From positions 1 through 36,309 of the IMG/VR virus record IMGVR_UViG_3300005519_000006: DNA of 36,309 nt; one strand, 5' to 3'. The position numbers and the translations under genes are program-made. Positions 1 through 36,309 of this stretch are shown here, one piece after another (the first letter of the stretch is position 1; each line of letters opens with the position of its first letter). The DNA comes from a virus. The notes under the pieces were generated by a model that worked only from the letters and a program-made list of their open reading frames with translations, was not told where the DNA came from and ran no database searches.

Positions 1-2
1 AA

Positions 3-557
3 GACAACCCTTCAAAAGACAACCAACAAAAGACAGAAACCTTCCCGCGATCGCTTCGCGAACGCTTTGATATTTTCTGGAAGGCATACCCGAGAAAAGA
101 GGAAAAGAAGGAAGCACGCGCCCTTTTTGAAAAACTCAATCCTGATGACGATCTGCTCGCGCAAATCCTGAGGGCGGTCGAGACGGCGAAGAGGAGCCAG
201 CAATGGAAGGTGCGTCGATTCATCAAGCAGCCGCCCGTCTGGTTGCGCGGCGAATGCTGGACGGACGAGTTGACGGTCGAATTCACCCCGGCGCAGATCG
301 CTGTCATTGATGCGTACAACGCCGCCCTCGGCGAAATGCTCGGCGAAATCGACGCAAGTGTGTTCACCGAAGACCGCGCCGGCGCGATCGATGATTTTCT
401 GGGTTTTAGACCCAAAGACCCGACATTCTGGCAGCGCTACTTCCCGTGGGTGGCTAAGGACGTCGATATGCCGCCCAGAAGTGGATTTGATTATCTGATT
501 AGCAGAGACGGTTATTCGAAAGTCTCTGGAGGTCAATTCATGAAGGAAAAACAATGA
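3..557 (+). CDS. Phage replication protein (initiator/helicase-loader type), C-terminal part; 5' end outside window
   Basis: The frame is open from the first bases, so the gene starts upstream of the window. The visible part has a pattern common in the C-terminal half of phage replication proteins next to dnaB: FDIFWKAYPRK, a basic run, an LNPDDDLL segment, then W..RRFIKQPPVWL. In such phages these proteins bind origin DNA or load helicase (family knowledge). An internal ATG at 210 would give 115 residues but would split this conserved block, so it is unlikely to be the true start. The stop overlaps the dnaB start by 4 bases (ATGA at 554), which suggests translational coupling. The N-terminal DNA-binding part is not visible, so initiator and loader cannot be separated. 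Confidence 0.7.
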   Translation, partial: DNPSKDNQQKTETFPRSLRERFDIFWKAYPRKEEKKEARALFEKLNPDDDLLAQILRAVETAKRSQQWKVRRFIKQPPVWLRGECWTDELTVEFTPAQIAVIDAYNAALGEMLGEIDASVFTEDRAGAIDDFLGFRPKDPTFWQRYFPWVAKDVDMPPRSGFDYLISRDGYSKVSGGQFMKEKQ

Positions 558-1942
558 ACGCACCAGACAGAATTCCCGAAAACCTAGCCGTACCTCCGCA
601 CAGCCAGGAGGCCGAGCAATCCGTCCTCGGCGCGCTTCTCATCGACAACGATGCGATTGACCGCATCCCGGAGCTGCGCGCGGACCAGTTCTATCGCTAT
701 GACCATCGGATCATCTTCGAGTGCATCGCACGGATGATCATGGCTGGCCGCAATGCCGATGTCGTTACTGTCTACGAGGCGTTGGGCACCGCTGGCAAGG
801 TTGATCAGATTGGCGGTCTGCCCTACCTCAACGCACTGGCGCAGAACGTGCCTGGCAGCGCCGGCATCCGCCGATACGCGGAGATTGTAATCGAGCGTGC
901 TCAACTCCGTGGCGTCCTGTGCGCCGTTGACGAGATCGGTGCAATGGTCCATAACCGCGCCGGCAAGACAGCCGCCGAAATCATCGCCGAGGCGCAGGCT
1001 CGTTTTGAGCCATTGGCCGAGGCGCGCAGTTTTGAGCCGAAAGAAGTCGGCCCAATCCTGACGAGCATTGTCGAGGAAATCGACGCCCGCTATCACGGCG
1101 CTGAGCTTCCCGTTGTGTCGACCGGGTTTCGCGATCTGGATGCCAAACTCGGCGGCGGCCTGCGCGGCTCCGAGCTGGTCGTCGTAGCTGGTCGACCTTC
1201 GATGGGCAAGACCGCCTTCTCGATGGCGATCGCCGGCAACGTTGCGCAGGAAGGCGGATCAGTTCTGGTGTTCTCACTCGAGATGTCCGGCAAGTCCCTG
1301 CATCAACGAAATATCGCACGTGTCGGCGGCATCCGTCTGGATCACGTGCTAGACGGGAAGAAGATCGTCGAGGAAGACTGGCCCCGGCTTACTCACGCAG
1401 TCCAGGTCATGTCCGAAATGCAGATGTTGGTCGACGATCAATCAGGCCTGTCGCTCGCGGAAATAGTGAGTCGTAGCCGGAACGTCAAGAGGCGTTCGGG
1501 ATTGGACCTGATTCTGGTCGACTACATCGGCTTGATGACTGGAGGTACGGAAGAGCGACAAGACTTGAAGATAGGCAGCTATTCGGCTGGCCTGAAGGGC
1601 CTTGCCAAGCAACTCGATGTGCCCGTGATCGCTCTTGCTCAGCTTAACCGCGGTGTCGAGCAACGACCGAACAAGCGGCCAAACATGGGTGATCTGCGCG
1701 ACTCCGGGGCCATCGAACAGGACGCCGACATCATTCTCATGCTTTACCGCGATGAGGTGTACAACCCGGATTCTCCTGACCGCGGCACGGCGGAAATCAT
1801 CGTCGGCAAGCAGCGCAACGGGGAAACAGGCCCGGTTCGGCTCGCCTTCGCTGGCGAGTATCAGCGGTTTGCAGACCTTGCGCCAGGGTACGTCAGAAGC
1901 GAACAGCCGGAGCGGCAAAGAGCGCGCAGGGGATTCGAATGA
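554..1942 (+). CDS. dnaB: Replicative DNA helicase, DnaB family
   Basis: This is a hexameric 5'-3' helicase that unwinds DNA at the phage replication fork. The 462 residues match usual DnaB length. The N-terminal helical domain (about 13-110) opens with PHSQEAEQSVLGALL. The RecA-like domain begins near 185 and holds Walker A GRPSMGKT (213-220), SLEM (241-244), Walker B LILVDYIGL (about 319-327) and the late GKQRNGETG motif that contains the arginine-finger region. The ATG at 554 overlaps the stop of the preceding replication gene. The stop overlaps the next small ORF (ATGA at 1939). All key motifs are intact, so it should be active. Confidence 0.97.
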   Translation: MNAPDRIPENLAVPPHSQEAEQSVLGALLIDNDAIDRIPELRADQFYRYDHRIIFECIARMIMAGRNADVVTVYEALGTAGKVDQIGGLPYLNALAQNVPGSAGIRRYAEIVIERAQLRGVLCAVDEIGAMVHNRAGKTAAEIIAEAQARFEPLAEARSFEPKEVGPILTSIVEEIDARYHGAELPVVSTGFRDLDAKLGGGLRGSELVVVAGRPSMGKTAFSMAIAGNVAQEGGSVLVFSLEMSGKSLHQRNIARVGGIRLDHVLDGKKIVEEDWPRLTHAVQVMSEMQMLVDDQSGLSLAEIVSRSRNVKRRSGLDLILVDYIGLMTGGTEERQDLKIGSYSAGLKGLAKQLDVPVIALAQLNRGVEQRPNKRPNMGDLRDSGAIEQDADIILMLYRDEVYNPDSPDRGTAEIIVGKQRNGETGPVRLAFAGEYQRFADLAPGYVRSEQPERQRARRGFE

Positions 1943-2097
1943 CTCCCGACCAACTGGCAGAAGTACTCGAAGAAATCGCCGCTTGGCCTCTTGAAGAGCG
2001 CCGAGCTTACATAGCTAACCTCTCGATGACAAATCCCGAGGAAGCGCAGCAGGTAAAGGAAGGGCTCACTAAATTGTGGGCTGAGAGAAAGGGTTAA
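1939..2097 (+). CDS. Small hypothetical protein (52 aa)
   Basis: This short reading frame begins at the ATG that overlaps the dnaB stop (ATGA) and ends just before the SNF2 helicase gene. The product begins MTPDQLAEVLEEIAAWPLEERR and is acidic and helix-rich (EEAQQVKEGLTKLW near the end). It has no cysteines, no membrane segment and no recognised domain. The exact overlap with dnaB and the tight fit before the next ribosome binding site are the main reasons to believe it is expressed. It was found by hand. Function unknown. Confidence 0.6.
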   Translation: MTPDQLAEVLEEIAAWPLEERRAYIANLSMTNPEEAQQVKEGLTKLWAERKG

Positions 2098-2109
2098 GGG
2101 GATTGGGTG

Positions 2110-3543
2110 ATGGAAAGAACTGAAAACAGAGCCATTAGTAGTGCTTACAGCGACTACGAATCGTTCATCGCAGGTAAAGGGTTTCTGGACGTGCCGACCG
2201 GGTTTGATTGCGATGTGCCGGTAGGCCCGCTGTTCGACTTTCAGGCGGCCTGCGTCAAGTGGGCGCTTAAGCGTGGCCGCGCGGCTCTATTCGAAGACAC
2301 GGGCCTCGGCAAGACGCTGCAACAAACAACGTGGGCGAAATACGTCTGCGAACACACGGGCGGCAACGTCATCATCGCGGCTCCGCTGTGCGTTGCACAA
2401 CAGACCGTCGAAGAAGCGGCGAAGTTCGGTATCGCGATCAAATATTGCCGGCACGATTCCGAAGTCGAAGACGGCATCACGATCACGAACTACGAAATGC
2501 TCGAACACTTTGACCTCGAACAGTTCGTCGGCGTTGTGCTGGACGAAAGCTCGATTCTCAAAGCGCACAACAGCAAGACGCGAGCATTTATCACCGAAGC
2601 CTTCCGGCGCACCCCGTACAAGCTCTCGTGCACGGCGACGCCCAGCCCGAATGATTGGATGGAGCTTGGCAATCAGGCGGAATTTCTTGGCGTCATGTCG
2701 TCGGTCGAAATGCTGTCCACTTTCTTCACGCATGACGGCGGCGACACGGGCAACTGGCGCTTGAAGGGTCACGGCAAGGTCAAGTTCTGGGAATGGATGG
2801 CCACGTGGTCAATCTGCATCCGCAGCCCCGCCGACCTCGGCTTTGACGGATCGCGTTATCTATTGCCGCCTCTGGAACTGGTCGAGCATGTCGTCGAGAG
2901 CGACGCAGCCCCCGAAGGCCAGCTTTTCACCATCATCGCCCAAAGTCTAACGGAGCGCCGTCAAGCCAAGAAAAGCACGATTGACCAACGTATCGAACTC
3001 GCGGCAAGTATCACCAACGGGACGGACGAGCCGGTCATCGTGTGGTGCCATCTGAATGAGGAAAGCGAGCGCCTGACGAAGGCGATCCCGGGTGCGGTCG
3101 AAGTAACTGGCTCCATGAAGCCCGAACAGAAGGAAGCAAACATCATGGCCTTTGCCCATGGCGAGGCGCGCGTGATTGTTAGCAAGCCTTCGATCATGGG
3201 TTATGGCTTGAACCTGCAGCACGTGTGCCGGCGCATGGTGTTCGCCAGCATGGACGACAGCTTTGAATCCTATTACCAGGCTGTTCGCCGCTGCTATCGA
3301 TTCGGTCAGAACCGCCGCGTCATTGCACACATCATCACTGCCGATACGGAGGGTGCGGTGAAGGCGAACATCGCGCGCAAGCAGGCACAAAGCGACGCAA
3401 TGGCGGCCGAAATGGTTGGCCTGATGCGCGAGATAACCAAAAAGCAAATCGAAGGCGCCAAGAGCGGAACGGAAGCATACCGGCCTATGACGCCGCTAAC
3501 GATCCCCGCATGGATTCTGGACAACGTGGAGTACGCACAGTGA
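2110..3543 (+). CDS. SNF2/DEAD-like superfamily 2 helicase
   Basis: This is an ATP-dependent DNA translocase of the phage SNF2-like type, 477 residues from the ATG at 2110. A GTG three codons... one codon earlier at 2107 is also possible, but AAGGGG at 2096-2101 is better spaced for 2110. Visible motifs are a Q-like FDFQ, motif I EDTGLGKT (about 62-69), motif II VVLDESS (DESS at 145-148), motif III TATPSP (175-180) and motif VI QAVRRCYRFGQ near residue 395. The stop overlaps the GTG of the methyltransferase gene (GTGA at 3540), so the two are probably translated together. Such helicases are proposed to aid replication, recombination or protein removal from DNA; the precise role here is inference. 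Confidence 0.9.
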   Translation: MERTENRAISSAYSDYESFIAGKGFLDVPTGFDCDVPVGPLFDFQAACVKWALKRGRAALFEDTGLGKTLQQTTWAKYVCEHTGGNVIIAAPLCVAQQTVEEAAKFGIAIKYCRHDSEVEDGITITNYEMLEHFDLEQFVGVVLDESSILKAHNSKTRAFITEAFRRTPYKLSCTATPSPNDWMELGNQAEFLGVMSSVEMLSTFFTHDGGDTGNWRLKGHGKVKFWEWMATWSICIRSPADLGFDGSRYLLPPLELVEHVVESDAAPEGQLFTIIAQSLTERRQAKKSTIDQRIELAASITNGTDEPVIVWCHLNEESERLTKAIPGAVEVTGSMKPEQKEANIMAFAHGEARVIVSKPSIMGYGLNLQHVCRRMVFASMDDSFESYYQAVRRCYRFGQNRRVIAHIITADTEGAVKANIARKQAQSDAMAAEMVGLMREITKKQIEGAKSGTEAYRPMTPLTIPAWILDNVEYAQ

Positions 3544-4424
3544 ACTGCATCGCACAAGAAACTCACGATCGCTTCTCGATCTACAACATGGATTGCGTCG
3601 ACCTCGCAAAGTCGCTGCCGGAGAAATCGATCGATTTCTCGGTTTATTCGCCGCCATTTGAATCGCTGTTCGTGTTCAGCAATTCGGAGCGCGATATGGG
3701 GAATAACGCATCCAGCGCGGATTTCTGGACGCACTACCGGTTCCTGATCGCAGAACACATCCGCATCATGAAGCCGGGGCGCCTGGTGGCGATTCACTGC
3801 ATGCAACTTCCGACGTCTAAGGCTCGTGATGGGTATATCGGGCTGAAAGACTTCCGCGGTGAAATCATTCGCGCACATCAGGAAGCCGGATTTATCTATC
3901 ACTCGGAAGTGTGCATCTGGAAGGACCCAGTAGTCGCAATGCAGCGCACCAAGGCGCTCGGCCTGCTCTACAAGCAGCTCCGCAAGGATAGCGCCATGAG
4001 CCGACAAGGCATCGCGGATTACCTCGTCATCATGCGCAAGCCTGGCGAGAACCAGGAACCGGTAACGCACACGCATGAGAGCTTTCCGGTCGATATGTGG
4101 CAGCGCTACGCATCGCCAGTATGGATGGACATTAACCAATCCAAGACGCTGCAGTACATGAGTGCGCGCGAGAGCGACGACGAGCGCCATATCAGCCCTT
4201 TGCAGCTGGAGGTGATCGAGCGCGCAATCGAGCTATGGACGAACCCGAATGATTTGGTCTACACGCCATTCCTCGGCATCGGCAGCGAGGTCTACACGGC
4301 GCTGAAGATGGGCAGGCGCGGCATCGGGTCCGAACTCAAGTCTAGCTATTTCAAGCTGGCCGTCGAGAACTGCAAGAGTGCTGTCGTCGATAACCAGTCT
4401 GACCTGTTTCAGGAGGTCGCATGA
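3540..4424 (+). CDS. DNA methyltransferase, N4-cytosine/N6-adenine type (beta-class order)
   Basis: This is an S-adenosylmethionine-dependent exocyclic amino methyltransferase. The catalytic motif IV is SPPF (about residues 37-40), and the AdoMet-binding motif I, FLGIGSE, comes near the C terminus (about 244-250). The order IV then I is that of the beta class. An upstream ATG at 3510 exists, but the GTG at 3540 overlaps the helicase stop and has GGAG nine bases before it, so 294 residues is preferred. Recognition sequence and base specificity cannot be read from sequence; SPP- favours N4-cytosine, though assignments from this motif fail often. No restriction endonuclease lies beside it, so self-protection against host restriction or epigenetic marking is likely. 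Confidence 0.88.
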   Translation: MNCIAQETHDRFSIYNMDCVDLAKSLPEKSIDFSVYSPPFESLFVFSNSERDMGNNASSADFWTHYRFLIAEHIRIMKPGRLVAIHCMQLPTSKARDGYIGLKDFRGEIIRAHQEAGFIYHSEVCIWKDPVVAMQRTKALGLLYKQLRKDSAMSRQGIADYLVIMRKPGENQEPVTHTHESFPVDMWQRYASPVWMDINQSKTLQYMSARESDDERHISPLQLEVIERAIELWTNPNDLVYTPFLGIGSEVYTALKMGRRGIGSELKSSYFKLAVENCKSAVVDNQSDLFQEVA

Positions 4425-4558
4425 CTATCTCCAGCATCCCCAGAGTCCTCGAATTACTGCGGGACTATCGGAATTGGCCGCATTTTATTAATTGGGCGTG
4501 TTGCAGTACTAACGGATACTTGAGTGGCACTGACAGAACGGTGAGGTGGTGCAAATGA
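4421..4558 (+). CDS. Small hypothetical protein (45 aa)
   Basis: This short ORF is bounded by two ATGA overlaps: its ATG overlaps the methyltransferase stop (4421-4424) and its stop overlaps the start of the next gene (4555-4558). The product begins MTISSIPRVLELLRDYRNW and has two adjacent cysteines and several tryptophans. No domain is recognised. The local base composition is more AT-rich than its neighbours. It could merely couple translation between the two flanking genes. Function unknown. Confidence 0.5.
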   Translation: MTISSIPRVLELLRDYRNWPHFINWACCSTNGYLSGTDRTVRWCK

Positions 4559-4920
4559 TGTCGAGATCGAAAGAGCCAGAACGCGTGGCGGCGATGGTCC
4601 AAGCAATGCGCGAAAACGGGCCCATGTCGGTGCCAGAACTGGTTAAGGCAACCGGATGGTGTCACGAGACGATCCGCACGCAGATTCGCAAGTCGGCCGA
4701 CACATTCATGCAGATGAGCGATAGGACGCCCATATTCGGTGGATCGGTCGCCGCGATGTTCTACCTCACTAACAGCGCCCTCGGTATCACCGAAGAGGAA
4801 CTGGATCAGCGGGCAGACGAGATTTATCGCGACTTTTCGTGGTGGCCTAAAGCAGACGCAGTGGTCACATCAGCAATCAACGCAATGATTAAGGCAGGGG
4901 CACAAGCATGGCATCGGTAA
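4555..4920 (+). CDS. Winged-helix-like DNA-binding protein
   Basis: The 121-residue protein has a helix-turn-helix-like N-terminal half: [25 protein letters not shown], then [12 protein letters not shown] as the likely recognition helix. This resembles MarR/ArsR-style or replication-associated winged helices. The C-terminal half (about 60-121) is not recognised. The ATG at 4555 is chosen because it overlaps the previous stop and lies downstream of GGTGAGGTGG; a GTG at 4546 and an ATG at 4558 are alternatives. Its 3' end overlaps the ssb start by 13 bases. It may regulate the early genes or act with SSB and helicase; this is inference. Confidence 0.6.
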
Positions 4921-5360
4921 ATAAGGTCACTCTCATCGGCAATCTCGGAGCCGATCCGGAAGTCCGTTATCTTCCGAGCGGCGACGCAGTGGCGAATATC
5001 CGCCTTGCAACGACGGATCGGTACAAGGACAAGGCTTCGGGGGAAATGAAGGAGGCCACCGAATGGCACCGAGTTTCGTTCTTCGGCCGGCTCGCGGAAA
5101 TCGTGTCCGAATACCTGAAGAAAGGCTCGTCGGTCTACATCGAAGGAAAGATCCGCACGCGCAAGTACCAGGCGCAGGACGGCACCGACCGCTATTCGAC
5201 GGACATCGTTGCGGACCAGATGCAGATGCTTGGCGGACGCGCCGAAGGTGGTGAGCGCCCGCAACAACAGCGTCAGCAACCGAACCAGCGGCCGGCCGCA
5301 CAAAACGGCGCTTCCTCCGGAGGAGGCTTCGAATCCATGGATGACGACATCCCGTTCTAA
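4908..5360 (+). CDS. ssb: Single-stranded DNA-binding protein
   Basis: The OB-fold domain (about 1-110) opens with [21 protein letters not shown], followed by [14 protein letters not shown] and [16 protein letters not shown], all typical of bacterial and phage SSB. A Gln/Gly/Asn-rich linker (about 112-142) leads to the acidic tip DDDIPF (145-150), which recruits partner proteins. At 150 residues it is slightly shorter than Escherichia coli SSB. It should bind ssDNA as a tetramer at the fork next to DnaB. The gene starts inside the end of the preceding HTH gene. Confidence 0.97.
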
Positions 5361-5376
5361 TTCCGAGGAGAGCCCC

Positions 5377-5757
5377 ATGATGACCAGAGACCAAGCCATC
5401 GCCGCCGGACTGAAGGTTTATGAGACGGGCAAGCCATGCAAGCACGGTCACATCGCTCCGCGCTTTGTTTGCAACATGAACTGCGTCGAATGCCATCGCC
5501 ATGTGAGGCGCAAATCAGCGCCGCCAACTATGTCCAGCGAGACATTTGGAAAGCGCCTCACCAAGTTGCGCAAGCGCCTGAAGTTGTCGCAGGAGGAGCT
5601 GGCTCAGAGGGCGCGCGTGAGTGCTCGCAGCATCTGGAATTACGAGTCGGATCAGAAGTTGCCGCATTACTGGCAATTGATCGAACTGGCAAAGCAGCTG
5701 AATACGTCGCTGGACTACTTGTGCTGCCGGACGGCGCGTAGGAGAGACTTTATATGA
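5377..5757 (+). CDS. Zinc-knuckle plus XRE-type HTH regulator
   Basis: The 126-residue protein joins two short domains. Residues about 18-42 carry GKPCKHGH then CNMNCVECHR, a Cys/His cluster common in phage proteins beside HNH or other nucleases. From about residue 52 there is a clean XRE/Cro-CI helix-turn-helix: LRKRLKLSQEELAQRARVSARSIWNYE. The start at 5377 follows GAGGAG at 5365-5370. An internal ATG at 5530 could give a stand-alone HTH. The stop overlaps the next ORF (ATGA at 5754). As no CI-type repressor is visible in the window, it could be the early-gene regulator. The pairing of the two domains is unusual. Confidence 0.75.
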   Translation: MMTRDQAIAAGLKVYETGKPCKHGHIAPRFVCNMNCVECHRHVRRKSAPPTMSSETFGKRLTKLRKRLKLSQEELAQRARVSARSIWNYESDQKLPHYWQLIELAKQLNTSLDYLCCRTARRRDFI

Positions 5758-5945
5758 ACGCCCCACTACCTGAACCCACGCAACTCGTCATCGGGCTTAC
5801 TCATAAGGAAATGCTCGCGTGGATGGCAGATAACGGCATCTTCTGTTCAACCGACAAGTTCACGCGCCTGCTTCAGGAAGCGCAGCGCCGGGCGCTGGCC
5901 GATCAGGCGATGACGAAGAGTGAAGATAAGGAGAAGGTGGCATGA
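5754..5945 (+). CDS. Small hypothetical protein (63 aa)
   Basis: The ORF is linked by 4-base overlaps to both neighbours (ATGA at 5754 and at 5942). The product, MNAPLPEPTQLVIGLTHKEM onward, has a helical middle (MLAWMADNGIFCSTDKFTRLLQEAQRR written here in parts: MLAWMADNG, then FTRLLQEAQRR) and a charged tail. There is no signal peptide or membrane segment, and no domain is recognised. Conserved spacing and good codon use support a real gene. Confidence 0.6.
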   Translation: MNAPLPEPTQLVIGLTHKEMLAWMADNGIFCSTDKFTRLLQEAQRRALADQAMTKSEDKEKVA

Positions 5946-6880
5946 AGGCGGTTTCGGATTCTGGAATCTATGCCATTACTAGTCCGTCTGGAAAGCAATA
6001 CATTGGACAAGCGTCTTCCATTATGAAACGGTGGATTGACCATCGATGGGCACTCAAAGCGGGTAAGCATCACTGCAAGGGTCTTCAAAGCGCATGGAAC
6101 AAGTATGGGAAGGAGGCGCTGATATTTTCAGTGCTTTCTTACGATCCAATCGAACTTCTTAACGAGCGCGAGCAGGCCGAGATAAACGCCCGGCCTCGCC
6201 ACATGCTCTACAACGGGGCGACGCTGGTTCGCACGCCAATGCTGGGGCGCAAGCATACGAAAACAACCCGCCAACTGATGTCGAATCAGCGACGCGGAGA
6301 AAACCATCCAAATTGGGGCAAGAAGCGCGATCCTGAAACGGTAGAAAAAATGAGGTTGTCTAAGGTCGGGAAAAAGCTAACACCAGAGCACGCGGCCGCA
6401 ATTTCAGCCGCTCTAAAGGGCCGATTTACCGGAGAGCAGCACTCTAGTTTCGGAAAAGTCCTTTCCGCTGAGTCAAGGGCGAGGCTGTCCGCAGCGACGA
6501 AGGGTGAAAGGAACCCTAACTGGGGGAAAGTTTTTAGTGCCGAGGTGAGGGCCAAGATGTCAGCCGCTCAAAAGGCCAGAGGTCCGCGACCGCCCAGCGA
6601 AGCTCATCGGCTTGCCACGAGACTGGCAAAGCAAAACATGACGCCAGAGCAGAAAGAGCGGATGGCAGCAAAGATGCGCGGAGCAAACAATGTGGTTGCA
6701 AGGGCTGTGCGGTGCGTAGACACGGGCATGGAATTCGTGACCGGTGTAGCGGCTGAGCAATGGCTCCGCACGAGCGGCAAGGAAAAGGCCAGTCGATCTG
6801 CAATATGCATGGCTTGCCAAGGGAAGAAAGCGTCAGCCTACGGCTATCGATGGGAATACGTGAACAAGGACAATAAATGA
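5942..6880 (+). CDS. GIY-YIG homing-type endonuclease with NUMOD3 repeats
   Basis: The catalytic GIY-YIG domain lies at the N terminus (GIY at 8-10, YIG at 20-22, Arg30, EREQ around 75-78 with the likely metal-binding Glu). The middle (about 105-225) has NUMOD3-type DNA-binding repeats, visible as GENHPNWGK, GEQHSSFGK and GERNPNWGK, each followed by a KMS/RLS-type helix. The C terminus (about 245-305) resembles a NUMOD1-like module, with VRCVDTGMEF and YGYRWEY. The 312 residues fit freestanding phage homing endonucleases. The nucleotide sequence is more AT-rich than its neighbours, consistent with recent mobility. It is linked by ATGA overlaps at both ends, so it interrupts no gene. Confidence 0.9.
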   Translation: MKAVSDSGIYAITSPSGKQYIGQASSIMKRWIDHRWALKAGKHHCKGLQSAWNKYGKEALIFSVLSYDPIELLNEREQAEINARPRHMLYNGATLVRTPMLGRKHTKTTRQLMSNQRRGENHPNWGKKRDPETVEKMRLSKVGKKLTPEHAAAISAALKGRFTGEQHSSFGKVLSAESRARLSAATKGERNPNWGKVFSAEVRAKMSAAQKARGPRPPSEAHRLATRLAKQNMTPEQKERMAAKMRGANNVVARAVRCVDTGMEFVTGVAAEQWLRTSGKEKASRSAICMACQGKKASAYGYRWEYVNKDNK

Positions 6881-7191
6881 AAAAGGCTTACATTTCCGGC
6901 CCGATGACAGGGTACAAAAACTTGAATTTCGATGCCTTCAATGAGGCGGAATCGAAGCTTCGATTGCTCGGATGGGATGTGGTAAATCCAGTAACCATCA
7001 ATCCTGACCCCGCCAGCGACTGGCTGGACTGCATAGCGGCTGACTTGCTCGCAATGCGTGGCTGTACAGCGATCGTCCTTCTACCCGGTCACGAAGAATC
7101 GTACGGCGCGAACATTGAAAAGCTTGCGGCACGCCGCATGGGCATGGCGTTTCACAACATCGAAGACGTTTTGCAAGCGGAGGCGGCATGA
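6877..7191 (+). CDS. DUF4406 protein (nucleoside 2-deoxyribosyltransferase-like)
   Basis: The 104-residue protein begins KKAYISGPMTGYKNLNFDAF and has GWDVVNP and a later CTAIVLLPGHEESYGANIE segment. This is the pattern of the DUF4406 family, which shares the fold of nucleoside 2-deoxyribosyltransferases. The family is common in phage early regions, where nucleotide salvage or modification is suspected. Catalysis has not been shown for most members. It overlaps the GIY-YIG gene by ATGA (6877) and the next ORF by ATGA (7188). Confidence 0.85.
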   Translation: MKKAYISGPMTGYKNLNFDAFNEAESKLRLLGWDVVNPVTINPDPASDWLDCIAADLLAMRGCTAIVLLPGHEESYGANIEKLAARRMGMAFHNIEDVLQAEAA

Positions 7192-7382
7192 CCTACACAT
7201 CCACAACAGCATCCGAGCTGGTCGTCCGCGTTCGCCAGCTAGCGCAGCAGATCGAGAACGCCAGCGCCAAGGGGTTCAAGGACGGCGTGGCTATCAAGCT
7301 GATTAACGAACTGAGCCATCGCGTCGAAGAACTGGAGCAGGAAGCGACGCGTGAATGGCTGGACAGGAAGGAGGTTGCGTGA
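7188..7382 (+). CDS. Small hypothetical helical protein (64 aa)
   Basis: This short ORF is coupled by ATGA (7188) to the DUF4406 gene and by GTGA (7379) to the diphosphohydrolase-like gene. The product is predicted to be almost all helix with a heptad-like pattern (LVVRVRQLAQQIENA and ELSHRVEELEQEA), so it probably forms a coiled coil. No domain is recognised. Function unknown. Confidence 0.65.
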   Translation: MTYTSTTASELVVRVRQLAQQIENASAKGFKDGVAIKLINELSHRVEELEQEATREWLDRKEVA

Positions 7383-7822
7383 GCGACAAGAACACAAACC
7401 CCAAAGACGCTATCGCGACGAATAAGTTGCCGGCGCACCTTGTGTCGCCGATCGTGAAGGCGTATCAGGCTATCTCGCACTTCCTTGGCAATGTGAAATA
7501 TGGCGCATGGAATTACCGCGGAGCCGGGGCGCGTGCGTCGGTCTACAAGGCTGCGTTGGATCGTCACGTCGACGCCTGGTGGGAAGGCGAGGAAAACGAC
7601 CCTACGGACGGCACGCCGCACCTTGCTAACGCCCTCGCCTGCCTGGGGATTCTCATAGACGCGAAACACTCCGGAAAGCTGGTCGACGACAGACCGCCCA
7701 GCCTGAATGGCGAGCTCGCGAAGGTCCGCGCCGAGTTCGAAGCACTCATGCCGAAGATCCGCGAGCAGTACGCCGACAAGAATCCGAAGCATTGGACGAT
7801 CGCTGATACGGAGCAGGCATGA
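7379..7822 (+). CDS. dATP/dGTP diphosphohydrolase-like protein (DUF5664 family)
   Basis: The protein starts at a GTG that overlaps the previous stop and follows AGGAGG. It has NPKDAIATNKLP near residue 8, VKYGAWNYR near 42 and RHVDAWWEGEENDP near 60, then HLANALACLGIL. This pattern matches the all-alpha family named dATP/dGTP diphosphohydrolase N-terminal domain. The acidic EGEEND stretch fits metal binding in MazG-like pyrophosphatases. In phages such enzymes trim nucleotide pools. The substrate is inferred from the family name only. No PurZ-like gene is present in the window, so there is no sign of a 2-aminoadenine pathway. Confidence 0.65.
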   Translation: MSDKNTNPKDAIATNKLPAHLVSPIVKAYQAISHFLGNVKYGAWNYRGAGARASVYKAALDRHVDAWWEGEENDPTDGTPHLANALACLGILIDAKHSGKLVDDRPPSLNGELAKVRAEFEALMPKIREQYADKNPKHWTIADTEQA

Positions 7823-8163
7823 CCGAAGAAGGCGAAATCAATATCTTTAGAGCGCTCGACTTCATCCGAGACAACGCGCCGGCCTATGCGCAAGCCAAGG
7901 CCCAGCGCGTCTACCTGGAGAACTTCCGCAAGAGCAAGAAAGCGCTGCTGATGCGGGCGGCCGAAATCCGCGGGCACAAAACAGCCGCGATCCAGGAGCG
8001 CGAAGCGTACGCCGACGATGGCTATGTCGAGATCCTGGCTGCGCTCCAGGCTGCAACTGAGGAAGAAGAAAGGCTGCGCTGGATGATCGTGGCCGCCGAA
8101 GCCAAGATCGAATGCTGGAGAACCATCGAGGCGAATCGACGCGCTGAAGCGAGGGCTTTGTGA
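7819..8163 (+). CDS. Conserved phage hypothetical protein (114 aa)
   Basis: The product is highly charged and helical: RALDFIRDNAPAYAQAKAQR, a KSKKALLMRAA segment, QEREAYADDGY and RWMIVAAEAKIECWRTIEA. Proteins with this layout are common, unnamed members of phage recombination/replication regions, usually near NinG-like or HNH genes, as here. No enzymatic motif is seen. The start overlaps the previous stop by ATGA (7819), and the stop overlaps the ninG GTG (8160). Confidence 0.7.
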   Translation: MTEEGEINIFRALDFIRDNAPAYAQAKAQRVYLENFRKSKKALLMRAAEIRGHKTAAIQEREAYADDGYVEILAALQAATEEEERLRWMIVAAEAKIECWRTIEANRRAEARAL

Positions 8164-8771
8164 TCCGCGCATCACTTAAGCCCAAAAAATGCCGCAACCG
8201 CGACTGCGGAAAGGTTTTCACGCCCGTTCGGACAATGCAGTCCGTATGCTCGCCGGCCTGTGGGCTGGCACTCGCAGCCAGGCAGCGGGCCCAGAAGGAA
8301 GCGCGAGCCAATCGCGAGGAGCGCAAATCGCTCGCAGAGCGCAAAGCAAAACTCAAGACTCGCCGCGAGTGGATTGCCGAGGCTCAGGCGGTCGTCAACA
8401 AGGTGGCGAGGCTGCGGGACATTCTGGCGGGGCATGGGTGTATCTCGTGTGGTGCGAGGCCTGACGCGAGGTTCGGTGGTGCGATGGATGCGGGGCATTA
8501 CAGGTCAGTCGGGAGCGCCCCTCACGCCCGCTTCTACCTGCCGAACATCAGATTGCAATGCAAAAGATGCAATCGTGACCTTGGAGGTGCCGCCGTGAAT
8601 TACCGAATGGGCCTAATCGAACGCATCGGCATAGACCGCGTCAAGGAAATCGAGTCCATGCAGTGGACGGCGAAGTGGTCGATCGAGTACTTGCAGCGGC
8701 TCAAGAAGGTCATGAACAAGAAGGCCCGCAGGTTGGAACGGCGGATTGAACAACGAAAAGAGGCGCCTTGA
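8160..8771 (+). CDS. ninG: NinG (Rap) recombination protein
   Basis: NinG/Rap of lambda is a structure-specific nuclease that cuts branched DNA during recombination (family knowledge). The 203-residue product has the expected layout: an N-terminal zinc ribbon (CRNRDCGKVF, then SVCSPAC), a basic coiled-coil region (about 45-85), then CISCGARP, AGHYRSVGS and LQCKRCNRDLGG, which form the second zinc site of the HNH-like domain. The start is a GTG at 8160 overlapping the previous stop. The gene supports a lambda-like nin region. Confidence 0.92.
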   Translation: MIRASLKPKKCRNRDCGKVFTPVRTMQSVCSPACGLALAARQRAQKEARANREERKSLAERKAKLKTRREWIAEAQAVVNKVARLRDILAGHGCISCGARPDARFGGAMDAGHYRSVGSAPHARFYLPNIRLQCKRCNRDLGGAAVNYRMGLIERIGIDRVKEIESMQWTAKWSIEYLQRLKKVMNKKARRLERRIEQRKEAP

Positions 8772-8956
8772 AATACTTCATCAGCTACCAAGCCAGCAAA
8801 GGCAATCAGAACATGACCGGCCGCTGCGACTTCACCACGACGGAGCCGATTCATAGCGCTGAGCGAATTACATATATTGAGGACTCGTTGAAGCGTGATC
8901 ACGGGTACGACTCACTGACCGTTACTTTTTGGAAGCGTTACGAGGAGGAAGCATGA
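8768..8956 (+). CDS. Small hypothetical protein (62 aa), TTG start
   Basis: The ORF starts with TTG at 8768, whose last two bases are shared with the ninG stop (TTGA), and ends at the ATGA of the next gene (8953). The product begins MKYFISYQASKG and ends with VTFWKRYEEEA. Similar short proteins that start with KYFISYQ are found in phage early regions. The middle (PIHSAERITYIEDSL) suggests a small beta-alpha fold. Function unknown. Confidence 0.65.
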   Translation: MKYFISYQASKGNQNMTGRCDFTTTEPIHSAERITYIEDSLKRDHGYDSLTVTFWKRYEEEA

Positions 8957-9321
8957 ATCTGTTCAATAAATTATTCGGCCGCAAGAAGCAGGAAGGGAAG
9001 CGCACTGTTGTCACGACGCGATCAACCTTTGCGTCCAGCGCTAGCCGCTCGGATGACTCGAATGACTTGCTTAATCCGCTGAATCCTCTGAGCCCAATCA
9101 GCCCATTTAATCCTCTGCACACGTCAATCTACTCTTCTCCGGAGTCGTCTGGCGGCCACCACAGCGCGGACTGGTCAAGTTCTAGCGGTTGCGATACCTC
9201 GTCGCATCACGCGCACGACTACAGCAGTTCGTCTAGCTCATACGACTGTGGTAGCAGTAGTTACGACAGTAGTTCAAGCAGCTTTGATAGTGGTTCGAGC
9301 GGCGGCGGTTCGGATTGGTAA
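8953..9321 (+). CDS. Serine/histidine/glycine-rich low-complexity protein
   Basis: The start at 8953 overlaps the previous stop (ATGA) and follows GAGGAAGC; an in-frame GTG or TTG further upstream (8929) is less likely. Residues 1-25 are basic (NLFNKLFGRKKQEGKR). Residues about 45-60 are Pro/Leu/Asn-rich (LLNPLNPLSPISPFNPL). From about 75 to the end the protein is mainly Ser, with Gly, Asp, His, Tyr and a few Cys, ending GGGSDW. The tail is probably disordered. No catalytic motif is seen. Phages and bacteria often carry short proteins ending in GGxxxW of unknown role. Confidence 0.7.
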   Translation: MNLFNKLFGRKKQEGKRTVVTTRSTFASSASRSDDSNDLLNPLNPLSPISPFNPLHTSIYSSPESSGGHHSADWSSSSGCDTSSHHAHDYSSSSSSYDCGSSSYDSSSSSFDSGSSGGGSDW

Positions 9322-9334
9322 GGAGGCGGCATAA

Positions 9335-9838
9335 ATGGTCAAACGATACGGAACTAGCAGCATGCCCGTGGAGAACGGTATCTACGTCTTGCACTCTGAT
9401 TATGAGGCGCTTGAAACACGACAAGGAGAATTGCGTGAAGAGCGCGACGATTTGCTAAAGGCGCTCGCCGATTGCCGGGACGCAGCATTTGATGAAGACA
9501 TAAATAACCCGCATCTCGACAGTGCGGTCGGCGACCCACTTGAAGTGCCAGCGTATGTTCAATGGGAACTGGAGCGGTTGCGCAGAACGTCGAAGCCGAC
9601 TCGTGACATCGCATGGTGGCACGTGGCGTTGATACTTGTCCCCATAACGACGTTCGTGGCCGGTATGCGCTATCAGATAGCAAGAACCCCTGCGCCGGAG
9701 CCATCTCATATTGTCCTGGAATGCAAGAAGGACGGATCAATAGCTCTGGATATGGGAGGAGCTATCGTGGGCGGAGAATATTTCCTGAAGGCGCTAATCC
9801 GAGCTGCCGAGAAAACCTGCGCATTAAATATTGCCTGA
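9335..9838 (+). CDS. Single-pass membrane protein, unknown function
   Basis: The 167-residue product has a coiled-coil-like N-terminal part (ETRQGELREERDDLLKAL, about 27-45), one hydrophobic segment (WHVALILVPITTFVAGM, about 93-110) and a C-terminal domain of about 55 residues. The start at 9335 has AAGGAGG at 9320-9326. It probably anchors in the inner membrane. It is not a clear holin, as it has a long soluble part on each side. No family recognised. Confidence 0.7.
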   Translation: MVKRYGTSSMPVENGIYVLHSDYEALETRQGELREERDDLLKALADCRDAAFDEDINNPHLDSAVGDPLEVPAYVQWELERLRRTSKPTRDIAWWHVALILVPITTFVAGMRYQIARTPAPEPSHIVLECKKDGSIALDMGGAIVGGEYFLKALIRAAEKTCALNIA

Positions 9839-9847
9839 GGATCATAC

Positions 9848-10024
9848 ATGACCGTCAACGAACTGATAACTGAACTGCGGCGACTCGATGGAGATCTGGA
9901 GGTTTGGTCAACTCATCCTGAGTGGGGAATCCAGTGGGGAGCCATCAAGGGCGTTGGTGGCTCAATCACCGACCAATTCCAACGGGTCGCGCTGATCGTT
10001 ACCGATGACGAGGAGCAAGCATGA
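9848..10024 (+). CDS. Small hypothetical protein (58 aa)
   Basis: This ORF starts nine bases after the previous stop and overlaps the next gene by ATGA (10021). The product, MTVNELITELRRLDGDLEVW onward, has the TVxELIxxLxxLxxDxxV pattern seen in short proteins of many phages and bacteria, thought to be a small alpha/beta fold. It ends acidic (TDDEEQA). A ribosome binding site is only weakly visible (TGAGGATC at 9837-9844). Function unknown. Confidence 0.65.
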   Translation: MTVNELITELRRLDGDLEVWSTHPEWGIQWGAIKGVGGSITDQFQRVALIVTDDEEQA

Positions 10025-10224
10025 AAACAGTCCTACTCTGCGTCGGCTTCTACGGCCTCGGCGTATTCAACTGCGCAGTCTTTGCTGCGGTGTACCTCCT
10101 CCACCGTCCCAAGTATGTGGCGCCGACGATGCGGAGGAAGTGGCGGGATGCGCCGGTTGTTGAAAAGGCGGCTGTTCCAGAAGAGCCGATATACATGTAC
10201 GGCGTCACTGGAGAGGAGCGGTGA
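10021..10224 (+). CDS. Small membrane protein (67 aa)
   Basis: The N terminus has one long hydrophobic segment (VLLCVGFYGLGVFNCAVFA, about 4-23) followed by a basic, proline-containing tail. It is likely a single-pass inner-membrane protein; a cleaved export signal is less likely because the segment has no clear AxA site. It is the last gene before the promoter of the late regulator candidate. Function unknown. Confidence 0.65.
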   Translation: MKTVLLCVGFYGLGVFNCAVFAAVYLLHRPKYVAPTMRRKWRDAPVVEKAAVPEEPIYMYGVTGEER

Positions 10225-10228
10225 CGTT

Positions 10229-10256
10229 TTGAGTTGTCCTTAGTAGCTCGTAAAAT
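10229..10256 (+). promoter_or_regulatory. Putative sigma70 promoter ahead of the Q-like gene
   Basis: TTGAGT (10229-10234) and TAAAAT (10251-10256) are separated by 16 bases. It lies just after a run of overlapping genes ends, which is where an extra promoter would be expected. Transcription would start near 10263, which favours the ATG at 10306 as the start of the next gene. The -35 is identical to that of the promoter at 11457. Confidence 0.5.
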
Positions 10257-10305
10257 AATGGCTTCAGATAGCGTTGTTATCCACAAGACTTGGTGCGGGG
10301 TTCGC

Positions 10306-10698
10306 ATGGACGTTGTGACTGAAGGGAAAGCCATTGCGCAGAGCGAAGACAAGCGCATCCACGAGTTCTGTCTGAAATGGGCCTCGTGGCACAGATCGCG
10401 GCGCCTGTTCGCCCCGCCCGTCCCGCAGAATCTCTTGGTGAGATTGCAAAACCTTCCGGGAGGTGAGGTTCCTGACGCCGAACTGAGCGCCAGTGCGAGC
10501 TATTTCAACCTGGCGCTGCTCGGCATGCCTGAAGGACGGCCGAAGCTGGCGTTCTACTGCTACTACCTGCACCGCGTGCGACCGCTAAAGCTGCTGGCGG
10601 ATGAGTTGGAGGTGACCGAGCAGGGCATGCACAAGATGATCAAGACGTTCCGCACGAATGCGCACCGGGCGTATCACCGGATGCTGGCGGGAGCCTAA
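10306..10698 (+). CDS. HTH protein, candidate Q-like late-gene antiterminator
   Basis: The 130-residue protein ends in a helix-turn-helix: RPLKLLADELEVTEQGMHKMIKTF, preceded by a YCYYLHR segment. Size, position at the end of the early region and placement just upstream of a promoter-terminator pair (11457-11550) fit a phage Q-type antiterminator or another late regulator. Sequence similarity to a named Q family is not certain. ATGs at 10258 (146 residues) and 10306, and a TTG at 10234, are possible starts. 10306 is chosen because GCGGGG precedes it and the putative promoter would exclude the others. Confidence 0.6.
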   Translation: MDVVTEGKAIAQSEDKRIHEFCLKWASWHRSRRLFAPPVPQNLLVRLQNLPGGEVPDAELSASASYFNLALLGMPEGRPKLAFYCYYLHRVRPLKLLADELEVTEQGMHKMIKTFRTNAHRAYHRMLAGA

Positions 10699-10700
10699 TA

Positions 10701-11426
10701 ATGAGCTTCGTCAAACGCTTTGAGCGCAACACTGCCGGCCGTGACTTTGCTGTAGGCGACATTCACGGCCACTTCAAGGTGCTGGAAACGGTTCTCGATG
10801 GAATTGGGTTCGACTGCGTCAAAGACCGGCTTTTCTCGGTAGGCGATTTGGTTGACCGTGGTCCTGATTCGGAAATGGCACTCGACTGGATCGACAAGCC
10901 GTGGTTCCACGCGGTGCGTGGCAATCACGAGGACATGGCTATCCGTTACCCGAACGGAAACATGGATGCCGCGAATTATTGCGCCAATGGAGGTGCGTGG
11001 AACGTCGGGAATCCCCGTCATCTGCAGATGGCATTCTCGTGCGCACTCGGAGCCCTCCCTATCGCCATTGAGGTTGAAACAGAGTCTGGTTTGATAGGTA
11101 TCGTGCATGCCGACTGCCCTTTCCCGAACTGGCATGACTTCGTTGTCTCGCTGGACGACGCCAACATGTCGAACACGATGTGGAAAGCCGTTTATGAGGC
11201 GGCGATATGGTCTCGTGAGCGCATTCAGGAAGAGGACCAATCTGGCGTGCCAGACATTCGCGCCCTGATCGTCGGCCATACGCCGCTGAAGAAGCCCGCA
11301 ATACTGGGCAACGTGCATTACATCGACACTGGCGGTTGGCTGCGCGACGGACATTTCACGGTAATCAACCTGGCGACGCTGGAGGCAATCCCGCCGATGC
11401 CGAAGAAGCTGGATTGGGGCGCCTGA
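10701..11426 (+). CDS. Serine/threonine protein phosphatase, lambda PP (NinI) type
   Basis: This is a metal-dependent phosphoesterase of the PPP family as in lambda orf221. The motifs are all present: GDIHG (19-23), GDLVDRG (48-54), GNHE (74-77), a metal-ligand His in IVHADC, and VGHTP near residue 193. The 241 residues match the family. The start ATG follows the upstream stop by two bases. In lambda the phosphatase lies in the nin region next to Q, and the same grouping is seen here with the order changed. It may dephosphorylate host proteins; target unknown. Confidence 0.92.
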   Translation: MSFVKRFERNTAGRDFAVGDIHGHFKVLETVLDGIGFDCVKDRLFSVGDLVDRGPDSEMALDWIDKPWFHAVRGNHEDMAIRYPNGNMDAANYCANGGAWNVGNPRHLQMAFSCALGALPIAIEVETESGLIGIVHADCPFPNWHDFVVSLDDANMSNTMWKAVYEAAIWSRERIQEEDQSGVPDIRALIVGHTPLKKPAILGNVHYIDTGGWLRDGHFTVINLATLEAIPPMPKKLDWGA

Positions 11427-11427
11427 T

Positions 11428-11462
11428 ACTCAACTAAAAAGTTGATAACGCCGTGGTTGAGT
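11428..11462. repeat. Inverted repeats overlapping the late promoter -35
   Basis: ACTCAAC (11428-11434) and GTTGAGT (11456-11462) form a 7-base inverted repeat; the right arm contains the -35 box TTGAGT. Inside it, CAACT (11431-11435) and AGTTG (11440-11444) form another inverted repeat around AAAA. This is where a regulator such as a Q-like protein could bind. Confidence 0.55.
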
Positions 11463-11485
11463 AAAGGGGGCTAAATCTCTATGAT
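11457..11485 (+). promoter_or_regulatory. Strong sigma70-like promoter, candidate late promoter (pR'-like)
   Basis: TTGAGT (11457-11462), a 17-base spacer and TATGAT (11480-11485) give a near-consensus promoter. It lies in a non-coding gap right after the phosphatase gene. Transcription would start near 11492 and meet an intrinsic terminator about 45 bases later, as at lambda pR'/tR'. Confidence 0.7.
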
Positions 11486-11520
11486 TTCTGAAAGTCTGGA
11501 ATTTGTCGCTCAGACAAAAC

Positions 11521-11550
11521 AAGCCCTGCCAAGTGTGGGGCTTTTTGCTT
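11521..11550 (+). terminator. Intrinsic terminator (tR'-like) after the late promoter
   Basis: AAGCCC (11521-11526) pairs with GGGCTT (11538-11543) around an 11-base loop, followed by a T-rich tract (TTTTTGCTTT). An A-rich run precedes it. It would stop transcripts from the promoter at 11457 unless an antitermination factor acts. Confidence 0.7.
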
Positions 11551-11556
11551 TCTGTC

Positions 11557-11802
11557 ATGGCCCGTTCAATCACATTCCAGTCTCGCTCGTTCGGCATGGA
11601 GCCATCGCGCGCATTGGAACAAAAGCAGGCCGAAGAAGCAAGGCAACGCAAACACGGTACGCTGCATGTCAAGGCCGGCTGGAGTGCGGCTCGCCGTGCA
11701 GCGGAAGCCCTCTTCGCCCCTGAGCCTGTTCTGGCGTCCGTTCAGGGCACCCCGAGCAATTCGGGCCAAGCCGGAAAGACCGGCAAGGATTTGCAGCAAT
11801 GA
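11557..11802 (+). CDS. Small hypothetical protein (81 aa)
   Basis: This is the first ORF after the terminator. From the ATG at 11557 the product is basic in its first half (MARSITFQSRSFGMEPSRAL) and rich in Ala, Gly, Ser and Gln at its end. No good ribosome binding site is visible before 11557 or before the alternative ATG at 11596, which lowers confidence. Its stop overlaps the next start (ATGA at 11799), which supports it. No domain is recognised. Confidence 0.45.
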   Translation: MARSITFQSRSFGMEPSRALEQKQAEEARQRKHGTLHVKAGWSAARRAAEALFAPEPVLASVQGTPSNSGQAGKTGKDLQQ

Positions 11803-11957
11803 ACCCGCAAGAGTTGATAGACAGCATTGAAGCCGATTTGCAGCGCATCCGAAATCTTGATCCGGCGCTGCTGGCTTCTCTCATAAGCCGTTTAGACGAG
11901 TTAAGGGGAATGTATGGCCGGGATGGTGCTGAGGGATCTGGATTACAGCGATCTTGA
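11799..11957 (+). CDS. Small hypothetical protein (52 aa)
   Basis: The ORF begins at an ATG overlapping the previous stop. The product starts MNPQELIDSIEADLQRIRNL and is mainly helical, with a probable coiled coil up to about residue 38. Its 3' end overlaps the next gene by 44 bases in another frame, so the last 14 residues may not matter. No domain is recognised. Confidence 0.45.
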   Translation: MNPQELIDSIEADLQRIRNLDPALLASLISRLDELRGMYGRDGAEGSGLQRS

Positions 11958-12198
11958 GCAGTTCGGGCGTGTGACAATTGACTACGACAGGCGCGGCGTC
12001 GCAATCACTGTCGATGGTTTCGAGTTCTCCGGCGCTGGCACGTGTCGGCAGCATGTTGGCAAGGCATTGGCATGGGCTAGGGACGCGTTGGACGTTGAGA
12101 TCGCGGCGATTCGCCTATCGCCGGGCGGCCACATCAGATCATGTACCGACCTCGATCAGCGGATGCTAGATGAGCAGCGCAATGAGGAAACCAGATGA
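11914..12198 (+). CDS. Hypothetical protein (94 aa)
   Basis: The start at 11914 has AAGGGG seven bases upstream (11903-11908), a good site. The product has beta-rich stretches (GRVTIDYDRRGVAITVDGFEF) and one helix (HVGKALAWARDAL). No catalytic motif, membrane segment or known family is recognised. The stop overlaps the next tiny ORF (ATGA at 12195). Confidence 0.65.
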   Translation: MAGMVLRDLDYSDLEQFGRVTIDYDRRGVAITVDGFEFSGAGTCRQHVGKALAWARDALDVEIAAIRLSPGGHIRSCTDLDQRMLDEQRNEETR

Positions 12199-12290
12199 AC
12201 CCGGTGACAGCGTATCTCCTACTGCTAGCCACGATCAGCATGGGCACGACGCAAGTACTGATCGACCTGGCGGAAGGCTGGGATTTGTGA
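12195..12290 (+). CDS. Tiny hydrophobic peptide (31 aa)
   Basis: The ORF overlaps the previous stop (ATGA) and the next GTG (GTGA at 12287). The peptide MNPVTAYLLLLATISMGTTQ plus a short acidic end contains one hydrophobic stretch, so it may be a membrane peptide. It is short, and overlap is the only positional support. It is too short to be called a holin. Confidence 0.35.
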   Translation: MNPVTAYLLLLATISMGTTQVLIDLAEGWDL

Positions 12291-12373
12291 GTTACGGTCC
12301 GCGCTGCTGGTGGTGTGCGAGATTGATGCAAGGCAGAGCGCAATGCTGCCATCCACTGACTGTTGGGGATTGA
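12287..12373 (+). CDS. Tiny cysteine-rich peptide (28 aa)
   Basis: A GTG overlapping the previous stop opens a frame encoding VSYGPRCWWCARLMQG then RAQCCHPLTVGD. The CxxC...CCH pattern could bind one zinc ion. The same frame continues upstream to an ATG at 12170 that would give 67 residues overlapping two other ORFs; the GTG is preferred for its overlap. Very short, so it may not be a gene. Confidence 0.3.
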   Translation: MSYGPRCWWCARLMQGRAQCCHPLTVGD

Positions 12374-12397
12374 GATGGGAAGCGACGCAAGCTAACT

Positions 12398-12452
12398 TGT
12401 ACGATTTTCCGCCCGTGTACGAAAATTTCGTACAGGCCGCAGAAATCGTACA
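12398..12452. repeat. Symmetric array of four TGTACGA half-sites
   Basis: Two nested inverted repeats share one axis at 12425. The outer arms are TGTACGATTT (12398-12407) and AAATCGTACA (12443-12452). The inner arms are TGTACGAAA (12416-12424) and TTTCGTACA (12426-12434). The spacers between outer and inner arms are exactly 8 bases on each side and are not complementary, so the symmetry is in the sites, as in an operator. A weak promoter (TTGTAC 12397-12402, GAAAAT 12421-12426) could lie within it. Confidence 0.8.
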
Positions 12453-12459
12453 CGGCACG

Positions 12460-12865
12460 AACAAGGGTGGTAGCGCAGGGCGCAGGCCGGATGCGCGAAC
12501 CCGTAACATGCAGCGAACATGCCGGGAGAAGAGACCGGACAATTCAAGGTGTAGCAACCGGCGGACCGGGATGCTACGAAGCCCACCAAGAAAGTAGTGC
12601 TGGTGCCGAACTGATCAGCGGCCGATCGCCTCACGAAACGAGGCCCTTCATGAATTGCGCTCGGCTTAATCTGCTGAGGGGCGCGACCGGTTAGCGCATT
12701 AACCTGGGGCTGCCGGGCGCAATCCACGAAGGTGAAATTAGCGACGCGCCTGGCGATAGCCACCCACGGGTCACGCGGTCGCGCGAAAGTAGCTTTCACC
12801 CTGTCTCTTCGTGCCGACTCCCCCTCGTCGTCATGATCTGCCCGCTTCGGCGGGCTTTTTTATTT
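12460..12865 (+). ncRNA. Candidate structured non-coding RNA or late leader RNA
   Basis: Successive helices can be drawn by eye. They include GCGCA/TGCGC (12480-12496); GTAGCA/TGCTAC enclosing CCGG-CGGA-CCGG (12551-12577); CACCA/TGGTG (12584-12605); GCCTC/GAGGC (12628-12644); and GGTTA/TAACC (12689-12704). A 13-bp stem pairs CACGAAGGTGAAA (12725-12737) with TTTCACC (12794-12800) and TTCGTG (12808-12813). It encloses GCGAC-GCG/CGC-G-GTCGC (12741-12782) and TGGC-GATA-GCCA (12751-12762). The element ends in a UUCG terminator. The 5' end is not known. It could be a stand-alone RNA or a leader controlling late read-through. It matches no RNA family I can name. Confidence 0.5.
12840..12865 (+). terminator. 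Intrinsic terminator with UUCG tetraloop
   Basis: GCCCGC (12840-12845), loop TTCG, GCGGGC (12850-12855), then TTTTTTATTT. This is a textbook intrinsic terminator at the end of the non-coding interval and 11 bases before the next gene start, so it would have to be read through for expression of that gene from upstream. Confidence 0.92.
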
Positions 12866-12875
12866 GGTGCGACCG

Positions 12876-13262
12876 ATGACGCGCAAACCCAAGACGACAT
12901 CGGCGCAATGGCTCGGAATCCCGGTTTTCCCGATCCCGATCTTCGGCGGCAAACTCGTGCTATGCACTGCGGCTGAAGAGTGGGACACGGCAGCGACAGC
13001 GTTTGGCGATGTGACTGGCACAGACGGCTGCAAGGGTCTGGCGATGCGCTACTACAGCGAGGAGCATGGCCGGGTCTATGCAATTGGCGTGTTCGACAAG
13101 GCTGTTGACACGCTCGTCCACGAGTTGGCGCACGCGACATTCTTTCTGCTGGGCGATGTCGGCATTCCTGTTTCCTCTGGCGAGGATAACGAGTCGTTCA
13201 CCTACGTCTTGGGCTGGTTGATGCGGGAAGTGTTCCCCGTGTTTCAGGCTGCAGTCAAATAA
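12876..13262 (+). CDS. Zinc metallopeptidase-like protein (HExxH)
   Basis: The 128-residue product contains VHELAHATF (His82, Glu83, His86), the zincin signature, and a downstream acidic stretch EDNES (103-107) that could supply the third ligand. Similar short HE..H proteins are frequent in phages; substrate unknown. The ATG at 12876 is chosen, but TTG 12864 and GTG 12867 are in frame and no site has a strong ribosome binding site. The gene begins right after a strong terminator. It may process a head or tail protein or act on host proteins; this is inference. Confidence 0.7.
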   Translation: MTRKPKTTSAQWLGIPVFPIPIFGGKLVLCTAAEEWDTAATAFGDVTGTDGCKGLAMRYYSEEHGRVYAIGVFDKAVDTLVHELAHATFFLLGDVGIPVSSGEDNESFTYVLGWLMREVFPVFQAAVK

Positions 13263-13286
13263 TCGAAACTCTTTAGGGGAAAGATT

Positions 13287-14471
13287 GTGGCGCGACAATA
13301 CGATCCACGATTGCGTGAGTTCGCAGATGGGCGCGAGCGGGATTTCCTCGATGCTTTAGAGAAGCACGGCAAGCCCACGGCCGCAGCCAGATCGCTGGGG
13401 CTGCATCACAGCATTCTGATTCGCGCTCTGGATAATCTGGAGAAGCGGGCGGCGAAGATGGGGTATAGCCCCGAGCATCATTTCGTGCATTCGGTGCCGG
13501 ATGGCTTCGTCGCTGATGGCGTGTCGACGTATTTCAACGCCGATGGACAGCCGACCGGCCAATGGGTAAAGGCAAAGGCCGATAAGGCGCGGCAGGAACA
13601 GATCCTCCGCGCAGCCTTTGATGCAATGGCGGAAACGCTGCCGCGGGTGAGGCCGGCGCCGATTCCGTCAGGCACCAGTGACGCACTGTGCAACCTGTAC
13701 ACATTCACCGATTACCACCTTGGCATGCTTGCCTGGGGCAAGGAAACCGGCGCGGACTGGGACTTGAAGATAGCTGAGCGCACGCTGGTGTCAGCGTTTG
13801 CGCACATGATCGAAGCGGCTCCCAAGGCCAGCACGGCATTTGTCGCGCAACTGGGTGACTTCCTGCATAGCGATGGTTCGGGCGGCATGTTGCCGGTCAC
13901 TCCCCTGCACCAGAATGTCCTTGACCAGGACGGCCGCTATTCAAAGATCGTGGGCGTCGCTATCCGCGTCCTGCGCCGCATCATAGATTTCGCGCTCGAG
14001 CGGCACGACAAGGTTGTCGTCCTGATGGCGGAAGGGAATCACGACCTCAGTTCGAGCGTATGGCTTCGCGCCATGTTTCGCGCGCTGTATGAGGACGAGC
14101 CTCGGGTGACGGTGATCGACTCCGAGTCGCCCTACTACGCCTGGCAGCATGGCACGAACATGCTCGGCTTCCATCATGGGCACCTGACCCGGAAGGAAAA
14201 CATGCCGTTACTCTTTGCCGCGAAATTTCCGGCAATGTGGGGAGCGACAACCAAGCGCGTCATTCACACCGGCCACCAGCACCACAAGGACGAGAAAGAG
14301 CACAACGGCGTGACCGTAGTTCAGCACCGAACGCTGGCGGCGAACGACGCCCACTCTGCCCGTCGCGGTTATGTCTCGGAGCGCTCAGCACAGGCAATCA
14401 CCTATCACGTCAAGTATGGCGAGGTAGCGCGCAACACGGTTGTGCCAGAGATGTTCGAGGTGACCCCATGA
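13287..14471 (+). CDS. Metallophosphoesterase with N-terminal HTH segment
   Basis: The GTG start at 13287 follows AGGGGAA. Residues about 15-52 (DFLDALEKHGKPTAAARSLG and following) look like a helix-turn-helix of the kind found in terminase small subunits. The phosphoesterase core has FTDYHLG (Asp142, His144), QLGDF (190-192), EGNHD (249-253), HHGH (296-299) and HTGHQHH (327-333), the five metal-binding blocks of the calcineurin-like fold. Proteins of this build are known in phage late regions, but the substrate (protein, nucleotide or DNA ends) is not known. The stop overlaps the repeat-protein start (ATGA at 14468). Confidence 0.88.
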   Translation: MARQYDPRLREFADGRERDFLDALEKHGKPTAAARSLGLHHSILIRALDNLEKRAAKMGYSPEHHFVHSVPDGFVADGVSTYFNADGQPTGQWVKAKADKARQEQILRAAFDAMAETLPRVRPAPIPSGTSDALCNLYTFTDYHLGMLAWGKETGADWDLKIAERTLVSAFAHMIEAAPKASTAFVAQLGDFLHSDGSGGMLPVTPLHQNVLDQDGRYSKIVGVAIRVLRRIIDFALERHDKVVVLMAEGNHDLSSSVWLRAMFRALYEDEPRVTVIDSESPYYAWQHGTNMLGFHHGHLTRKENMPLLFAAKFPAMWGATTKRVIHTGHQHHKDEKEHNGVTVVQHRTLAANDAHSARRGYVSERSAQAITYHVKYGEVARNTVVPEMFEVTP

Positions 14472-14827
14472 CCTACCCCAACGCACAGAACGTTTCCGCA
14501 GGCGCAATACCAGTCTATCTGGTCTCGCAGCCAAACAACGGACCTTGGCCTAGCGTCCAGAGCAAGGCAAACGGCGCGATTCCGGTTGTGTTCGTGGCTC
14601 AGCCCGGTTCTGGCCCATGGCCCAGCGACCAATCGAAATCAGCCGGAGCGATTCCCGTGCGTGTCGTGAGTGCGCCGACAGGCAATGGGCCGTTCCCAAG
14701 CGATCAGGGGCAGGATGGCGGCGCAATCCCCATATGGGACGCCACTACTCTGCCGGCGCACGCTGCCACGTATCCGAATGCGCAGAACGTGGCGGGCGGA
14801 GCTATCCCGGTTTGGCGGGTGAACTAA
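14468..14827 (+). CDS. GAIPV tandem-repeat protein, probable structural or surface protein
   Basis: The 119-residue protein is five copies of a unit of about 24 residues, with GAIPV (or GAIPI) at 12, 36, 60, 85 and 111. Each is preceded by a PWPS-Q or YPNAQNV segment (NAQNVSAGAIPVYLV, NAQNVAGGAIPVWRV). The first and last units share YPNAQNV. Such repeats suggest a small beta structure or a solenoid. GAIPVRVV-type repeats occur in phage proteins of unknown function. There is no signal peptide. The start overlaps the phosphoesterase stop. Confidence 0.75.
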   Translation: MTYPNAQNVSAGAIPVYLVSQPNNGPWPSVQSKANGAIPVVFVAQPGSGPWPSDQSKSAGAIPVRVVSAPTGNGPFPSDQGQDGGAIPIWDATTLPAHAATYPNAQNVAGGAIPVWRVN

Positions 14828-14861
14828 ATTCTGCTAACCGCCCACGAGCCGCAAGAAAAAA

Positions 14862-15518
14862 ATGGCACGCAAGAAGCTGATCCCTGAGGTGGAAACATTC
14901 GCTCAGAGGCCATTGCCACCCAAAACGCTGTTCGACGCAGGCAATTGGTTCCGGCGATTTATGCCTGCCGATGGCGTCGCCCAATGGGTGCATCAAACGC
15001 TGCTTAGTGAGCATTCACCGCTCTACAACCCGGATCACTTCCACCTGAAGGACGCAGACGTCGAATTCCTCTGGGCGGCGCAAGAGAACAGTCGGCAGAT
15101 GCGCCGGGTTGTCGGTCAGTGCGAAGAAGTGACGTTCCGATGCGGCGCCTGGCAGAAAGGCAGACAGGAGCAACAGATGCATGGGTGGTTCGGGCGCGTC
15201 CCGACCTATCTCATCACGCTTGACGCCTTTTACGCGAATGAGTGTTCCGACATCGAATGGTGTGCGCTCATCGAGCATGAGCTTTATCACATAGCCCAGA
15301 AGACTGATGAGTTTGGCGCACCAGCGTTCACGAAAGACGGGGCACCGAAGCTTGGCATCCGCGGGCACGACGTGGAAGAGTTCGTCGGCATCGTCCGCAG
15401 ATACGGCATTGGCGCAGGCGAAACGGCCAAGCTGATCGAGGCATCGCGACGCGCTCCCGAGGTTGGCTCACTCAACATCGCTCAGGCTTGCGGGACTTGC
15501 CTGCTAAGAGCGGCATAA
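14862..15518 (+). CDS. Putative phage metallopeptidase
   Basis: The 218-residue protein contains IEHELYHIAQ (His139, Glu140, His143), with RGHDVEEFVGIVRRYG about 25 residues later that could give the third zinc ligand. The layout matches a family described as putative phage metallopeptidases found near terminase genes. WCALIEHELYH at the active site is typical. The ribosome binding site is weak; an A-rich run precedes the ATG. It is the second HExxH protein in 2.6 kb. Role unknown; maturation of a virion protein is one option. Confidence 0.82.
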   Translation: MARKKLIPEVETFAQRPLPPKTLFDAGNWFRRFMPADGVAQWVHQTLLSEHSPLYNPDHFHLKDADVEFLWAAQENSRQMRRVVGQCEEVTFRCGAWQKGRQEQQMHGWFGRVPTYLITLDAFYANECSDIEWCALIEHELYHIAQKTDEFGAPAFTKDGAPKLGIRGHDVEEFVGIVRRYGIGAGETAKLIEASRRAPEVGSLNIAQACGTCLLRAA

Positions 15519-15549
15519 CCAATACAGTACCAGTACAGACAATTCAATC

Positions 15550-16038
15550 ATGGCAACGCTCACCGACGACGTGAAAGCGTTTGTCGTACAGGCGTTGGCG
15601 TGTTTCGACACTCCGACTCAGGTGGCGAACGCAGTAAAAGAGGAATTCGGCATCGCGATTGAGCGCATGCAGGTCGCCGCATACGACCCGACCAAATTTT
15701 CCGGGCGCAGTCTCAGCAAGAAATGGCGTGAGATTTTCGATGCGACGCGCAAGGCGTTTCTTGAGGATCAGGCGTCGATTCCGATCGCCAACCAGAACTT
15801 CCGGCTGCGCGCGCTCGACCGGCTTTATCAGAACGCTGCGAGTCGCGGCAATGCGGCTCTCGCCGCTCAATTGCTCGAGCAGGCAGCCAAGGAATCGGGC
15901 GGCTCTTTCACCAACCGCCGTGAGATGACCGGCAAGGATGGTGCCCCGCTGATTCCGACGAATCTACAAGACATGACTGATGAACAACTCGCCGCTATCG
16001 CAGCAGGAGGCAGCGCGAGAGCTTCTGATAAGACGTAG
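15550..16038 (+). CDS. Terminase small subunit (DUF2280 family)
   Basis: The 162-residue product begins MATLTDDVKAFVVQALACFD and has TPTQVANAVKEEFG as the likely HTH that binds the packaging site; SGRSLSKKWREIF follows. This is the DUF2280 pattern, a family found directly upstream of large terminases. It should recognise phage DNA and recruit the large subunit. Its last 59 bases overlap the large terminase in another frame. Confidence 0.88.
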   Translation: MATLTDDVKAFVVQALACFDTPTQVANAVKEEFGIAIERMQVAAYDPTKFSGRSLSKKWREIFDATRKAFLEDQASIPIANQNFRLRALDRLYQNAASRGNAALAAQLLEQAAKESGGSFTNRREMTGKDGAPLIPTNLQDMTDEQLAAIAAGGSARASDKT

Positions 16039-17524
16039 AGCGCGCGCTAACGTACTCGACTACGCCAACGCCATCGAAATTCCCGGCAAGCCTGCCGGAG
16101 AAGATCCGGACACGGAATTCTTCGAGCCCGTCGAAACGACGATGGCTCAGCACCATCGCCTCATTCTCGAGACGATGGAGCGAGTCAGCAAGACGCCGCA
16201 CGGCCGGGCGATGTTCTTCATGCCGCCTGGTTCGGCGAAGAGCACATATGCGTCGGTCGTGTTCCCCTCCCGCTATCTGGGTGCGGAAAAGAACCGGAAG
16301 GTCATCCTCGCCAGCTATGGCGATGATCTCGCCCGCAAGATGGGTCGACGCACACGCTCAATCATCAAGCAGAAGCGGTTCAAGGGCATCTTCGGCTGCG
16401 AGTTGACGACTGAATCGTCGGCAGCACAAGAGTTTTCCCTGACTAACGGCAGCGAATACATCGCAACCGGCATCCTCGGCGGGGTCACGGGTAACCGCGC
16501 GAACGGGATCATCATTGATGACCCGGTCAAAGGCCGTGAGCAGGCTGACTCCCCAACGATTCGTGACAAGACGTGGGACGCCTATAACGACGACCTGAAA
16601 ACCCGTCTGATTCCGGGCGGCTGGGTCGTCATTATCCAGACGCGATGGCACGAAGACGACCTCGCCGGCCGCATCCTTCCCGAGGACTGGAAAGGTGAGT
16701 CAGGCCCGATCCTTTGCCGCGACGGCAACGTCTGGGAAGTCGTCTGTCTGCAGGCGCGCTGTGAGGTCCAGAACGATCCGCTCGGCCGCAAGATTGGTGA
16801 GTACCTCTGGCCGCAATGGTTCAGCGAGAAACACTGGTCTCAGTTCGAGAGCAATGTCCGTACATGGGCGTCGCTTTATCAGCAGTTGCCCCGCCCGCTT
16901 GAGGGCACGCTGTTCAAGGTCGAGAACATGCTGGTCGATGGCACTCCGGTGCCCTGGCCGCAACGTTGCGATTACGTGTTCGCTGTCATGGACTCTGCGC
17001 TGAAAGCGGGAGACAAAAACGACGGCACGGGCGTGACTTACTTCGCACGCAACAGGCACATCGGGCACAAGCTGATCATTCTTGATTGGGATATCACGCA
17101 GATTGAATCTGATTTGATCGCCGAGTGGTTTCCCAACGTCATGTCGCGTGTCGAAGAATTGGCACGGCTCTGCGGGGCGCGTATGGGTAGCGCTGGCAGC
17201 TTCGTCGAGGACAAGGGTAGCGGCATCACCCTGCTTCAGCGTGCGGCCCGTAGTGGTTGGCCGGCTCAGGCTATCGACAGCAAGTTGACATCAATGAGCA
17301 AGGACGCGCGCGGGACAGGCGTATCTGACTTTGTGCATCACGGCGACGTGAAGATCAGCGAGCACGCCTACAACAAGATCGTTGAGTACAAAGGCCGCTC
17401 GCAGAACCACTTCCTTAGCCAATTCTTTGGCTATCGACTCGGCATTCCGAACCAAGCCGACGACCTGTATGACACGGGCGTCTACGGCATCGCAATCGGC
17501 CTCGGTGACAGCGATGGTCTGTAA
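15980..17524 (+). CDS. Terminase large subunit
   Basis: This is the packaging motor ATPase and nuclease. The 514 residues include Walker A MPPGSAKST (81-89), Walker B GIIIDDP (176-182), the coupling-type motif TRWHEDDLAGR (221-231) and a C-terminal RNase H-like nuclease with VMDSALKAGDKNDGTGV (first Asp near 337) and VEDKGSG near 413. The start at 15980 lies inside the small-subunit gene; the next in-frame Met is past residue 50, so this start is needed for full length. Confidence 0.95.
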   Translation: MNNSPLSQQEAARELLIRRRARANVLDYANAIEIPGKPAGEDPDTEFFEPVETTMAQHHRLILETMERVSKTPHGRAMFFMPPGSAKSTYASVVFPSRYLGAEKNRKVILASYGDDLARKMGRRTRSIIKQKRFKGIFGCELTTESSAAQEFSLTNGSEYIATGILGGVTGNRANGIIIDDPVKGREQADSPTIRDKTWDAYNDDLKTRLIPGGWVVIIQTRWHEDDLAGRILPEDWKGESGPILCRDGNVWEVVCLQARCEVQNDPLGRKIGEYLWPQWFSEKHWSQFESNVRTWASLYQQLPRPLEGTLFKVENMLVDGTPVPWPQRCDYVFAVMDSALKAGDKNDGTGVTYFARNRHIGHKLIILDWDITQIESDLIAEWFPNVMSRVEELARLCGARMGSAGSFVEDKGSGITLLQRAARSGWPAQAIDSKLTSMSKDARGTGVSDFVHHGDVKISEHAYNKIVEYKGRSQNHFLSQFFGYRLGIPNQADDLYDTGVYGIAIGLGDSDGL

Positions 17525-17542
17525 TTAATCCACGGTATCCAA

Positions 17543-18957
17543 ATGGCTGAAATCACAATCGAAGGCTCCAAGCTGTCATCGAGCCTGGTCGATCTGCTGA
17601 TGGCTGATGATCTGGTGCCGGGTGCCGAGCCGGGCTACCAGCTCTGCAAACAGATCTACTCGTTCCATCCGCTGGGCGGGAAAATCGTCGATCAGCCGAT
17701 CCAGTTGGCGATGAGCCAGCCGCGGAAGATCTCGATTCCAAACAGTCCCGAAGAGCCGGTGCGCGATGCGTTCGAGCGCAAGTGGCGCGAAATCAATGCG
17801 GATAGCTACATCGCGAATACGGCCCGCCTCGGGAAAATCTACGGGGCGGCGGCCATTGTCTGCGGGGCAAAGGGCGTTGATACCAAAACGCCGATTGACC
17901 TCAACAAGATCGCTGCGCAACAGTTCTATTTCAATGCACTAGACCCGCTCAATACCGCAGGTTCTTTAGTGCTGAACCAGGACCCGAACGCGCCTGACTT
18001 TCAGAAGCCAACGATGGTCACGGCCGCCGGGCAGGAATATCACCCCTCCCGCTCCTGCGTCTGGTTTAACGAAGCGCCCCTGTACATCGAGTACACGAAC
18101 TCGGCATTCGGCTATACGGGCCGCTCCGTCTATCAGCGCGCTCTCTTTCCGCTGAAATCGTTCGTGCAGACGATGATCGCGGACGACATGGTTTCGCGCA
18201 AAGTTGGCGTGATCGTCGCGAAAATGAAGCAGCCTGGCTCGATCGCCGACAGAGCGATGGCTATACTGCAGGGCATCAAGCGCAACGTCGTCAAGGAAGC
18301 GCAGACCAATAACGTTATCAACATCACGCCTGAAGAGGCAATTGAAACCCTCAATCTGCTGAACGCTGATGGCGCCCTGACCACGGCCCGCAAGAACATC
18401 CTCGAAAACATCGCCGCGGCTGTACCTCAGCCCGCGAAGATGCTCAACTCCGAATCCTATGCTGAAGGGTTTGGCGAAGGAACAGAAGACGCGAAGGAAA
18501 TCGTTCGGTACATCGACAACGAGCGGCTGAAAATGCAGCCACTCTACGATTTCTTCGACAATATCGTCATGCATCTGGCATGGACGCCAGATTTCTTCGC
18601 GACAATCCAGGCGACGATTCCGGAATACAAAAAGCTCACTTACGAGCAGGCTTTCTATCAGTGGAAGAACGCCTTCACTGCTGAATGGCCCTCTCTGCTT
18701 GTCGAGCCTGAATCAAAGCTCGTTGAAGTTGAGGACGTCAAGCTGAAGAGCATTATCGCGGCACTGGAGGTCCTGAAGCCTGATCTCGACCCAGACAACA
18801 GAGCCCGTCTGATCGAGTGGGCAGCCAATAACATCAATGAGTCGAAGCACCTATTCTCGAATCCGCTTGTGCTGGACTACGAGGATCTGAAGAACTACGT
18901 GCCCCCTGAGCCGGACCAAGACCCGGATGCCCCGCCCCCGTTCTCCGGCCGATCCTG

Positions 18958-18958
<1 letters not shown>
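17543..18958 (+). CDS. Portal protein (DUF1073 family)
   Basis: The 471-residue protein fits the DUF1073 portal family: a conserved FHPLGGKIVDQPIQLAM near the start, ARLGKIYGAAAIV (about 93-105), then ARKNILENIAAAVPQPAKML with YAEGFGEGTEDAKEI (about 282-320). The portal is the dodecameric ring through which DNA enters and leaves the head. The position right after terminase is the usual one. Its stop overlaps the next start (TGATG at 18956). Confidence 0.93.
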
Positions 18959-21715
<2,757 letters not shown>

Positions 21716-21735
21716 AGCACTCGTCGCCACAACGA

Positions 21736-21764
21736 AGCCCGCCACTGAGCGGGCTTTTTCTTTT
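21736..21764 (+). terminator. Intrinsic terminator within the head operon
   Basis: AGCCCGC (21736-21742), loop CACTGA, GCGGGCT (21749-21755), then TTTTCTTTT. It separates the protease/scaffold gene from the head proteins. No obvious promoter follows in the 14 bases to the next start, so downstream genes must rely on read-through or partial termination. Confidence 0.88.
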
Positions 21765-21778
21765 CTGGAAAGGTAATC

Positions 21779-22663
21779 ATGGCATTGAATACCCCTTTTT
21801 ACCCGTACGCGACGACGAATGCTCAAGGCTCGTTTTCCGTACAAAGCGCAGGCTATGTGCAGGGCGTCTACATGGACGATCCTGCCGTGCGCTACGCCCT
21901 CGCAACCGGCTCGATTTCGGCAAGCGCCACCGGCCCGATCTGGGGCGGCATGGCAATCTCGGAGAGCGTCGCCCCAGCTTCTGGCTATGACCGCACGCTC
22001 GGCGGCACGATTGTCGCCGCAACGGCTCAATCGAACCTGACGGGCTTCTCGGTTTTCAACAACGCGTATGCGTGGGTTGGCTCGCCGCAAAGCCCGGTTC
22101 CGACCGCAGGCGCCGCAGGCATGACCGTGCCGTTCTTCCGCATGGGCTCGGGCGCGCGCATCGCCGTGGCGATGGACCCGTCGCTCGTCTCGCTGGATGG
22201 CGGGCTGATCACGCAACAGGTTTCCTGGGACTTCAACAACCAGGTGTTGCAGCCGTATGACGCGTCGACGGCCACCTATTCGGTGACGTCGGCGACCTCG
22301 TCGTACTCGAACGGTGTGTACACGATCGCCATTGTCATGGCTGCTGCCTCGCCGGTAGCTGCCGTTGGCGATCTGATCAACATCAGCGGCGTGACCGGCA
22401 CGGGCGCATCGCTCGTGAACGGCAACCAGACCGTTTCCGCCTTCACCGACAACCAGCACTTCTCGATCCAGATCACGGCTGCTTCGGGCGCGATCGCCAC
22501 CGGTTCCCTGACGGGCACGATCGTCCTGAACTACGGCACGGGCGCACTGCCGGTGAAGATCCTCGACATCAACGCTGGCAACAGCATGACCGTCTCGTAC
22601 AACGCAACCACTGGTGCAGCTACCTGGAATCGCTCGGGTTACGCGGCCCTCATCCAGATCTAA
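21779..22663 (+). CDS. Virion structural protein, probable head surface or cement protein
   Basis: The 294-residue product is rich in Ser, Thr, Ala and Gly and is largely beta. The middle (about 160-260) has an Ig-like or beta-sandwich look (YTIAIVMAAASPVAAVGDL, TGTIVLNYGTG). Its place between scaffold and major capsid gene suits a head decoration or cement protein. A GGAAAGG site precedes the ATG (21768-21774). No family assigned with certainty. Confidence 0.65.
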   Translation: MALNTPFYPYATTNAQGSFSVQSAGYVQGVYMDDPAVRYALATGSISASATGPIWGGMAISESVAPASGYDRTLGGTIVAATAQSNLTGFSVFNNAYAWVGSPQSPVPTAGAAGMTVPFFRMGSGARIAVAMDPSLVSLDGGLITQQVSWDFNNQVLQPYDASTATYSVTSATSSYSNGVYTIAIVMAAASPVAAVGDLINISGVTGTGASLVNGNQTVSAFTDNQHFSIQITAASGAIATGSLTGTIVLNYGTGALPVKILDINAGNSMTVSYNATTGAATWNRSGYAALIQI

Positions 22664-22672
22664 GGACAGAAC

Positions 22673-23692
22673 ATGGCCAATATCGTACCGGCACAAATCC
22701 GGGTCAACCCGCACTATATGGTCCCCGAAATTCTGCTTCAGTACCAGCAGGCTTCGGGCGCGTTCGACACCATCGCAACGGGCGATCCGCTCGTGCGTCT
22801 GGGTGACGGAGACCTTGCCGTCTACATCAAACGCCTCGACGTCCGCACGCAAGTGCAGACTGGGCAGTTCGTCGCAAACCAGCTTCCCTCATGCTCGGTG
22901 GTCTATAGCGAGATCAGCACGCCGACGTACATGATCCGCTCGCGTGCGGAATACGACCATCACGACACGGCTGCACTCGGCCGCGTTGGCGCGTCGACTG
23001 TGGAAGCCCACCGCCTGGCAATGCGTCAGGGCACGTTCCAGCAACAGCGCAATCTGCTGCTGTACGGCGCAAACCCGGCGAACGGCGAAGGTCTGATGAA
23101 CACCAACGGCGCAACGGCATTGAACCTGCCGGCTGACCCGAACGGCAACACGACCATTTCGACGTATGACAACGGCGCACTGGCGTTCTTCCTCGCACAG
23201 CAAATCGCAGCGATCAAGACGCGCACGATGACGGTCGGCATTCCGGCACGTTTCACGGTGCTGACGACCCAGCGCATCATGCAGGCGATCAGCTACTACG
23301 GCATCGTGCAACTCACGCAATTCCAGCGTGAAGGCGCCGGTTCGAAGTCGGTCCGCGGCCTCGTGGATGACGTGGCAGGCTGGAACAGCGACGAAATCGT
23401 CTGGACCTGCGACGACACGCTCATCGGCAAGGGTGCTGGCGGCACGGACGTCATCATCATCTCCATGCCGGAAGTGAAGAAGAACCGCGTGAACAAGGTC
23501 AACACCAACGTGTTCGCCGAACTCACGCCGGGTCTTGACGCGACGTCGCTGCAACTCGTTGACCGCGCCGCGCCGACCGAAATCATCGCTCCGCTTCCCG
23601 CGGGTGCTGTTGACGTCGTGTCGGAACTGCGCTCGACGTCGGGTTGGGCGCCGCGCCCGGAAGCACTGACGATCGTTTCGGCAGGCTTCTAA
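22673..23692 (+). CDS. Major capsid protein (DUF2184-type)
   Basis: The 339-residue protein has features of the DUF2184 capsid family: an N-terminal IRVNPHYMVPEILLQ, an internal EYDHHDTAALGRVGASTVEAHRLA (written in parts: EYDHHDTAALG, VEAHRLAMRQG), and a C-terminal VNKVNTNVFAELTPG and WAPRPEALTIVSAGF. It should form the HK97-fold shell. It is preceded by a GGACAGA site and followed by an RNA-hairpin-rich gap. Codon use is strongly biased, consistent with high expression. Confidence 0.85.
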   Translation: MANIVPAQIRVNPHYMVPEILLQYQQASGAFDTIATGDPLVRLGDGDLAVYIKRLDVRTQVQTGQFVANQLPSCSVVYSEISTPTYMIRSRAEYDHHDTAALGRVGASTVEAHRLAMRQGTFQQQRNLLLYGANPANGEGLMNTNGATALNLPADPNGNTTISTYDNGALAFFLAQQIAAIKTRTMTVGIPARFTVLTTQRIMQAISYYGIVQLTQFQREGAGSKSVRGLVDDVAGWNSDEIVWTCDDTLIGKGAGGTDVIIISMPEVKKNRVNKVNTNVFAELTPGLDATSLQLVDRAAPTEIIAPLPAGAVDVVSELRSTSGWAPRPEALTIVSAGF

Positions 23693-23700
23693 CGGTCAGC

Positions 23701-23754
23701 TCTGCGGATAGGTTGCGCAACCGACAAGCGTGCCCCCTGTCACGTTTCCGCAGA
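23701..23754 (+). other. RNA hairpin structure after the major capsid gene
   Basis: TCTGCGGA (23701-23708) and TCCGCAGA (23747-23754) pair over 8 bases and enclose the perfect palindrome GGTTGCGCAACC (23711-23722). No T-tract follows, so it is not a simple terminator. It may protect the capsid message or control passage into the next gene. Confidence 0.6.
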
Positions 23755-23786
23755 CTCCAATACAGGGATAACCAACAGGGAATGTC

Positions 23787-24302
23787 ATGGCTCTATTCGT
23801 CGCAAATCTCACAAAACAGCTTTTCCAGCTTCACTTCTGGGTTGAACGTGTCTCTCGTCCGGTCGTCGTTGAAATTCCTCCTGGCCAGCAGAAAAGCATC
23901 TATCAGGAAGGCTCGCGTGCCGATCACGAAAGCATCGTGAATCAGCATCGCATGTATGGGCTGATCCCTGTGGCGGAGATTGATTCCACGGGCGGCTTCA
24001 TCGGGCAGTGCTATCAGTTCGACAAGCCGATCCCGCTTGATCGCCTCGTGAATGGAATGGCGAACAACGAGGATGCGCTCGTCGACCAGGCGCTGCAGGT
24101 GCGAAAGGAATCTGCCGCAGCGGCTGACGATCTGCTTCGCCGGGCGGCCCAGGAAACCGACTCGAAGATCGCTGAGTTTGCCGTGGAACTCGAGGAAGTC
24201 GAGCAGAAAGGCGTGGAGCAGCAGATCAACGAAGTCATCACCGTGGGCGATGAAAAGCCCGTTCAATCTGAACGTCGCCGCGGGCGCCCCCGTCGCAGCT
24301 AA
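23787..24302 (+). CDS. Virion-associated hypothetical protein (171 aa)
   Basis: The N-terminal half has alternating hydrophobic residues (LFVANLTKQLFQLHFWVE, VVVEIPPGQQ) and looks beta. A helical coiled-coil region (about 100-150, ALVDQALQVRKESAAAADDLLRR) and a basic tail RRRGRPRR follow. The basic end resembles an AT-hook-like or nucleic-acid-binding tail. Position right after the capsid gene suggests a head or neck protein. Start has ACAGGGAA nearby. No family recognised. Confidence 0.65.
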   Translation: MALFVANLTKQLFQLHFWVERVSRPVVVEIPPGQQKSIYQEGSRADHESIVNQHRMYGLIPVAEIDSTGGFIGQCYQFDKPIPLDRLVNGMANNEDALVDQALQVRKESAAAADDLLRRAAQETDSKIAEFAVELEEVEQKGVEQQINEVITVGDEKPVQSERRRGRPRRS

Positions 24303-24310
24303 GAGGAAAT

Positions 24311-24814
24311 ATGTGCACGCCCTGCTTCCCGCCGCTGCCTGGTATGGGCGTGCTCGCCCCGTGGCAAACACAGGCGGCTCCCAATGCCGCCGATCTGTAC
24401 ACATTCCTCACTACAGTAGCCGGCATTCCGACTGATGCGTTGCCATCAAATAGCCCGTATATCACATGGGCGCTCAGCTACGCTGAAGAGAAAACGCTGT
24501 TGGTGTTGTATGCCATCGGGCAGGACTATTACTGCTTTGCGGTCTACTGCCTTGCCACTTCTTTTCTGCTGAACTGGTGCCCCGATCAGCCTGGTCAGAC
24601 GTTTTTCGCACAGACGCGAGCGGACATGAAACTGACCAGCTTTACCCCGGGCGTGGTCAATTCGGCAGCCGACCAAGGCACATCCGATTCGCTCCTTTCG
24701 CCGGACTTCCTGAAGGGCCTGACACTTGGGCAGTTGCAAGCCTTACGTGATCCATATGGGCGGCAATGGCTATCCATGCAGCAGGACGCCGGGAACGTGT
24801 GGGGCTTGTCTTAA
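24311..24814 (+). CDS. Putative head-tail connector/adaptor protein
   Basis: The 167-residue protein has a helical core (YITWALSYAEEKTLLVLYA, AVYCLATSFLLNWC) and then SFTPGVVNSAADQGTS, followed by a helix and a C-terminal DPYGRQWLSM. The pattern, with a helical bundle, a serine-rich turn and YGR-W, resembles DUF4054-like or gp6-type adaptors that sit under the portal. Position agrees. AGAGGAAAT precedes the start. Assignment is by resemblance and context. Confidence 0.55.
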   Translation: MCTPCFPPLPGMGVLAPWQTQAAPNAADLYTFLTTVAGIPTDALPSNSPYITWALSYAEEKTLLVLYAIGQDYYCFAVYCLATSFLLNWCPDQPGQTFFAQTRADMKLTSFTPGVVNSAADQGTSDSLLSPDFLKGLTLGQLQALRDPYGRQWLSMQQDAGNVWGLS

Positions 24815-24822
24815 GGTGAATC

Positions 24823-25383
24823 ATGGCAGCAAAAGATCTTGGCATGCCAGTGGCAGAGGGCGGCGGAAGTTATTCGCCCGTCCACGTCGGCACCACGGCT
24901 GCTCCTCCCAACCGGATCACGTTGCATCTAGGGGTCATTGACCTTCCCTATGTGGAGCGCGTGCAAGCGGGCAAAGGCAAGAAGAAGCCCGAGAAAAGCG
25001 CTGCCACCAAGACCACTGGAGAAGTGGCGGAAATCCTCGAAGAAAAGTACGGTGTGCTAGACACCTTTGCCTTTGCGCGCCTCCCTGACATCGCCAAGGC
25101 GCTCGAGGATTCCATCGCCGGTCAACTCGAAACAATGATGATGGGTGGTCATCCGTCAGGAAATCCATTCGCTGGCGCGGAGTCTTCCATCACAACGATG
25201 ATGAAAAACTTCATCTCGTTGCAGGAAGTCGAGCACATGGGGATCGAGGGCGTACCAACCCAGGCGGCTTTGAATGGCGTCAATCACCGCCTGAAACATC
25301 CGTATGCCAAGGGCAATCCTCGCCGTCCCTCGTTCATGGACACAACCCTTTACTGGTCAACGCTCACCGCGTGGTTTGATTAA
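24823..25383 (+). CDS. Putative neck/tail-completion protein
   Basis: The 186-residue protein has a conserved-looking TLHLGVIDLPYVE, then TTGEVAEILEEKYGVLDTFA, and helices with MMMGGHP. This GVIDLPYVE ... GDVAEILE pattern is familiar from myophage neck-region proteins, placed between connector and sheath genes. Exact role (head-tail joining or tail terminator) is not clear. An AAGGTGA site precedes it, and the stop shares one base with the next start (TAATG). Confidence 0.55.
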   Translation: MAAKDLGMPVAEGGGSYSPVHVGTTAAPPNRITLHLGVIDLPYVERVQAGKGKKKPEKSAATKTTGEVAEILEEKYGVLDTFAFARLPDIAKALEDSIAGQLETMMMGGHPSGNPFAGAESSITTMMKNFISLQEVEHMGIEGVPTQAALNGVNHRLKHPYAKGNPRRPSFMDTTLYWSTLTAWFD

Positions 25384-26330
25384 TGCCATCTATCGCTGAA
25401 TCGCTAAGCTCGCAAAGCCAGTTGGCGAGCACGCTGGCGGACGGGGTTGACGAACTGTCGCAAAGGCAGGCAATTACTTTCACGCAATACAGTCAGTCAA
25501 TCATGCCCGCCGACGGGTATGTTTTCTGGGTCAATACCGGTATCACTCAGACGGTTGAAGGTTCTTTACACCAGGTTACCGATCAGCAGCAGAATGAAGA
25601 CGAGACGATTGACATCAATCGCATAGTTTTCACTGCCAAAAGCCAGATCGACGCGTTTAACGACTCGTCTCCGACCGATCTGTTTATCGGTGTGATCGAC
25701 GGTATCCGGTTCTCGTTCAACGCTCGAGGCGCGCTTTACCGGCAAGCCAACCTATATCACTACGTTGGGAATGCGGTCTATCCGGCGCTTGCCTCGCAGT
25801 TGATCGACAGTGAAGCCGATCTTCCAGCCGGGCCGATTGTCTCCAATAGTCTGCCGATCTGGCTCGCACAAAGCACTCCACAGTTGCCTGTTTATCCGTC
25901 GTATCTGGTTCCGGCTAATGTCGTGCCGCCCTATGTGGTTGCGCATGTCGAACCGGATGCGACAGAGGCGCCATCTTTCCCGATCTACGTCTGGCCCGGG
26001 ACGGTAGTGCCGAATTCTGGCGCATCGCCCCTGCACGATCTGCCCAGCTCGCAGCTCGCGAAGGACAAGGTTCGGTTGACGATGTATGGCCTGACCAATC
26101 AGCAGGCCACACAGTTCTATGCAAATCTCATTGATTACTCGCTGAACACGGACAACTTCGGGTTCGGTAATTCTCCAGCAATCAAGGACGCCAAGCGCAC
26201 GCAATCCGAACTCAACGTGATTGCGATGAAAAAGACGCTCGACATCGACGCATGGTATTTCCAGACGACCTCAGACGCAATCGCGCGCCGGCTGATTCTC
26301 TCCGCTGGTTTTTCTTCCATCAACACCTGA
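25383..26330 (+). CDS. Phage neck/tail structural protein (315 aa)
   Basis: The protein starts at an ATG whose A is the last base of the previous stop (TAATG). The first 130 residues include YVFWVNTGITQTVEGSLHQV and VFTAKSQIDAFNDSSPTDLF. The middle is proline-rich (about 165-215), and the end is helical with LTNQQATQFYANLIDYS and AIARRLILSAGF. It has no known enzymatic motif. Position before the sheath gene suggests a tail terminator, collar or long neck component. A strong terminator follows. Confidence 0.65.
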   Translation: MPSIAESLSSQSQLASTLADGVDELSQRQAITFTQYSQSIMPADGYVFWVNTGITQTVEGSLHQVTDQQQNEDETIDINRIVFTAKSQIDAFNDSSPTDLFIGVIDGIRFSFNARGALYRQANLYHYVGNAVYPALASQLIDSEADLPAGPIVSNSLPIWLAQSTPQLPVYPSYLVPANVVPPYVVAHVEPDATEAPSFPIYVWPGTVVPNSGASPLHDLPSSQLAKDKVRLTMYGLTNQQATQFYANLIDYSLNTDNFGFGNSPAIKDAKRTQSELNVIAMKKTLDIDAWYFQTTSDAIARRLILSAGFSSINT

Positions 26331-26353
26331 CAGACGTTAGGTGATCCACACAG

Positions 26354-26380
26354 ACCCCGCCTCGGCGGGGTTTTTCTTTT
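26354..26380 (+). terminator. Intrinsic terminator between neck and tail genes
   Basis: ACCCCGC (26354-26360), a four-base loop CTCG and GCGGGGT (26365-26371), then TTTTCTTTTT. The next gene begins 14 bases later, so as at 21736 the tail genes need read-through. Confidence 0.9.
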
Positions 26381-26393
26381 TCAGGAGCGTGAC

Positions 26394-26762
26394 ATGCCCC
26401 AAGCACCTTTGAATGCAGCAACCGCCGTCAATCCGTCCGGCAAATTTGTGATGAACCAGGTCGATGCTCAAGGCAACGAGTTCATCGCCTCGGGCAAAAC
26501 AGGCGTTTATAACGTCACCGCCCTCACCGCAGTCAAGGCGAGTGCGGGACGGGTTGTCAAAGTCGTCGTCAACGTCGCTTCCTCGACCGCAGTCAAGGTC
26601 TACGACGTCGCCACTACCAGCGGCGCCGCCACAGCAAACCTCATCTATGCCGGTCCCGCCACTTCGGTCGTCGGGACGGTCATTTCTCTCGACTGGCCGT
26701 GTGCGAACGGCATCGTGGTTGATCCGGGTACGGGCGGCACCGTCTCTGTGAACTACATCTAA
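26394..26762 (+). CDS. Small virion structural protein (122 aa), possible head fibre or decoration
   Basis: The product is rich in Ala, Val, Thr and Gly and is predicted to be all beta (VKVVVNVASSTAVKVYDV). It ends GTGGTVSVNYI, which suggests the last strand of a small sandwich. Proteins of this size with GRVVKVVVN and GIVV-PGTGGTVSVNY patterns are often phage head fibres or decoration proteins. A CAGGAG site precedes the start. Assignment tentative. Confidence 0.6.
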   Translation: MPQAPLNAATAVNPSGKFVMNQVDAQGNEFIASGKTGVYNVTALTAVKASAGRVVKVVVNVASSTAVKVYDVATTSGAATANLIYAGPATSVVGTVISLDWPCANGIVVDPGTGGTVSVNYI

Positions 26763-26780
26763 TAGCTGGAGACCGCCCAC

Positions 26781-28106
26781 ATGGCGACCACAATCACACC
26801 GACGATCGTAACGGTCAATACGACCGTCACGCGCGCGCCGACCGTCTCGCAGCTTCAGCAAAGCGGCGCGATTGTGTCTGCGGGCGGCACGACGCTTACT
26901 GCTGGTACCTACCAGTATTGCGGAACGCTCTCCGCAGTTCAGGCGCTTCTCGCAACGCCGTTGGCTCTGACCGGCATGGTCTGGTCGAGCGGCACGGTCA
27001 CGGCAACTACTGCGGCGACCATTGGCCTTTCGACGGGCCAGACGTTCACCACGACTATTGCTGGCGCAACGCCTGCTGCCTATAACGGCACGTATGTGGC
27101 AACGGTCACGGGCGCCAATACCTTCACGTTCGCCCTCGCCACGAACCCCGGCACTGAGACGGTTCCGGGAACGTATCTGCCGTCGAACGCTGGCTTCATC
27201 AGCAACTCGGCAACGACGTTCTTTGCGCAGGGCAATTCGGTCGGCGTCTATGTGCTCGAACTGGGCGCGCAGACCACGGCTGCATCGGCAATCACTGCTT
27301 TGCAGACGTGGATCACCGCAAACAGCAATCCGCAGGTGTTCTACGCGTATCTGTTGCCGGCCTCGTGGGACGCAGCATCGTCTGCTGCCCTGAACACGAT
27401 GACGGCGAACTACGACAGCCCCAGCGGCCAGACGTATTTCTTCGTCACGACAACCGTTTCGAATCTGCCGAACTACGCCAATAACAAGGCGGTGTACGCG
27501 CAGGTGCCGAGCCCGACGAAGGCATCGACCGAGCATCAATTGTCGGTGGACTTCTACAACTGGCTGGCGAACAAACCAGGCTCGTCGAATCCGCTGGCCC
27601 CGATGTCGTACCGCTACGCTTATGGCGTGACGCCCTGGGCGCAGGTCGGCAACCAGACGAACATCAACACGGTTCTGACCAACTACGGCAACCTGATTCT
27701 CACTGGTGCCGAGGGCGGCATTTCCACCGCGTGCGTATTCAAGGGCACGACGATGGACGGTGAGCAGGCCGCGTGGTGGTACGGCATCGACTGGTTCCGC
27801 ATTCAGGTCAAGCAGGCTCTCGCCGCGGCAATCATCAACGGCTCGAACAGCAATCCCCCGCTGCTCTATGACCAAAGCGGCGTGAATACGCTTCTCGCGA
27901 AAGCACAAAACGTCGGCAACTCTGCCGTCAAGTTTGGCTGTGCGTTGAGCGTGGTCGTCACCGCCGTTCCGTTTGCGCAATACACCACAGAAAATCCCAA
28001 CGACTACAACGCGGGCATCTATAACGGCTTTGCTGCGACGGTAGTAGGTCAGAACGGATTTTTGACCATTACATTCCAGCTCGACGCTGTGCAGTTTGTC
28101 GCTTAA
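26781..28106 (+). CDS. Tail sheath protein (DUF3383-like)
   Basis: The 441-residue protein has DUF3383-type landmarks: an N-terminal INVTVTRAPTV-like opening, a YVLELGA segment (about 156-162), FYAYLLPASWD (about 192-202) and a C-terminal domain with DGEQAAWWYGIDWFRIQVKQA (in parts DGEQAAWW and DWFRIQV) and ENPNDYNAGIYNGF. The sheath contracts to drive the tube through the envelope. Position before the tube gene is typical of myophages. A GCTGGAG site precedes the start. Confidence 0.82.
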   Translation: MATTITPTIVTVNTTVTRAPTVSQLQQSGAIVSAGGTTLTAGTYQYCGTLSAVQALLATPLALTGMVWSSGTVTATTAATIGLSTGQTFTTTIAGATPAAYNGTYVATVTGANTFTFALATNPGTETVPGTYLPSNAGFISNSATTFFAQGNSVGVYVLELGAQTTAASAITALQTWITANSNPQVFYAYLLPASWDAASSAALNTMTANYDSPSGQTYFFVTTTVSNLPNYANNKAVYAQVPSPTKASTEHQLSVDFYNWLANKPGSSNPLAPMSYRYAYGVTPWAQVGNQTNINTVLTNYGNLILTGAEGGISTACVFKGTTMDGEQAAWWYGIDWFRIQVKQALAAAIINGSNSNPPLLYDQSGVNTLLAKAQNVGNSAVKFGCALSVVVTAVPFAQYTTENPNDYNAGIYNGFAATVVGQNGFLTITFQLDAVQFVA

Positions 28107-28115
28107 GGACGCAAC

Positions 28116-28559
28116 ATGGCAAATCCCTATCTGAATGCGGGACCGCTTAATCGCGTCCGATGCTCCGTCGTTATCGCCGATTTCCCGACGCTGAACATCA
28201 CGAGTCAATACATGGGCAAGTCGTTCGCCCATATCGAATTCGAGGGCGATTTCAACCAGCAGATCGAGACGGCGACTGGCGTTGTCAATTCGCCTGAGCC
28301 GTATGTGATGGCTACCATCACGGTCGGTCTGCTGCGCTCACAGGCTCTTGCCGCTAACTGGCTGGCGCAGGCGCAAGACACAAGCGTGCTGGGCGATGTG
28401 ACGATCCATAGCGATACGTCAGCATTCCCCGCCATTACGCTGAATGACACCGGCATCCGCATGATCTCGCCGGGTGCGTATGACGGCACTGATCCTGTTG
28501 TACGGGTCACGTTGCGCGGGTCATTTAATGTGAACTCCGCATTGTGGTCATTCACGTAA
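28116..28559 (+). CDS. Tail tube protein
   Basis: The 147-residue, beta-rich product (LNITSQYMGKSFAHIEFEG, GVVNSPEPYVMATITVGLL) matches the size and place of a myophage tube protein after the sheath gene. Tube subunits stack as hexameric rings inside the sheath. The assignment rests on order and size; the named family (DUF3277-like) is only suspected. Followed by a hairpin-rich gap. Confidence 0.72.
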   Translation: MANPYLNAGPLNRVRCSVVIADFPTLNITSQYMGKSFAHIEFEGDFNQQIETATGVVNSPEPYVMATITVGLLRSQALAANWLAQAQDTSVLGDVTIHSDTSAFPAITLNDTGIRMISPGAYDGTDPVVRVTLRGSFNVNSALWSFT

Positions 28560-28568
28560 CACCCTCAC

Positions 28569-28620
28569 GCCACGGCTAGGGACGCGACCCAAAAGCCGGC
28601 ACCTTACCGGTTGCCGTGGC
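28569..28620 (+). other. RNA hairpin structure after the tail tube gene
   Basis: GCCACGGC (28569-28576) and GCCGTGGC (28613-28620) are perfect 8-base complements. They enclose AGCCGG/CCGGTT (28594-28599, 28607-28612; one G-U pair) with a 7-base loop. No T-tract follows. The architecture matches that after the capsid gene at 23701. Confidence 0.6.
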
Positions 28621-28651
28621 TTCTCATAAGGCTCAGTTGAAGGGATTGAGA

Positions 28652-29314
28652 ATGAAGATCGACGAACGGCGCAATCTTGTGTTGCCTGTGATAACGGAAA
28701 GAGCTATCCGGAAGGTCACGCAAGAAGTTGACGGCAAGCCCGTCACCAAAGACGTCACGGAAGACGTGGTTCGCATCTACGCATTCCACGTGCCGATCTC
28801 CCGGGCGATTTTCGAGCAGCACTACCGTGTTCTAGCGTCGACGAAGGCCGCGCTTCAGAGCAAGGGTTCGGCCTATCTGATGAGCGCAGGCCCCCGTATT
28901 GCGGCGCTTACGCTCCGGGATGAATGCCGCAAGGAGGCCGCCGCGCTTGGCATGGTCGACGAACAAGGCAACATCCAAGACGAAATTTGGGAAGCCCTCT
29001 TCGCCGAATTCAAGCGCCTCACCACGATTCTTTGCCCCGGCCCCCACGGATGGGATCAACTCCCGGTGGAGACCGCCATCTCGAGCGGAAAGATCGACTC
29101 GGAAGACTGGGAGGAGGCGCTGTCGGGCATTGTTTTTTTTACATCTCACTATGCCCTGGCGAGAAAGGCGGACAGGGCAACAGCAGCGAAGGGAACAGCC
29201 GAATTTCTGGGTGCGTCGATCACATCATCCACACCTACGGAATTCCTCGCCTCTTTGCCGACATTGACGCAGGTCGCGCCTACGACAAAGACACCATCGT
29301 CGATTCCATCCTGA
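28652..29314 (+). CDS. Tail assembly chaperone, zero-frame product (gpG-like)
   Basis: The start at 28652 follows GAAGGGA; an upstream in-frame start at 28616 lies within the RNA structure and is disfavoured. The 220-residue product opens MKIDERRNLVLPVI and ends with a Ser/Thr/Pro-rich tail read after the slippery site. Position between tube and tape measure genes is the classic place for the G/GT pair. It should bind the tape measure during tail assembly. The tail after residue 163 looks unstructured, consistent with a frame used only in the short form. Confidence 0.85.
   Translation: MKIDERRNLVLPVITERAIRKVTQEVDGKPVTKDVTEDVVRIYAFHVPISRAIFEQHYRVLASTKAALQSKGSAYLMSAGPRIAALTLRDECRKEAAALGMVDEQGNIQDEIWEALFAEFKRLTTILCPGPHGWDQLPVETAISSGKIDSEDWEEALSGIVFFTSHYALARKADRATAAKGTAEFLGASITSSTPTEFLASLPTLTQVAPTTKTPSSIPS
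29134..29140 (+). promoter_or_regulatory. Slippery site for programmed -1 frameshift
   Basis: A run of eight T (29133-29140) contains the heptamer T TTT TTT in the zero frame (codons GTT TTT TTT). A -1 slip moves into the frame that stays open to 29430. Confidence 0.85.
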
Positions 29315-29430
29315 ACTACATCGCTGGCGAGGGTTTCGGCGAGGTGTTCGAGAGATACGACAGCCCGTATCGGACGGCGCAGCAGTTTCGTCAGAGATAC
29401 CTCATCGAGGCGCTTAAGCGACCGGCATGA
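29140..29430 (+). CDS. Tail assembly chaperone, -1 frame extension (gpT-like part of gpGT)
   Basis: After a -1 slip at 29134-29140 the ribosome reads 96 more residues. The conserved-looking part is HIIHTYGIPRLF, then DKDTIVDSILNYIAGEGFGEVF and TAQQFRQRYLIEAL. The fusion would have about 259 residues. The end of this frame overlaps the tape measure start by ATGA (29427), as is usual for GT extensions. The frame has no start of its own with a ribosome binding site that would preserve this domain. Confidence 0.82.
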   Translation, partial: YISLCPGEKGGQGNSSEGNSRISGCVDHIIHTYGIPRLFADIDAGRAYDKDTIVDSILNYIAGEGFGEVFERYDSPYRTAQQFRQRYLIEALKRPA

Positions 29431-31019
29431 CGCAAAAAGCAATTGTCGACATCGAGATCAACGACTCGCAGTTTCGCGAGTTCCATGCTCTCTTTCAGGA
29501 CTATCAGAAGAAGCTCGCCGAGATGCCCGAGGATTGGGCCAAGGTAACCGGAGCTATCGACGATGCCGGTTCGGGCATGGAGGACTTCTCCAAGTCGTCC
29601 AGAACGTCGAAAGAATTCCTTATGATCGCAGCCATTCAGGCCAATGCGATCACCCAGGGACTGATGAAGGCGACTGGCGCGCAAGACAAGTTCAACACGA
29701 AGACCAAAGACGGCGCCATTCAGATGGGCCGCATGGCGAAGTTCTCGAAGGCGGTCCACACAGACTTCTCGAAAATGAGCGGCATGCTCCTGAAACTGGG
29801 AGCAATCGGCGGTTCGCTGATGTCCTTTCCGGCAGCCGTGTTCGCCTCAACTAATGCACTGGCCGGCCAGAATCTTCAGGCCCGCGGGCTTGGTCTCCGG
29901 ATCGGTCAGACTCAGGCTTTCGGTGCCAACTTCGAGAAGTTTGGCCTCGGTGCATCGGATCTCGGAAATGTCGCTAACGCACAAGGCGACGTGACGAAAT
30001 GGCGGGCCTTCATGGCGGCCGGCCTTACGCCGCAGCAGATTCAGAACGAAGACGCCGAGCAGTTGACGTATGACTTCGCTCGAGCAGCCAGCAGCAAGTA
30101 TCGGGAGTGGCAAAAGTCGGGGATGCCCGCAGCGTCCATGGCACAGGCTTACGGTTTCACGGACATGCTGTCGCTTCAGCAACTGCGTACCGGTGCCAGT
30201 TACAGCGACTCGGACTGGATGAAGGCCCAGCAGAAGGAAATCGCGGACGCCAAACGCAACGAAATTGATCAGGGTACTGCCGACCAGGCATCAGACGTCA
30301 AGGCGGCACTGAAGTCCGATTGGGCTCAGGTGATGAATGAGTTCAACGGACAGTTGGCTCAAATGTCGCCTGAACTGAAGGCGATGGGTGATGCGGCGGC
30401 GGCTGCGGCAGTCAATTTGCTGAAGGTGGCAGGTCCAGAGGCGAAGGCTGTTCTAGCAGCCCTGGAGGGACCGCCCGTATCAAGAGAACAGGCGGCCGGC
30501 TCCAAAGACAGCGTTGTCGGCGGCTTGGCCCGGTTCGGCTACGGTCTCCGAGACTTCTTCTCCGGAAATGGCGGCACGCTAAGCGCGCCAAGCCTCGATG
30601 GGATCATCGACTCTCAGTACACCGTTGAATCGGCACGAGGGAAGAATCTCCTGTCCCCCAAGGGGGCTCGAGGTCCGATGCAGTTCATGCCGGATACCTG
30701 GAAAGACTGGGGCCGCGGCGACATCAACAGCCTGAAAGATTCTCAGGACGCCGCGAGGCGCTACGACATGTTCCTGCTGAATCGGTATGGTGGCGATGTC
30801 CGCAAAGCTCTTGCCGCTTACAACTGGGGAATGGGCAATCTGGACAAAGACATTGCGAAGAACGGCGCTAACTGGGAATCACACGCACCTCGCGAGACTC
30901 AGGATTACATCGCAAGAATCACCCAGTTGATGCTGCGCAAAGGTCAGAACGTCAATATCAACATCACCAATTCGACCCCGGCCCGCGTGGCTACCTCAAT
31001 GAACGCAGCGCAGCACTGA
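29427..31019 (+). CDS. Tape measure protein with C-terminal lytic transglycosylase domain
   Basis: The 530-residue protein has helical N-terminal and middle parts and hydrophobic Gly/Ala-rich stretches (LLKLGAIGGSLMSFPAAVFA, about 121-140). The C terminus (about 393-505) is an SLT-type muramidase: VESARG with catalytic Glu401, GARGPMQFMPDTW (413-425) and AAYNWGMGN (463-471). It sets tail length and probably opens peptidoglycan on infection. It is short for a tape measure, implying a tail of roughly 80 nm by the 0.15 nm per residue rule, if the whole chain counts. Position agrees. Confidence 0.88.
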   Translation: MTQKAIVDIEINDSQFREFHALFQDYQKKLAEMPEDWAKVTGAIDDAGSGMEDFSKSSRTSKEFLMIAAIQANAITQGLMKATGAQDKFNTKTKDGAIQMGRMAKFSKAVHTDFSKMSGMLLKLGAIGGSLMSFPAAVFASTNALAGQNLQARGLGLRIGQTQAFGANFEKFGLGASDLGNVANAQGDVTKWRAFMAAGLTPQQIQNEDAEQLTYDFARAASSKYREWQKSGMPAASMAQAYGFTDMLSLQQLRTGASYSDSDWMKAQQKEIADAKRNEIDQGTADQASDVKAALKSDWAQVMNEFNGQLAQMSPELKAMGDAAAAAAVNLLKVAGPEAKAVLAALEGPPVSREQAAGSKDSVVGGLARFGYGLRDFFSGNGGTLSAPSLDGIIDSQYTVESARGKNLLSPKGARGPMQFMPDTWKDWGRGDINSLKDSQDAARRYDMFLLNRYGGDVRKALAAYNWGMGNLDKDIAKNGANWESHAPRETQDYIARITQLMLRKGQNVNINITNSTPARVATSMNAAQH

Positions 31020-31020
31020 T

Positions 31021-31764
31021 ATGGCAATAATCTCCGATGCGTTCCGAAATGTGTACGACCTCGCGTTCCAGCGGAGTCCCATTATTCTGGTCGGCGGGAT
31101 TGCGGCAAATACGCTCGGCGGAATGTTGCCTATCATTGCGCTGGGCGGCCAGGCGCTGGGTGCGGCTCAAGGTGCATTGACGACCGGCGGTATCTCGACG
31201 GATGACTTCTTTGCCACGTACATCCCGATACCCGGATCGACGCTGATCAATCAGCAGATTGCGACCTATCCGTTCGCCAATCAGGCGGTGGCCGCGAATT
31301 CGACGATTCAGCAGCCGCTGACCATCTCTCTGAAGATGATTGCGCCGGTGAAGGACACGGCGGGTTACCTGACCAAGCTGGCCATCTGGACGTCGCTGCA
31401 AAACTCGCTGGTGGCCCACAACGCCGCTGGCGGTCTGTATCACATCGCAACACCCTGGTACGTGTACACCAACTGCCTTCTGCAGAGCGTCACGGATACG
31501 ACTGGCGGCGGCGGAAAGCAACAGCAGATCGAAGCCCAATGGGACTTCATCCAGCCGCTCGTCACACAGATGCAGGCCAATAGCGCTTACAACTCGTTGA
31601 TGAGCAAGCTGTCGTCTGGCGCGCAAATCTCCGCACCAACGACTGCTGGCGCGTCGATATGGTCTAGCGCCGCAACCGCGGTTGGATCTGCGGCTCAGAA
31701 CGCAGTATCCAACATCACCAACCTGACTGGCGTGGTCAATCAGTACCTCTCGTCGCCCCTATGA
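31021..31764 (+). CDS. Tail/baseplate protein, unknown family (247 aa)
   Basis: The product starts one base after the tape measure stop and has a hydrophobic Gly-rich N-terminal part (IILVGGIAANTLGGMLPIIA), a beta-rich middle (TIQQPLTISLKMIAPV, WYVYTNCLLQSVTD) and an Ala/Ser-rich end. Proteins with a T-NCLLQSV segment occur next to tape measure genes in myophages and may form the tube initiator or hub. No catalytic motif. Confidence 0.65.
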   Translation: MAIISDAFRNVYDLAFQRSPIILVGGIAANTLGGMLPIIALGGQALGAAQGALTTGGISTDDFFATYIPIPGSTLINQQIATYPFANQAVAANSTIQQPLTISLKMIAPVKDTAGYLTKLAIWTSLQNSLVAHNAAGGLYHIATPWYVYTNCLLQSVTDTTGGGGKQQQIEAQWDFIQPLVTQMQANSAYNSLMSKLSSGAQISAPTTAGASIWSSAATAVGSAAQNAVSNITNLTGVVNQYLSSPL

Positions 31765-32042
31765 GCACTACGCTGATTGCCTTTTCGCCGAACAATTCAG
31801 CGTCGCCGCCCTTCTCTACGACGGTGACGCTGGACAACGTCAGCTATCAACTCGTCGTAACCTGGAACATCTTCGGCCAGCGGTGGTATGCGTCGCTGCA
31901 GGATCAGTCCGGTACGGCGATTTGGTCGGGCGCGCTTGTGGGATCGCCGCTCGGTTACGACATTCTGCTGGCTCCGGGGATTTTCAAATCCAGCACTCTG
32001 CTATACCGAGCCGACACAGGGAATTTTGAGGTTACGTCGTGA
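31761..32042 (+). CDS. Baseplate plug protein (DUF6983-like)
   Basis: The 93-residue, all-beta product (TVTLDNVSYQLVVTWN, RWYASLQDQSG, LLYRADTGNFEV) matches the small plug family described for myophage baseplates, where it seals the tube. It overlaps both neighbours (ATGA at 31761, GTGA at 32039). The typical WN....RWY.sl.d..G pattern is present. Confidence 0.75.
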   Translation: MSTTLIAFSPNNSASPPFSTTVTLDNVSYQLVVTWNIFGQRWYASLQDQSGTAIWSGALVGSPLGYDILLAPGIFKSSTLLYRADTGNFEVTS

Positions 32043-32998
32043 GCCGATTCTATTCTCTGACGATCACGCCCCAAGGTAGCACGACGCCGTTCAGGACATA
32101 CACTTCTCACCCGAATAATATCTACGACCCCGCGGCGCTCAATATCGAATACGACGCGCTTGTTGGGCCATATGGGACGCCGAATGGAGCCTCGACAGTC
32201 ACTGTTTATGGCATACCACTTCAGGATTTGACGCAAGCGCAGCAGTTCGCCGGGATGACGTTGGAATTGAAGGCGGGCATGCGAGCCGGCCTTCCCCTGG
32301 TCAACCCGGCGCAGGCTGGCACGATCCTGAAGGGAACCATCTTCCAGTCTTTCGGAAATTGGGAGGGTGTGGACCAGACGCTTGATTTCGTCGTGATTCC
32401 GGGTGTCTATACGGTCGACAACCCCGGCAATATCCTGCTCGACTGGAGCGCGGGCATGTCGCTCGCGGATGCGCTTAAGCAGACATTTGCGGTCGCATAC
32501 CCCGGCTTCACCGTTTCAATGAACATCAGCGGCGATCTGGTGCAGAACCACGACGAGCCCCACATCTGTGGAACGCTGGATCAACTTGCGCAGATCGTTG
32601 GCGACATCACTGAAGGCGTATTTGATAACCGGGTGACAATCGGGATTCAGGCCGGCCAGATTGTCGTCTACGACAGCACGTACAAGCCCAGTCCGATCCA
32701 GTTGAATTTCAACGATTTCGTCGGTCAGCCGACCTGGATAGGTATCAATACGATTCAGACGAAATTGGTCGCTCGGGCTGACCTTCAGATGGGAGCAATC
32801 GTCAAGATGCCGGAAGGGCTACAGAACGCGCCCGGATATATCAAGACTAGCGCGAGCGCCTATCCCTCGAGTATCAAGTATCAAACGACGTTTCAGAACA
32901 ACTTCATCATCAATGAGTTGCGCCAGATCGGCAATTTCCGGTCATCGGATGCCGCTCAATGGTCAACGATAGCGAACTGCATCGTGGTTCCGGGCTAA
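32039..32998 (+). CDS. Baseplate hub protein (gp27/gp44-like)
   Basis: The GTG start overlaps the plug gene stop. The 319-residue beta-rich product carries LTLELKAGM-like and GTIFQSFGNWEG segments, then ALKQTFAVAYPGF and DQLAQIVGDITEG, in the order seen in hub proteins that sit between tube and spike. The neighbours (plug before, spike after) strengthen the call. No enzymatic motif. Confidence 0.75.
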   Translation: MSRFYSLTITPQGSTTPFRTYTSHPNNIYDPAALNIEYDALVGPYGTPNGASTVTVYGIPLQDLTQAQQFAGMTLELKAGMRAGLPLVNPAQAGTILKGTIFQSFGNWEGVDQTLDFVVIPGVYTVDNPGNILLDWSAGMSLADALKQTFAVAYPGFTVSMNISGDLVQNHDEPHICGTLDQLAQIVGDITEGVFDNRVTIGIQAGQIVVYDSTYKPSPIQLNFNDFVGQPTWIGINTIQTKLVARADLQMGAIVKMPEGLQNAPGYIKTSASAYPSSIKYQTTFQNNFIINELRQIGNFRSSDAAQWSTIANCIVVPG

Positions 32999-33001
32999 GC
33001 G

Positions 33002-33685
33002 ATGTCAGAAAACTACGCAAAACTCTGGGTTCAGCGAAGCGCCAACCAGACTGCGATCAACCGCGCCAGGCAGGCCATCGAGAACCTTGGAAGGGCTCTG
33101 CCTTGTCGAGTGGTAAAGGTCTCCGGCGCAATTGTGACCGTCGCGTTCGAGGTAAACTCTGCGCCATATACCCTTCCGAACATCACGATCCCCAAGGCTG
33201 AAAGCCCCTGGATCAGGATGCCCACGCAGATGGGAGATAAGGGCGTCACAATGCCGGCCGACGCGTATCTCGGCGGCGTGTCGGGTTTGGGTGGTGGAGT
33301 AGCAACGTTGACGCGGCCGGGCAATCTAAGCGCGCTCGTTTTTGTGCCGATCAGCAATTCGGGATCGGGTCCCGATGATCCGAACGCCGCGCAGGTTTGC
33401 GGCCCGAATGGCGCGATCATCCGCACGACTACCGGGACTGCATCGTCAATTGTGACGAATGACGAAGGCACAACCATCACATTTGGTGGAACGACACTAG
33501 TCATTAATGCCGCCGGTATCACGATGACAGCCAACGGTCAGACGTTCACTTGGGGCGGGACACAAGCAGTTTCGACAATGCCAATCAAGGCTCCGGATGT
33601 GATCCTGCCAAACGGTGCGGTGAATGGTCACTATCACCCAGGCGTCCAGACTGGCACTGGCAATACCGGAACGATGACCGGCTAG
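33002..33685 (+). CDS. Baseplate spike protein (gpV/gp138-like)
   Basis: The 227-residue product has an N-terminal OB-like domain (ALPCRVVKVSGAIVTVAFEV, about 33-52), a middle domain, and a C-terminal beta-helix-like stretch (TTITFGGTTLVINAAGITM) that ends near NGHYHPG, a probable metal-binding tip as in other spikes. It should form the trimer that pierces the outer membrane. The stop overlaps the stop of the reverse-strand gene at CTAG (33682-33685). Confidence 0.82.
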   Translation: MSENYAKLWVQRSANQTAINRARQAIENLGRALPCRVVKVSGAIVTVAFEVNSAPYTLPNITIPKAESPWIRMPTQMGDKGVTMPADAYLGGVSGLGGGVATLTRPGNLSALVFVPISNSGSGPDDPNAAQVCGPNGAIIRTTTGTASSIVTNDEGTTITFGGTTLVINAAGITMTANGQTFTWGGTQAVSTMPIKAPDVILPNGAVNGHYHPGVQTGTGNTGTMTG

Positions 33686-34017
33686 TGCGGAGAATAGTTG
33701 CCCTTCAGTCCATCGTATCGGTCCTGCCACATGCTGAACCGGTAACCGTAGTCGGTTGTGCCATTGCTCCAGTGCACGATAAGCGAGCAATCGATCCGGT
33801 ACAGGCCGGGCGCGTATTGATAAGCCTCCGTTCCGCCGAGCGTTTGTATCGACGTGATCCGTGCGGAGTTCGCGCCAAGCTCGAGCAGATACGGGATATT
33901 TGTCATCTCCATATCATGCGCGAGCGGCGCCTGGCAGTTATGCGGGATACCGGATAGATCGACGGCGTGCGCGGTGGTCGTTGTCAGGAACAACGTCAGA
34001 CATAGTAGGTGTTTCAC
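33682..34017 (-). CDS. Exported small protein of unknown function (moron-like)
   Basis: The 111-residue product begins with a clear Sec signal peptide: KH, a hydrophobic core (LLCLTLFLTTTT) and AHA cleavage before VDLSG. The mature protein (about 93 residues) has two cysteines (HNCQAP and RIDCSL), which could form a disulfide, and beta-rich stretches. It lies on the opposite strand to all neighbours, after the 218-residue gene (ATGA overlap at 34014-34017). A periplasmic role such as superinfection exclusion or host alteration is plausible, but no homology is recognised. Confidence 0.75.
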   Translation of the reverse strand: MKHLLCLTLFLTTTTAHAVDLSGIPHNCQAPLAHDMEMTNIPYLLELGANSARITSIQTLGGTEAYQYAPGLYRIDCSLIVHWSNGTTDYGYRFSMWQDRYDGLKGNYSPH

Positions 34018-34670
34018 TTCTTTTCCTTGTTGAATAGAGATGTGACGCCGAAGTTGCTCGGCTCAAACCTCGGACATACATCGCAATACCGGGCGACGCC
34101 CTCCGCTTGAATCTGGTCTGTAACTGACGACGGATGTCCCTTTTGAGGCCGGAACCATTGCAGCATATGACGGCACGGGAAGACATAAGTCCCATCCGCC
34201 GACGCGACCTCGTAGTGCCTGAAATGCGGCGCGATGTGGTCGAATGCACGATACGACGCAAGCGGATTGAACGGATCATCGATCAACCGGTAGCAATGCG
34301 CCCGATGGTCTCGAGCGGCGCATGAGTCGGCAAAACACTTCAATACCGCTTCTAGCTGGAACGCAGATTCCATCTCGCCAATAACCATGCGTCCCTTGGC
34401 GTAGAAATGCGTGCCTCGCCATCCGCGGACGTAGTGCATGAGTTCCATCGCCTGATTTGCTCCCTCGAACGTCGGGTGAAACCCGGCAACGTGAATCCTG
34501 AGTGATTCAAGATCTCGCATCGCGAATAGCGGCGCGCGCGTTGCCACGTCTTCAGCCAGTACGAATGCTTCCGACCGGCTGCGCAGGAAAACGACGATCA
34601 CAAGGTAATCGCTGGAAAGCTTCAACAGATTGCTGTGCCCGAAGAAATTCGGCGGATAAGTCTCTGACAT
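34014..34670 (-). CDS. Hypothetical protein of a reverse-strand gene pair
   Basis: The 218-residue product starts MSETYPPNFFGHSNLLKL and has LVIVVFLRSRSEAFVLAED, FHPTFEGANQAMELMHYV, KCFADSC and a late YCDVCPRF. It has many His and Cys residues, which hints at metal binding (CDVC, CFADSC, several HxxH-like pairs), but no family is recognised. No signal peptide. Start ATG lies 13 bases from the divergent gene at 34684; any promoter must overlap that gene. The ribosome binding site is weak. Its role could be regulation or modification linked to the exported partner. Confidence 0.7.
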   Translation of the reverse strand: MSETYPPNFFGHSNLLKLSSDYLVIVVFLRSRSEAFVLAEDVATRAPLFAMRDLESLRIHVAGFHPTFEGANQAMELMHYVRGWRGTHFYAKGRMVIGEMESAFQLEAVLKCFADSCAARDHRAHCYRLIDDPFNPLASYRAFDHIAPHFRHYEVASADGTYVFPCRHMLQWFRPQKGHPSSVTDQIQAEGVARYCDVCPRFEPSNFGVTSLFNKEKK

Positions 34671-34683
34671 GACTCGATAGAAA

Positions 34684-35097
34684 ATGGCCTATAAGCGCAC
34701 ATACGGACGCATTCTGAACGCCGATGGCACGAAAACATGGGTGACCGTTGAAACGGACGCGAATGGCTACAACGATTCGGTCTACATGACAACGCTTGCA
34801 CAGTGTCTGAAACTGAACCTCGGAGAATCCCCGATCTATGCCAACTACGGGATTCCCCAGTATCAGACGATCGTAACTCAGGTGCTGCCTGACTATTACG
34901 TCATGCAGACCCAGACGCAGTTCTCACAGTATTTCGCATCTCTCACCATCGCTCGCGAGCAGGCGACTACGCCGCCCGTCTACAACGTCAACATCGTTTG
35001 TCACAGCGGCGCAGTCCTGACCGATTATGTCGATTCCTCGATCACTGCTCCGCAACTCGACAGCACGTTCATTCTCAATCAATCGGCCCTGGCATGA
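34684..35097 (+). CDS. Baseplate-type hypothetical protein (137 aa)
   Basis: The product has KLNLGESPIYANYGIPQYQT (about 42-61), then VLPDYYVMQTQTQFSQYF. LxLxxGEsp....G is reminiscent of baseplate wedge proteins of the gp25 type, and unnamed phage tail proteins of this pattern sit near spike genes. Position supports a baseplate part. The ribosome binding site is poor (GATAGAAA). Its stop overlaps the fibre gene start (ATGA at 35094). Confidence 0.65.
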   Translation: MAYKRTYGRILNADGTKTWVTVETDANGYNDSVYMTTLAQCLKLNLGESPIYANYGIPQYQTIVTQVLPDYYVMQTQTQFSQYFASLTIAREQATTPPVYNVNIVCHSGAVLTDYVDSSITAPQLDSTFILNQSALA

Positions 35098-35147
35098 TTC
35101 GACGTCTATTTTTCCTGCTTCTGCTGGTCTGCTCGACGGCCAACGCT
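35094..35147 (+). other. Predicted Sec signal peptide of the fibre-like protein
   Basis: Two arginines, a run of hydrophobic residues (LFFLLLLV) and an ANA cleavage motif are encoded by the first 18 codons. The pattern is the same as in the reverse-strand exported protein nearby. Confidence 0.6.
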
Positions 35148-36309
35148 CAGTTTACGCCGGGTCAGATCCTCACTGCTGCGCAACTTAACGCCGCGCTGGC
35201 AGCGAAGACTACGAATTCTGCCGCAGCGATCACTGGCGGTTCGATAACCAACGCCACCATCACTGGCGGAACGATTTCTGGCCTCACATCGCCTTTGCCG
35301 GTTGCATCGGGCGGCACTGGCGCAACCGCATCGACCGGCTCTGGCAATGTGGTGCTGGCGACGTCGCCTACCATTGCGGGCCCCACTGTAACGGGCAGTT
35401 TCACTGCTACTGGTTTAGTTACAACCGCAGACCTGGCGACACAAGCCGCCAACACTGTGCTGGCCAACGTTACGGCATCCAGCGCATCGCCCACCGCTGT
35501 CGCGATTCCGAGTTGCAGCGCTGCTAACAGTGCGCTTCAGTACACAAGCGGTACCGGTTGGGTATGCGGCACTTCGTTTGCGCTGACAAGCGGCACCCTC
35601 GCTCAGTTTGCGTCGACCACATCGGCGCAGTTGGCTGGGGTGCTTTCGGACGAAACCGGCACCGGGTCAGTTGTCTTCGGTACGTCGCCGACGATCGGCT
35701 CTCCGACGATTTCAGGCGGCACGATCACGAACGCGCCGATCAGTGGCAGCACCGGATCGTTCACAACGCTAGCAGCTAGTAGCACGGTCAGTGGCGCGGG
35801 TTTCACGACCCTCCTGTCTCCGTATGCTCTTCTGGCGTCGCCGACATTCACGGGCACGCCCGCAGCGCCCACTGCGGCGGCGCTCACAAACACAACGCAG
35901 CTTGCAACCACTGCCTTCGTCAATACAGCATTGACGGGCGGATCGTATGCTGGCTCATTCACATCACTAACCGCTACTGGAACGGTTACCGGCATCAGCG
36001 GCCGCCTTCTGGGCGTCCAGGTTTTCACGGCATCCGGGACATACACGCCGACGACAGGAACAAACAGCGTCGTCGTTGAGGTACTGGGGGCTGGCGGTGG
36101 GGGAGGTGGTGTAGCAGCCACTAGCACGGGGCAAATGGCGGCCGGCGCTGGGGGTGGCTCAGGAGCGTATAGCAAAGGACGAATCACCAGCGGCTTCTCT
36201 GGCGTAACAGTTACGATCGGCGCCGCGGGAACTGGCGGTACTGCTGGCGCAAATGCCGGTAGTAGCGGTGGGTCCTCGAGTTTTGGCACTGCGATTGTTT
36301 GCGGTGGTG
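35094..36309 (+). CDS. Tail fibre-like protein with N-terminal signal peptide; 3' end outside window
   Basis: The frame runs from the ATG at 35094 to the window end without a stop, so at least 405 codons. Residues 1-18 (MIRRLFFLLLLVCSTANA) look like a Sec signal peptide cut before QFTPGQ. Next come short Gly/Ser/Thr repeats: TGGSITNATITGGTISG, PLPVASGGTGAT, ATSPTIAGP and GTSPTIGSP. A fibre motif SPTFTGTPAAPTA with QLATTAFVN follows near residue 265. The visible end is a glycine-rich domain (VEVLGAGGGGGG, VTIGAAGTGG) like those at fibre tips. A signal peptide on a fibre is unexpected. Confidence 0.78.
   Translation, partial: MIRRLFFLLLLVCSTANAQFTPGQILTAAQLNAALAAKTTNSAAAITGGSITNATITGGTISGLTSPLPVASGGTGATASTGSGNVVLATSPTIAGPTVTGSFTATGLVTTADLATQAANTVLANVTASSASPTAVAIPSCSAANSALQYTSGTGWVCGTSFALTSGTLAQFASTTSAQLAGVLSDETGTGSVVFGTSPTIGSPTISGGTITNAPISGSTGSFTTLAASSTVSGAGFTTLLSPYALLASPTFTGTPAAPTAAALTNTTQLATTAFVNTALTGGSYAGSFTSLTATGTVTGISGRLLGVQVFTASGTYTPTTGTNSVVVEVLGAGGGGGGVAATSTGQMAAGAGGGSGAYSKGRITSGFSGVTVTIGAAGTGGTAGANAGSSGGSSSFGTAIVCGG

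Follow-up and report, generated by a model that had tools for sequence, protein, structure and literature searches.

Orphan operator of AbiEi_2 type at the head of a phage RNA array, a probable binding site for a host antitoxin and candidate decoy

Antitoxins of the AbiE type are described as repressing their own operons by means of inverted repeats (PMC3985639, PMC7319586). The abiE system of Streptococcus agalactiae is reported to encode a winged-helix antitoxin, which represses its own operon by way of inverted repeats that overlap the promoter, and after it a DUF1814 nucleotidyltransferase; the operator is given as two 23-bp repeats placed 3 bp apart before abiEi (PMC3985639). The operator of Mycobacterium tuberculosis Rv2827c, an AbiEi-like self-repressing antitoxin, is described as four repeats that form two consecutive pairs before the antitoxin gene (PMC7319586). 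The element analyzed here is located in a viral stretch of 36,309 nucleotides, which is referred to in its full length as the window. It has four repeats, as the Rv2827c operator does, but they are nested on one axis, and it differs from the S. agalactiae system in being an orphan phage copy with two GTACG motifs per arm, no detected AbiE gene, and no promoter-like box.

The four TGTACGA half-sites noticed in an earlier sequence-only reading of this DNA were confirmed in mirror arrangement, as two nested inverted repeats with a common axis at 12425 (Table 1). The 8-base spacers were also confirmed, the outer arms extend to 10 bp (TGTACGATTT and AAATCGTACA), and the inner pair of half-sites forms a 19-bp palindrome. 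A search of the window for further pairs returned seven TGTACGA in total, against 2.11 expected (seven were reached in 1 of 100 shuffles), and the three outside the element are single and scattered. The weak promoter pair (TTGTAC, GAAAAT) proposed to overlap the element did not hold up, with no sigma-70-like site between 12000 and 13000 where 0.4 would be expected. The element sits after an ORF of 31 aa and before the structured RNA region, 3' of which come the phrog_1365 gene, an exonuclease gene, and the terminase region in this order. A homing endonuclease gene (phrog_314) is present among the early genes of the window at 5942-6880.

Table 1. Features of the window in and around the four-half-site element
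Feature	Position	Strand	Remark
Orphan four-half-site operator (AbiEi_2 type, GTACG lettering)	12398..12452		53-bp core at 12399-12451
Outer left half-site TGTACGA	12398..12404	+	Arm reaches 12407
Inner left half-site TGTACGA	12416..12422	+	Seen in the sequence
Inner right half-site TGTACGA	12428..12434	-	Seen in the sequence
Outer right half-site TGTACGA	12446..12452	-	Arm from 12443
31-aa ORF just 5' of the site	12195..12290	+	48-77% identity in relatives
Structured non-coding RNA region	12453..12839	+	No Rfam family at gathering score
Covarying hairpin GC-NN-GAACCCGUAAC-NN-GC	12493..12511	+	Window stem is the least regular and holds the one unpaired cell
Intrinsic terminator closing the RNA region	12840..12863	+	Seen in the sequence
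phrog_1365 gene after the terminator	12876..13262	+	Served to find relatives

Related phages were sought both by pattern and through the protein encoded downstream. No copy of the exact full TGTACGA geometry was returned from the IMG/VR viral contigs, and a looser core (gaps 11-14 / 7 / 11-14) gave seven stretches in 2.9 million contigs: L005, L009, and L010, which hold one identical site, L007, L008, L011, which is the L004 contig again, and L006, left out as a tandem repeat. L004 (G003) came from the search with the downstream protein, independently of the pattern, and carries the same element; L002 and L003, obtained with the same protein, lack it. The core kept in relatives is GTACG-13-GTACG-7-CGTAC-13-CGTAC. 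Conservation in relatives, which had been proposed as a check, is patchy: exactly one copy is present in the window and in each of G003, G004, G006, G007, G008 (20,000 of 20,205 bases searched), and G009, and none in the contigs G001 and G002. The locus is present without the site in G001, G002, L043, and prophage L179, and no site was found in the stretches examined of prophage relatives L178 to L182, of which L178 stops before the locus.

Between the window and G003, the core is identical at 20 of 20 positions and the other positions at 20 of 33 (p = 0.0007); an intact core is a precondition for the lineages found by pattern, and L004 alone is free of that condition. Recurrence across the window, L004, L005/L009/L010, L007, and L008 therefore amounts to five phage lineages, each carrying the GTACG site once and always beside a tRNA/ncRNA array. 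L008 comes from a 129-kb phage contig with 30 tRNA genes in the stretch examined, where a GOLLD RNA is also present and the element is placed between two tRNA-Leu genes. In G007, a contig of 129,556 bases, roughly 340 bp separate the site from the conserved hairpin. The half-site core is stable among the lineages and the spacers are variable. Searches of phages and plasmids by blastn, using the array region and the element, returned nothing useful.

The bacterial counterpart was found by a core-pattern scan of 84,980 genomes, which returned 27 stretches. In 11 of 12 Burkholderiaceae hits, and likewise in two Bipolaricaulota contigs, the 53-bp element closely precedes an AbiEi_2 gene, behind which comes an AbiEii gene; the exception (L057) is a Burkholderiaceae genome in which no AbiEi was detected. 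One 482-base stretch (L071) was left unclassified, and the other 12 of the 27 hits (Streptomyces, other actinobacteria, and Paenibacillus) have no AbiEi, several of the AbiEi-less hits being tandem repeats or long perfect palindromes. The antitoxin (PF09952, AbiEi_2) and toxin (PF08843, AbiEii nucleotidyltransferase) of the host operons both scored above the Pfam cut-off. PADLOC and NCBIfam assigned no AbiE or NCBIfam model to the pair and gave a weak candidate, PDC-M21B, for one toxin.

AbiEi homologs were detected in 111 of 398 Burkholderiaceae genomes, and 79 distinct AbiEi upstream regions were surveyed (28 best-match loci, L080 from Bipolaricaulota, 39 further regions left after one of 40 proved a duplicate, and the 11 pattern-found loci). 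With the operator defined as nested GTNC/GNAC at spacings of 17-19 / 12-14 / 17-19, the nested four-half-site operator is present in 63 of the 79, against 0/79 reversed and 0/1580 shuffled controls. Without the pattern-found loci, some of which recur among the remaining regions as the same genome, the count is 53/68. The letters of the operator vary by clade (GTACG; GTTCAC with GTACA; TGTCCA; TGTTCA). Plasmid-borne AbiEi genes have the same nested geometry in six of ten cases (the Bacteroidota Spirosoma, Hymenobacter, and Persicobacter, the cyanobacterium Synechococcus, Pantoea, and Paraburkholderia), and two Vibrio plasmid loci have, by eye, a similar symmetric layout in other letters. The upstream and plasmid surveys indicate that the nested operator is, at the sequence level, a general property of the AbiEi_2 antitoxin family, the GTACG lettering of which is that of the phage element.

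Several further arrangements were seen in the bacterial loci. In Paraburkholderia saeva (L052), a second four-site operator at 1821-1873 precedes the first by 97 bp; an operator is likewise seen at several other AbiEi genes, some 90-100 bp ahead of their start. Three Burkholderiaceae chromosomes without a detected AbiEi gene carry orphan operators (L183 at 3965, L184 at 4001, and L186 at 4009). In the L185 chromosome the AbiEi gene behind the operator appears by eye to be broken shortly after its start, near 4060-4140, and the operator beside it is intact.

When a matrix of host operators was applied to the phages, the site was the best hit in every carrier, with 14.9 to 55.0 bits against at most 2.8 elsewhere, and the best hits in non-carriers scored -5.2 and -5.3. 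The phage element thus has both the geometry and the lettering of host AbiEi_2 operators. In the host operators a TACNNT box, presumably the promoter of the operon, overlaps the inner right half-site; it was present in all 51 host operators taken from the AbiEi upstream survey, and the slot ends in T in 11 of 12 host GTACG operators. The five phage GTACG copies all lack TACNNT in either orientation (p = 0.001 versus hosts). In the G004 group, the left half of the copy agrees with the host consensus at 26 of 28 positions when it is read opposite to the array, and this copy therefore seems to descend from a host operator. The phage contigs gave no AbiE match (best E 0.51), and none was found in viral contigs, searched with a GTACG-clade protein and its alignment, or in 50,697 phage records. 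As no AbiEi-AbiEii pair was detected downstream in the phages, the site is an orphan and not the operator of an abiE operon. Identity of the element as a copy of an AbiEi operator is well supported by these sequence comparisons, and it is very probably a binding site of AbiEi type.

The sequence-only reading had interpreted the element as a multi-dimer operator beside a structured non-coding element, which stands, and had named phage proteins that might bind it, which does not. An operator of a phage-encoded regulator (XRE, HTH, or another) controlling the ncRNA would be a common arrangement beside an RNA gene, and the window does encode both an XRE protein (by PHROGs) and an HTH protein (a label from the earlier note). 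The XRE protein (5377-5754), however, was found in only one of nine relative records searched, the site-less G002, and the HTH protein (4546-4920) is in the site-less G002 and in the G004/G008/G009 group and is missing from G003, G006, and G007. The site and either regulator thus do not go together among the relatives, as judged on contigs that may be fragments. No searched window protein is common to all site carriers, and the element matches the operator of a different, bacterial family, which leaves a phage regulator as a very improbable owner of the site.

A second operator lettering was sought in IMG/VR with the pattern TGTYCA-N11-TGTYCAC-N5-GTGDACA-N11-TGRACA, which gave 45 stretches with 36 distinct sites. 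None of the 45 loci had a profile match to AbiEi or AbiEii, the profiles being built from Burkholderiaceae, so that distant AbiE genes could be missed; around 16 of the 45 sites, 20 neighbouring proteins were compared with Pfam and gave no AbiE. TACNNT is absent from all of these viral sites in either orientation, and several, with AACNNT in its place, might nonetheless function as promoters. Of the 53 positions of the L219 site, 41 agree with a Hymenobacter host operator. Thirteen sites lie at most 14 bp from a tRNA gene, and no other locus has any tRNA in the stretch examined. Against a background rate of 1.9% for a tRNA gene at 60 bp or less, this gives a binomial p of 2e-12, computed on contigs that are not independent and hold 10 distinct sites among the 13. 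The other 32 sites are not beside tRNAs in the stretches examined, which weakens a specific link to arrays. GOLLD RNAs were located in L008 at 2033-2497 (-) and in L212 at 3190-3603 (+), both of them contigs with an orphan operator and a tRNA array.

An RNA- or DNA-structural element (hairpin, cruciform, protelomerase-like, replication or packaging site) would agree with the nested palindrome, its position at the head of the structured RNA region, and its single copy per genome. Mirror pairing outside the half-sites nevertheless reaches only 4-9 of 16 positions in single phages, and with so little arm pairing the constraint looks like that of a protein-binding sequence and not of a stem. Spacer pairing over the 36 elements of the second lettering is 0.40 where 0.37 is expected, and the terminase neighbours do not track the site, so that the replication or packaging role suggested earlier found no support and a structural function of any kind is highly doubtful. 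A protelomerase target is a near-perfect palindrome that occurs together with a protelomerase gene; the window pairs 9 of 16 non-core mirror positions, no protelomerase was named among the 30 window proteins scanned, and this candidate was rejected.

Arm-type sites of an integrase were considered in connection with a relaxed three-site scan, in which the AT-rich phages L109 and L111 showed, by eye, clustered TGTACGCA repeats beside an apparent integrase gene. These repeats are arranged differently from the element, and PHROGs named no integrase among the 30 window proteins scanned (one 'transposase' match, phrog_513, was returned), making this the most remote of the explanations weighed. The TGTACGCA clusters, at 3390-3440 in L109 and at 2512-2575 and 2825-2850 in L111, are possibly arm-type sites in their own phages; both were set aside as integrase-type repeats, and L110 from the same scan was taken as chance.

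The RNA region adjoining the element was compared among phages. Two adjacent hairpins are common to 12 phage sequences, and the loop of the second, GAACCCGUAAC, is invariant but for one GAACCCGUACC. In the second stem 98.3% of cells pair, and 12 are changed on both sides, compared with 4.1 in shuffles and 0 in slid controls. The motif also occurs at 1860-1882 in L005, at about 5840-5865 on the - strand in L008, and in others, including Bcep22-like Burkholderia phages, where L038 matches BcepMigl, BcepIL02, DC1, CSP3, and JC1. Rfam searches of the window and the array gave no array family at gathering score, low-scoring matches (mir-3747, S6 leader, tRNA-Sec, and others) were taken as chance, and ARAGORN predicted no tRNA gene in the window array. 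Two int-alpA RNA matches (RF02996) in the window, at 23701-23767 and 28569-28632, lie in the structural gene region and far from any integrase named there.

The profile of the AbiEii toxin matches PDB chain 8an4 (E 5.5e-5), listed as a toxin of the AbiEii/AbiGii family, which we take to be MenT1. MenT toxins are described as adding nucleotides to tRNA acceptor ends (PMC10435456; PMC11541572), with a preference of MenT3 for tRNA-Ser (PMC11541572). The predicted model of the AbiEi antitoxin (pLDDT 80.8, pTM 0.58) contains a winged-helix-like segment at 142-228 (best Z 8.8, rmsd 2.9, 75 aligned). Foldseek returned no match to this model at E <= 0.001, and the solved AbiEi and Rv2827c structures were not among the matches listed. 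A PDB sequence search with the antitoxin profile gave one match (E 0.011), which was taken as chance.

The reading that we prefer, with a probability of roughly 60%, sees in the element an orphan site for AbiEi binding, used most likely as a decoy and less probably as a gate that controls the RNA array. It would be an isolated copy of the operator through which a type IV toxin-antitoxin operon (AbiEi_2/AbiEii) regulates itself. The AbiEi that binds it would be that of the host; none of the phage's own was found. Following published AbiEi binding, TGTACG...TGTACG and its mirror copy would form a pair of inverted repeats, each about 24 bp long and separated by 5-7 bp. With the half-sites kept and the promoter-like box missing, the site could be bound without starting a toxin-antitoxin transcript. 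As a decoy, multiplying phage DNA would draw AbiEi off the abiE operator and upset the toxin-antitoxin balance, and the adjoining phage RNA genes could replace tRNAs hit by the toxin, a putative target. As a gate, which would be a second use, AbiEi bound before or inside the array would block read-through until AbiEi falls. We infer AbiEi binding, titration or gating, and the benefit to the phage.

If the site is accepted as one of AbiEi type, the decoy has about an even chance, and it is favoured over the gate because site positions vary and 32 of the 45 TGTYCA sites are not beside tRNAs in the stretches examined. Its benefit is not obvious, since a repressor drawn off its operator raises toxin and antitoxin alike. 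The gate is the less likely use, and it keeps its share because each of the five phage sites in GTACG lettering has an array next to it. Smaller still is the chance that the site is a relic, with a toxin-antitoxin operon once present in these phages, its genes lost, and a functionless operator left. This reading keeps some weight because orphan operators occur in the three chromosomes without detected AbiEi (L183, L184, and L186); the operator before the broken gene of L185 and the patchy occurrence of the site among phage relatives also speak for it. The intact core shared by the window and G003 amid diverged surroundings speaks against it, as do recurrence in five GTACG lineages and at 36 distinct sites of the second lettering, placement between tRNA genes, and the failure to find an AbiE gene in the viral contigs and phage records searched.

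An orphan AbiEi site would have parallels in two known phage strategies. Phages carry boxes for host regulators, for example LexA boxes, and so hold the DNA site of a host repressor; here, by comparison, the repressor would be the antitoxin of a toxin-antitoxin system, and the site is without a promoter-like box. Phage tRNA arrays act as counter-defence, in that tRNA-targeting immunity is met by phage tRNA genes; in the present case the array contains a putative DNA target of the protein that regulates such a toxin. The idea that phage tRNA genes counter tRNA-targeting immunity is also put forward in PMC12409363. The open-access literature, as far as its texts were available, yielded no account of toxin-antitoxin operators carried by phages.

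AbiE has been ranked as the fourth most abundant phage defence system (PMC11375011), and the element suggests that a virus captures or senses a host antitoxin protein. More tentatively, phages of several bacterial phyla may carry promoterless operators of tRNA-modifying type IV toxin-antitoxin systems in their tRNA/ncRNA arrays as antitoxin decoys or sensors, which would constitute a protein-free counter-defence of 53 bp of DNA. If the site binds AbiEi, phages would manipulate an abundant defence system by bare DNA sequence, a type of counter-defence that is easily missed. A sequence rule for the operators of the whole antitoxin family would predict which phages meet which toxin-antitoxin system, and phage tRNA arrays would be linked to a toxin family known to attack tRNAs.

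Follow-up and report, generated by a model that had tools for sequence, protein, structure and literature searches.

A modular, partly tRNA-derived structured RNA before the late genes of a lambdoid phage, with a possible two-state unit

tRNA islands are common in phages and their purpose is disputed. The tRNA gene clusters of Stx phages, with their interleaved tRNAs, form a neighbourhood comparable to that described here, and the lambda 6S RNA (late leader) is a terminated RNA located before the late genes. A multimeric cage is a hallmark of GOLLD, and antitermination through the RNAP beta' zinc-binding domain is one of put RNA. The GOLLD RNA of phages and prophages is often found near tRNA islands; its 3' region is conserved, its 5' region less so, and tRNAs sometimes lie inside it (PMC12286853). 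ROOL, whose function is unknown, likewise occurs in phages and prophages near tRNA islands (PMC12286853). The put RNA of HK022 is a short structured nascent phage RNA (PMC9378689).

We analyzed a non-coding interval within a 36,309-nt viral DNA stretch (hereafter the window; IMG/VR record IMGVR_UViG_3300005519_000006, positions 1 to 36,309), for which an original prediction had proposed an undescribed free non-coding RNA or structured leader. This proposal is supported by strong covariation on the + strand, the lack of an Rfam 15 match, the position of the RNA and its terminator. We show that the RNA exists, that it is read from the + strand and that its core adopts the structure given in Table 1; judged from its sequence, it may be a free non-coding RNA, a leader, or both.

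Genomic setting of the interval

The RNA lies downstream of a lambdoid NinG/NinI block and upstream of the terminase genes, with an intrinsic terminator at its end. NinG (8160-8771), a NinI-like phosphatase (10701-11426) and small ORFs precede it, and it is followed by a HExxH protein (12873-13262), a phosphoesterase resembling DNA-repair exonucleases (13287-14471), a PhageMetallopep protein and the terminase. Because the ORF directly upstream, a CxxC ORF present in 31 fetched loci, stops at 12373, the non-coding part covers 12374-12865. A further terminator-like site (11521-11543) and several small ORFs separate the end of NinI from the RNA. Positions 10600-13000 contain one promoter-like site, the same as shuffles, and none close upstream of the RNA.

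The gene 3' of the array varies among relatives, being either the HExxH protein or a Cys-rich small protein (RTEICKECR; L010, 4776-4991). ORFs that resemble GIY-YIG homing endonucleases by eye are present in the window (5942-6880) and, shortly upstream of the array, in L003 (3301-4221) and L010 (2783-3703); such ORFs could drive the exchange of modules. Two int-alpA RNAs (Rfam RF02996) are located amid the structural genes of the window (23701-23767 and 28569-28632).

The absence of a credible gene, as originally noted, is borne out: none of the ORFs over the interval is retained as an ORF in homologues, where only short stretches of conserved RNA match and several matches contain stops. The earlier impression of many helices in a row holds in part, as the number of helices alone is not above chance, whereas their covariation exceeds it. 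The folding energy is ordinary for the + strand (z -0.79), for which it is uninformative as stand-alone evidence of an RNA, and lower for the - strand (z -3.1), partly because two A-C mismatches of stem P0 turn into G-U pairs there. Despite this better fold of the - strand, the comparative data support the + strand. Consistent with the description of the RNA as undescribed, no Rfam 15 family reaches the gathering level in the interval. Searching 12200-12900 against all Rfam 15 models with cmscan, up to E 10, gave weak chance-level matches only, with none to the models of group I/II introns, HEARO or hammerhead, and BLAST of the interval against phages returned no match. ARAGORN and Rfam identified no tRNA cloverleaf in the window, which holds just the 5' half of a tRNA-Trp.

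Table 1. Features of the interval on the window (P, stem; positions of the whole stretch)
Feature	Positions	Strand	Basis or remark
Four GTACGA/TCGTAC inverted repeats	block 12374-12458, repeats 12397-12456	+	sequence; recurs in L004, L085
Inverted-repeat examples in this block	GTACGAAAATTTCGTAC 12417-12433; CCGTGTACGA with TCGTACACGG 12447-12456	+	
Broken tRNA-Trp gene, 5' half	12459-12492	+	joined to next module at common octamer GGCCGGAT
Hairpin with conserved loop AACCCGUAA	12493-12511	+	one mismatch in window copy
Module CATGCCGGGAGAAGAGACCGGACAATTCAAGG, hairpin CCGG 12522-12525 / 12535-12538	12515-12549	+	91% identity with L116/L041
Hairpin GUAGCA/UGCUAC, inner CCGG/CCGG	12551-12577	+	sequence; unmatched in block comparison with loci
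Hairpin CCUC-ACGAAAC-GAGG	12629-12643	+	loop kept in relatives, phage P1 included
Variable cassette A, closed by P0 (12645-12665 with 12712-12732)	12645-12732	+	P0 in homologues
Core B (R2), three-way junction	12728-12797	+	covariation in homologues
Core B, P1	12728-12733 / 12792-12797	+	
Core B, P2	12742-12745 / 12778-12781 and 12747-12749 / 12775-12777	+	
Core B, P3 (GATA hairpin)	12751-12754 / 12759-12762	+	
Core B, P4	12763-12764 / 12769-12770	+	
Hairpin CGAC-UCCCCCUC-GUCG, C-rich loop	12815-12830	+	recurs in relatives
Intrinsic terminator GCCCGC-UUCG-GCGGGC + U6	12840-12861	+	sequence; homologue positions match; presumed RNA 3' end

The conserved core and the strand it shares with cassette A

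Relatives were fetched via neighbour proteins and DNA patterns, and the alignment of 29 distinct sequences yields a three-way junction. In this alignment 96.9% of pair cells are paired, with 85 double-change cells, whereas sliding the 3' partner strand by 1-3 columns reduced pairing to 31-42%, and the covariation score was reached in 0 of 500 shuffles. Most of the core helices are predicted from the alignment by RNAalifold alone; GCGC/CGATAG is invariant, and in a larger set compensated cases occur even in the near-invariant CGC/GCG helix. One-sided changes in the core are from G-C to G-U (for example, 10 and 8 G-U cells in P1 and 8 in P2), and these pairs would turn into A-C mismatches on the opposite strand, which assigns the RNA to the + strand.

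The GATA-capped hairpin (12751-12762) and the further stem around it, both part of the original prediction, are confirmed. The 13-bp stem that was thought to enclose them (12725-12737 with 12794-12800 and 12808-12813, pairing GGTGAAA with TTTCACC) fares no better in homologues than in shuffles (80.5% vs 82.0% of cells paired, with one double change). The supported register is P1, in which GAAGGT pairs with GCTTTC; it is 98.9% paired with 10 double-change cells, and its changes are compensatory (A-U/G-C). In a first covariance model, R1, P1 was shifted by one column; R2 superseded this model. The original picture, in which one long stem closes a single RNA, is wrong in detail: we find a chain of exchangeable modules that are partly tRNA-derived.

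Cassette A is closed by P0, which was identified in 39 of 39 homologues with 13-23 bp of differing sequence, in every case above the 95th percentile of shuffles. The outer 5' strand of P0 is CCUUC (C-strand 1), and its 3' strand, GARGG, consists of the same five bases that form P1, the two stems being mutually exclusive over five pairs. ViennaRNA favours P0 over P1, with a median difference of 4.65 kcal/mol, and therefore P1 may be rare without a partner. Along the arrays the linkers alternate C, G, C. The unit is ordered C-strand, cassette A, G-strand, core B and C-strand, and the G-strand in the middle is able to pair on either side. We infer that A and B may constitute a two-state unit, the alternative being partial strand sharing fixed in one state. 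A shared-strand unit is an unusual RNA architecture.

At the 3' end, the perfect UUCG terminator of the original prediction is present as described (stem 12840-12855 followed by T6), and a single transcript ending at 12861 is likely. Even loci that lack the array or have an ORF in its place (L126, L106) retain the C-loop hairpin and the terminator. There is complementarity between the C-rich loop and the AGGGG in the ribosome-binding region (13268-13286) of the phosphoesterase gene.

The R2 model yielded 52 strong matches over 80 sources, corresponding to the window and 51 fetched loci, some of which are copies of one contig. Within the genus group of G002, which is the genome carrying the P. 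dilworthii WSM3556 locus L161, 11 copies of core B are spread over 10 of 146 genomes; the label Paraburkholderia rests on the titles of loci L159-L161. Outside this group, 398 family-sample genomes contained one weak 27-bit match (L196), which looks like chance and was rejected as a core B copy, and 369 class-level genomes contained none except the seed genome. Bordetella phage PHB04 and Burkholderia phage CSP3 gave no convincing match to the core B model; other modules are present there.

Module exchange, tRNA remnants and a sister core

The blocks of the interval resemble different loci: 12459-12492 matches tRNA-Trp genes, 12484-12521 the AACCCGUAA-loop hairpin, 12515-12549 a further module and 12602-12652 the region of the ACGAAAC hairpin, whereas 12716-12801 corresponds to the core and 12796-12868 to the C-loop hairpin with the terminator. 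tRNAs are found inside related arrays, including two Ser (L002), Thr (L011), Asn/Gln/Trp (L009), Met (L181) and Trp (L191, L130). The RNA is a mosaic of interchangeable modules associated with tRNAs, and their mosaic exchange represents a natural experiment in RNA domain shuffling.

The 5'-most block of GTACGA/TCGTAC repeats is possibly an operator, a first RNA element or a pseudoknot, as far as its sequence suggests. The broken tRNA-Trp gene has 88-94% identity with tRNA-Trp genes or tRNA-Trp-like copies in L009, L191, L085 and L102, and its cut at GGCCGGAT, a word common to the next module, is as expected of a deletion. The AACCCGUAA-loop hairpin recurs with compensated stems (CACG/CGUG, CCGG/CCGG, CUGG/CCAG). 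The ACGAAAC loop is borne on the stems CCUC/GAGG (13 copies), CUCC/GGAG (7 copies), CCGC/GCGG and CCAC/GUGG, the count of distinct fully paired stem forms alone being not above chance; by eye, this loop recalls the GAAAC of the hammerhead. Comparative support was not found for the stretch of about 12549-12602. A second core type (GCCGCAATCGACCATTGATG...) takes the place of the three-way junction in L002 (4729-4852), L006 (4395-4519), L089, L096, L120 and L122. Phage PHB04 has a nearly gene-free stretch of 2.3 kb (L198, 760-3060) with three tRNAs, one common array module and a permuted tmRNA (tag ANDDYIRAAA).

A sister core, GUGAAUGCGCAGGCUGAUGCGC ... GCCGGAGAUCAGCRCCGGCCAC, occupies the same array position in L003, L010, L188 and phage CSP3, and is found in more than 120 IMG/VR stretches (loci L199 and following). 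It contains the invariant GUGAAUGCGCRGGCUGAUGCGC. The stem that closes it shows covariation (outer pairs, 86.6% vs 58.6% in shuffles, maximum 67.6%), and its two loops are mutually complementary (GCUGAU/AUCAGC), a putative pairing that looks like the kissing of D and T loops. It follows the same C-A-G-B-C plan with different strand sequences, and in several contexts the three strands change together (e.g., CCAUCACG / CGUGAUGG / CACCAUCA); P0 lies above the shuffle 95th percentile in only 29 of 67 contexts. The sister core has no Rfam family, and its sequence was not found in a search of 5.39 million papers. It goes unannotated in coliphages: mEp460 and Bas80 carry it, and P1 has a variant (L320, 2020-2750) beside tRNA genes, on the strand opposite to plp/upl, ORFs whose annotation may be artefactual. 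Of 5426 complete E. coli genomes, 1293 match the query region, which includes the ACGAAAC hairpin, and none of the matches listed is annotated; since the query covers both, these matches represent the sister module or the adjoining hairpin.

It is somewhat less likely than not that these arrays belong to a general unnamed class of phage RNA, namely tandem, cassette-like A-B units in Paraburkholderia, Burkholderia and enterobacterial phages including P1, with three covarying strands of which the middle one closes either a tRNA-like A or the core B. If tRNA islands also hold a conserved family of structured two-state RNAs, much 'empty' DNA in well-studied phages such as P1 would become a testable gene family.

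Proposed explanation and comparison with described RNAs

We consider it fairly probable that the locus encodes a terminated non-coding RNA of the phage tRNA-island type, modular and with a possible two-state switch. Transcription would run through the stretch that separates the small ORFs on the NinI side from the late genes and stop at the terminator, producing a structured + strand RNA of about 370-400 nt whose modules (the broken tRNA-Trp, the conserved-loop hairpins, cassette A and core B) would come from a phage tRNA island. The shared GAAGG (12728-12732) would pair by default with CCUUC (12645-12649), closing A, or alternatively with CUUUC (12793-12797), closing B, and which of the two forms would depend on the order of folding or on a bound partner. 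Since tRNAs or ORFs follow the same core in relatives, the RNA would function as a stable product and not by attenuating its own terminator.

The position of the RNA before a terminator and late genes, together with its two mutually exclusive stems, would also suit a cis-acting transcription element, that is, a put-like antiterminator or an attenuator governing read-through into the late genes. We regard this as unlikely: in relatives the core precedes a tRNA (L181) or an ORF (L009, L157) without an adjacent terminator, the terminator hairpins remain without the core in L126, and the terminator stem lies outside both the P0 and the P1 pairing. This lack of a tie between core and terminator lowers the likelihood of a put-like role.

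It is quite unlikely that the structure is left over from a decaying tRNA array, in which selection on the degenerate genes and their spacers would be weak or absent. The broken tRNA-Trp and the intact and damaged tRNAs of relatives fit such decay, but it would not yield the compensatory cells or the invariant motif of the core, which is not tRNA-like by Rfam. A processed sRNA, with the 3' UCCCC-loop hairpin and terminator acting as a seed against G-rich ribosome-binding sites such as the AGGGGAA before the phosphoesterase gene, is very unlikely; most members, with or without the array, preserve CCCCU within the hairpin or immediately 5' of it, and the complement to the ribosome-binding site is visible in the sequence, but such complements are common by chance and the array is left unexplained. 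As for the reading that the interval encodes a protein and owes its RNA-like features to its GC content, long ORFs do exist (e.g., 12392-12799 on the - strand), but the failure of these ORFs to recur, indels that are not multiples of three and the base-pair covariation make its probability negligible.

Returning to the stable tRNA-island RNA, our guess, by analogy with the setting of GOLLD and ROOL, is that it might be made in lytic growth and act on tRNA, translation or the RNA-degrading machinery.

Compared with described systems, the RNA shares with put that it is a structured phage RNA; however, put has two stem-loops in about 70 nt, 3' of early promoters, and the present RNA is a three-way junction array before late genes without a tie to a promoter, whose consensus junction, late-side position and lack of a close upstream promoter-like site depart from the put hallmarks. 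Unlike at the lambda 6S RNA, a terminator-like site and small ORFs intervene here after NinI. The covariance models of GOLLD and ROOL gave no match in 12200-12900 up to E 10 (cmscan), and many GOLLD RNAs exceed 800 nt with a different fold, whereas this RNA is a chain of short exchangeable units. Like GOLLD, it occurs in a phage/prophage setting near tRNAs (arrays of L002, L009, L011, L181 and L191), and it shares with ROOL the setting near tRNA islands, being known here from sequence alone. The P1 tRNA gene cluster has the same neighbourhood with interleaved tRNAs, and P1 bears sister modules, although, in contrast to phage tRNA clusters, most modules here are not tRNAs. In setting and build, the RNA resembles GOLLD and ROOL while belonging to neither.
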